In this document: positions 1 to 38,179 of the stretch, one piece after another
How the letters are laid out: each line of letters opens with the position of its first letter
Numbering within the stretch: position 1 is the stretch's first letter
Origin: Chloroflexota bacterium
GTDB taxonomy: Bacteria; Chloroflexota; Anaerolineae; UBA2200; JACIWT01
Direction: 5' to 3'
Assembly (NCBI GenBank): GCA_014360825.1
Contig: JACIWT010000019.1
Coordinates: forward strand, 1 to 38,179
Length of the DNA stretch: 38,179 bases
The notes under the pieces: model-generated
Databases searched by the model: none
Told to the model about the DNA's origin: nothing
What the model saw: the letters and a program-made list of their open reading frames with translations, nothing else
Position numbers and translations under genes: made by a program

Positions 1-139
1 TCCAGCGTCCATATCGCTCCGGTTCTAAAGTGTTCAGATCCACTCCGGCCAATTCTAATACTTTCTGTACGTATTGAGAATATCCATACCCCAGAAACTG
101 TATAGTATGTCCTGGACACCGTGCATTTGCCGATTCCAT
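1..139 (-). CDS. Partial hypothetical protein running off the left edge
   Basis: The minus strand is open from a TGA near position 187 to the left edge, with an ATG at 139. The 46 visible codons read like protein, containing LGYGYSQYVQKVLELAGVD and then LNTLEPERYGRW. I do not recognise the family. The ATG has no clear ribosome binding site. A better signal, AAAGGAG followed by GTG, lies upstream in another frame and gives only a 15-codon peptide that ends at 144-146. A frameshift or sequencing error joining the two would give a plausible start. The annotation is tentative because only a fragment is visible. Confidence 0.3.
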   Translation of the reverse strand, partial: MESANARCPGHTIQFLGYGYSQYVQKVLELAGVDLNTLEPERYGRW

Positions 140-303
140 GTTATTATGGATATATGGAGAAGGGATGGTACTTGTGCTTTCGTCTGGTCACAGCAAGTCT
201 CCTTTCGGGTGAGGTGTGGCAGAACACATGTTCTACCAGTGTATAGCGACGGCATAGAAGGCGGATTTTGTCAAAAACGCTAGGAAGGACAGAATGGGAA
301 GAA

Positions 304-332
304 TTGACAAAATACAACAATTGTGCTATATT
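304..332 (+). promoter_or_regulatory. Strong sigma70-type promoter with extended -10
   Basis: A perfect TTGACA (304-309), a 17-bp spacer and TATATT (327-332) preceded by TG-C give a near-consensus vegetative promoter. The expected transcript start is about 339. It drives the hairpin leader at 348-417 and possibly the NYN gene at 431. Confidence 0.75.
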
Positions 333-338
333 ATAGGT

Positions 339-417
339 AATCGACTCCCCATCGTTGCACGCAACGGTGGGTGTATAGACTCCCTGGGGTTGCGCCGCCA
401 ACCCCAGGTTTTCTTTT
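339..417 (+). ncRNA. Candidate small RNA or attenuator leader with two hairpins
   Basis: Between the promoter and the gene at 431 lie two consecutive stem-loops. The first is CCCATCGTTG (348-357) paired with CAACGGTGGG (362-371), with one wobble. The second is a perfect 10-bp stem (383-392 with 399-408) followed by TTTTCTTTT, the layout of an intrinsic terminator. The transcript would be about 79 nt and would end 13 nt before the GTG of the nuclease gene. It could be a free-standing small RNA or an attenuator; CCCCA (347-351) could pair with TGGGG (385-389) as a weak alternative. No known RNA family is recognised. Confidence 0.5.
383..417 (+). terminator. Intrinsic terminator in the 5' leader of the NYN gene
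   Basis: CCTGGGGTTG (383-392), loop CGCCGC, and CAACCCCAGG (399-408) form a perfect 10-bp stem, followed by TTTTCTTTT (409-417). Its place between promoter and gene suggests premature termination or the end of a short RNA. Confidence 0.6.
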
Positions 418-430
418 GAGGAGCCTCGCT

Positions 431-952
431 GTGTCAAATGAAAGGGTGGCCATATTCATTGATGGAAGCAATCTCTATCATAGTCTCCAGGCGGATTACG
501 GTACAGCAGCGATTGACTTCGAGAAGTTCATCCAAACGCTATGCGCTGGTCGCAAACTAATGCGGGCGTACTATTACAATGCCCCCCGAGACCAGACTAG
601 TGATCCCGATAAATACAATGAACAGCAGAAGTTTTTCGACCGCTTGCGCAAGGTGCCATATTTGCAAGTGGAATTAGGGCGACTGGAGAAGCATTCGGGC
701 GCTTGGGTGGAAAAGGGCGTTGATGTCTCACTTGCAGTAGATATGTTGGAGCTGGCCTATCGTAATGCCTATGATACGGCAATTATCGTGAGTGGTGACG
801 CAGATTTCGCTAGGGTAGCAGAGGCCGTAAAGTCATTAGGAAAACATGTGGAGAATGCGTTTTGTCACACCGGACAGTCCCGACGATTGCGAGAGGCCTG
901 TGATCGGTTTATTCTTCTCGATTCAGACTATATGGGGCCAATTTTTCTTTGA
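431..952 (+). CDS. NYN-domain (LabA/DUF88-type) putative ribonuclease
   Basis: A 173-residue protein made almost entirely of one NYN domain, a PIN-like fold that binds metal through conserved aspartates and is expected to cleave RNA. The three hallmark motifs are visible: FIDGSN near the N-terminus, KGVDVSLAVDM in the middle, and SGDADF near residue 120. The GTG start at 431 is chosen because TTTGAGGAG lies directly upstream and the domain begins at once; an in-frame start at 371 would fall inside the terminator hairpin. No partner domain is attached. The RNA target is unknown; family members are linked to RNA turnover or decay. A structured leader precedes it and a lipoprotein gene follows closely. 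Confidence 0.8.
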   Translation: MSNERVAIFIDGSNLYHSLQADYGTAAIDFEKFIQTLCAGRKLMRAYYYNAPRDQTSDPDKYNEQQKFFDRLRKVPYLQVELGRLEKHSGAWVEKGVDVSLAVDMLELAYRNAYDTAIIVSGDADFARVAEAVKSLGKHVENAFCHTGQSRRLREACDRFILLDSDYMGPIFL

Positions 953-993
953 GAAGATGGGCCAATTCTATTAGGGTTGACGGGAGGGCGCCA

Positions 994-1674
994 ATGAAAT
1001 GGAGACTTTGCCTCATGCTAGCGTTAGTTGTCTTTGGGGCTGGCTGTGGAGCAAAACAAGAACCAACGCCCCATCCTACCTATACACCCTTGTCCACACT
1101 CACCCGAGAACCAACTTATACACCTTATCCCACTTATACATTGTATCCCTCATTGACACCGACTCTGACATTCACGCCGCTTCCAACTGTCACATCTACG
1201 CCAGTTGCAACCAACACACCCAGACCTGCGGTGGTTGGGAGCAAAAGCCGTCCGGTACCATTTCAGCAGTCACTCACAGTCAAACGCGGTAACTACACAT
1301 TGGAATTGACATTGGTGGACGTTAAGCGTGGGCAGCCGGCCTATGATATCGTGAATGCGGGACAGGAATTTTTCCGAAGCTCCCCGGGGGAAGGGAACGA
1401 GTTCTTGGTGGCTCGTTTTCATGTCAAGTGCCTATCGGGTCCGTCGGATTATGCTACACGGTTGAATTGGTTAGATTTTGCAATTGATGCGAATCGCCAT
1501 CTCATCGGTACACCGATAGTTGTTATGAATGGCGATCTTGATGCGGCACTCTATCCTGGGGGAGAGGATGAGGGATGGATACCATTCATTGTTCCTGCGG
1601 GTGCTCAAATAGGAGGAATCCGTTTCGAACTTGATGTATTGGCCGAAAACGTGATCTGGTTTGCCGTGCCGTAG
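994..1674 (+). CDS. Putative lipoprotein with Thr/Pro-rich linker
   Basis: A 226-residue predicted lipoprotein. It starts with MKWR, has a hydrophobic stretch, and ends its signal at FGAGC, giving a lipidated Cys at residue 18. A linker rich in Thr, Pro and Tyr (about residues 23-78) resembles surface tethers common in Chloroflexota. The C-terminal half is mostly beta in character and resembles DUF4352-type immunoglobulin-like domains, though I cannot assign it firmly. ATG 994 is preferred over the earlier in-frame TTG at 949 because GGGAGG sits 6 nt upstream and the signal peptide begins there. It probably lies on the outer face of the cell; the ligand is unknown. Confidence 0.7.
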   Translation: MKWRLCLMLALVVFGAGCGAKQEPTPHPTYTPLSTLTREPTYTPYPTYTLYPSLTPTLTFTPLPTVTSTPVATNTPRPAVVGSKSRPVPFQQSLTVKRGNYTLELTLVDVKRGQPAYDIVNAGQEFFRSSPGEGNEFLVARFHVKCLSGPSDYATRLNWLDFAIDANRHLIGTPIVVMNGDLDAALYPGGEDEGWIPFIVPAGAQIGGIRFELDVLAENVIWFAVP

Positions 1675-1690
1675 GTTGACAGGGCGAAAC

Positions 1691-1972
1691 ATGTCTGTTG
1701 CCAAAATATCCGTTGTGCAGGAAAAAGGACAGGTAACGATTCCAGCCTCTATTCGACGCAAATGGAGGCTCAAGAAGGGCGATTTGATAGCCTTTGTGGA
1801 GACCGAGCAGGGCGTGCTCATCAGCCCACGGGAACTCGTGGCGGTGGAGGCTTTGGATCGGATCGGGCAAGCACTAAAGGAGCGTGGAATCTCTCTGGAT
1901 GAATTGATCGAATCAGGGCGCGAGATTCGTGGGGGAATATTGAAAGAGGAATACAACATCGAGAAAGCGTGA
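1691..1972 (+). CDS. AbrB/SpoVT-type antitoxin (VapB-like)
   Basis: A 93-residue DNA-binding protein of the swapped-hairpin AbrB fold. Residues 5-40 carry the signature VQEKGQVTIPASIRRKW, followed by LKKGDLIAF. The C-terminal part is a charged helix suited to binding a PIN toxin. It is the first gene of a VapBC-type toxin-antitoxin pair: the toxin start lies 4 nt after its stop. Because the toxin is truncated (see 1977-2103), this is now an orphan antitoxin and may only act as a local repressor. The ATG at 1691 is preferred over 1661, which overlaps the end of the lipoprotein gene. Confidence 0.8.
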   Translation: MSVAKISVVQEKGQVTIPASIRRKWRLKKGDLIAFVETEQGVLISPRELVAVEALDRIGQALKERGISLDELIESGREIRGGILKEEYNIEKA

Positions 1973-1976
1973 TCGG

Positions 1977-2103
1977 ATGATCAGGGTTTTCATGGATGCC
2001 AGCATTCTCTTTGCGGCCAGTATGTCGGGCACTGGTCATGCTCGCGACTTGATTCGCCAGGCGATACGCGGCAAAGTGACTCTCGTGGTCAGCATTCTCA
2101 CCA
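1977..2103 (+). pseudogene. Truncated PIN-domain toxin (VapC-like)
   Basis: The first 40 or so codons match the start of a PIN ribonuclease toxin, including MIRVFMDASILFAAS with the first catalytic aspartate at residue 7. PIN toxins are usually about 130-150 residues with further acidic residues in the middle and C-terminal parts; none is seen here. Similarity stops at about 2100, exactly where a 33-bp palindrome begins. The frame then runs on into an out-of-frame overlap with the vWA gene, giving a spurious Gly/Arg/Pro-rich tail. I read this as a deletion or insertion event that destroyed the toxin and left the antitoxin. Confidence 0.75.
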
Positions 2104-2104
2104 A

Positions 2105-2137
2105 CGGTCGAGGCGGGTTTCAAACCCGCCCCGACCG
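2105..2137. repeat. 33-bp palindromic repeat at the broken end of the toxin gene
   Basis: Arms CGGTCG plus GGCGGGTTT (2105-2120) are mirrored by AAACCCGCC plus CGACCG (2122-2137), with a central C and one A/C mismatch. It is a compact near-perfect palindrome of dispersed-repeat type. It marks the point where PIN toxin similarity is lost. Confidence 0.7.
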
Positions 2138-2199
2138 CTGCGGGAACAAACTCCTTCCTCTCGGCGTCTCAAGGGTGAGTACCGCAGGAGGGATGCGCC

Positions 2200-4419
2200 A
2201 TGAAAACGAAAGTGTGGATTGCGGGCCTGGTGGCTCTGTTGGTCTTCCCCATGGTGGCGGACGTGGCCCATGCCGACGGTATCATCATCCCCATCCCACC
2301 GCCCCACGTCGTGGAGCCGGTGGACTTGGCCGTCAAGTACCATCGGGTCTCGGTGGTCATCCGCGACCAGGTGGCCACGACGGAGGTGGACCAGGTATTC
2401 GTGAACGAATCCTCCTACCAATTGGAAGGCACCTACATCTTCCCGCTGCCCGAGGAGGCCACTATCTCCGATTTCGCCATGTTCGTGGAGGGCAAACGGC
2501 TGAGTGGCCAGATGCTGAGCGCCGAAGAAGCCCGCCGCATCTACGAGGACATCGTGCGCAGCCGCCGCGACCCGGCGCTGCTGGAATACGTCGGGCGCAA
2601 CGCTTTCCGCGCCACTATCTTCCCCATCGAACCCCACGGCGAAAAGCGCGTGCAACTCCGTTACAGCCAGGTGCTTCTCGCCAACAAGGGTCTCATCAAG
2701 TATGTCTACCCTCTCAACACCGAGCGCTTCTCCAGCAAACCTCTGGAGGATGTGGCTATCACCGTGGAGATCACATCCCGCGAGCCGATCAAGTCCATCT
2801 ACTCGCCCAGCCACAACGTGGCCATCGAGCGTCAGGATGACTACCACGCCACAGTGAGTTTCGAGGCCACCGACATCAAGCCTGATACAGATTTCACTTT
2901 GTATTACACAGTCTCTGAAGAGGACTTGGGGCTGAATCTGCTGTCGTACAAAGATGAGGGTGAGGATGGCTTTTTCCTGCTCCTGGTTGCGCCCAGTGTC
3001 GAGGTAGATGAGAGCCAGGTGGTGGCGAAGGACGTGTTTCTGGTGTTGGACACTTCGGGCAGCATGGAGGGCGAAAAGATCGAGCAGGCCAAGGAAGCCT
3101 TGTACTTCGTGCTCGACCATCTCAATGAGGACGACCGCTTCAACGTCATTGCCTACAACACCGGTGTGACACGCTATGCCCCGGGCCTACGGCCAGCATC
3201 TGAGGCCCGCCAGGCCCGCGACTTCGTGCGCCAATTGGAGGCCGGGGGCGGCACGAACATCCACCGCGCCTTTATGGAGACCCTGCGCATGACCAGCCGC
3301 GATCGCCCACAGGTCATCATCTTCCTCACCGATGGCCTGCCCACCGCCGGCATCACCGACGAGGAGCAGATCATCGCCGACGTGGCTCGTGAGGCGCCGG
3401 AGTCGGTGCGCATCTACGCCTTCGGCGTGGGCTACGACGTGAACACGTGGCTACTGGATACCATCACCAGCGAGCATCGCGGGGCGACGGGCTATGTGGA
3501 GCCGGGCCAGAGCATCGAAGAAGAGGTGTCGGCGTTTTACGCCAAAGTGAGCGCGCCGCTGCTCTCGGATATCGAGTTGCTCGTGGATGGCGTGACAGTG
3601 GACGACATCTACCCGTATCCGCTGCCCGATCTCTTTGCCGGCAGCCAGTTGGTGGTAGCCGGACGCTACCGCCAGGGCGGCCCAGCGACCATCACCCTGC
3701 GCGGCAACCTCAACGATCAGATCAAGGAGTACCGCTACGAAGCCTATTTCATCAAGAACGGCGGCGACGACTTCATCCCCCGCCTGTGGGCCACGCGCAA
3801 GATCGGCTATCTCTTGCGTGAGATCCGGCTCCACGGCCCAGAGAAGGAGTTAATTGACCAGATCGTGAGCCTGGGCGTGCGCTACGGCATCATGACACCC
3901 TACACCTCATTTCTGATTGACGATCGCCAGGACATCCTCACCGATCAGGGCCGCGCTTTCATCGGCCAGGGATACGCAGCCGCGCCAGCGCCCACGGCCG
4001 GCCCCGATGCAGTTGCAGCCAGCAAAGCGCAGGCTGAACTGGGTTCTGCCGAAGTGGTCGGAGGGGGCGAGAGCGAGTCGGCACAGGTCAAGCACGTCCG
4101 CGACAAGGCGTTCGTGCTGCGCGATGGCATCTGGACGGACACCGCCTACAATCCGGACCGGATGAAGCCCCGCACCGTGGTCTTTAGCAGCGATCTCTAC
4201 TTTGACCTGCTGCGAGCGAACCCGCGCTGGGGGGTGTACTTCGCCGTCGGAACCGAAGTGATCGTCGTGCTGGATGGGCAGGCGTACCGTATCACGCGTT
4301 CCGGGGCCGCCGACAGCCCGGCTGTCACGCCGAAAGCGCCGCGCATCGAGCCGCCGGAGGACTACGGATTCATCGGCTATATCTGGGAGATACTCTTCGG
4401 GCACATGAGAAAGGAATGA
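2200..4419 (+). CDS. Secreted VIT and von Willebrand factor A domain protein
   Basis: A 739-residue protein with a signal peptide (residues 1-26, ending VAHA). A VIT domain follows at about 30-170, as in inter-alpha-trypsin inhibitor heavy chains, with characteristic stretches such as YIFPLPEEATISDF and ending near the LRYSQ motif. A vWA domain follows at about 275-455 with an intact metal site: DTSGS (284-288), Thr352 in GGGTNIH and Asp378 in LTDGLPTAG. The C-terminal part contains the conserved GVRYGIMTPYTSFL segment of bacterial VIT-vWA proteins and then an Ala-rich linker. No C-terminal membrane anchor is evident. It probably mediates metal-dependent adhesion outside the membrane. AGGAGGGA precedes the ATG. 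Confidence 0.85.
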   Translation: MKTKVWIAGLVALLVFPMVADVAHADGIIIPIPPPHVVEPVDLAVKYHRVSVVIRDQVATTEVDQVFVNESSYQLEGTYIFPLPEEATISDFAMFVEGKRLSGQMLSAEEARRIYEDIVRSRRDPALLEYVGRNAFRATIFPIEPHGEKRVQLRYSQVLLANKGLIKYVYPLNTERFSSKPLEDVAITVEITSREPIKSIYSPSHNVAIERQDDYHATVSFEATDIKPDTDFTLYYTVSEEDLGLNLLSYKDEGEDGFFLLLVAPSVEVDESQVVAKDVFLVLDTSGSMEGEKIEQAKEALYFVLDHLNEDDRFNVIAYNTGVTRYAPGLRPASEARQARDFVRQLEAGGGTNIHRAFMETLRMTSRDRPQVIIFLTDGLPTAGITDEEQIIADVAREAPESVRIYAFGVGYDVNTWLLDTITSEHRGATGYVEPGQSIEEEVSAFYAKVSAPLLSDIELLVDGVTVDDIYPYPLPDLFAGSQLVVAGRYRQGGPATITLRGNLNDQIKEYRYEAYFIKNGGDDFIPRLWATRKIGYLLREIRLHGPEKELIDQIVSLGVRYGIMTPYTSFLIDDRQDILTDQGRAFIGQGYAAAPAPTAGPDAVAASKAQAELGSAEVVGGGESESAQVKHVRDKAFVLRDGIWTDTAYNPDRMKPRTVVFSSDLYFDLLRANPRWGVYFAVGTEVIVVLDGQAYRITRSGAADSPAVTPKAPRIEPPEDYGFIGYIWEILFGHMRKE

Positions 4420-4457
4420 GGGCGAGAGAATAAGCGAGATAAATCCAGTTAGTGAGT

Positions 4458-4486
4458 TTGTAGTGGTGGAAGCACAGTGCTAAAAT
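4458..4486 (+). promoter_or_regulatory. Promoter placing the transcript start at the GTG of the next gene
   Basis: TTGTAG (4458-4463), a 17-bp spacer and an extended -10, TGC then TAAAAT (4481-4486). The expected transcript start is about 4493, which is the GTG itself, and no ribosome binding site is present. The gene is probably translated from a leaderless message. Confidence 0.5.
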
Positions 4487-4492
4487 GGCACT

Positions 4493-4948
4493 GTGAATCT
4501 CCAGGTGGACCAAAGCGGCAAAATAGAGAAAACGAACCAGGACACTGTCTTGGCCTTCTCAGGTGACGCGGAGTATGCTATTCTCATTCCGGCGAAGGCC
4601 AAACAACAAATCCTTCGGCGACTCCGGTCCACCAAAAGGCGGGGAAAGAGGGTTTATCTGGCCTTCTTTGCTATGGCTCTCTATCATCTCCTTGAGGGCT
4701 GTCTGGATCGGCTAAAATTTGTTGCCATTGACATCGAATACGAGGGACATGAGCACGATATTAAACTGATGTTGCTCAACTTGATTTGGAAGAAATATCC
4801 CCGATACCCAGCCGATCATATCACTTTCAGGCGCGTTGGTAAAAAATCTCGAGTGCACAAAAAGGCTTTGGCGGTCTTCCGAGGCGAAGACGGAGCCGAT
4901 AAAATACTAACACCAGATGACTTTATGGGGCCCTTTATCAGGAAATAG
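4493..4948 (+). CDS. Hypothetical protein, 151 residues
   Basis: The family is not recognised. The protein is basic, soluble and has no signal peptide or membrane segment. Visible blocks are a beta-like N-terminal half with FSGDAEYAILIPAKAKQQIL, a helical stretch rich in Arg and Lys, an acidic strand FVAIDIEYEGHEHDIKLML, and a C-terminal segment KILTPDDFMG. The mix of an acidic IDIEYEG strand and a basic surface could fit a nucleic-acid enzyme of RNase H-like fold, but this is speculation. An in-frame stop lies just upstream at 4481, so the start must be GTG 4493. Base composition is more AT-rich than the vWA gene before it. Confidence 0.65.
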   Translation: MNLQVDQSGKIEKTNQDTVLAFSGDAEYAILIPAKAKQQILRRLRSTKRRGKRVYLAFFAMALYHLLEGCLDRLKFVAIDIEYEGHEHDIKLMLLNLIWKKYPRYPADHITFRRVGKKSRVHKKALAVFRGEDGADKILTPDDFMGPFIRK

Positions 4949-5319
4949 AAAAGATTGGGGAGGCCCTTTCATGGTGAGCCTTGTTGCCAGGCAGTCATCC
5001 GTCCGGTCAAGGATAGGAGCGGCCTAGCCACCCAATCTATTATTTTTATAGCACAAAAGTTTAAATTTGTCAAATCTCTGGCAGTTTTCCCTCGATGGTA
5101 ACAGATGGTCGCAGGCGGTGGAAGGATTGATGGCGACCGCAAACCCACGTTCCGCCATTGTCGGACAAATTGTCAATTTGTCCTACCGCCGAGACGCAGA
5201 AAGCCGAGAAACGTAAAGCGTGAATTTTTACGCCCATTCTGTGTCTTTGCGGTTTTTGGGCGTAACTAAGTGGACCGCGGGACGACATTAAACTATGAGA
5301 GGAATTCGGCTTTCGGTAA
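4949..5319. other. Non-coding stretch with palindromic repeats
   Basis: No convincing gene lies between 4949 and the LysM promoter. The region holds a perfect palindrome at 5163-5183 and a looser inverted repeat, GACGCAGAA (5193-5201) with TTCTGTGTC (5237-5245). The latter belongs to the ACGCAGA/TCTGTGTC type of repeat that I have seen in intergenic gaps of many genomes. The rest shows nothing I can name. Confidence 0.5.
5163..5183. repeat. 21-bp perfect palindrome
   Basis: GGACAAATTG (5163-5172), a single T, and CAATTTGTCC (5174-5183) form a perfect inverted repeat. With one unpaired base it would extrude as a cruciform rather than a normal RNA hairpin. It has no U-tract, so it is not a terminator. 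It lies in a gap with other repeats. Confidence 0.7.
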
Positions 5320-5348
5320 TTGCTTTTCGAGCCAAGTTGATGTATAAT
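5320..5348 (+). promoter_or_regulatory. Promoter of the LysM gene pair
   Basis: TTGCTT (5320-5325), a 17-bp spacer and a perfect TATAAT (5343-5348). The transcript would start near 5355, followed by AGGAGG (5375-5380) and ATG at 5387. Confidence 0.65.
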
Positions 5349-5386
5349 AAGTGATAGATAGCCCGCGTGGGCTCAGGAGGTGGAAG

Positions 5387-5908
5387 ATGCCCATCCGCCG
5401 TCTTTCGATTGTGATAGGTGCACTGGCGGTTTCTCTGGCCCTGAGCACGATCGTTTTCGCTGCGCCGCCCTGCCCGCCCTACTGCCCGCCGCCGTTTACG
5501 CCGCTCCCGCCTCCCACTACGCCTGCGCCGCCGCCTCCTACCCCGGTCCCACCCTATGTCCCGCCACCGGCCCCGCCAACCTACCCAACCTACCACACCG
5601 TCCAATGGGGTGAGACCCTGAGCGGCATTGCCTGGCGCTATGGTGTCTCGATGTGGGAGATCGCCCGGGCCAACGGTATCTGGAATGTGAACCGCATCCA
5701 AGCAGGTCAGGTGTTGCTCATCCCGTATCCGGGTGTATGGCCAGCGGTGCCGCCGTCGTATCCGCCATTTTGGTACACTGTGCAGCGCGGCGATACACTG
5801 AGTAGCATCGCCTGGCGCTTCGGCCGCAGCATCTGGGCTATCGCCCAGGCCAATGGCATCTGGAACGTGAACTTCATCTACGTTGGACAGCGGTTATGGA
5901 TTCCGTGA
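5387..5908 (+). CDS. Secreted protein with two LysM domains
   Basis: A 173-residue protein: signal peptide (residues 1-26, ending VFAA), a Pro-rich spacer (27-67), then two LysM peptidoglycan-binding domains at 69-114 and 130-173. Both carry the YHTVQWGETLSGIAWRYG type start and the RANGIW/QANGIW middle, and they are so alike that a recent internal duplication is likely. No enzymatic domain is present, so it probably binds the cell wall as a structural or adaptor protein. ATG 5387 is chosen over GTG 5351 because AGGAGG sits 6 nt upstream. The second LysM gene follows after 62 nt and should share the promoter. Confidence 0.85.
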   Translation: MPIRRLSIVIGALAVSLALSTIVFAAPPCPPYCPPPFTPLPPPTTPAPPPPTPVPPYVPPPAPPTYPTYHTVQWGETLSGIAWRYGVSMWEIARANGIWNVNRIQAGQVLLIPYPGVWPAVPPSYPPFWYTVQRGDTLSSIAWRFGRSIWAIAQANGIWNVNFIYVGQRLWIP

Positions 5909-5970
5909 TCGAGCGACCGCCCTTGCTCAGGAATGGTTTTCTAGGATCAGAAAGGAAGGGTAAGGAGAAG

Positions 5971-6366
5971 ATGAGGTACTTATGGAAGAGGCTGGTGGCC
6001 CTGGCGCTGGTCGTGTTGGTGCTCCAGTTGTTCTTGGGGGCGACTGTGGCGAGCGCGCAGGGTGGGGTCTGGCATTGTGTGACGGCTGGGCAAACGCTGT
6101 TTGCCATAGGCCGCCTGTACGGGGCGAATCCGTGGTGCATCGCCCAGGTGAATGGGCTGGCCAACCCCAACTATATTCGGGTGGGGCAGTGGCTGTGGAT
6201 CGGCGACCAGTGCCTTGGGTGGTCAGCCTATAGGTCAGCCCCGCCGCCAACGCCGCCAGGGCCGTATTATCCGCCGCCGTGGTACTATCCACCCTACTGG
6301 TACTGGCCATACTACGGGTATGGTTGGGGCGCTTGGAGTTGGCCCTGGTATACCTGGTATAACTGA
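5971..6366 (+). CDS. Secreted LysM protein with Tyr/Trp-rich tail
   Basis: A 131-residue protein with a signal peptide (1-29, cleaved at ASA-Q), one LysM domain (about 34-77) and a tail of Pro, Tyr and Trp. In the last 33 residues 19 are Tyr or Trp, which is extreme. The LysM core contains two unusual Cys residues (36 and 56) that could form a disulfide; a third, Cys81, follows the domain. The tail may stick to glycans or drive self-association; this is inference. AAGGAG precedes the ATG at 5971. The gene follows the two-LysM gene and ends before a strong bidirectional terminator. Confidence 0.8.
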   Translation: MRYLWKRLVALALVVLVLQLFLGATVASAQGGVWHCVTAGQTLFAIGRLYGANPWCIAQVNGLANPNYIRVGQWLWIGDQCLGWSAYRSAPPPTPPGPYYPPPWYYPPYWYWPYYGYGWGAWSWPWYTWYN

Positions 6367-6397
6367 GGGCCCACTGGGGCGATAGACCAACAAAAGC

Positions 6398-6434
6398 GAA
6401 AAACACCCGCCGGGTTTTGCGGTGGGTGTTTTTC
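6398..6434. terminator. Bidirectional intrinsic terminator between convergent genes
   Basis: A 14-bp stem (6398-6411 with 6421-6434, one G-T wobble) has A-tracts on the left and T-tracts on the right, so it can end both the LysM transcript and the minus-strand kinase transcript. Confidence 0.8.
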
Positions 6435-6442
6435 GTCAGGTC

Positions 6443-9127
6443 TTATCCCAGCACCTCGCGCACTTTGCGCGCCAGTGCGGCAATGGTGAACGGCTTCTGC
6501 AGAAAGGCGATGCCTTTCTCGAAGATGCCATGATGGGCGATGGCGTTGTCGCTGTAGCCTGAGACATAGAGCACCTTGAGGTTAGGGTAGATGACTCGGA
6601 GCCGTTCGGCCAGCGCTTTGCCGCTCATCTTTGGCATCACCACGTCGGTCAGCAGAAGTTGGATACCCTCTGCGCGGGCGGCTATCTGCAGAGCCTCGTC
6701 GGCACTGGCTGCCTCCAGCACGGTGTAACCTTGCTCACGCAGGATGCGGACCATCACCTCTCGGACCGCCGGGTCATCTTCTACCACAAGCACCGTCTCT
6801 GTACCACGTGGCAGGTAACCTTCTTCGTCCTGTCGGGGCAGCCTTTCTGGCTTTTCGCGGACTCGAGGCAGGTAGATCTTGAATGTGGTGCCCTGGCCCG
6901 GTTCACTATATACCCAGATGTAGCCCTCGTGCTGCTTGACAATGCCGTATACAGTCGAAAGGCCTAATCCAGTGCCCTGGCCGATCTCCTTGGTGGTGAA
7001 GAAGGGCTCGAAAAGATGCTCTTTGACTTCTTCGGTCATACCCACGCCGGTGTCGCTGACGGCCAGCAGGACGAAATCGCCAGGGACGGTGCCCACGTGC
7101 TGGCGCACATAATCTTCATCCAGCGTCACATTGGCGGTCTCGATGGTGAGTTTGCCGCCCCGGGGCATGGCGTCGCGGGCGTTCACGACCAGGTTGATGA
7201 GGGCTTGCTCGATTTGACCGGGGTCCACTTTGACCAGGCCCAAGTCAGGCGCGGGAACGGTGACCAATTCGATATCGTCGCCGAGCAGACGGCGCAACAT
7301 CTTATCCATGTTGAGGATAAGGTCATTGAGGTTGATCACCCGCGGGGCGATGATTTGGCGGCGGCCCAGGGCTAGCAGTTGGCGGGTGAGATTAGCCCCC
7401 TGTTCGGCGATTTTCACGATTTGCTCCAGATCTTCGCGTACTGGGTCGTCGAGCCGCAGCGTATCTATGGCTAGCGAAGCGTAGCCGGTAATGGCCATGA
7501 GCAGATTGTTGAATTCGTGGGCTACGCCGCCGGCCAGACGACCGACGGTTTCCATTCTCTGGGAATAGCGCAACTGCTCCTCGAGGCGTTTGTGTTCGGT
7601 GATGTCGCGCACCACACTCACCCAGCCTGTACGGTTTCCTTGCTCATCTTCCAGAGGCGTGACGCTGTGCTCGGTTGGGAAGATCGTCCCGTCCTTGCGT
7701 TTCATCTGGAATTCGAAGAGATGTAAGAAACCGCGCTTTTCCACAGCGGAGAAAAGATGCCGTCGGAACTGCTCTAACGCGGCCCGGTTCACGTGTAGGA
7801 ACGCGGTTGTCCTTCCTAACATCTCCTCTCGATTGTAACCGAAAATCCGTGAGGCAGCGTGGTTACAGTCCAAGATCTGTGTGGTCTTGGCGTCCATGAT
7901 GAAAACTGCGTCTTCCAGGCTGTGGAGCGTCCTTTCGAGCAATTGTTGGCTTTGGCGAAGCCTCTCCTCTGCTCTCTTGCGTTCCGCCAATTCCCTCTGC
8001 GCCACCTCGTAGAGCCTGGCATTCTCAAAGGCGATCGCTGCCTGCGTGGCAAAGGCCGAGAGAACGCGCAAATCGTCTTCGTTGAAGGCATTGTAAGAAG
8101 CGACGCTGTCCAAGGTGATGGTACCAATGGTTTTTCCCTTCACCACCAGCGGGACACAGATGGCCGACTTCTCCTCCTCCACCTCGGGCAGTTCGATCAC
8201 CTTCGTTCTGGGGTCGGTTTTGACGTTGGCCAGGATAAGGGGTTGATTGTGAGCGAAAACCCACCCGGTGTAACCTTCGCCTACCCGGAAAGTGGCCGCC
8301 TCCATCACCTCGCGGCTGAAGCCATGGCCGGCTCTCATCACCAGCACGTTGCGCTGCTCATCCAACAAATGCAAGGAGCCTTTTTGTGCCGCAGGGACGG
8401 CATGGACGGCAGCATCTATAATCCGCTGCAGGGTTTCCTCCAACTTCAGGTTGCCGACTACGCTCGTGCTGGTTTGGTAAAGCGACTCTAATTCCTGCAC
8501 CCTACGGCGTGTTTCCTCGTACAAACGGGTGTTTGCCACCGCGATCGCGGCATGGTTGGCGAGAAGGGTGAGCAACTGCAGGTCCTTCGGCGTGAAACGG
8601 CGCGTTTCCACATTGTGCAGGACGTGAATCACCCCGATCACTTGTCCTTGCCAGAGCATCGGTGCGCTGAGGACGGCGGTGAAGGGCTGGTCCTGCTCGT
8701 AGGTAGGGGCTCGGCCGGGCCAGATGCGATAATCATCAATGATCAGGGGTTGTCCGGTCTGGGCGACGACGCCGGCCGCGCCTTCGCCGTATTTGAGCAC
8801 TACGCCGGTGTAATCGTGGGGAGTGTTGTAACTCACCACGCAGCGAACCTCTTGCCGCTCGGGGTCACAGAGATATAGGCCGCCGCCAGGAGCGTCCAGC
8901 AGCCGGGTGGCTCGTTCGACGATAGTCTGGAGCAGGGTGGGCAAATCATGCGGGGCGGCGATATCGAGGACAATGGCCTGCAGGGTAGCCAGTTCTTCCA
9001 CTTGACGACGCAGTGTCTCTTCTGTGCACTTGGGCTCGCTGACTGCGTCTCCTAATGGAGATGGGCTGGAGAAGGGGTGCTCCAGGTCCCCCGTTGGTCG
9101 GGCGTCGGTCTCACTCACGTCTTTCAT
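6443..9127 (-). CDS. Hybrid histidine kinase: GAF-GAF-PAS-HisKA-HATPase-receiver
   Basis: An 894-residue soluble sensor kinase without membrane segments. Domains in order: GAF 1 (about 60-200), GAF 2 (about 222-372), a short coiled coil, PAS (about 395-510), HisKA with phospho-acceptor His537 in GGVAHEFNN, HATPase with DTGVGM and GTGLGLSTVYG, and a C-terminal receiver with Asp828 in LLLTDVVMP. The GAF domains probably sense a small ligand or redox state, and the HEFNN H-box is typical of kinases that pass phosphate to an attached receiver. No DNA-binding output is encoded alongside, so a separate phosphotransfer partner is expected. ATG 9127 has GGGAGAG upstream; the longer TTG start at 9160 is less likely. 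Confidence 0.9.
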   Translation of the reverse strand: MKDVSETDARPTGDLEHPFSSPSPLGDAVSEPKCTEETLRRQVEELATLQAIVLDIAAPHDLPTLLQTIVERATRLLDAPGGGLYLCDPERQEVRCVVSYNTPHDYTGVVLKYGEGAAGVVAQTGQPLIIDDYRIWPGRAPTYEQDQPFTAVLSAPMLWQGQVIGVIHVLHNVETRRFTPKDLQLLTLLANHAAIAVANTRLYEETRRRVQELESLYQTSTSVVGNLKLEETLQRIIDAAVHAVPAAQKGSLHLLDEQRNVLVMRAGHGFSREVMEAATFRVGEGYTGWVFAHNQPLILANVKTDPRTKVIELPEVEEEKSAICVPLVVKGKTIGTITLDSVASYNAFNEDDLRVLSAFATQAAIAFENARLYEVAQRELAERKRAEERLRQSQQLLERTLHSLEDAVFIMDAKTTQILDCNHAASRIFGYNREEMLGRTTAFLHVNRAALEQFRRHLFSAVEKRGFLHLFEFQMKRKDGTIFPTEHSVTPLEDEQGNRTGWVSVVRDITEHKRLEEQLRYSQRMETVGRLAGGVAHEFNNLLMAITGYASLAIDTLRLDDPVREDLEQIVKIAEQGANLTRQLLALGRRQIIAPRVINLNDLILNMDKMLRRLLGDDIELVTVPAPDLGLVKVDPGQIEQALINLVVNARDAMPRGGKLTIETANVTLDEDYVRQHVGTVPGDFVLLAVSDTGVGMTEEVKEHLFEPFFTTKEIGQGTGLGLSTVYGIVKQHEGYIWVYSEPGQGTTFKIYLPRVREKPERLPRQDEEGYLPRGTETVLVVEDDPAVREVMVRILREQGYTVLEAASADEALQIAARAEGIQLLLTDVVMPKMSGKALAERLRVIYPNLKVLYVSGYSDNAIAHHGIFEKGIAFLQKPFTIAALARKVREVLG

Positions 9128-9184
9128 TTCGGCTCTCCCAAGGGGGCGGAGATCTGCCAAGGCGGGGAATAGATGACCTCTATT

Positions 9185-9237
9185 CCTGGTTACCAGGTGT
9201 ACACTATACTTATACCACAGAATTTTGCCGCTGTCAA
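9185..9237 (-). promoter_or_regulatory. Promoter of the hybrid kinase with palindromic operator-like site
   Basis: On the minus strand, a perfect TTGACA (9232-9237), a 17-bp spacer and TATAAG (9209-9214) with a TG extension. Just downstream of the expected transcript start (about 9202) lies CCTGGT-T-ACCAGG (9185-9197), a perfect 13-bp palindrome placed where a repressor would block initiation. Confidence 0.6.
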
Positions 9238-9283
9238 TGTCGGGGAAATTGGCACCAGAGCAATGAAAAGCCAGATGGAAGGG

Positions 9284-9994
9284 TCAGAAAGTCACCGGAA
9301 TACCCAGCGCGTTCAGGAGTGCTACCAGTAGCGGGGCGATGAAGATGGCAGGCAGGAAGTTGGAGAGGCGCAGCCGCTTGATGTCCAGCAGGAGCAGGCC
9401 GATGCCCATGATGAGCACGCCGCCGGTGGCGGTCATCTCGGCGATCATAGGCTGGGTGAGCGCGGTCTGGGCCAGCCCAGCCAGCAGGCTCAGGCTACCC
9501 TGGTAGACCAGCACCGTAACCGCCGCGAAGACCACCCCCACCCCCAGCGACGAGGAGAAGGCCAAGGCGGCGAAGCCGTCCAGCACGGATTTGATGGCCA
9601 GCAGATGGTAGTCGCCAGTGAGGCCATCCTGGATCGAGCCCAGGATGGTCATCGGCCCGACGCAGAAGACCAGGCTGGCCACGACAAAGCCCTCGGTGAA
9701 AGTGCTCGTGCCGCCCGTTCCCATCGCCACTCGGGCTTTGATGGCGTCGCCCAGAGCATTCAGGCGCTCCTCAATACGCCACCATTCCCCCAGGATAGCG
9801 CCCAGAAGCACACTGAACATCACGATGAGGATGTTCTGCGTCTCCCTGGTCATGCCGATGCCCACTACAAGGGTAACCAGGCCCAGGCCGTGCAATACGG
9901 ACTGGCGCATATTCTCGGGCAGGCGCGAGCCCAGCAATGTGCCGAGCGTGCCGCCGATGATCACCGTGATGGCGTTGAGGATGGTGCCGGTCAA
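9284..9994 (-). CDS. DUF554 family membrane protein (YqgA-like)
   Basis: A 236-residue integral membrane protein with about six or seven hydrophobic segments. The N-terminus TGTILNAITVIIGG and the later GPMTILGSIQDGLTGD are typical of the DUF554 family, whose function is not established; a transporter role is often suggested. The start is TTG at 9994, supported by the family's usual N-terminus and by GAGGGA upstream, inside the end of the ferritin-like gene. Only 4 nt separate the two genes, so they are probably co-transcribed. Confidence 0.85.
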   Translation of the reverse strand: MTGTILNAITVIIGGTLGTLLGSRLPENMRQSVLHGLGLVTLVVGIGMTRETQNILIVMFSVLLGAILGEWWRIEERLNALGDAIKARVAMGTGGTSTFTEGFVVASLVFCVGPMTILGSIQDGLTGDYHLLAIKSVLDGFAALAFSSSLGVGVVFAAVTVLVYQGSLSLLAGLAQTALTQPMIAEMTATGGVLIMGIGLLLLDIKRLRLSNFLPAIFIAPLLVALLNALGIPVTF

Positions 9995-9998
9995 GGGT

Positions 9999-10544
9999 CT
10001 ATCCCTCGAACATGGGCCTTTCGATCTCGTCGAAGTACCATGCGCCCTTGGTGATCAAGTATTCCTGGGTCTTGGAGAGGAACAAGTAGTGCGAGTTCTC
10101 GTCCTCGGCCAGCCATTCGTAGACCTCTTTGCCCTTGGGGTCGTCGGTCTCCTGGGCTGCTTTCTTGTATAGATCGTAGCCGCGCTGCTCGAACTCCATG
10201 GCGATGCCCAAAACATCCTCGTCGGTCGCACCATCGGTCAGGCGCAATAGGGCGGCCACAGCATCATTGCCGGCAGGGAAGATGAATTCGGTTCCCGAGG
10301 GCGGCTCGCAGGTTTTGGCTTCATCGAGGAGCATCCACTCGCCTTCGTTGGCGATGGCCTCATATTCGGCTTTCAGCACCCGCTCGTGCAACTCTTCATC
10401 GGCGATCAGGGCTTTGAAGACTCTCTGTGCCCCCTCGTCGGAAGTGAGGGCCAGTGCCTGAGAGTAGAAGCGGCGGCCCTCGGCTTCAATGCCGATCGCC
10501 CTTTCCAGAGCGCTCAAAGCGGCCTGGCAAACTTCGGGCTCCAT
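9999..10544 (-). CDS. Ferritin-like (rubrerythrin-type) diiron protein
   Basis: A 181-residue four-helix protein of the rubrerythrin superfamily. Candidate iron ligands sit in the EAEGRRFY, DEELHERV, EFEQRGYDLY and DENSHYLFL helices, so the two-iron site appears complete. There is no rubredoxin domain at the C-terminus, unlike classic rubrerythrin. The likely role is peroxide reduction or iron handling in an anaerobe or microaerophile. ATG 10544 is chosen because AAAGGA lies upstream; longer in-frame starts would translate the 56-bp palindromic repeat at 10573. It precedes and is coupled to the DUF554 gene. Confidence 0.8.
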   Translation of the reverse strand: MEPEVCQAALSALERAIGIEAEGRRFYSQALALTSDEGAQRVFKALIADEELHERVLKAEYEAIANEGEWMLLDEAKTCEPPSGTEFIFPAGNDAVAALLRLTDGATDEDVLGIAMEFEQRGYDLYKKAAQETDDPKGKEVYEWLAEDENSHYLFLSKTQEYLITKGAWYFDEIERPMFEG

Positions 10545-10572
10545 GTCATGGTTCCTTTCCGCGTATCCATCT

Positions 10573-10628
10573 GTGGGAGCAATCTCCAGATTGCGATTGT
10601 TGGGTCGCTGTCTGGAGACGGCTCCCAC
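10573..10628. repeat. 56-bp hairpin repeat, copy 1 (loop TTGTTGGG)
   Basis: Nested stems: outer arms GTGGGAGC/GCTCCCAC, middle arms TCTCCAGA/TCTGGAGA, inner GCGA/TCGC, separated by small symmetric internal loops, with an 8-nt loop. The outer stem extends by 5 more bp in this copy (10568-10633). A second copy of identical length lies at 19861-19916. This one sits between the nitroreductase and ferritin-like genes. Confidence 0.9.
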
Positions 10629-10643
10629 AGATGTATCTATTCG

Positions 10644-11180
10644 CTACGGGCGCAAGTTGTTCCAGTGATCCAGGTGGACGCGCGAGCCGTCGTATTTCGC
10701 GTCCTTGGTGTGCGCTGGTTTCGCTTCGTCGGGGTGTCCCACGCATAAGAGCCCGACTGCCTCCATCTGTGGCGGCAGACTGGCGCTCTCGCGCAGGACT
10801 TGGACGGCGCTATCCCACATGGTGTTACCCGGTCCACCCACCCAGGCGGCGCCCAGTCCCATCGCCGTGGCCGCGATAGCCATATTCTCCATGGCCGCAG
10901 CGCCGTCCAGAGGCCAAGTGGGTGAGATATTCGGGTCGCCGACTACGGCGATCACTACCGGAGCCTGTTGGATATAAGGCCGCACGCGCAAAGCGTTGGC
11001 CAATTTCTCCTTGAGGCCCGCCTCGCGGATCACCACATAGTGCAGGGGGCGCAGGTCCAGGCGGTTCGGCGCGTAGAAGCCCGCCAACAGGAGGGTCTCC
11101 AATTGCTCATCGGTTACATCCTCGGCGGTGAATTTGCGGATGGTACGCCGTTTGCGAATGGTTTCCAACGTCTCGTTCAT
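10644..11180 (-). CDS. Nitroreductase family FMN-dependent oxidoreductase
   Basis: A 178-residue protein of the nitroreductase fold, which uses FMN and NAD(P)H to reduce nitro compounds, quinones or similar substrates. The N-terminal TIRKRRTIRKF motif binds the FMN phosphate, and the APNRLDLRP and AMGLGAAWVGG segments are typical of the family. Length is at the short end of the family. The natural substrate cannot be told from sequence. ATG 11180 has AGAGGAG at good spacing. It lies downstream of the site-2 protease gene on the same strand with a 55-nt gap and may share its transcript. Confidence 0.85.
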   Translation of the reverse strand: MNETLETIRKRRTIRKFTAEDVTDEQLETLLLAGFYAPNRLDLRPLHYVVIREAGLKEKLANALRVRPYIQQAPVVIAVVGDPNISPTWPLDGAAAMENMAIAATAMGLGAAWVGGPGNTMWDSAVQVLRESASLPPQMEAVGLLCVGHPDEAKPAHTKDAKYDGSRVHLDHWNNLRP

Positions 11181-11235
11181 TGTCTTTCTCCTCTGATTTG
11201 AGTGAATCTTCTGGATTGCGTTCTCGGGAAGGGTC

Positions 11236-12354
11236 TCACATTCCCAGTTCAGCCCGTGTTCGGATGAGGCGTAGCACTTGGTCGCGAGCGACCAGACCGA
11301 TCAGGCGGTCGCCCTCAATGACCGGCATCTGGTTGACGTCGGCCTCATCCATCCTGCGCAGGACGTCAATGGCCTCATCTTGGGGCGCGACCCGTTTCAG
11401 CAGGGCCAGCGGGGTCATAATATCCTGCACCGTCAACATCGGCCAGCGGTCTCGGGGGGCAGTCTTGACGTTGTGCACCGTAACGATGCCCAAGAGCTTG
11501 CCGTCCTGAATGACGACGAAGCAGCGCTTTCCTTGGGCCAGCAGGTAATCGTGTACCAGGCTCTCCACCAGCAGGCCGGGATAGACCTGGGCGCATTCGG
11601 TGGTCATAATATCTCGCGCCGAGACGCCGCGCAACATCTCGGTGAGCAGCATCTGGCGATAACTCTGCTGAGCGGCGTTATCCAAGAACCAGCCGATGAA
11701 AGCGAGCCAGAGCCCATTGGCGGCCTGCCCCAGGAATACCAAGCCCAAGCCACCGACGATGAACAGTGCGGCGATGAGGCGGCCCACTTGGGTGGCCACA
11801 GCAGTGGCCTGTCGGATATTGCCGGTGGCTGCCCACAGGATGGCGCGGAGCACACGCCCCCCGTCCAGCGGGAAGCCGGGGATCAGGTTGAAGAAGCCCA
11901 GGCTGAGGTTGATGCCTGCTAAGTAGAAACAGATAGCCGCAAGGGGCGGGGCGAAGCGCCGCGACAGCAACCAGATGAGCCCGAAGATAGCAGCGAGGAC
12001 GATGCTGGACAGCGGCCCCACCAGAGCCATCATGAATTCACTGCCGGCGCTGCGGGGCTCCTCGGTCAGGCTGGAAACGCCACCGAAGATGAAAAGAGTG
12101 ATGTCTCTCACAGGCACGCCCTGGGCGATGGAGATCAGGCTGTGCATCAACTCGTGCACCAGGACGGAGGCGAAGAAAAGCAGTGTGGTAGCGAGGGCAA
12201 CGGCCCAGTATTGCCAGGTGGGCCAATCCGAGTAGCGCTGGGGGAAGTAGTAAAGGCCCAGCGACAGGGTCAATAGGGCGAAGATGAACAACCACGTGTA
12301 GTTGATCTTGATGGGGATGCCAAAAATCGTGCCGATGCGAATCGAACCAGACAT
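11236..12354 (-). CDS. Site-2 protease (M50) with C-terminal CBS pair
   Basis: A 372-residue membrane metalloprotease. The zinc motif HELMH is at residues 67-71 within a membrane helix, and the third ligand is Asp164 in FPLDGGR. The C-terminal third carries two CBS domains (about 247-300 and 315-370), which bind adenosyl ligands in many proteins and suggest energy-state control. Such proteases cut membrane-bound regulators within the membrane; the substrate is not evident here. ATG 12354 with AAAGGA upstream and the usual GSIRIGTIFGIPI start is preferred over the longer frame. Confidence 0.9.
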   Translation of the reverse strand: MSGSIRIGTIFGIPIKINYTWLFIFALLTLSLGLYYFPQRYSDWPTWQYWAVALATTLLFFASVLVHELMHSLISIAQGVPVRDITLFIFGGVSSLTEEPRSAGSEFMMALVGPLSSIVLAAIFGLIWLLSRRFAPPLAAICFYLAGINLSLGFFNLIPGFPLDGGRVLRAILWAATGNIRQATAVATQVGRLIAALFIVGGLGLVFLGQAANGLWLAFIGWFLDNAAQQSYRQMLLTEMLRGVSARDIMTTECAQVYPGLLVESLVHDYLLAQGKRCFVVIQDGKLLGIVTVHNVKTAPRDRWPMLTVQDIMTPLALLKRVAPQDEAIDVLRRMDEADVNQMPVIEGDRLIGLVARDQVLRLIRTRAELGM

Positions 12355-12409
12355 TTCACTATCCTTTCCGTAACATACAAAGGCTCGCTCTTTTTGGCGA
12401 ACGCAATAT

Positions 12410-12415
12410 AGTATA
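12410..12415 (-). promoter_or_regulatory. Extended -10 of the site-2 protease promoter
   Basis: On the minus strand, TATACT (12410-12415) preceded by TGG, with a weak TTTGCT-like -35 at 17-bp spacing. It is arranged divergently from the HAD promoter at 12473-12501. Confidence 0.5.
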
Positions 12416-12472
12416 CCAGAACTGCGGGCATTAGCAAAACGCTGCTTCACGAAAGTGTTTGGCGAACTACAC

Positions 12473-12501
12473 TTGCCGCTGCGCTGTCGGGGTGATATAA
12501 T
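12473..12501 (+). promoter_or_regulatory. Promoter of the HAD phosphatase gene
   Basis: TTGCCG (12473-12478), a 17-bp spacer and a perfect TATAAT (12496-12501). The transcript would start close to 12508, giving a very short leader before the start codon. Confidence 0.6.
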
Positions 12502-12519
12502 GCTTCACCAGGAGGGCAG

Positions 12520-13278
12520 ATGATGAAAGCGTATCTTCTGGATTTGGATGGCGTGCTGGTCAGAGGGAATCAACTCATCCCCGGCGCCGATGAGTTTATC
12601 CGGCGGCTGGCGGACAAGGGTGCTAAGTTTCTGGTGCTGACGAACAATTCGATTTACACCCCGGTGGATTTGCAGCACCGTTTGCACTCTATGGGCATTG
12701 AAGTTACGGTGGAGCACATTTACACTTCGGCCATGGCCACCGCTACTTTTCTGCACCAGCAAAGGCCCCGGGGCACGGCTTTCGTCGTCGGTGAGACCGG
12801 GCTGATCGAGGCCCTGCACCAGGTAGGTTACGTGATCACTGCACGAAACCCGGATTATGTGGTGCTGGGCGAAACCCTCTCCTACGATATCCAGCAGATC
12901 ACCACCGCCGTGCGCTTGGTGGCTGGGGGTGCGCGTTTCATCGCCACGAACCCGGACCCCATGGGCGTGGAGGAGGGGGGAATTGTCCCGACCACGGGGG
13001 CTTTGGCCGCGTTGATCCGCAAGGCTACCGGCGTCAAGCCGTATTTCGTGGGCAAACCCAACCCGCTGATGATGCGCAGTGCGCTGCGTTACCTGGGCGA
13101 GCACTCCGAGAACGCCGTCATCGTCGGTGACCGGATGGACACCGACATTGTGGCGGGCATCGAGAGCGGTATGGAGACGATCTTGGTGTTGACCGGTGTC
13201 ACGCGTCGTGAGGAGGTGGATCGCTTTCCTTATCTGCCCTCGCGGATCGTCGATTCGATCGCGGACATAGAGGTGTGA
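12520..13278 (+). CDS. NagD-like HAD-IIA phosphatase
   Basis: A 252-residue hydrolase of the HAD superfamily, subfamily IIA. Motif I is [11 protein letters not shown] with the nucleophilic Asp, motif II is LTNNS, motif III Lys is in FVGKPNPLM, and motif IV is [10 protein letters not shown]. The IIA cap domain lies between motifs II and III. Relatives dephosphorylate nucleotides, 4-nitrophenyl phosphate or phosphoglycolate; the substrate here is not known. Two adjacent ATGs exist at 12520 and 12523; AGGAGG (12510-12515) favours the second by spacing. The non-coding G-rich repeat begins right at its stop codon. Confidence 0.9.
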
Positions 13279-13384
13279 AGGGGCAGGGGGCAAGAAGCAG
13301 GAAGCAGGAGACAAGAGGCAGGGGGCAAGGGGCAGGAAGCAAGGGGCAGGGGGCAGGAAGCAGGAGGCAGGGGGCAGGAGGGGA
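13279..13384 (+). repeat. G-rich degenerate tandem repeat
   Basis: About 105 bp almost entirely of purines plus C, built from shuffled GGGGCA, GGAAGCA and GGAGGCA units. It starts one base after the HAD stop codon. Several runs of four or five G on the plus strand give strong G-quadruplex potential. It is not a CRISPR array: units are 6-8 bp with no spacers. Confidence 0.85.
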
Positions 13385-13700
13385 AAAGAAACCACGGGGT
13401 GCAGTGACGACTCTCATACCCCGTGGCTTTCGTGCAAGAGAATGCGTCCCCGCCGTGCCGTGTGCTGTCGGGTTCTGAACCTGCTTTCGCAGGTGGGCGT
13501 CTACCTGGTCGGTTTTGCTTCACCCCCGCAGGGGTTACAACAGCCCCTCCAGAGATTGACCCCATGAAAGTAGGTGTTGGCTCAGAACTTTATGCGTGCA
13601 TCACGAACACAGCAGCAGACGCACCCATAATATAGCACAGTTATCGGAAAAGTGCAAATTCGCTAGTCTGGCCTCTCTATCCGGACGGGCCTGAGCCGTA
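13385..13700. other. Non-coding stretch with several hairpins
   Basis: No gene is supported here. Visible inverted repeats are CCACGGGGT/ACCCCGTGG (13392-13426), ACCTGC/GCAGGT (13479-13494) and ACCCC/GGGGT (13522-13535). None has a good U-tract, so none is a clear terminator. They look like decayed members of the palindromic repeats seen elsewhere in the window. Confidence 0.45.
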
Positions 13701-13701
13701 G

Positions 13702-13730
13702 TTGACAGCAGGGCAATCTCGCCTCAAAAT
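13702..13730 (+). promoter_or_regulatory. Probable promoter of the P-type ATPase gene
   Basis: A perfect TTGACA (13702-13707), a 17-bp spacer and CAAAAT (13725-13730). The transcript start would be near 13737, 20 nt before the ATG. Confidence 0.45.
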
Positions 13731-13757
13731 ACAATCAAACACCTCCGAGGAAGAAAC

Positions 13758-16307
13758 ATGACCGATCCTATCACCACACCCACCCAATACTGGAGCCAGC
13801 CATCCGATAGCCTGCTGGCCACGCTGCGCAGCACAGTCAACGGGCTGACTACAGATGAGGCCAGGCAGCGCCTGGAGGAGTTCGGCGCCAACGTGCTGGA
13901 AGCCAGGGAGAAGGTAACGGCACTGCGGCTTCTCCTCGACCAATTCAAGAGTCCGCTGGTTCTCATCCTGGTCTTCGCGGCCGGGGTATCGGCGGTCTTG
14001 CAGGAATGGGTGGATGCCACCATCGTCCTGGCCATTGTCGTGGGCAGCGCGGCGCTCGGTTTCATCCAGGAGTACGGCGCGAGCGCGGCGATGGAGAAAC
14101 TCCGCGCCCGAGTGGCAATCAAGTCCACCGTGTTGCGCGATGGCCAGCCACAGGTGATCCCCGCGGAAGAAGTGGTGCCCGGCGACGTGGTGTTGCTCTC
14201 GGCGGGCAGCCTGGTGCCCGCTGATGGCGTGGTGTTAGAAGCGAGGGATTTTTTCGTCAACCAAGCGGTGCTGACCGGTGAGACCTTCCCGGTCGAAAAG
14301 AAGCCCGGGCTGGTCGAGGCGCGGGCCAGCCTGGCAGAGCGCACCAATTGCGTCTTTATGGGCACCAACGTGCGCAGCGGCAGTGCCCGGGTCTTGATCG
14401 TGCAAACTGGGACGGCTACCGCATACGGTCAGATCGCCGAGCGCCTGGAATTACGCCCACCGGAGACCGAGTTCGAACGCGGCATCCGCCATTTCGGCTA
14501 TCTGCTCACCCAAGTGATGCTGGTCTTAGTGCTCGTCGTCTTTGCGGTCAACGTTTTCTTCGAGAAGCCGGTTGTGGATTCGCTACTTTTCGCCGTTGCT
14601 TTGGCCGTAGGGCTGGCACCGGAACTTTTGCCCGCCATTATTAGCATCACCCTATCCCATGGAGCGCAGAAGATGGCGGAGGAAGGCGTCATCGTGCGCC
14701 GCCTGGCCTCTCTGGAGAACTTCGGCAGCATGGATATCCTGTGCACCGACAAGACGGGCACGCTGACCGAAGGCATAGTGCAACTCGACGGGGCGCTGGA
14801 CGCGCACGGGCGGCCATCGGACGAAGTTTTCCTCTATGCCTACCTCAATGCACACTTCCAGACCGGATTGTCGAACCCGCTGGATGAGGCCATCACCGCC
14901 AAGGGGGTGGGGCAAGATATCGTCTCGCCCTACAGCAAGGTGGATGAGATCCCCTACGATTTCGTGCGCAAGCGGCTGAGTGTGGTAGTAGGGGCATCCC
15001 TTGTGAATGCCCCGGGCCAGCCCCTGATGATCACCAAAGGGGCGTTGGACAATGTTCTGGCAGTGTGCACGCAGGTGCGAGATGGCGGGGATGCTGTGCC
15101 ATTAGATGATGAACGCCTGGCGCAGATCCAACAGCGCTACGCCGAATGGAGCGGGCAGGGCTACCGCGTGCTGGGCGTGGCGGCGAAGGAGGTGCCGACA
15201 CAGCCCATCTACACCCGTGAGGACGAGCGCGACCTGACGTTCGCTGGCTTTTTGCTCTTCTTTGATCCACCCAAGCCAGATGCACAGAAGGCCCTGGCTG
15301 ATCTGGCTGAACTGGGCGTGCAGGTGAAGATCATCACCGGAGATAACCGGCTGGTGGCGGTGCACACGGCGGAAGCCGTGGGCATGAAGGTAACTGGTGT
15401 GCTGACGGGTCGGGAACTGGATGCGCTGGGCGATGAGGCACTGTTGCAGGTTGCCGAGCGCACGGATTTGTTCGTGGAGACGGACCCCAACGACAAAGAG
15501 CGCATCATCCTGGCCCTGCAGAAGATGGGGCACGTGGTCGGTTATATGGGCGACGGGATCAACGACGCGCCGGCCCTTCACGCAGCCGATGTGGGTATTT
15601 CGGTGGATAAGGCAGTGGATGTGGCCAAGGAGGCGGCCGACCTGGTTTTACTGGAACCGGACCTGGAGGATTTGCGTCGTGGCATCGTGCTGGGGCGCAC
15701 CACCTTTGCCAATAGCCTCAAGTACGTGTTTACTACCACCAGCGCCAACTTCGGCAATATGTTCAGCATGGCAGGAGCCTCCCTTTTCTTGCCATTCTTG
15801 CCCCTGCTGGCCAAGCAAATCCTGCTCAACAACTTCCTCTCCGATTTCCCGGCTATGACCATCGCCACCGACAGCGTGGACCACGAGTTGGTGGAAAGGC
15901 CACGCCGCTGGGACATCCGCTTCATCCGCGATTTCATGGTCATCTTCGGCCTGGTGAGTTCGGTGTTCGATTACCTCACTTTCGGTATGCTCCTGTTCCT
16001 CCTCCGCGCCACGCCAGAGCAATTCCGAACTGGCTGGTTTGTGGAGTCGCTGATGACCGAGTTGTTCATCGCCCTGGTGGTCCGTTCCCGCAGGCCATTC
16101 TTCCAGAGCAGGCCGGGCAAGTATTTGTTGATCAGCACCCTGCTCGTTGCAGGCATTACAGTGTTGATCCCATATCTGCCGTTTGCAGGATTCCTGGGGT
16201 TCACGCCATTGCCGATACCGGTGATGTTGGCACTATTGGGGATCACGGTGTTGTATATGTTTGCGTCGGAGTTGGCGAAGAAGTGGTTTTACAGGCGTGA
16301 AACGTGA
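13758..16307 (+). CDS. P-type ATPase, MgtA/MgtB-like Mg2+ transporter
   Basis: An 849-residue cation pump. Visible elements: actuator motif TGET (173-176), VGLAPELLP in membrane helix 4, phosphorylation site Asp331 in CTDKTGT, hinge GDGINDAPA with Asp599, and about ten membrane helices. The stretch ASLENFGSMDILCTDKTGT and the C-terminal WFVESLMTEL closely follow P-IIIB magnesium ATPases, which import Mg2+. SERCA-type calcium pumps are less likely. The first helices and the N-terminus are shorter than in MgtA of enterics. The start has CGAGGAAG upstream. It lies alone between two non-coding repeat stretches, and no MgtC-like partner is present. Confidence 0.85.
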   Translation: MTDPITTPTQYWSQPSDSLLATLRSTVNGLTTDEARQRLEEFGANVLEAREKVTALRLLLDQFKSPLVLILVFAAGVSAVLQEWVDATIVLAIVVGSAALGFIQEYGASAAMEKLRARVAIKSTVLRDGQPQVIPAEEVVPGDVVLLSAGSLVPADGVVLEARDFFVNQAVLTGETFPVEKKPGLVEARASLAERTNCVFMGTNVRSGSARVLIVQTGTATAYGQIAERLELRPPETEFERGIRHFGYLLTQVMLVLVLVVFAVNVFFEKPVVDSLLFAVALAVGLAPELLPAIISITLSHGAQKMAEEGVIVRRLASLENFGSMDILCTDKTGTLTEGIVQLDGALDAHGRPSDEVFLYAYLNAHFQTGLSNPLDEAITAKGVGQDIVSPYSKVDEIPYDFVRKRLSVVVGASLVNAPGQPLMITKGALDNVLAVCTQVRDGGDAVPLDDERLAQIQQRYAEWSGQGYRVLGVAAKEVPTQPIYTREDERDLTFAGFLLFFDPPKPDAQKALADLAELGVQVKIITGDNRLVAVHTAEAVGMKVTGVLTGRELDALGDEALLQVAERTDLFVETDPNDKERIILALQKMGHVVGYMGDGINDAPALHAADVGISVDKAVDVAKEAADLVLLEPDLEDLRRGIVLGRTTFANSLKYVFTTTSANFGNMFSMAGASLFLPFLPLLAKQILLNNFLSDFPAMTIATDSVDHELVERPRRWDIRFIRDFMVIFGLVSSVFDYLTFGMLLFLLRATPEQFRTGWFVESLMTELFIALVVRSRRPFFQSRPGKYLLISTLLVAGITVLIPYLPFAGFLGFTPLPIPVMLALLGITVLYMFASELAKKWFYRRET

Positions 16308-16368
16308 TGCGTGATGCGTGATGCGTGATACGTGATGTTTATGTTTCACGCATCACGTATCACGCATC
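16308..16368. repeat. Heptamer tandem repeat forming an 18-bp inverted repeat
   Basis: Starting at the ATPase stop codon, the unit GTGATGC is repeated about five times with one variant (GTGATAC). The arm at 16320-16337 is a perfect 18-bp inverted complement of 16351-16368, with a 13-nt loop. There is no U-tract, but the RNA hairpin would be very stable and could protect or end the ATPase message. Confidence 0.85.
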
Positions 16369-16392
16369 GGGTGTGGTGAAGGAGGCACGGCG

Positions 16393-17286
16393 GTGGCGGT
16401 AACAATCAACACCTGGGAGATTGGAGAACGATCCGTTAGTGTCTCCAACCTCAGCAAGGTCTTCTGGCCGGAGGATGGCTTGACCAAAGAGGACATGCTG
16501 CGCTATTACCAGATCATTGCGCCCACACTATTACCATATCTCAAGGAACGACCGGTTACCTTGCGAGTTTTCCCCGACGGCATCCATGGGTTTTCCTATT
16601 ATCGGCGGGATTTGCCGGAGCACGCCCCAACCTGGCTAAGGAGCGTGGACTACCAGCCAGAGACGGCGAATCGCGTCATCCAACTGCCGTTGATAGATGA
16701 TGTGGCAGGGCTGGTGTGGCTGGCAAACGAGGGCAGTATTGAGTTCCACCTATGGTGCTCCCGGGCGCCGGACTTGGCGGAACCCGATATGGTGGTCTTT
16801 GACCTGGACCCGGGCGACGAGGCCGGTTTTGTGGAGGTCCTACAGGCGTCGCTGCGGCTGCGCGATGCCTTAGACCGGTTAGGGCTGCGGAGTTACCCGA
16901 AGACCAGCGGTGGACGAGGGGTGCACGTTTATCTGCCTTTAGCGCCGGGGCACACGTACGAGGCGGTGCGGGCGTGGGTCAGGGATATGGCGGAGCAACT
17001 ATCGGCCACTTATCCCGACCTCATCGCGGTGGCTCACGGGCCCACACACCAGGGCCGCCAAGTCACCATCGATCACGCTCAGAATAGCGTTGGTCGCAAC
17101 ACCGCTGCCCCCTATACCCTGCGTGCCCGGCCCGGCGCTCCAGTCTCGACCCCCTTGACCTGGGAGGAGGTAGAGGCTGGCCAGGTGCGCCCCTCTGATC
17201 TGACGCTGCGGGTGCTGCCCCAGCGTTTGCAACAGGTGGGCGACTTGTTCGCGCCGGTGTTGCAGGGCGGGCAAGTGCTGCACTGA
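16393..17286 (+). CDS. Stand-alone LigD-type polymerase/primase domain protein
   Basis: A 297-residue enzyme of the archaeo-eukaryotic primase superfamily, the same domain found as the polymerase part of LigD in bacterial non-homologous end joining. Metal-binding Asp137 and Asp139 are in FDLDPGD, followed by SGGRGVHVYLPL and the RARPGAPVSTPLTWEE segment near the C-terminus. No ligase or 3'-phosphoesterase domain is attached and no Ku gene is in the window, so it may work in repair, primer synthesis or ribonucleotide filling with distant partners. GTG 16393 has AAGGAGG at 7-nt spacing. It heads a likely operon with the MFS and glycosyltransferase genes. Confidence 0.9.
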   Translation: MAVTINTWEIGERSVSVSNLSKVFWPEDGLTKEDMLRYYQIIAPTLLPYLKERPVTLRVFPDGIHGFSYYRRDLPEHAPTWLRSVDYQPETANRVIQLPLIDDVAGLVWLANEGSIEFHLWCSRAPDLAEPDMVVFDLDPGDEAGFVEVLQASLRLRDALDRLGLRSYPKTSGGRGVHVYLPLAPGHTYEAVRAWVRDMAEQLSATYPDLIAVAHGPTHQGRQVTIDHAQNSVGRNTAAPYTLRARPGAPVSTPLTWEEVEAGQVRPSDLTLRVLPQRLQQVGDLFAPVLQGGQVLH

Positions 17287-17342
17287 GAGCGGGGCACGGG
17301 GTCTGTTCCCGATTGATCATTACACAGGGAGGTGAATCTGTC

Positions 17343-18560
17343 ATGACGGAACGATCTCAGAACACGAAAGGGATACTGGCCAAAGATGGTTCTGCGCTGT
17401 TCTGGCCAGTCTTGTTAGGGTCGTCGGCTTTCGGCATTCTCTCGTTTCTGCTACCCATCTACGGTCGGCGGTTGGGCGCCAGTGCGCTGGAGATCGGCGG
17501 CCTGTACTCCGTCTTCGCGCTCATGACGGTTCTCATCCGACCCGTGGTCGGTTGGGCACTCGATCGCTTCGGGCGCAGGACTTTCTTTGTCGCCGCTTTG
17601 GTGTGCTACGCCGTCGCCATGGGGTTATTCTCCATCGCCGATAGTGTGGCTGGACTCTACTTGGCCCGACTGATGCAGGGTGTAGCGTCGGCGCTGATGT
17701 GGATTTCTGCTTATACGATTGCCACCGATTTGGCCTCTCCGGAAGGGCGCGGTGGGGCGGTGGGGCGCGTGGATGAGGCTTCTGCTCGTGGCTCGCTCTA
17801 CGGAGCACTTGCCGGCTTCGCTCTCTTGGCCTGGCTGCCACTGAGCACTGGTTGGCGGGTGTTGTTCCTCGCTTATGCGCTGTTGGCTGCTTTCGGGGCG
17901 TGGTTGGCGTGGAAACGCGTCCCTGAGACGCAGCCCGTTCACTCTCCTCAAACGGAGGGTAGGAGAGCCATATCCGGACTCTTGTTCAGGTTGATGGTCA
18001 TCGTCTTCGTTACTGGTGCATCCACGGCCATGGTCAGTCCCTTGGTATTGATCTTCCTGCAGGACAAATTCACCGCCGAAGTGGGCATGCTGGCGTTGGC
18101 TTTCATACCCGCCGCGCTCGTTTACAGTTTCTTGCCCTCGCGCCTAGGCCAACTCAGCGACCGTTTCGGTCGCACGCCGCTGATGGCGGCGGGACTGGTC
18201 GGATCGGGGATCGTTTCCCTGCTGCTACCGGGGTTGTCGCACATTGGCTGGCTCATTGTGATGTGGGCGTTAGAGGCCCTGGGATTGACTATGGCTGCCC
18301 CTGCCCAAGAGGCTCTGGTCGCCGACCTCACTGGCAGCACTGTGCGAGGCGTGGGTTACGGACTCTACACCTTTGCTACCAGCCTGGGGGCTACCTTGGG
18401 CCCTCTATTGGGCGGGTGGTTGTATGATGCGGCGGGACCCGCAACGCCCTTCTATCTCAACGGGATCGTGTTGTTTGCCGGGGCTGTTTGGGTCTTGGTG
18501 TTGTTGGGCAAAGGCTCGCTCCGGGCAGCGAAAGCCACTGTGGACTCTACCGGGGAGTGA
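17343..18560 (+). CDS. Major facilitator superfamily transporter
   Basis: A 405-residue membrane protein with about twelve helices in two halves. Signature loops are GWALDRFGRRTF after helix 2 and GQLSDRFGRTPL after helix 8, the classic motif A. The overall pattern fits small-molecule or drug exporters, but no substrate can be named. The ATG at 17343 has GGAGGTGA upstream and is preferred over a TTG at 17313. Its stop lies 3 nt before the glycosyltransferase start, so the two are almost certainly co-translated. Confidence 0.85.
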   Translation: MTERSQNTKGILAKDGSALFWPVLLGSSAFGILSFLLPIYGRRLGASALEIGGLYSVFALMTVLIRPVVGWALDRFGRRTFFVAALVCYAVAMGLFSIADSVAGLYLARLMQGVASALMWISAYTIATDLASPEGRGGAVGRVDEASARGSLYGALAGFALLAWLPLSTGWRVLFLAYALLAAFGAWLAWKRVPETQPVHSPQTEGRRAISGLLFRLMVIVFVTGASTAMVSPLVLIFLQDKFTAEVGMLALAFIPAALVYSFLPSRLGQLSDRFGRTPLMAAGLVGSGIVSLLLPGLSHIGWLIVMWALEALGLTMAAPAQEALVADLTGSTVRGVGYGLYTFATSLGATLGPLLGGWLYDAAGPATPFYLNGIVLFAGAVWVLVLLGKGSLRAAKATVDSTGE

Positions 18561-18563
18561 AAG

Positions 18564-19715
18564 ATGAAAAAGATTCTCATTCTGATGAGCGAGACGGGTG
18601 GGGGCCATCGTGCCAGTGCAGAGGCGTTGCGGGATGTCTTCCACGAGCGGTACGGTGCCCAGTTTGAGGTAGATATGGTGGATTTGTGGAGCGAGCACAC
18701 TCCCCTGCCACTCAGACACATGCCCAAGACCTATCGCTTCCTGGTGGACGACGTGCCCTGGCTTTACAAATTCATCTACGAGGTCGGCGAAAAGCCGCAG
18801 GTGACCGAGCCGGTGATGAAGGCGGCAGCGAAGTTCTTGCAGACTTTTGTCAGCCGGGCTATCCGCCAATACAACCCTGACTTGATCATCTCCGTCCACC
18901 CCTTGATGCAGGAGATCCCCCTGCAGGTGTTGTCTCGGATGAAACGAGACATCCCTTTCGTTACCGTGGTAACCGATCTGATTACCATCCCACCGGTGTG
19001 GTTTGACGAAAGCGCCACCCTCTGTTTCGTGCCCAGTGAGGAGGGATATCGTTTGGCCCAGCAGGCGGGGTTGCGGCCGGAGCAATTGCGCCAATATGGC
19101 TTGCCCATCCGTCCGGCGTTCGCCCGGAGGCCGCGCCCCAAACCTCTATTGCGGCAGGAGTTGGGTATGTTGCCCGATGTGCCGACGGCGTTGATCGTCA
19201 GCGGTGGCGAGGGAATGGGGCCAGTGGGCGAAATCGCCCGGGCGGTGGCGGCACGTCTGGCCGCCGATGGTCGAGAGGAGGAACGTTCGCCCGGCCAATT
19301 GGTAGTGATCTGCGGCCGCAACCAGAGGCTCCAGGAGGAGTTAGAGGCCCACGATTGGCCCGTCCCGGCCATCGTGCAGGGCTTTGTGGAGAATATCTGG
19401 GATTGGATGGCGGCCTGCGATTGCATTATCACCAAGGCAGGCCCCGGCACCATTGCGGAAGCCTGCGCATTGGGGCTGCCGATCCTCCTCAGCGGCTACA
19501 TCCCGGGGCAGGAATCGGGCAACGTGCCCTACGTCCTCAAACATGGGATCGGCGTCTACGTCGAAGATCCCTGGCAGATCGCCGAGGTGGTCAGTGGCTG
19601 GTTCGGTCCGCAGCGTGCGGTTCTGGAGCAGGTGGCGGAAAGGGCACGCCAGTTAGGTCGGCCCCAGGCCACGTACCAGATCGTCGAGGAGATCGCGGGG
19701 CTAGTGAGGGGGTAA
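18564..19715 (+). CDS. MGDG-synthase-like glycosyltransferase (GT28)
   Basis: A 383-residue GT-B glycosyltransferase. The N-terminus carries the lipid-acceptor motif SETGGGHRASAEAL (Gly12-His15), and the C-terminal half has the sugar-nucleotide site with IVQGFVENIWDWMAACDC, TKAGPGTIAEACALGLP and a GQESGN loop. The family adds a sugar to diacylglycerol to make monoglycosyl-diacylglycerol, as MGDG synthase and UgtP do, on the inner face of the membrane. Such glycolipids are known in Chloroflexota. The preceding MFS gene could move a lipid or a lipid precursor, though this is only a guess from the 3-nt spacing. Confidence 0.9.
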   Translation: MKKILILMSETGGGHRASAEALRDVFHERYGAQFEVDMVDLWSEHTPLPLRHMPKTYRFLVDDVPWLYKFIYEVGEKPQVTEPVMKAAAKFLQTFVSRAIRQYNPDLIISVHPLMQEIPLQVLSRMKRDIPFVTVVTDLITIPPVWFDESATLCFVPSEEGYRLAQQAGLRPEQLRQYGLPIRPAFARRPRPKPLLRQELGMLPDVPTALIVSGGEGMGPVGEIARAVAARLAADGREEERSPGQLVVICGRNQRLQEELEAHDWPVPAIVQGFVENIWDWMAACDCIITKAGPGTIAEACALGLPILLSGYIPGQESGNVPYVLKHGIGVYVEDPWQIAEVVSGWFGPQRAVLEQVAERARQLGRPQATYQIVEEIAGLVRG

Positions 19716-19759
19716 CCACGGGGAGGCGAAGGAGGCGGGGCATTTAGGGAAGAGGGAAT

Positions 19760-21307
19760 ATGAACCCCGAAGCACGAGGGAAAACAGCCCTGGTTGCACT
19801 CATCGTGGTACTGGCAGTGATGGCTGCCTTGGGCGCTGCGCCTGCCTTGGCTGGCCAGTCGTGGGAGCAATCTCCAGATTGCGACCAGAGTATCGCCGTC
19901 TGGAGACGGCTCCCACTTGTGAATACCCGCCACCGAATGGAATTCGGTGGCTACGCCCGGGACGTAGGGGCGACCGGCCAGTCGCCCTTACTGGAAATCG
20001 CATTTCCGGGCGGCGTGGGTAGCGAGATCCCGGCCCACGTCGGTCGCCGGTGGATGAATCCACCGGCTGGTCTTGTCCAGTCCCGCTGGGACTGGGCCGC
20101 GATGGGCCGCCCAACCCATTCACAAGCGTTTCCATCCACCCAGGTTGCCCCGACCGGATACATCTCCTACACCATCCGCCCCCAGGACATCGTCTCCCAA
20201 AGCGAGATCCTCGCCAACCCCTACTACGCCGAGAAAATCAACTCGGTCTATTGGACCCGGCCCTTCTATCAGACGGAGCGACAAAGGCAAAGGGTAACCG
20301 ATGAGTGCGTTTTCCAGGAAAGTCTCTGGCGAATCCTGGTGCGGAATGATCCCGTTTGGGCCTCCACCACGGACCCTGACCGGCGACGGCTGGAGGTGCT
20401 CAGAGTGGCGGCGATGAACCCCGCCCTGGCGGAGAGGATGCCGGGATTTAGAAATGAGGCGCTTCCCGATCAGGTCCTTTGGCGGCAGATTGTGGTGGAG
20501 TGGCTGGAGAGGATTCAGGAGGACCACCCTCACGCCTTCCGATACTGGCTGGAGAGGTGTTTGGAGGGAGCAAAGATGGATGCGGGGGTTGTGGGGACGG
20601 TCATCCATCTCCCCACCCCCGAACGGCCAACGCCGAGCGCCGAAGCGCCGGAACTTTTGGAGTGGGGGCTGAAATGGGATGCTGGCCGCAAAGTCTATGT
20701 CACCGTGGACAACCGCTACGGCCTGCCCGTCGGCAATGAGGCAGCCTGGTATTTCCCTAAAATTTCCTATACAGTGGACCGCGGAGACGGGAACCCAGTT
20801 AACTACACTGGAGCCATTGGCTTTTCCCCATGGATGGCCGAGGCTTTATGGAAGGCGACCGGTAAACTCGTTTTGCCAGTTGAATTTCCCGAGGGTCAAG
20901 AAGTGAACTTTACTATTAATCAACTTTCTGTAGTTTACCAAGGAAAGGAATATTTCTGGATTGGCCTTAAACTGCCGATTGGAGCTTATCTTGTCGCCCC
21001 GCTTTCCACCGAAAAGGCCAGGTACGGGAATTTTTTCACAAATGAAGGGAGCCCGGGCGATGGCGTCCTGTTACCAATGGGAGGTGGTAACGAACTTCAG
21101 ATAGGTGCGAGAGGAGGAAACAGTCGAACCTACCAGTCTCCTCAGATTGCGGTAGGAACGCGCCTTTTTGAGATCACTTCCACCAATGAGTTTTTACAAC
21201 AAAAGGGCTCAAATGCTTGGGTTGGAGAATTTGGCGACGATATTCCTTTTACTCCTGAAACATTCTTTTGGCCAAAAGCAGGAGTGGTGGGTTTTATTCA
21301 CCAATAG
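19760..21307 (+). CDS. Secreted protein of unknown function with an in-frame palindrome array
   Basis: A 515-residue protein. Residues 1-32 are a clear signal peptide ending APALAG. Residues 34-112 are encoded by a run of palindromes (19861-20095) and look like low-quality sequence rather than a fold. From about residue 130 on, the sequence looks like a normal domain, with helical segments followed by a beta-rich C-terminal half (for instance FPEGQEVNFTINQLSVVY). I do not recognise the family. Base composition drops from about 58% GC to about 47% GC near 20740, inside the gene, so it may be a chimera. The ATG has AGAGGGA close upstream. Confidence 0.65.
   Translation: MNPEARGKTALVALIVVLAVMAALGAAPALAGQSWEQSPDCDQSIAVWRRLPLVNTRHRMEFGGYARDVGATGQSPLLEIAFPGGVGSEIPAHVGRRWMNPPAGLVQSRWDWAAMGRPTHSQAFPSTQVAPTGYISYTIRPQDIVSQSEILANPYYAEKINSVYWTRPFYQTERQRQRVTDECVFQESLWRILVRNDPVWASTTDPDRRRLEVLRVAAMNPALAERMPGFRNEALPDQVLWRQIVVEWLERIQEDHPHAFRYWLERCLEGAKMDAGVVGTVIHLPTPERPTPSAEAPELLEWGLKWDAGRKVYVTVDNRYGLPVGNEAAWYFPKISYTVDRGDGNPVNYTGAIGFSPWMAEALWKATGKLVLPVEFPEGQEVNFTINQLSVVYQGKEYFWIGLKLPIGAYLVAPLSTEKARYGNFFTNEGSPGDGVLLPMGGGNELQIGARGGNSRTYQSPQIAVGTRLFEITSTNEFLQQKGSNAWVGEFGDDIPFTPETFFWPKAGVVGFIHQ
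19861..19916. repeat. 56-bp hairpin repeat, copy 2 (loop CCAGAGTA)
   Basis: Same nested stems as at 10573-10628: GTGGGAGC/GCTCCCAC, TCTCCAGA/TCTGGAGA, GCGA/TCGC. Apart from one internal-loop base, all 48 positions outside the 8-nt loop match copy 1. Here it is translated in frame right after a signal peptide, giving WEQSPDC...WRRLPL. Confidence 0.9.
19929..20095. repeat. Cluster of six palindromes inside a coding sequence
   Basis: Six hairpins in a row: 10-bp arms at 19929-19951 around GGA; GTAGGGGCGAC with GTCGCCCTTAC (19964-19991); GGAAAT/ATTTCC (19993-20007); CGTGGG/CCCACG (20014-20039); 10-bp arms at 20046-20067 around GA; and CCAGTCCC/GGGACTGG (20077-20095). Together with the 56-bp repeat before it, a 235-bp stretch is nearly all palindromic, yet the frame stays open. 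Confidence 0.85.
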
Positions 21308-21321
21308 ATTAATTTCTTATC

Positions 21322-21351
21322 TTGACAACGGTTTTCCCTCTAAGTTATCCT
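21322..21351 (+). promoter_or_regulatory. Candidate promoter of the M23-like gene
   Basis: A perfect TTGACA (21322-21327), an 18-bp spacer and TATCCT (21346-21351). The predicted transcript start falls at about 21358, next to the GTG at 21359. With no ribosome binding site in view, a leaderless message is likely. Confidence 0.45.
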
Positions 21352-21358
21352 AAGTTTA

Positions 21359-21880
21359 GTGTTAGAGACTGCCCAAAATACCACCAAAATCACAAAATAT
21401 CTCTTGGTTGTTCTGGTAGTCCTGATATTAGTCCTCCTTGGTCTTAACCTCGCTCTTTCTCGCTATGGAGCCTTTTGGGAGAAAAAGAGCCGGTTTGGTC
21501 TTTCCTGCCCGGCGCCGAAAGAGTTTTGCTCAAAGGGGAAGAAAATAACTTTAGGAGGAAGATACGTCGGGGTTGGCTATCTTTTACCTGCAGGAACATC
21601 TTTCTTGGCGGCGATGAATGGAGAATTAAGGTACGGGCACGTGGTGATGAATCCGGAATATGGCGGGGAAACTTTTCAAACGGTTTCTGTCCTTAATGGC
21701 CGGGACCATCTGATTTATACCTACTCGGGAAATCCCGAATACAGGACGGGGATGGTTTCCAAAGGTGAACCGATAGGCAAAGTAGACCAAAGACTTTCTC
21801 CTTATGGAGAAGTGAACTTGCTTTTTCTTTATGAGAAGGGAGGAAAGCCGGTAGAGATTTCCAGCAAAGATTTTGACTGA
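21359..21880 (+). CDS. Membrane-anchored protein with degenerate M23/LytM-like domain
   Basis: A 173-residue protein with a short cytoplasmic N-terminus, one membrane helix (about residues 14-34) and an outer domain. The outer part has the strand order of M23 peptidases: LLPAGTSFLAAMNGEL, then RDHLIYTYSGNP, then VSKGEPIGKVD and GEVNLLFLY. The metal ligands are not seen: no HxxxD start and no HLHFE end. It is therefore probably an inactive binding or scaffolding version. Two Cys residues (50 and 57) could form a disulfide. It has AT-rich codon use like the next gene, which begins 2 nt after its stop. Confidence 0.6.
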   Translation: MLETAQNTTKITKYLLVVLVVLILVLLGLNLALSRYGAFWEKKSRFGLSCPAPKEFCSKGKKITLGGRYVGVGYLLPAGTSFLAAMNGELRYGHVVMNPEYGGETFQTVSVLNGRDHLIYTYSGNPEYRTGMVSKGEPIGKVDQRLSPYGEVNLLFLYEKGGKPVEISSKDFD

Positions 21881-21881
21881 A

Positions 21882-22691
21882 ATGAAAAAAGTTGCTGTTG
21901 CCTTGTTTTTAGTTTTGGCTATCTTTTTGATTTTGCCCCAACCGGTTGAGGCTGGGGTTTATTGTCCGGATGGCTATACTAAATGTGGGCTTCAGCCTGG
22001 AGCAGGATGTTACGGCGATGCGGGATGTGAGGAGGCCTGTTGTACCGGCCCAAAACCTGCAGACTTTTGTTGTGGGGCTTCCAATTGTGGCTCTGTTCCT
22101 GCCTGGAGCTATGCCTGGGCAATTTGTTGCAGAAAGAGAGATCTCCTTGAGACCAAGTTTGAATTTGGTTGGGAGACGACGGATTGTAATACCGCTGACC
22201 GCTGTGATGAGGCGAGGACTCCTGCCGGAAGTTATGATGCCGATGGGGATATTGCCTACGGTCTTTGTGATATTTCCCAAGGGCTTTTGAACTGCGGACG
22301 ATATGGGGCGCATTATAAGAAATGCTGTCGGGTGGCGGGGGCAGTTCAGTCGGGAGCAAGGCTGACTGGCGCTACCAGTTCCTGCAGCAATGGGACTTGT
22401 AACTCACCGGGGGTTTGTGTCCGAGCCGCCGATGTTTGCGATTCTAACAAATGCCTTGATTCCTGGGATGGCTATTGCTGGAGTTTGAAGGCCTGTGGGG
22501 CGCCGCCGGGGGCGACGCCGACACCGACGATCCCGCCCGCTACTTATATTTGTATCAAAGGAGGGAGCGGGGCTGACCCGAAGGTCTGCGATGCTTGGTT
22601 AGATGTCAACGTTCCTTCCGAAGCAAATATCGGCGGTGTGGCAATATCCGCTCAGTCCACAAATTCCGCCTTTGTCTCCTGCTCGGTGTGA
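21882..22691 (+). CDS. Cysteine-rich secreted protein of unknown function
   Basis: A 269-residue protein with a signal peptide (1-25, ending PVEAG). It has 27 Cys residues, about one in ten, including four Cys-Cys pairs, so a mature form with many disulfides or bound metal is likely. A short Pro/Thr linker (ATPTPTIPPAT) separates the Cys-rich part from a C-terminal segment beginning YICIKGGSG, which looks like the start of a further domain and ends abruptly. This suggests a truncated C-terminus. I do not recognise the family. The ATG at 21882 overlaps no good ribosome binding site and may depend on translation of the gene before it. Confidence 0.6.
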   Translation: MKKVAVALFLVLAIFLILPQPVEAGVYCPDGYTKCGLQPGAGCYGDAGCEEACCTGPKPADFCCGASNCGSVPAWSYAWAICCRKRDLLETKFEFGWETTDCNTADRCDEARTPAGSYDADGDIAYGLCDISQGLLNCGRYGAHYKKCCRVAGAVQSGARLTGATSSCSNGTCNSPGVCVRAADVCDSNKCLDSWDGYCWSLKACGAPPGATPTPTIPPATYICIKGGSGADPKVCDAWLDVNVPSEANIGGVAISAQSTNSAFVSCSV

Positions 22692-22733
22692 GGGCAGGAA
22701 CAGTTCGCGTTCTTTTCCCCGCCCGAGCAAGTA

Positions 22734-22762
22734 TTGACGAAACCCCTGTTCTTTAGTAAACT
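22734..22762 (+). promoter_or_regulatory. Promoter of the imidazolonepropionase gene
   Basis: TTGACG (22734-22739), a 17-bp spacer and TAAACT (22757-22762). The transcript should start near 22769, giving a very short leader before ATG 22786. Confidence 0.55.
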
Positions 22763-22785
22763 ATAGGCGCTTGCAACAGGCTTCA

Positions 22786-24084
22786 ATGGTGAAGGGGATG
22801 GAAAGCGTAGATCTGATTGTTCACAGCGCCAAACAAATGGTCACCGTGGCCGGAAAGGGGCCCAGGGTAGGCGCAGAGATGGCGACCCTGGGCATTGTCG
22901 TGGACGGTGCCCTGGCCATTTCCGGAGAGCGCATCGTGGGCGTGGGGTCTTCCTCCGAAATCCTACGGCGCTATCGGGCCGACGAGTACATCAGCGCCGC
23001 TGGCCGCGTGGTAACGCCCGGCTTCGTGGACGCCCACACCCACCTGGTATTCGCTGGCGACCGGGCAAACGAGTTCGAGATGCGCGTGGGTGGTGCTACG
23101 TACTTGGATATCATGCGCGCTGGCGGTGGCATCATGAGCACCGTTCGGGCCACCCGCGAGGCTTCACTGGAGACGTTAGTCGAACAGAGTCTGGAGCGTC
23201 TGGATCGCATGATCTTGCATGGCACCACCACCGCCGAGGTGAAAACGGGCTACGGGCTGACCACCGAGGACGAAATCCGCATCCTCGCGGCCATCAGCGT
23301 GCTTGACGCCGCCCACGCCATTGATCTGGTGCCGACGTTCCTCGGCGCGCATGCTGTCCCTGAGGAGTATGCTGACCGTGCCGATGCCTACGTGGACCTG
23401 GTGGTGAACGAGATGCTGCCGCAGGTGCTGGCTATCGCCGGGGAGGAGGCGGACCCTGACGTCGAAATCCGGCGACCAGTTTTCTGCGACGTGTTCTGCG
23501 ATGAGGGAGCATTTGACCTCACCCAGACGCGACGTATCTTGGAGGCAGCCAAAGCGGCAGGGTTGGGACTGAAGGTGCACGCCGACGAGTTCGCCAACCT
23601 GGGTGCAGCCTCGCTGGCCGCCGAACTCGGCGCCACCTCTGCCGACCACCTCGTGCATACCTCCGCGCAAGATATGGCGGCCATGGCGAGGGCAGGTGTC
23701 ATCGGCGTTTTGCTCCCCGGCACGTCCTTCGGCCTGGGGCATCACGACTTCGCCGCCGCTCGGGCCCTCATTGCTGCTGGCGTCCCTATCTCTCTGGGCA
23801 CGGACCTCAACCCTGGCACTTGCTGGTGCGAGTCCATGCCTTTCATGATGGCCCTAGCCTGCCGCTATATAGGGATGACCCCAGCGGAGGCGCTCGTGGC
23901 TTCGACTATTAACGCAGCCTGCGCTGTTGGTCTGGGCGATACGGTGGGTAGTCTGGAGCCGGGCAAGTTGGCCGATGTCGTCATCCACGAGATCCCCGAT
24001 TACCGCTACCTGGCCTATCGTTTCGGCACCAACCCCGTGTGTGCAGTGATTAAGAGGGGCGAACTGGTTGTCAGCGCCCGATAG
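22786..24084 (+). CDS. hutI: Imidazolonepropionase
   Basis: A 432-residue amidohydrolase that opens 4-imidazolone-5-propionate to N-formimino-glutamate, the third step of histidine breakdown in the cytosol. Family features are [16 protein letters not shown] with the two metal His residues, [25 protein letters not shown], and [17 protein letters not shown] with the metal Asp. Length fits the family. ATG 22786 is chosen; ATG 22798 and TTG 22771 are alternatives, and no strong ribosome binding site decides. No hutH or hutU is in the window, so the rest of the pathway must be elsewhere. Confidence 0.9.
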
Positions 24085-24104
24085 GCAAGGATGGTTGGGG
24101 AAAG

Positions 24105-25118
24105 ATGAGGGGCAGTGGAAAACCAAAAGTGTATATAACGCGCCTGATCCCGGAGGAAGGGCTCAACCGGGTACGGGAGAAGACGCACTGTAGAGTGTGG
24201 GAAGGAGAACTACCACCGCCACGCGAGGTACTTTTGCGAGAAGTCGCCGACGTTGAGGGGCTATTGTGCTTGCTTACCGATCCCATTGACGCCGAGGTAA
24301 TGGATGCGGCCCCGAAACTAAGGGTCATCAGCAACTACGCGGTGGGCTACGATAACATTGACGTCTCCGCTGCCACCGCACGGGGAATCATCGTGGCCAA
24401 TACACCCGGCGTGCTCACCGACACTACCGCCGACATGGCTTTCGCCCTGCTGATGGCGGTAGCGCGTCGCGTGGTGGAAGCAGATCGCTTTGTGCGTGCC
24501 GGTCGCTGGAAAACCTGGGGGCCGCGCTTACTTTTGGGGCGAGATGTACACGGCGCTACTTTGGGCATTGTGGGGATGGGGCGAGTGGGTGCAGCCGTGG
24601 CCCGGCGGGCTCGCGGGTTTGCCATGCGCATCCTCTACTACGACGTTGTCCGCCGCGAGAGCCTGGAGTCTGAACTGGGCGTGGAATGGGTTGATCTGGA
24701 GACATTGCTGCGGGAATCGGATTTTGTAACCATCCACACTGCGCTCACAGATGAGACGCGGCATCTTATCAGCACCCGTGAATTGGGCTTAATGAAGCCC
24801 ACGGCCATCTTGATCAACACCGCGCGCGGCCCTATCGTGGATCAGAAAGCGCTCTACGAGGCACTGCGAAATGGCGTGATTGCAGGAGCAGGTCTGGACG
24901 TCACCGATCCGGAGCCCATCGCGCCGGACGACCCGCTCCTGACACTGGATAACGTGGTCATTACCCCGCACATTGCCAGCGCCAGCATTGCGACTCGAAC
25001 CCAGATGGCGATCATGGCTGCCGATAACTTGCTGGCTGGATTGCGAGGGGAAAGACCACTCAGCGTGGTGAACCCCGAAGTATTCGAGAGAGGGCTCAAG
25101 GATAACGGACCGAGATAA
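24105..25118 (+). CDS. D-isomer 2-hydroxyacid dehydrogenase (glyoxylate/hydroxypyruvate reductase type)
   Basis: A 337-residue NAD(P)-dependent dehydrogenase. The Rossmann motif is [13 protein letters not shown], and the catalytic trio is Arg241 in NTARGPIVD, Glu270 in DVTDPEPI and His289 in TPHIASAS. The N-terminal pattern [16 protein letters not shown] is typical of archaeal-type glyoxylate reductases. Substrates are probably glyoxylate or hydroxypyruvate, but other 2-ketoacids remain possible. The start lies 20 nt after hutI, with GGGGAAAG upstream. The split transketolase follows within 60 nt, so a shared transcript for small sugar-acid metabolism is plausible. Confidence 0.9.
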
Positions 25119-25173
25119 GTCCACACCCATGGGGTGATGTGATCACGAGATTACTAAACGAAAGGAGCGATCA

Positions 25174-26013
25174 GTGGATCAAGCGAAAATCGAGGAGCTG
25201 AAGGCCATCGCCCATCGTGTCCGCTGCGACATCATCTGGGCCTTAGCCCACGCTGGCTCCGGCCATCCAGGCGGATCGCTTTCTGCGACCGACTTTGGCG
25301 TGGCACTTTACTTTCACGCTTTGCGCCACGACCCCAAGAATCCGTGCTGGGAGGGCCGTGACCGAGTTATCTTCTCTAAGGGGCATGTCTCGCCCTTGGT
25401 TTTCTCGCTGCTGGCCGAGTCGGGGTATATTGAGCGCCAGGAACTGAAGACGTTCCGCAAACTCGGTAGCCGGTTGCAAGGGCACCCCAATATGGAGTGT
25501 CCGGGCATCGAAGTGGGCACTGGATCACTGGGGCAGGGGCTGTCGGTAGCCGTGGGCATGGCTTTGGGCCTGCGGATGAACCGCAGCGACAGCCGGGTCT
25601 ATTGCATCATGGGCGATGGGGAGAACCAGGAAGGCGCCACCTGGGAGGCGATCATGTCGGCCGGACACTACAAGTTGGATAACCTCTGTGTGGTGCTCGA
25701 CAACAACGGCCTGCAAATCGACGGTTGGGTCGAGGATGTGATGGGCCTGGCCCCCCTGGCCGATAAGTGGCGGGCCTTCCGCTGGCACATCATTGAGATA
25801 GACGGCCACGACATGGCGCAGTGTGTGCAGGCCTTTGAGGACGCCAAGAAGGTGAAGGGACAGCCCACGGTGATCATTGCCAAGACCATCAAGGGCAAGG
25901 GCGTCTCTTTTATGGAGAACGAGGCTGAGTGGCATGGCAAGGCGCCAAAGCGCGATGAAGCAATCCGGGCGCTGCAAGAGTTGGCCTGCCCGCTCGAATA
26001 TTTTGATTTCTGA
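25174..26013 (+). CDS. Transketolase, N-terminal subunit
   Basis: A 279-residue protein matching the first third of transketolase, which binds the diphosphate of thiamine pyrophosphate. Visible motifs are GHPGGSLSA, IFSKGHVSPL, GSLGQGLSVAVGMAL and the GDGENQEGATWEA segment followed by the conserved DNNGLQIDG. Split transketolases, with the N- and C-terminal halves as separate genes, are common in archaea and in several deep-branching bacteria. GTG 25174 has AAAGGAG at 7-nt spacing. The C-terminal partner follows after 18 nt. Confidence 0.93.
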   Translation: MDQAKIEELKAIAHRVRCDIIWALAHAGSGHPGGSLSATDFGVALYFHALRHDPKNPCWEGRDRVIFSKGHVSPLVFSLLAESGYIERQELKTFRKLGSRLQGHPNMECPGIEVGTGSLGQGLSVAVGMALGLRMNRSDSRVYCIMGDGENQEGATWEAIMSAGHYKLDNLCVVLDNNGLQIDGWVEDVMGLAPLADKWRAFRWHIIEIDGHDMAQCVQAFEDAKKVKGQPTVIIAKTIKGKGVSFMENEAEWHGKAPKRDEAIRALQELACPLEYFDF

Positions 26014-26031
26014 TTCTGAGGAGAAGACCAA

Positions 26032-26988
26032 ATGGCTGAAGTGAAAGCGAGGGCCACACGCGACGCTTATGGTGAGGCGTTGGTTGAACTGGGGGCGAAG
26101 GACGAGCGCATCGTGGTGTTAGGCGCCGACCTGACCGACTCCACGCGCACCAAATGGTTTGCGGACAAGTACCCCGACCGATTCTTTGATTTCGGCATCG
26201 CGGAGCAGAACATGCTGAATGCAGCGGCGGGTCTAAGCCTGGTGGGCAAGATACCCTTCGTCAGCACCTATGGCGTCTTTGTTGCTGGTCGGGCGTGGGA
26301 TCAGATCCGCACCACCACCTGCTACAGCAACCTGAACGTTAAGATTGGCGGGGCACACGGCGGCATCTCTGTAGGACCAGATGGTGCGACCCACCAAGCG
26401 CTGGAGGACGTGGCCACCATGCGCGTCCTACCCAACATGGTAGTGATCGTACCCGCGGATTTCTACGAGTGCAAGAAGGCTGTTATGTGGTCGGTGGAGC
26501 ATTATGGGCCAGTGTATTTGCGCTTCGGGCGCGAGCCCGTACCCATCGTAACCAAGCCCGAAGACCCATTTGTGTTTGGTAAGGCGAATCTGATCAACGA
26601 TGGATCCGATGTGACTATCATCAACAACGGCCCCGTACTCAAGCAGTGCATGGAGGCGGTGGAGATGTTGGCGCAAAAGGGCATCTCGGCGCGATTGCTC
26701 AACATGCATACCGTCAAGCCCATTGATCGCGCCGCCATCCGGCAGGCAGCAATGGAGACGGGTGCTATAGTAACCGTTGAGGAGCACCAAGTAATGGGGG
26801 GCTTCGGAAGCGCGGTGGCAGAAGCGGTTGTACAAGAGCACCCAGTGCCCATGCGCTTCATTGGCATCCAAGACCGCTTTGGCGAGTCTGGTACCCCGGA
26901 GGAACTTTTCGAGGAATTCGGGCTGACAGCGAAGCACATTGTAAAGGCGGTGGAGGAAGTACTGGCCCAGAAAAAGGGGCGTGGATAG
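26032..26988 (+). CDS. Transketolase, C-terminal subunit
   Basis: A 318-residue protein with the pyrimidine-binding and C-terminal domains of transketolase. The catalytic Glu lies in FDFGIAEQNMLNAAAGL, and later motifs include GAHGGISVGPDGATHQ and YLRFGREPVP. With the upstream subunit it moves two-carbon units between sugar phosphates in the pentose phosphate pathway, in the cytosol. GAGGAGAAG precedes the ATG. A 10-bp hairpin (27003-27038) lies just after the stop. Confidence 0.93.
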   Translation: MAEVKARATRDAYGEALVELGAKDERIVVLGADLTDSTRTKWFADKYPDRFFDFGIAEQNMLNAAAGLSLVGKIPFVSTYGVFVAGRAWDQIRTTTCYSNLNVKIGGAHGGISVGPDGATHQALEDVATMRVLPNMVVIVPADFYECKKAVMWSVEHYGPVYLRFGREPVPIVTKPEDPFVFGKANLINDGSDVTIINNGPVLKQCMEAVEMLAQKGISARLLNMHTVKPIDRAAIRQAAMETGAIVTVEEHQVMGGFGSAVAEAVVQEHPVPMRFIGIQDRFGESGTPEELFEEFGLTAKHIVKAVEEVLAQKKGRG

Positions 26989-27002
26989 CCTACGGGTGAT
27001 AT

Positions 27003-27038
27003 GAGCCCCAGGAGGCCGGTCATTACAGCCTGGGGCTC
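27003..27038 (+). terminator. Hairpin after transketolase (weak terminator)
   Basis: GAGCCCCAGG (27003-27012) and CCTGGGGCTC (27029-27038) form a perfect 10-bp stem with a 16-nt loop. There is no T-run after it, so termination is uncertain; it may only protect the 3' end. Confidence 0.4.
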
Positions 27039-27090
27039 TCCGCAAACAGGCGCTGGGTCGCGGGATGAGGCTCTCTCCTGGTGGCTGAGT

Positions 27091-27119
27091 TTGACAAAAT
27101 ACCGCTCGACGGCTATACT
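27091..27119 (+). promoter_or_regulatory. Strong promoter for rplU-rpmA-rpmE
   Basis: A perfect TTGACA (27091-27096), a 17-bp spacer and TATACT (27114-27119). The transcript starts near 27126 and includes the hairpin leader at 27130-27169. Confidence 0.7.
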
Positions 27120-27129
27120 ATTTCAGCAA

Positions 27130-27169
27130 GCTGATTGGCAGCAACGAACTTTGTTGCCCGCCAATCAGC
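27130..27169 (+). promoter_or_regulatory. Structured leader hairpin of rplU
   Basis: GCTGATTGGC (27130-27139) pairs perfectly with GCCAATCAGC (27160-27169), and inside it GCAAC (27141-27145) pairs with GTTGC (27153-27157). Because it lies in the first part of the L21 message, it is a good candidate for feedback control by a ribosomal protein. I cannot match it to a known leader family by eye. Confidence 0.5.
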
Positions 27170-27213
27170 CAATCTCTGTTAGGGAGCAATCATCCGTCGG
27201 AGGTGTAGTGCTG

Positions 27214-27525
27214 GTGTATGCAATTGTGGAGACGGGGAGCAAGCAATACCGGGTCGAACCAGGCGATGAGATCCGAGTTGAATACCTGCCGGTTGACGAG
27301 GGCAAAAAGGTCAAACTGGATCGCGTGCTCTTGGTGAATGACGGCAAGAAGGTGAAAATCGGCACGCCTACGGTCAAAGGCGCTAGCGTCTCAGCGACAG
27401 TGCTTCGGCATGAGAAAGGGCCGAAAGTAACGGTTTTCAAGTATTTCCCGAAGCAGCGTTATCGGGTGAAGACCGGACACCGTCAGAACTACACCCGGTT
27501 GCGGATTGAACAGATCAAAGCCTGA
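27214..27525 (+). CDS. rplU: 50S ribosomal protein L21
   Basis: A 103-residue ribosomal protein. The start YAIVETGSKQYRVEPGD and the end FKYFPKQRYRVKTGHRQNYT are diagnostic for L21, which sits near 23S domain I in the large subunit. GTG 27214 gives the family's usual N-terminus and has GGAGGT 9 nt upstream; GTG 27208 is a two-codon longer alternative. It is the first gene of a ribosomal operon with L27 and L31. Confidence 0.95.
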   Translation: MYAIVETGSKQYRVEPGDEIRVEYLPVDEGKKVKLDRVLLVNDGKKVKIGTPTVKGASVSATVLRHEKGPKVTVFKYFPKQRYRVKTGHRQNYTRLRIEQIKA

Positions 27526-27566
27526 CAAAGGCGTGAGCCCGCGTCAGTGCAGTAAGGGAGGTTATT

Positions 27567-27830
27567 ATGGCACACAAGAAAGGCGGCGGTTCAAGCCGCA
27601 ATGCGCGCGATAGCGAATCCAAACGATTAGGTGTCAAGCGCTACGATGGACAACGAGTGCGCTCAGGCACCATCATTGTTCGTCAGCGTGGTTCTACATT
27701 CCACCCCGGCGAAAATGTCAGCATGGGGCGAGATTACACCCTATTCGCCACCATTGATGGTTATGTAAAATTTGAGCGGGTCTCGCGGACCAAACAACGC
27801 GTCAGCGTGTACCCAGAAAGGCAGAAGTAA
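27567..27830 (+). CDS. rpmA: 50S ribosomal protein L27
   Basis: An 87-residue protein that reaches the peptidyl transferase centre of the ribosome. It begins [21 protein letters not shown], the standard N-terminus, so no Firmicutes-like cleaved leader is present. GGGAGGTTATT precedes the ATG. It lies 41 nt after rplU, the usual gene order. Confidence 0.96.
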
Positions 27831-27836
27831 GTCGCA

Positions 27837-28547
27837 GTGAAGAAGGATATTCACCCCAAATACTACCCCAATGCGAAGGTCATTTGCGCATGTGGGAATA
27901 CCTTTACCGTAGGTTCCACGGTGCCCGAAATCCGCACTGATGTGTGTTCCGTTTGCCACCCGTTTTTCACAGGTGAGCAGCGCATTGTAGATACGGCAGG
28001 TCAAGTCGAGCGTTTCCAGCGACGATTGGACAAAGCCGAAGGGCGGCCAGAGAAGAAGAAGAGGCACATCAAGAAACAGCGCAAGGTTGAAAGGCTGTTT
28101 GAACTGGTGCCCGAGGAAGGGGACATCAGCGAGGGCGTAGCCGTAGAAGCACCCGAGGCCGTAAGCCAACCCACGCCCGCCGAGGCTGCTCCTGCCCCTG
28201 AAACAGTAGAGGAGGCCAGGTCCGTCGCTCCCACCCCCGAAGTGGTGGCCGAAGCAGAGGTCGCACCTGAATCCAAGCCCAAGCGGACAGCCCGCAAGCC
28301 GGCCACCAAAAAGGCAGTTAGCGCTGGCAAGCCTAAAGCAGAGAGAATCGCAGCCACCACCGATAAGGCGAAGGCCAAGCCTAAGAAGACCACTGCCAAG
28401 GACGAGAAGAAGGTTGCTCGTCAAGGTGCACGCAAGACCAAAGAGGCAGGAGAGACAGAGGCTACTGAGAAGCCAGCCGCCAAAAAGACTGCAACCTCGA
28501 GGGCAAAGAAGAAGAGCACCGAACCTGCCTCAACTGACGAGGCATAG
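27837..28547 (+). CDS. rpmE: 50S ribosomal protein L31 with long basic C-terminal tail
   Basis: Residues 1 to about 70 are a zinc-type L31, with Cys17, Cys19, Cys37 and Cys40 in CACGNTF and CSVCHPFF. L31 normally ends there, near 70 residues, but this protein has 236. The extra part has a basic linker (RPEKKKRHIKKQRK), an acidic Pro/Ala/Glu segment (about 95-150) and then a Lys/Ala/Thr-rich tail resembling histone H1-type repeats. The tail is probably disordered and may bind rRNA or DNA. GTG 27837 begins 6 nt after rpmA. A terminator follows at 28572. Confidence 0.9.
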   Translation: MKKDIHPKYYPNAKVICACGNTFTVGSTVPEIRTDVCSVCHPFFTGEQRIVDTAGQVERFQRRLDKAEGRPEKKKRHIKKQRKVERLFELVPEEGDISEGVAVEAPEAVSQPTPAEAAPAPETVEEARSVAPTPEVVAEAEVAPESKPKRTARKPATKKAVSAGKPKAERIAATTDKAKAKPKKTTAKDEKKVARQGARKTKEAGETEATEKPAAKKTATSRAKKKSTEPASTDEA

Positions 28548-28571
28548 GGACGGAGTGAAGAGGGAAAAGTG

Positions 28572-28601
28572 AGACGGAGTGCTTGGCACTCTGTCTTTTT
28601 T
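28572..28601 (+). terminator. Intrinsic terminator after rpmE
   Basis: An 11-bp stem (28572-28582 with 28586-28596, one wobble) around a TTG loop, followed by a run of T to 28601. It ends the ribosomal operon. Confidence 0.85.
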
Positions 28602-28630
28602 CTGAGTGGGGATGCGAATAGGAGGGCAAG

Positions 28631-29221
28631 TTGAGTTATCACCGGTATGATGGGGGATGGATTGAGGTAATCTGTGGTTCAATGTTCTCCGGAAAGACCG
28701 AAGAACTCATCCGCCGCGTAAAGCGAGCCCAGATTGCTAAGCAGAAGGTCCAGGTATTTAAGCCCAGCATAGATGATCGTTACTCTCAAGCCGATGTCAC
28801 CTCTCACAGCGGGGTGCAAGTTGTGGCCACCCCGGTCAGCGATGCCTCATCCATCTTAGGACTAGTGGACCCTGACACCGAAGTGGTGGCAATAGATGAG
28901 GCCCAGTTCTTCGACTGGGGGATCGCTGAGGTGTGCAATACCCTTGCCGACCGGGGTATCCGCGTGATTGTGGCTGGGCTGGATATGGATTTCCGCGGCG
29001 AACCATTCGGCCCCGTTCCTGTACTGATGGCTCAGGCGGAACTGGTGGATAAGTTGCAGGCCATCTGCGTTGTGTGCGGGGCCCCAGCCAGCCGGACACA
29101 ACGTCTTATTAATGGCAAGCCCGCCTCTTACCACGATCCAGTGATTATGGTCGGCGCGAGCGAGGTATACGAGGCACGCTGTCGCGTTTGCCACGAAGTC
29201 CCTGGGAAAGAAGAGCAGTGA
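28631..29221 (+). CDS. tdk: Thymidine kinase
   Basis: A 196-residue type II thymidine kinase that phosphorylates thymidine with ATP in the salvage pathway. P-loop [11 protein letters not shown] (16-26), DEAQFF in the Walker B region, the lasso region and two CxxC pairs for structural zinc (CVVCG and CRVCHE) are all present. Length is normal. TTG 28631 is the start, with AGGAGG 5 nt upstream. Its stop overlaps the GTG of the next gene, so the two are translated together. Confidence 0.95.
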
Positions 29222-30126
29222 GCGATTTCCACTACGGGGGCCAGGCCGTTATCGAAGGCGTAATGATGCGTGGAGCGCGGCACATGGCCGTGGCTGTACG
29301 CCGTCCATCGGGTGAGATTTTGTTACACAGTGAGCCGCTGACTACCGCCCTCAACAACAGTGCGTGGAGTAAGTTGCCCTTCGTACGCGGGCTGACATTG
29401 CTGTGGGACACGCTCAGCCTGGGACTGCGCACCCTGCTTTTCTCTGCAAATGTGGCCTTGGAAAATGAGCAGGTGGAACTCACCCCGCCAATGGTTATCA
29501 GCACCCTAGTCATCTCTCTGGCTTTTGTCGTGGCCCTATTTCTTGTCGGCCCGCTGCTTATTACCAGTCTGTTAGACCGCTACGTAGTCTCGCCCTTGGT
29601 CAGCAACTTGATCGAGGGCGTAATCAGGCTGATCGTGTTCTTGGCCTATGTGGTGGTAATCGGCCGCTTACCGGATATTCAACGCGTGTTCGCCTATCAT
29701 GGCGCGGAACACAAGGCTGTCAATGCCTACGAAGCAGGCGATGCCCTCGAGATAGCAACCGTTAGCAACCACAGCACAGTTCACACTCGTTGCGGCACCA
29801 GTTTTCTGCTGGTCATCTTGGTACTCTTCGTGCTCATTACTTCGCTCCTGGGCCGGCCACCGCTCGTCTGGCGCCTCATTTCGCGCGTGTTATTACTGCC
29901 AGTTGTGGCTGGTATCGCCTATGAGGTGATCCGATTTAGTGCTGACCACCAGGACAACCCTCTGGTTCGCTTGCTCACCATCCCCGGTTTGGCGTTGCAG
30001 CAACTGACCACTCGTGAGCCCGATCAGAGCATGGTCGAAGTGGCTATTACTGCCCTGAAACGCGTTTTGGCTGACGACGGGGTTTCACCTGGCGCACAAC
30101 AGGCTAACCCCATCGTTCCACATTAG
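29218..30126 (+). CDS. DUF1385 family membrane protein (YqhQ-like)
   Basis: A 302-residue protein with about four membrane helices. The family signatures are [18 protein letters not shown] at the N-terminus and the metal-like cluster [17 protein letters not shown], followed by [12 protein letters not shown]. Function is not established. The family is often encoded between rpmE and prfA, which fits this location. GTG 29218 is chosen over an earlier in-frame start because it overlaps the tdk stop (GTGA) and gives the usual N-terminus. Confidence 0.88.
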
Positions 30127-30182
30127 GAGTGTGCGAAGGTATAGGGCAATAAACCCAAATCTTGAGTCTGACAGGAGGAAAC

Positions 30183-31535
30183 ATGCTCAGCAAAGAGGAA
30201 CTTTTGGCCAAGGCAAAGAAGCCCGCCGATGACGCTCTGAAATTGCACCCCTTTTATCACGGCAAAGTGCAGGTAACCGCTAAGTGTGCCATCCGCAGTT
30301 TCGATGATTTCGCTATCTGGTACACCCCTGGTGTGGCGGCTCCCTGCCGTGCCATTGCCGCCAACCCGGAGTTAGTGTACGAGCATACCAACAAAGCGAA
30401 CGTCATTGCGGTGGTATCAGACGGTACCCGCGTGCTTGGGCTGGGAGATATCGGCCCCGAGGCTGGTTTGCCTGTGATGGAGGGTAAGGCACTTCTCTTC
30501 AAATACCTGGGTGGCGTGGATGCCGTGCCCCTTTGTCTGGACACGAAAGATGCCGACGAAATCATCCACGCGGTTAAACTCATCCAGCCTTCATTTGGAG
30601 GCATCAATCTGGAAGATATCGCCCAGCCGAAATGTTTCAGGGTCCTTGACTCCCTGCGTGCCGACCCCGAGGTGCAAATTCCCGTCTGGCACGATGACCA
30701 GCAAGGGACAGCCACCGTACTGCTGGCCGGATTGATCAACGCACTCAAACTAGTGGACAAGAAAATCACGGACGTCAAAGTGGCGATGATCGGCATGGGT
30801 GCAGCCAATGTAGCGACGTTACGCTTATTGCGGGCCATGGGGATGCCAATGGGTCACCTTGTAGCCACCGATAGCAAAGGCATCCTGCATCCAGATCGTG
30901 AGGATATCGCGGCACGCAAAGATGAATTCGTTGACAAGTGGATGGTATGCCTGGAGAGCAACAGCGAAGGCGTGCGCGGGGGCCCAGCCGAGGCAATGGA
31001 GGGCGCGGATGTGTGCATTGCTTTCTCCACGCCCGGCCCGGGTACCATCAAACCAGAGTGGGTGAAGCGCATGGCCTCAAAGGCCATCGTTTTCCCCTGC
31101 GCCAACCCGATACCCGAGATCTGGCCCTGGGAAGCCAAGGAGGCTGGAGCAGTTATCGTAGGCACAGGTCGCTCGGACTTCCCCAATCAACTCAATAATT
31201 CGCTGGGCTTCCCGGGCATCTTCCGTGGTACGCTGGATGTCCGCGCGCGGACTATCACCGATGAGATGTGCCTGGCTGCGGCGGCCGAACTGGCGAAGTG
31301 CGCCGAGGACCGGGGCATCCATGAGGAAAACATCGCCCCCACCATGGACGAATGGGAGGTCTTTCCCCGCGAGGCAGTGGCAGTAGCGTTAAAGGCCCAA
31401 GAGCAAGGTGTCGCCCGGCTCACGTTGTCCCGCGAACAGCTGTGGGAAAAGGCATCGAAGACCATTCAACACGCCCGCGAAACCGTACATCTCCTAATGC
31501 GCGAGGGGTACATAGAGCCTGCGCCAGAGGGATGA
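30183..31535 (+). CDS. NAD(P)-dependent malic enzyme (short type)
   Basis: A 450-residue enzyme that decarboxylates malate to pyruvate and CO2. The N-terminal domain has IWYTPGVAAPCRAI and SDGTRVLGLGDIGPEAGLPV with VMEGKALLFK, and the metal residues lie in INLEDIAQPKCF and WHDDQQGTA. The Rossmann domain is near MIGMGAANVA. The C-terminus contains the typical GRSDFPNQLNNSLGFPG. No phosphotransacetylase domain is fused. AGGAGG precedes ATG 30183; an earlier in-frame start at 30162 is not needed. A terminator follows directly. Confidence 0.92.
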   Translation: MLSKEELLAKAKKPADDALKLHPFYHGKVQVTAKCAIRSFDDFAIWYTPGVAAPCRAIAANPELVYEHTNKANVIAVVSDGTRVLGLGDIGPEAGLPVMEGKALLFKYLGGVDAVPLCLDTKDADEIIHAVKLIQPSFGGINLEDIAQPKCFRVLDSLRADPEVQIPVWHDDQQGTATVLLAGLINALKLVDKKITDVKVAMIGMGAANVATLRLLRAMGMPMGHLVATDSKGILHPDREDIAARKDEFVDKWMVCLESNSEGVRGGPAEAMEGADVCIAFSTPGPGTIKPEWVKRMASKAIVFPCANPIPEIWPWEAKEAGAVIVGTGRSDFPNQLNNSLGFPGIFRGTLDVRARTITDEMCLAAAAELAKCAEDRGIHEENIAPTMDEWEVFPREAVAVALKAQEQGVARLTLSREQLWEKASKTIQHARETVHLLMREGYIEPAPEG

Positions 31536-31551
31536 TCGGGCAACGAAGTAC

Positions 31552-31584
31552 AGAGGGGGCAGTTGTTAGGCCCCCTCTTTTTTT
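31552..31584 (+). terminator. Intrinsic terminator after malic enzyme
   Basis: AGAGGGGGC (31552-31560) pairs with GCCCCCTCT (31570-31578) and is followed by seven T. This is a strong terminator. Confidence 0.88.
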
Positions 31585-31624
31585 CTCCCTGAGAATGTGA
31601 ACAGTACATAAACGACGCTGCACT

Positions 31625-31653
31625 TTGACTGGCTATCACTTTCAAATTACAAT
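31625..31653 (+). promoter_or_regulatory. Promoter of the ttuB-ttuA-transporter-era operon
   Basis: TTGACT (31625-31630), a 17-bp spacer and TACAAT (31648-31653). The transcript starts near 31660, just before AGGAGGT (31663-31669). Confidence 0.7.
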
Positions 31654-31674
31654 CTTATTTGTAGGAGGTACGTT

Positions 31675-31869
31675 TTGGTCAAACTCGTCTATCGCGACAG
31701 GGAATGGGAATTAAAACCCGGCATCAGCCTGCGTGACGCCATCCTAAAAGTTGGCTTGGATCCCGAGGGTGTTTTGGGCGTGCGCGAGGGTAAACTGATC
31801 ACCGATGACCTGATCCTTGCGGATGGCGATGTGGTGAAGTTGATCGCTGTGGTATCGGGGGGATATTGA
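31675..31869 (+). CDS. ttuB: Ubiquitin-like sulfur carrier (TtuB-like) ending in Gly-Gly-Tyr
   Basis: A 64-residue beta-grasp protein of the MoaD/ThiS/TtuB class. In the family the C-terminal Gly-Gly is adenylated and thiocarboxylated, and then donates sulfur. Here the protein ends VVSGGY, one residue past the Gly-Gly, so it would need trimming before use unless Tyr is tolerated. The assignment to TtuB rather than ThiS or MoaD rests on the TtuA gene 19 nt downstream. TTG 31675 has AGGAGGT upstream. Confidence 0.75.
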   Translation: MVKLVYRDREWELKPGISLRDAILKVGLDPEGVLGVREGKLITDDLILADGDVVKLIAVVSGGY

Positions 31870-31888
31870 CAGCGTTTGGGAGCGTTGA

Positions 31889-32800
31889 ATGAAGTGTAAG
31901 AAGTGCGCAGAGCCGGCTGTCATCAACATGCGCCAGCATCGCCTGGCGCTATGTGCTTCTCATTTCCTGGAATGGGTGCCTGCGCAGGTCGAGCGCACGA
32001 TTCGCGCTTATCGGATGTTCCATCGGAACGATAAGGTACTCGTCGCAGTTTCCGGTGGCAAAGACAGCCTGAGTCTATGGGATATCTTGCTAAGTTTGGG
32101 GTACCGGGCCGACGGACTTTACATCCAGTTAGGCATCTCAGATGGTGACTATTCGGCGCTCTCATTGGAGAAATGCCAAGCCTTTGCTGCAGAGCGGGGC
32201 GCGAACTTACAGGTAGTCAACGTGCGCGAACGGTATGGCAAATCCATCCCCGAGGTGGCGAGGACAAAGCGCGGACGGTCTACCTGTGCTGTGTGCGGGT
32301 TAATCAAGCGGCATATCATGAACCAGGCAGCCTATGAGGGCGGCTACGCGGCCTTGGCAACTGGGCACAATGTGGATGACGAAGCGGCCATATTACTCGA
32401 GAATGTCCTGCGGTGGCAGACCGGTTACTTAGAGCGGCAAGGGCCAGTGTTGCCGTCCACCTATCCAAAATTGGCGCGAAAGGTGCGTCCGCTGGCCCGG
32501 CTGTACGAGCGCGAGATGGCCGCCTACGCTGTGGTGCGTGGCATTGATTATATATACGACGAATGTCCCTACGCGAAAGGAGCGACCACGCTGTTCTACA
32601 AAGAACTCCTCAACCGTTTGGAGGAGCGTTCGCGAGGGACAAAATTACAATTTTACCAACATTTCTTGCGGGCGCGGGAGGCGGGTAAAATATTCTCTCG
32701 CCGTCCTGCGCCGACAGAGTTTCACGAGTGTGAAGCCTGTGGTCAGCCGACGACGGTGCCCGGTCTGTGTGCCTTTTGCCGACTGTGGGTGACAGGATGA
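31889..32800 (+). CDS. ttuA: tRNA 2-thiouridine (T54) synthase TtuA
   Basis: A 303-residue ATP pyrophosphatase-type enzyme that thiolates ribothymidine at tRNA position 54, a modification that stiffens tRNA in thermophiles. The PP-loop SGGKDS follows an N-terminal zinc site (CKKC with CASH). Iron-sulfur ligands are Cys133 and Cys136 in TCAVCG and Cys226 in ECPYAKGAT, and a second zinc knuckle lies at the end (CEACG with CAFC). The whole layout fits TtuA better than TtcA. The TtuB-like carrier directly upstream supports this. It overlaps the next gene by ATGA. Confidence 0.88.
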   Translation: MKCKKCAEPAVINMRQHRLALCASHFLEWVPAQVERTIRAYRMFHRNDKVLVAVSGGKDSLSLWDILLSLGYRADGLYIQLGISDGDYSALSLEKCQAFAAERGANLQVVNVRERYGKSIPEVARTKRGRSTCAVCGLIKRHIMNQAAYEGGYAALATGHNVDDEAAILLENVLRWQTGYLERQGPVLPSTYPKLARKVRPLARLYEREMAAYAVVRGIDYIYDECPYAKGATTLFYKELLNRLEERSRGTKLQFYQHFLRAREAGKIFSRRPAPTEFHECEACGQPTTVPGLCAFCRLWVTG

Positions 32801-33477
32801 TCAACCGGAAGGCGTATCGCTATTTCGATTTGGTGATGGCTACGTTCGTTGCTGTCCTGTTGATCAGCAACGTAGCATCGAGCAAGATATTGCGCCTGGG
32901 GCCCTTCACTTTTGATGGGGGCACTATCCTCTTTCCCATTAGTTACATCTTCGGCGACATTTTGACGGAAGTCTATGGCTACGCTCGTTCGCGCCGCGTG
33001 ATCTGGGCGGGCTTCAGCGCTGCTTTGCTTATGGCTGTTGTGTTCATGATTGTGGGGGCGTTACCCCCTGCCGAGGGATGGGAGGGTCAGGAGGCTTACA
33101 TGCTCATCCTGGGCGTAACGCCGCGCATCGTGATTGGCAGCCTGGTTGCCTATTTTGCTGGGGAGTTCTCCAACTCGTTCACGTTAGCCAAGATGAAGAT
33201 ATGGACCAAGGGCCGGTGGCTCTGGACGCGCACCATCGGCTCCACCATCGTTGGCGAATTCGTGGACACCCTGCTTTTCGTGACCATTGCCTTTTTGGGC
33301 ACCTTACCGACACCACTCCTATGGAGCGTGATCGTATCCAATTATATCTTCAAGACCGGTGTTGAGGCTCTGGCGACGCCCCTCACTTACACCGTGGTGG
33401 GGTTCCTGAAGAAGGCGGAAAATGAAGACTACTACGATTATGAGACGGATTTCAACCCGTTCAAGATCACAACGTGA
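32797..33477 (+). CDS. Queuosine precursor transporter family protein (YhhQ-like)
   Basis: A 226-residue membrane protein with about six helices. The family's features LLISNVASSKI, FPISYIFGDILTEVYGY and GEFVDTLLFV are all present. E. coli YhhQ brings in queuosine precursors for tRNA modification, so its place after ttuA fits a tRNA-modification role. ATG 32797 overlaps the ttuA stop, so translation is coupled. No other queuosine gene is seen here. Confidence 0.88.
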   Translation: MINRKAYRYFDLVMATFVAVLLISNVASSKILRLGPFTFDGGTILFPISYIFGDILTEVYGYARSRRVIWAGFSAALLMAVVFMIVGALPPAEGWEGQEAYMLILGVTPRIVIGSLVAYFAGEFSNSFTLAKMKIWTKGRWLWTRTIGSTIVGEFVDTLLFVTIAFLGTLPTPLLWSVIVSNYIFKTGVEALATPLTYTVVGFLKKAENEDYYDYETDFNPFKITT

Positions 33478-33489
33478 GGAGATGAGACG

Positions 33490-34446
33490 CTGACCTCCGA
33501 ATCGGCACCCGTCAATCCCCTTTTGGAAGAAGCGCCCCCTGGCCACCGTTCCGGTTTCGTCGCTGTTATCGGTGCGCCGAACGTGGGCAAGTCCACCTTG
33601 ATAAACGCTTACTTGGGACAGAAGATCGCTATCGTCTCGCCCAAGCCCCAGACGACACGCAACCGTATCCTGGGCATTCTAACTCGTCCAGACGCACAGG
33701 TCATTTTTGTGGACACGCCGGGCATTCATCGCCCCTTGCACGCCTTAGGCAAAGTAATGGTTGAGACAGCCCGTCAGACTATCCCCGATGCCGATGTAAT
33801 ACTGTTTGTAGTGGATGTCTCCGTCATGCCCACTACTGAAGACCGCCTAATCGCCGATCTTCTAGCGAATAGCAAGCATGGCCCTGTCGTGCTCACCCTC
33901 AACAAGATGGATCTGTTGCGGCCAGAGGATGTGAAGAAGCATACTGATGCCTATTTTGCTCTGGGCGCTTTCGCGGATTGGATGCTTATCTCTGCGACCC
34001 GTGCTGAAAATCTGGACAAACTAATGGAACGGATCGTCACCCTGCTGCCAGAAGGGCCGCGCTATTACCCACCTGATCAAGTCACGGACCAGACAGAGCG
34101 TTTCATCGCTGCTGAACTCATCCGTGAACAGGTGCTGCGGTTTACTCACCAAGAGGTGCCCCATGCGGTTGCAGTGAGCATCGAGGAGTTTAAGGAGCGC
34201 CATGAGAACCTGTTGTATATTAGCGCGACGATCTATGTGGAGAAGGATTCACAGAAGGGTATTCTTATCGGCCAGAAGGGGGCGATGCTGAAGCGCATCG
34301 GACAGGCAGCGCGGGAAGAGATCGAGCGTATGACCGGGAGCAAAGTGTATTTAGAGCTCTGGGTGAAAGTGTGGGAGAAATGGCGGCGCGATGTTGACCG
34401 GCTCCGACAACTCGGGTACGCTGTTCCGGGCAAGCAGATGCCATAA
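33490..34446 (+). CDS. era: GTPase Era
   Basis: A 16S rRNA-binding GTPase needed for small-subunit assembly. G1 is GAPNVGKST, G3 DTPGIH, G4 NKMD, and the C-terminal KH domain has GQKGAMLKRIG. The start is unclear. An in-frame TTG at 33523 lacks any ribosome binding site, while a CTG at 33490 has GAGGAG 8 nt upstream and adds 11 residues. I favour CTG, giving 318 residues; TTG would give 307. It ends the operon that begins with ttuB. Confidence 0.92.
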   Translation: MTSESAPVNPLLEEAPPGHRSGFVAVIGAPNVGKSTLINAYLGQKIAIVSPKPQTTRNRILGILTRPDAQVIFVDTPGIHRPLHALGKVMVETARQTIPDADVILFVVDVSVMPTTEDRLIADLLANSKHGPVVLTLNKMDLLRPEDVKKHTDAYFALGAFADWMLISATRAENLDKLMERIVTLLPEGPRYYPPDQVTDQTERFIAAELIREQVLRFTHQEVPHAVAVSIEEFKERHENLLYISATIYVEKDSQKGILIGQKGAMLKRIGQAAREEIERMTGSKVYLELWVKVWEKWRRDVDRLRQLGYAVPGKQMP

Positions 34447-34474
34447 AGTGACTATATTTTCGACCAAAAGAGGT

Positions 34475-34513
34475 GGGTTCCTGTTCGCAATGATATTGAC
34501 AGGAGCCCCTTTT
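34475..34513. terminator. Weak bidirectional terminator between era and glutamate dehydrogenase
   Basis: GGGTTCCTGT (34475-34484) and ACAGGAGCCC (34499-34508) form a 10-bp stem with one wobble; TTTT follows at 34510-34513, and AAAA precedes at 34466-34469 for the other strand. The tracts are short, so efficiency is uncertain. Confidence 0.4.
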
Positions 34514-34607
34514 GCGCTAGTGCATCCTTTGGCGCTGCCACAATCTTAAGGCCGTCTCGGTGCACCTTGCCTTAGGTATGATTCTTAAACACCATTGCTC
34601 AATCGAG

Positions 34608-35951
34608 TTATGGGAATATGCCCCGGGCGCGTATCGCCGCGGCTACTCTGTCCACTGCTAGCATGTAGGCTCCTAGCCGTAACGATACTTGCCTTTCTTG
34701 GCTGAAACTCCACACCTCTTTGAAGCTGCGAACCATGGTGCGTCTGAGATTGCGATTGACCTCTGTTTCATCCCAGAAAAAACTTTGTAGATCCTGCACC
34801 CACTCCAAGTAACTGACCACAACTCCCCCGGCATTAGCCAGGATGTCGGGCACTACGGTGATACGCCGATCGTTTAGGATCTCGTCGGCCTCGCGGGTAG
34901 TGGGACCATTCGCACCCTCCACGATCATTCTGGCTCGGATGTACGGAGCGTTATTGACGTGGATCTGATTCTCAAGCGCAGCCGGAATTAAGACATCCAC
35001 GTCGCTTAGGAGCAACTCTTCATTGCTGATTTTCTCCACACCAGAAACTTCGTACCCCTCCAACAATCGTTTCGGATGGGCAGCCACGTGCTGATTTATA
35101 CTGGCTATATCAAGGCCATGAGGGTTATATAGCCCACCGGTGATGTCGCTCACTGCCACAATCTTGCAACCCATCTGGTGCAGAATTGTCGCCGTGGCAG
35201 AACCGACATTGCCGTACCCCTGCACTGCCACTGTGGTATCCGAGAGTCTTCGGCGCTTGCGCTTCAGGAGTTCTGCGGTAACAATGGCTATTCCCCGCCC
35301 AGTAGCCTCCCTACGCCCCAGCGACCCTCCTAAAGAGGTGGGTTTGCCGGTAACGATCTCCATCGCGGTCCTGCCTTCGATCATGCTGACCGTATCGGCC
35401 ATCCAGGCCATAACCTGAGCATTTGTGTTGACATCAGGTGCAGGAATATCTCGCTTGGGGCCAAGGATAGGCATAATCATGGCTGTGAAGCGACGTGTGA
35501 GTCGGCAAATCTCGTTCTCAGACAAGAGCATTGGATTACACCGCACGCCGCCTTTAGCCCCACCATAGGGGATACCCACCACAGCGCATTTCCAAGTCAT
35601 CAGTGCTGCCAGTGCCTTGATTTCATTCAGACTCACGTCTGGATGATAGCGAATACCACCTTTGCATGGGCCACGTGCACTAGAATGCTGGACTCGATAG
35701 CCAGTAAAGACTTCGATGCGACCGTCATCCATCACTACAGGCACAGCCACCGTCAGTTCTCGCTCTGGTTGGCGCAGAATGGCAAGGATGCCCGGGGCCA
35801 GGTTTAGGCGTTGAGCCACATCATCGAGTTGAGCCAGCGCTGTATCCCACAGGTCTTGCTCAGGTCGCTCGGCTATAACGAAACTGGGACGAGGTCCGAC
35901 AAGTACTTCGTCTAACTGTCTCTCCAAAATTCCTCCCCGTTGCAATTTCAC
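34608..35951 (-). CDS. Glutamate dehydrogenase
   Basis: A 447-residue hexameric-type enzyme that interconverts glutamate with 2-oxoglutarate and ammonia. Substrate-site motifs are KGGIRYHPDVS and IPYGGAKGGV, with the catalytic Asp in IPAPDVNTN; the Rossmann motif is VQGYGNVGSA. Coenzyme preference cannot be judged by eye. Two starts are possible: GTG 35951, or TTG 35927 with GGGGAGGA directly upstream, giving 439 residues; the second has the better ribosome binding site. It faces era convergently. Confidence 0.92.
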   Translation of the reverse strand: MKLQRGGILERQLDEVLVGPRPSFVIAERPEQDLWDTALAQLDDVAQRLNLAPGILAILRQPERELTVAVPVVMDDGRIEVFTGYRVQHSSARGPCKGGIRYHPDVSLNEIKALAALMTWKCAVVGIPYGGAKGGVRCNPMLLSENEICRLTRRFTAMIMPILGPKRDIPAPDVNTNAQVMAWMADTVSMIEGRTAMEIVTGKPTSLGGSLGRREATGRGIAIVTAELLKRKRRRLSDTTVAVQGYGNVGSATATILHQMGCKIVAVSDITGGLYNPHGLDIASINQHVAAHPKRLLEGYEVSGVEKISNEELLLSDVDVLIPAALENQIHVNNAPYIRARMIVEGANGPTTREADEILNDRRITVVPDILANAGGVVVSYLEWVQDLQSFFWDETEVNRNLRRTMVRSFKEVWSFSQERQVSLRLGAYMLAVDRVAAAIRARGIFP

Positions 35952-35990
35952 TGTTCGAAGCCCTTCACCCCACTAAGAAGGCGGGGGCAC

Positions 35991-36019
35991 ATTTTATGTG
36001 GTCCGACCACCTTTTCAGG
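35991..36019 (-). promoter_or_regulatory. Candidate promoter and operator of glutamate dehydrogenase
   Basis: On the minus strand, TAAAAT (35991-35996) with a weak CCTGAA at 17-bp spacing. The spacer holds a perfect 13-bp palindrome, GTGGTC-C-GACCAC (35998-36010), a likely site for a dimeric regulator. Confidence 0.45.
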
Positions 36020-36028
36020 GCCCATTTA

Positions 36029-36595
36029 TCACCGCCGCCAAATCTCAATCGGGGGAAGGTGAAGTGAGGAAAGCAGTGCGCCATAGCCAACGCGGCGTTT
36101 CACATCGTCGTCATCTATGATCTGCACATCCAATAGATGCATCAACTGCGGGGTACCGATCATGGTGCCATAGCCCTCAACTAGAGCGCGGTCCAATGCA
36201 TTTACCAGTGAGTTCAAGGCGGCTGTCTTGCGTTGAGCCCAGATGATCAGATGAACCTGTGACGCCGGCGTCGCCTCACCGAAACAGACGTCCTCAGGCG
36301 TGGCATCGTAGCTATATAAATAGACCGTCTTGACATCTTCATCAAATTCAGCGAGATGCTTGGCCACTTGCTCGGCCAGACCATAGTGGAAATAGCCACA
36401 AGCAGTGCTGTCGCCTTGTCGCAAGCGATCAATCACCGCCTGAGGACCGTGTAGTCCCATTTTCTGGGCACAGAATTCCAGCGCCTTGGTCACGGCAGCA
36501 TCAGCCATGCCAGTCATATCCGAAAGCGACTGTGAAGGCAACGCAAATTCAACGTTTACTGTTCCCATTTCCGTTGTTGATAAAGGTTCGGTCAC
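36029..36595 (-). CDS. Hypothetical protein, 188 residues
   Basis: The family is not recognised. It is a soluble protein with no signal or membrane helix. Visible blocks are a helical N-terminal part (MADAAVTKALEFCAQKMG), a central YFHYGLAEQVAKHLAEFD then KTVYLYSYDATPEDVCFGE, and a C-terminal half that looks like a mixed alpha/beta domain (QVHLIIWAQRKTAALNSL). GTG 36595 is chosen because GGGAGG sits upstream; longer in-frame versions would translate through the promoter. It has its own likely promoter (extended -10 TATACT at 36650-36655) and lies between glutamate dehydrogenase and a two-component regulator. Confidence 0.7.
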   Translation of the reverse strand: MTEPLSTTEMGTVNVEFALPSQSLSDMTGMADAAVTKALEFCAQKMGLHGPQAVIDRLRQGDSTACGYFHYGLAEQVAKHLAEFDEDVKTVYLYSYDATPEDVCFGEATPASQVHLIIWAQRKTAALNSLVNALDRALVEGYGTMIGTPQLMHLLDVQIIDDDDVKRRVGYGALLSSLHLPPIEIWRR

Positions 36596-36649
36596 CCTAT
36601 TTCCCTCCCTCTCTGTTATTTTCTGACATCTTGGATTCGATCCAGGCTC

Positions 36650-36655
36650 AGTATA
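36650..36655 (-). promoter_or_regulatory. Extended -10 of the 188-residue protein gene
   Basis: On the minus strand, TATACT (36650-36655) preceded by TGT. No good -35 is seen at the usual distance. The leader would be about 50 nt. Confidence 0.4.
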
Positions 36656-36712
36656 ACAAAAAGTTCGTAGAAATCTCATAAAAAGCCCACCCCACCTTCT
36701 GAAAAATCCATG

Positions 36713-36744
36713 AAAAAGGCGGCTCTCGCATCCACGAGGCCGCC
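36713..36744 (-). terminator. Intrinsic terminator of the response regulator transcript
   Basis: Read on the minus strand, GGCGGC plus CTCG pair with CGAG plus GCCGCC around a TGGATG loop, with a single bulged A, followed by five T (36713-36717 as A on the plus strand). It ends the regulator transcript before the 188-residue gene. Confidence 0.8.
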
Positions 36745-36771
36745 ACTGCTTTCGTCTGGGGTTTATGGCCA

Positions 36772-37485
36772 TCAATCCAAAGTGGTCTTATCGCCCTCGG
36801 GGCAAGTCAACATATAGCCAGTTCCCGGCGAGGTGATGATGTACTGAGGATTCGCCGGATCTGCTTCCAACTTGCGTCGCAGATAGCGAATATAGGCTCT
36901 CAGATAATCCACATCGTTGCGATACTCCAACCCCCACACATTTGTCAGCAAGTCTTGGTGTAGCACTACTCGGTTGGCGTTAAGGGCCAATTGGCGCAAC
37001 AATTCATATTCAGTTCGGGTAAGTGATATCCTCTCGCCGCGCACTTTGACAGTGCGCCGAGCGAAATTGATCTCCAATTCGCCACACTGTAAGGTGGCCG
37101 TGGTTACCTCCTCGGGTCGTTGGGAACGGCGCAAAACCGCTCTGACTCGCGCTACCAGTTCTTTGGCACTGAAAGGCTTGGTGAGGTAATCGTCGGCTCC
37201 CACATCGAAGCCGCGTAGCATGTCGGCTTCTTGCGCCTTAGCGGTGAGCATGATCACCGGCACATCAGAGAATTCCCGGATGCGGCGGCACACCTCATAG
37301 CCATCTGGGCCCCGGGGGAGAAGGATGTCTAACAAAACCAGATCGGGCTGCTCCAAGGCTACCATCTCGATAGCCGATTCTCCTGTGGCGGCAGCAATTA
37401 CTTGGAAACCCACCGCCTTCAGTACTTCGCTAACCAGCCGTACTACTCTGGGCTCGTCATCTACGACGAGGATCTTCTCGTTCAT
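36772..37485 (-). CDS. OmpR/PhoB-family response regulator
   Basis: A 237-residue DNA-binding regulator. The receiver has the acidic pair Asp9/Asp10, phospho-acceptor Asp53 in LLDILLPRG, Thr81 and Lys103 in YLTKPFS. The winged-helix domain (about 135-230) ends with SPGTGYML. ATG 37485 has AGAGGAG upstream and overlaps the kinase stop by ATGA, so regulator and kinase were one translation unit. Because the kinase is truncated, this regulator may now lack its normal phosphate donor. Confidence 0.93.
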   Translation of the reverse strand: MNEKILVVDDEPRVVRLVSEVLKAVGFQVIAAATGESAIEMVALEQPDLVLLDILLPRGPDGYEVCRRIREFSDVPVIMLTAKAQEADMLRGFDVGADDYLTKPFSAKELVARVRAVLRRSQRPEEVTTATLQCGELEINFARRTVKVRGERISLTRTEYELLRQLALNANRVVLHQDLLTNVWGLEYRNDVDYLRAYIRYLRRKLEADPANPQYIITSPGTGYMLTCPEGDKTTLD

Positions 37486-38084
37486 CCCGCTCCTCTCCCT
37501 GTTTCCAATCGGCTCAGATCCTTCAATGGTAGCGTGAAGTAAAACGTGCTGCCCCGCCCCACCTGACTCTCAGCCCAAATGTGGCCCCCGTGACTCTCCA
37601 CAATGGAGCGAGCGATGGGCAGCCCTAACCCTGAGCCGACGACATGGCGGCCCAATCCCGACTTGACTCGGAAGAATTTTTCAAACAGCCGGTTCAGGTG
37701 CTCAGGTGCAATGCCTATTCCTTGATCGGCCACGCTGAGGACGATTTCATCCTCACGAACTTCACCCCTCACGACAATTAGCCCACCACCGGGTGAGTAT
37801 TTCACCGCATTATCCAACAGATTCCGCAAGACTTGCGCAATACGGTCCGGATCGGCCTCTACAATAGGAAATTCCTTCGGAAAATCGACCAAAAAACGAT
37901 GATTCGGACTGCGTCGCGCCACATCGTCAGTCACATTCTGGGTCAAATGAGGCAACATGACTGGCTGTGGCTTGAGTTTTAAGAAGCCAGCGTCAATGAT
38001 TGAGGACTCAAGCATATCATGAATAAGATCCTGCAGGATATCGCATTCCTCATCGGTGATGGCAGTACACTCCTGTAAAATCAA
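37482..38084 (-). pseudogene. C-terminal remnant of a sensor histidine kinase
   Basis: About 200 codons cover the end of HisKA and the whole ATPase domain, with NLLDNAVKYSPGGG (N-box), DQGIGI and GSGLGLPIA. The phospho-acceptor helix and all sensing domains are absent. The only start is a TTG at 38084, and a TAG lies a few codons upstream in frame. Within the second HisKA helix, ILQ runs directly into DLIHDMLESS, as if about ten residues were missing compared with the usual spacing. Upstream sequence changes to a mobile-element-like segment at about 38085. I read this as a kinase gene cut by an insertion. Confidence 0.65.
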
Positions 38085-38086
38085 AC

Positions 38087-38152
38087 GGCGTGTGGTACAC
38101 TATGGCGAACAAACCCATCACCATCCCGGAAGGGTAGAAAGGACCACACGCC
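38087..38152 (+). mobile_element. Probable left end of an insertion element
   Basis: GGCGTGTGGT (38087-38096) is a perfect inverted repeat of ACCACACGCC (38143-38152), the second arm ending exactly at an ATG. The kinase reading frame breaks at the first arm. The pattern fits an insertion sequence end with a short leader before the transposase, but the family is not recognised and the other end is outside the window. Confidence 0.4.
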
Positions 38153-38179
38153 ATGGAAAGGATACCACCGAGTGAACGA
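38153..38179 (+). CDS. Partial ORF at the right edge, possible transposase
   Basis: An open frame starts MERIPPSER and runs off the edge after nine codons. It lies just inside the inverted repeat and is oriented away from the broken kinase. AGGGTAGAAAGG lies upstream. A transposase is likely from the context only; nine residues cannot identify a family. Confidence 0.3.

Follow-up and report, generated by a model that had tools for sequence, protein, structure and literature searches.

Intragenic REP repeats of the GTAG/CGTC type have been described as elements that lie singly or in clusters inside ORFs and are read in frame (BMC Genomics 2013, PMC3733652). The same study reported in-frame clusters coding 43-82 residues in Thauera and R. 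conorii, noted GTAG repeats in Chloroflexi, and warned that N-terminal REP clusters may reflect misannotated starts. The classic in-frame case is that of the Rickettsia palindromic elements (RPEs), which are about 150 bp long and are found in many unrelated genes (Ogata et al. 2000, 2002, reviewed in PMC10969869). Here we describe a window of 38,179 nucleotides, contig C19 of a 2.89-Mb, 64-contig metagenome-assembled genome, in which a chain of seven hairpins is carried in frame by a gene for a putative exported protein of 515 aa.

This chain resembles the GTAG/CGTC clusters in consisting of REP-type palindromes in frame, and direct reading shows the GTAG tag at the foot of hairpins 2 and 3, the reading being ambiguous for hairpins 4-7. 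It differs from them in that it lies directly behind a signal peptide, is common to a paralogous family and looks like part of a mosaic, and in that the hairpin 1 unit begins with GTGG, not GTAG. With the RPEs it shares dispersed palindromic DNA kept in frame within proteins, presumably at tolerant places, but here many short REPs are chained in one gene family, and no clean empty homologue is seen. The palindromic amphipathic repeats known as PARCELs (PMC2996958) are likewise coding DNA with dyad symmetry, and PARCEL surface-protein genes are shuffled in the genome; however, in PARCELs a single protein motif is repeated in tandem, whereas the present hairpins are mutually unlike and their product looks disordered. 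The general principle is thus already published for in-frame REP clusters and RPEs, and what is new here is the presence of the chain across a whole family, its location at the junction with the signal peptide and the mosaic pattern that surrounds it. The locus provides a natural example of normally extragenic REP-kind repeats turned into protein sequence across a family, at a tolerant place after the export signal, and offers the testable idea that repeats of this sort could reassort the 5' ends of genes for exported proteins.

The gene occupies 19760-21307 of the forward strand, to which all features below belong unless stated otherwise. A Shine-Dalgarno-like region, AGAGGGA (19745-19759), precedes the start codon, and the homology of most paralogues begins here. 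The start codon and signal-peptide-like N-terminus (19760-19855, residues 1-32, ending in APALAG) include a helix predicted at residues 3-25, and DNA identity between copies ranges from 53 to 99% over this part. The repeat-encoded segment follows at 19861-20095 (about residues 34-112), and 20098-20190 (about residues 113-143, ending in APTGYISYTIRP) is the end of the segment common to those paralogues that reach so far. A helical domain is predicted at 20183-20578 (residues 142-273), for which no relative was found outside the genome itself, and the C-terminal part (20600-21307) diverges strongly from one paralogue to another; the only region with an outside homologue, L063, is the first 100 residues of this part. 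Searches of Pfam gave no family for the protein or for several of its relatives, and NCBIfam gave none for the protein and its downstream genes.

The original prediction had placed seven palindromes at 19861-20095, translated in frame behind a signal peptide, and both the chain and its position were confirmed. Direct reading and folding located seven hairpins head to tail at 19861-20094, with hairpins 4 and 5 the weakest. RNA folding of 19850-20130 gave -158 kcal/mol, while shuffles averaged -118 (z -7.17) and 0 of 200 were as stable, and the chain folded as DNA was also well beyond shuffles (z -7.0). Hairpin 1 (19861-19916) comprises two hairpins within an outer stem and is an inverted pair of 22-nt REP-type units, GTGGGAGCNNTCTCCAGANNGC, which form a repeat dispersed throughout the genome; the left unit (19861-19882) is an AA/TT version and the right unit (19895-19916, minus strand) a CG/CG version, both of which preserve pairing. 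Hairpin 2 (19929-19951, GCCACCGAATGGAATTCGGTGGC) is followed by TAC and is thus GTAG-tagged on the minus strand; it has relatives elsewhere and in the chains of contig C4. Relatives of hairpin 3 (19964-19991, GTAGGGGCGACCGGCCAGTCGCCCTTAC) occur in chains of C4 and C22. Hairpin 4 (19993-20009, GGAAATCGCATTTCC) is short, and hairpin 5 (20012-20041) shows the greatest decay between copies. Solo relatives of hairpin 6 (20046-20067, GCCGGTGGATGAATCCACCGGC) were found at C4:84379 and C8:44644, while those of hairpin 7 (20075-20097, CCAGTCCCGCTGGGACTGG) adjoin hairpin 6 at C4:84346 and also occur in the C4 chains.

These hairpins are REP/BIME-type repeats, being dispersed, mostly intergenic and, for hairpin 1, paired in inverted orientation. 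The hairpin 1 unit had 55 genome matches at up to 2 mismatches and its reversed control none; six genomes of the same order contained 0-2 matches each, all with 2 mismatches. The gene family, with its duplications upstream, accounts for about half of the 55. The other sites, solo copies outside the family, lie between the longest ORFs or at their very edge, as anticipated by the claim that such repeats are normally intergenic. A cruder automatic ORF call, made on the window and portions of two contigs, placed 9 of 18 units within ORFs; apart from the present gene, these were mostly short ORFs or the edges of ORFs. One solo hairpin 1 is located elsewhere in the window (10573-10628, no strand assigned), and the inverted pairing of its units is repeated at many other sites of the genome. 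Scattered relatives of hairpins 2, 3, 6 and 7 were also found. In a 400-kb sample from two contigs, chains similar to that of the gene fill stretches of C4 around 4.0-4.5 and 7.1-7.7 kb. The corresponding locus, L108, carries long chains of many hairpin repeats at 3950-4560 and 7150-7680, and the first 200 kb of C4 held 100 hairpins against 26 in the first 200 kb of C2.

BIMEs and REPINs, with their RAYT transposases (PMC3116915, PMC2817692), are similar in that hairpin 1 is an inverted REP pair and that RAYT-like genes of this genome lie between hairpin pairs, but BIMEs are typically intergenic, and no RAYT flanked by the hairpin 1 unit was found among the four Y1_Tnp (RAYT-like) matches of the genome; a weaker or missing RAYT is possible. 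Two of these matches exceeded the Pfam cut-off, three lay between paired hairpins of other kinds, and near the fourth stood one unrelated hairpin. The three enclosed genes (L084, C4:60495; L085, C4:33693; L086, C8:139653) are each flanked on both sides by a copy of a distinct hairpin of their own, in a REPtron-like arrangement; these hairpins start with TTGCGAGGGTTCC, TTCCGAAGTCTT and TAGGACAAATTG, respectively, and two of them recur (C22 near 12840 and C4 near 7340).

The locus departs from the original prediction in that the chain is not an accident of a single gene: it is common to at least seven paralogues. DNA and protein searches found further copies of the gene in the same genome on C51, C23, C20, C10, C21, C41, C16 and C24, and its 3' parts on C8, C26 and C32; the majority of copies end at contig ends, as repeats would. 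In the copies on C51, C23, C20, C10, C21 and C41, most or all of the hairpins lie in the same frame, free of stops and behind a signal peptide, whereas C16 has hairpins 1-2 and thereafter a different repeat. Differences in chain length, +3 in C21 and -21 and +66 in C41, are all multiples of three. The 66 bp in C41 (L026) come from a second repeat type (CCTCACCCCC...ATGGAGAGGGGG) nested in frame in hairpin 1, and hairpin 1 of C24 (L028) contains a similar nested repeat adjoining a run of N.

The 515-aa frame is open all through the hairpin chain. About 10% of chain shuffles are open in a given frame, as are about 14% of 237-nt windows from four other repeat chains of the same genome, and the open frame taken alone is weak evidence of coding. 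The openness nevertheless goes beyond chance, because only in the protein frame, out of the six, do all seven full copies (C19, C51, C23, C10, C21, C20 and C41) lack a stop, and because the length changes keep the frame. A misannotated start, with the chain as 5' UTR, was rejected in view of the ribosome site and signal-peptide-like sequence that lie upstream in frame, in the copies as well; the upstream signal peptide likewise answers the caveat raised for N-terminal REP clusters. The counter-case considered in the original prediction, a true start past the chain with its own signal peptide, did not materialise, as no second signal peptide lies downstream in the frame. With start and signal peptide upstream, the helical domain downstream and one frame in seven copies, the locus has the features of an in-frame intragenic REP cluster.

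Silent divergence was lowest in the chain, with pS of 0.10 for hairpins 1-2 and 0.18 for hairpins 3-7, compared with 0.41 for the signal peptide, 0.21-0.23 immediately past the chain and 0.59 for the C-terminus. pN/pS was 0.45-0.50 for the chain against 0.64 for the signal peptide and 0.24 for the helical domain. Variable columns of the chain were distributed over the codon positions as 18/12/21, and since this third-position bias is weak, protein-level selection on the chain is not demonstrated. The original prediction held that homologues with the same segment and normal protein conservation would count against capture; the segment is indeed present in paralogues, but its conservation is at the DNA level and not protein-like.

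One explanation of such conservation is that the chain acts as nucleic acid, either as mRNA hairpins that affect decay or pause translation after the export signal, or as a protein-binding DNA repeat, its translation being incidental. The arms of hairpin 1 are almost invariant, silent sites included, and every copy has a strong predicted fold, as this explanation would expect. However, among the six copies compared no stem pair had a compensatory double change, and most variable pairs were broken in at least one copy; the arms are kept equally in solo copies elsewhere, for which recent spread suffices. We regard a nucleic-acid function as improbable. A conserved structured RNA was rejected in view of the absent compensatory changes together with the lack of any Rfam family near threshold. 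At the level of sequence comparison, neither strong protein selection nor RNA-structure selection was seen on the chain. The simplest reading is that the chain probably encodes a disordered linker: AlphaFold pLDDT was about 20-26 over residues 31-130 against about 45-81 over 151-270, in a model that was poor overall (mean pLDDT 38, 7 sequences, with fewer aligned sequences for the helical domain, 142-273). The proposal of a linker of about 79 residues behind the export signal agrees with this predicted lack of structure, while the accompanying proposal of capture by insertion we can only infer.

Insertion of the chain into a pre-existing protein stays an inference because no homologue missing just residues 34-112 was found in the same genome, in sampled genomes of the class and phylum, or in one genome-contig scan. 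Homologues of this kind were what the original prediction had looked to for a sign of insertion; the sole outside relative, L063, differs over the whole N-terminal half. Two weak matches to chain-like coding in other genomes (L090, L091) proved on inspection to have no repeat arrays, and viral contigs contained no independent copies of the chain.

Comparison of the paralogues along the gene revealed a peak of DNA identity at the chain. Upstream of the ribosome site, identity is at background for most pairs; it is 53-89% in the signal-peptide region, with the exception of C10-C24 at 99%, then reaches 90-100% in hairpin 1 where copies are intact and, among full copies, 83-99% over hairpins 2-7. 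Past the chain, identity falls for C23 after 20190, to 60%, and for C20 after 20700, to 50%. The abrupt rise at the left edge of hairpin 1, with signal peptides just 53-89% alike in most pairs, could suggest that the chain, together with the beginning of the body, spread as one composite mobile element to a number of related genes with signal peptides. The signal peptides are, however, still recognisably related, the shared unit runs past the last hairpin into coding sequence as far as 20190, and the four transposase-like genes are not flanked by the hairpins of the gene, so that parallel insertion seems very improbable to us.

Trees built from different parts of the gene were in conflict. A C19+C23+C10 clade is rejected by the chain tree (p 0.008), as are C19+C21 (p 0.010) and C23+C41 (p 0.040) by the tree of the signal peptide, all of these clades having been picked after seeing the trees. 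C10 and C24, near-identical in the signal-peptide region, have different hairpin 1 loops. Tandem leader modules, each a signal peptide with a repeat, lie upstream of the genes on C23 and C20 (L021 3100-3470; L025 2560-2960, minus strand), and on C23 one such short ORF ends in a stop codon that overlaps with the start ATG of the full gene. C10 and C24 carry an additional hairpin 1 upstream. This mosaic pattern would fit recombination or gene conversion at the repeats. Some of the mosaicism could come from assembly chimerism in the metagenome-assembled genome, which is the main caveat, since most copies lie at contig ends, one contains a stretch of Ns, and an 89-bp exact match over hairpins 1-2 is common to the window copy and C51.

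These observations can be set against simple descent, by which the family expanded with the chain in place as an inert linker, without recombination, and low divergence came from chance, variation in mutation rate or in part an assembly artefact. The chain occupies the same position and frame in all copies, and rapid divergence is frequent in the C-terminal domains of secreted proteins, as simple descent would have it. On the other hand, the same pairs show a two- to fourfold gap in silent divergence between signal peptide and chain, the trees of these two parts conflict, and C10 and C24, 99% alike in the signal-peptide region, differ in the hairpin 1 loop. We consider simple descent unlikely.

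The explanation that we judge reasonably probable is that a REP/BIME chain was captured in frame, is translated as a linker and also provides shared homology for exchange between family copies. A gene for an exported protein would have captured a REP/BIME-type chain between its signal-peptide and body parts, either as it expanded into a family or earlier. Its translation would give a flexible linker of about 79 residues, which may be tolerated because it sits after the export signal and ahead of the folded domain. Hairpin repeats, hairpin 1 above all, front every copy and lie upstream of several, so the chain could offer the copies a common stretch of DNA homology. Recombination or gene conversion within it would hold the chains similar, with the signal peptides and C-terminal domains free to diverge or be swapped. 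A bolder version, which we put forward tentatively as a possibility, is that the chain is a recombination joint for the exchange of modules of ribosome site and signal peptide, and of C-terminal domains, the joint staying readable in frame. If this were true, selfish repeats would have been turned into a connector of cassettes that serves the variation of surface proteins.

In complete loci, two further genes follow the chain-bearing gene. The first (21359-21880) encodes a small protein with an N-terminal membrane segment and has an equal position in C20, C23, C8, C26, C32 and L063, and the second (21873-22691) encodes an exported Cys-rich protein, the third gene of a repeated cassette. This three-gene cassette of exported, small membrane-anchored and Cys-rich exported proteins (window 19760-22691; L021, L025, L064, L065, L066, L063) had no Pfam match among those scanned; it is present in at least six copies in the genome and is also found in the relative L063.
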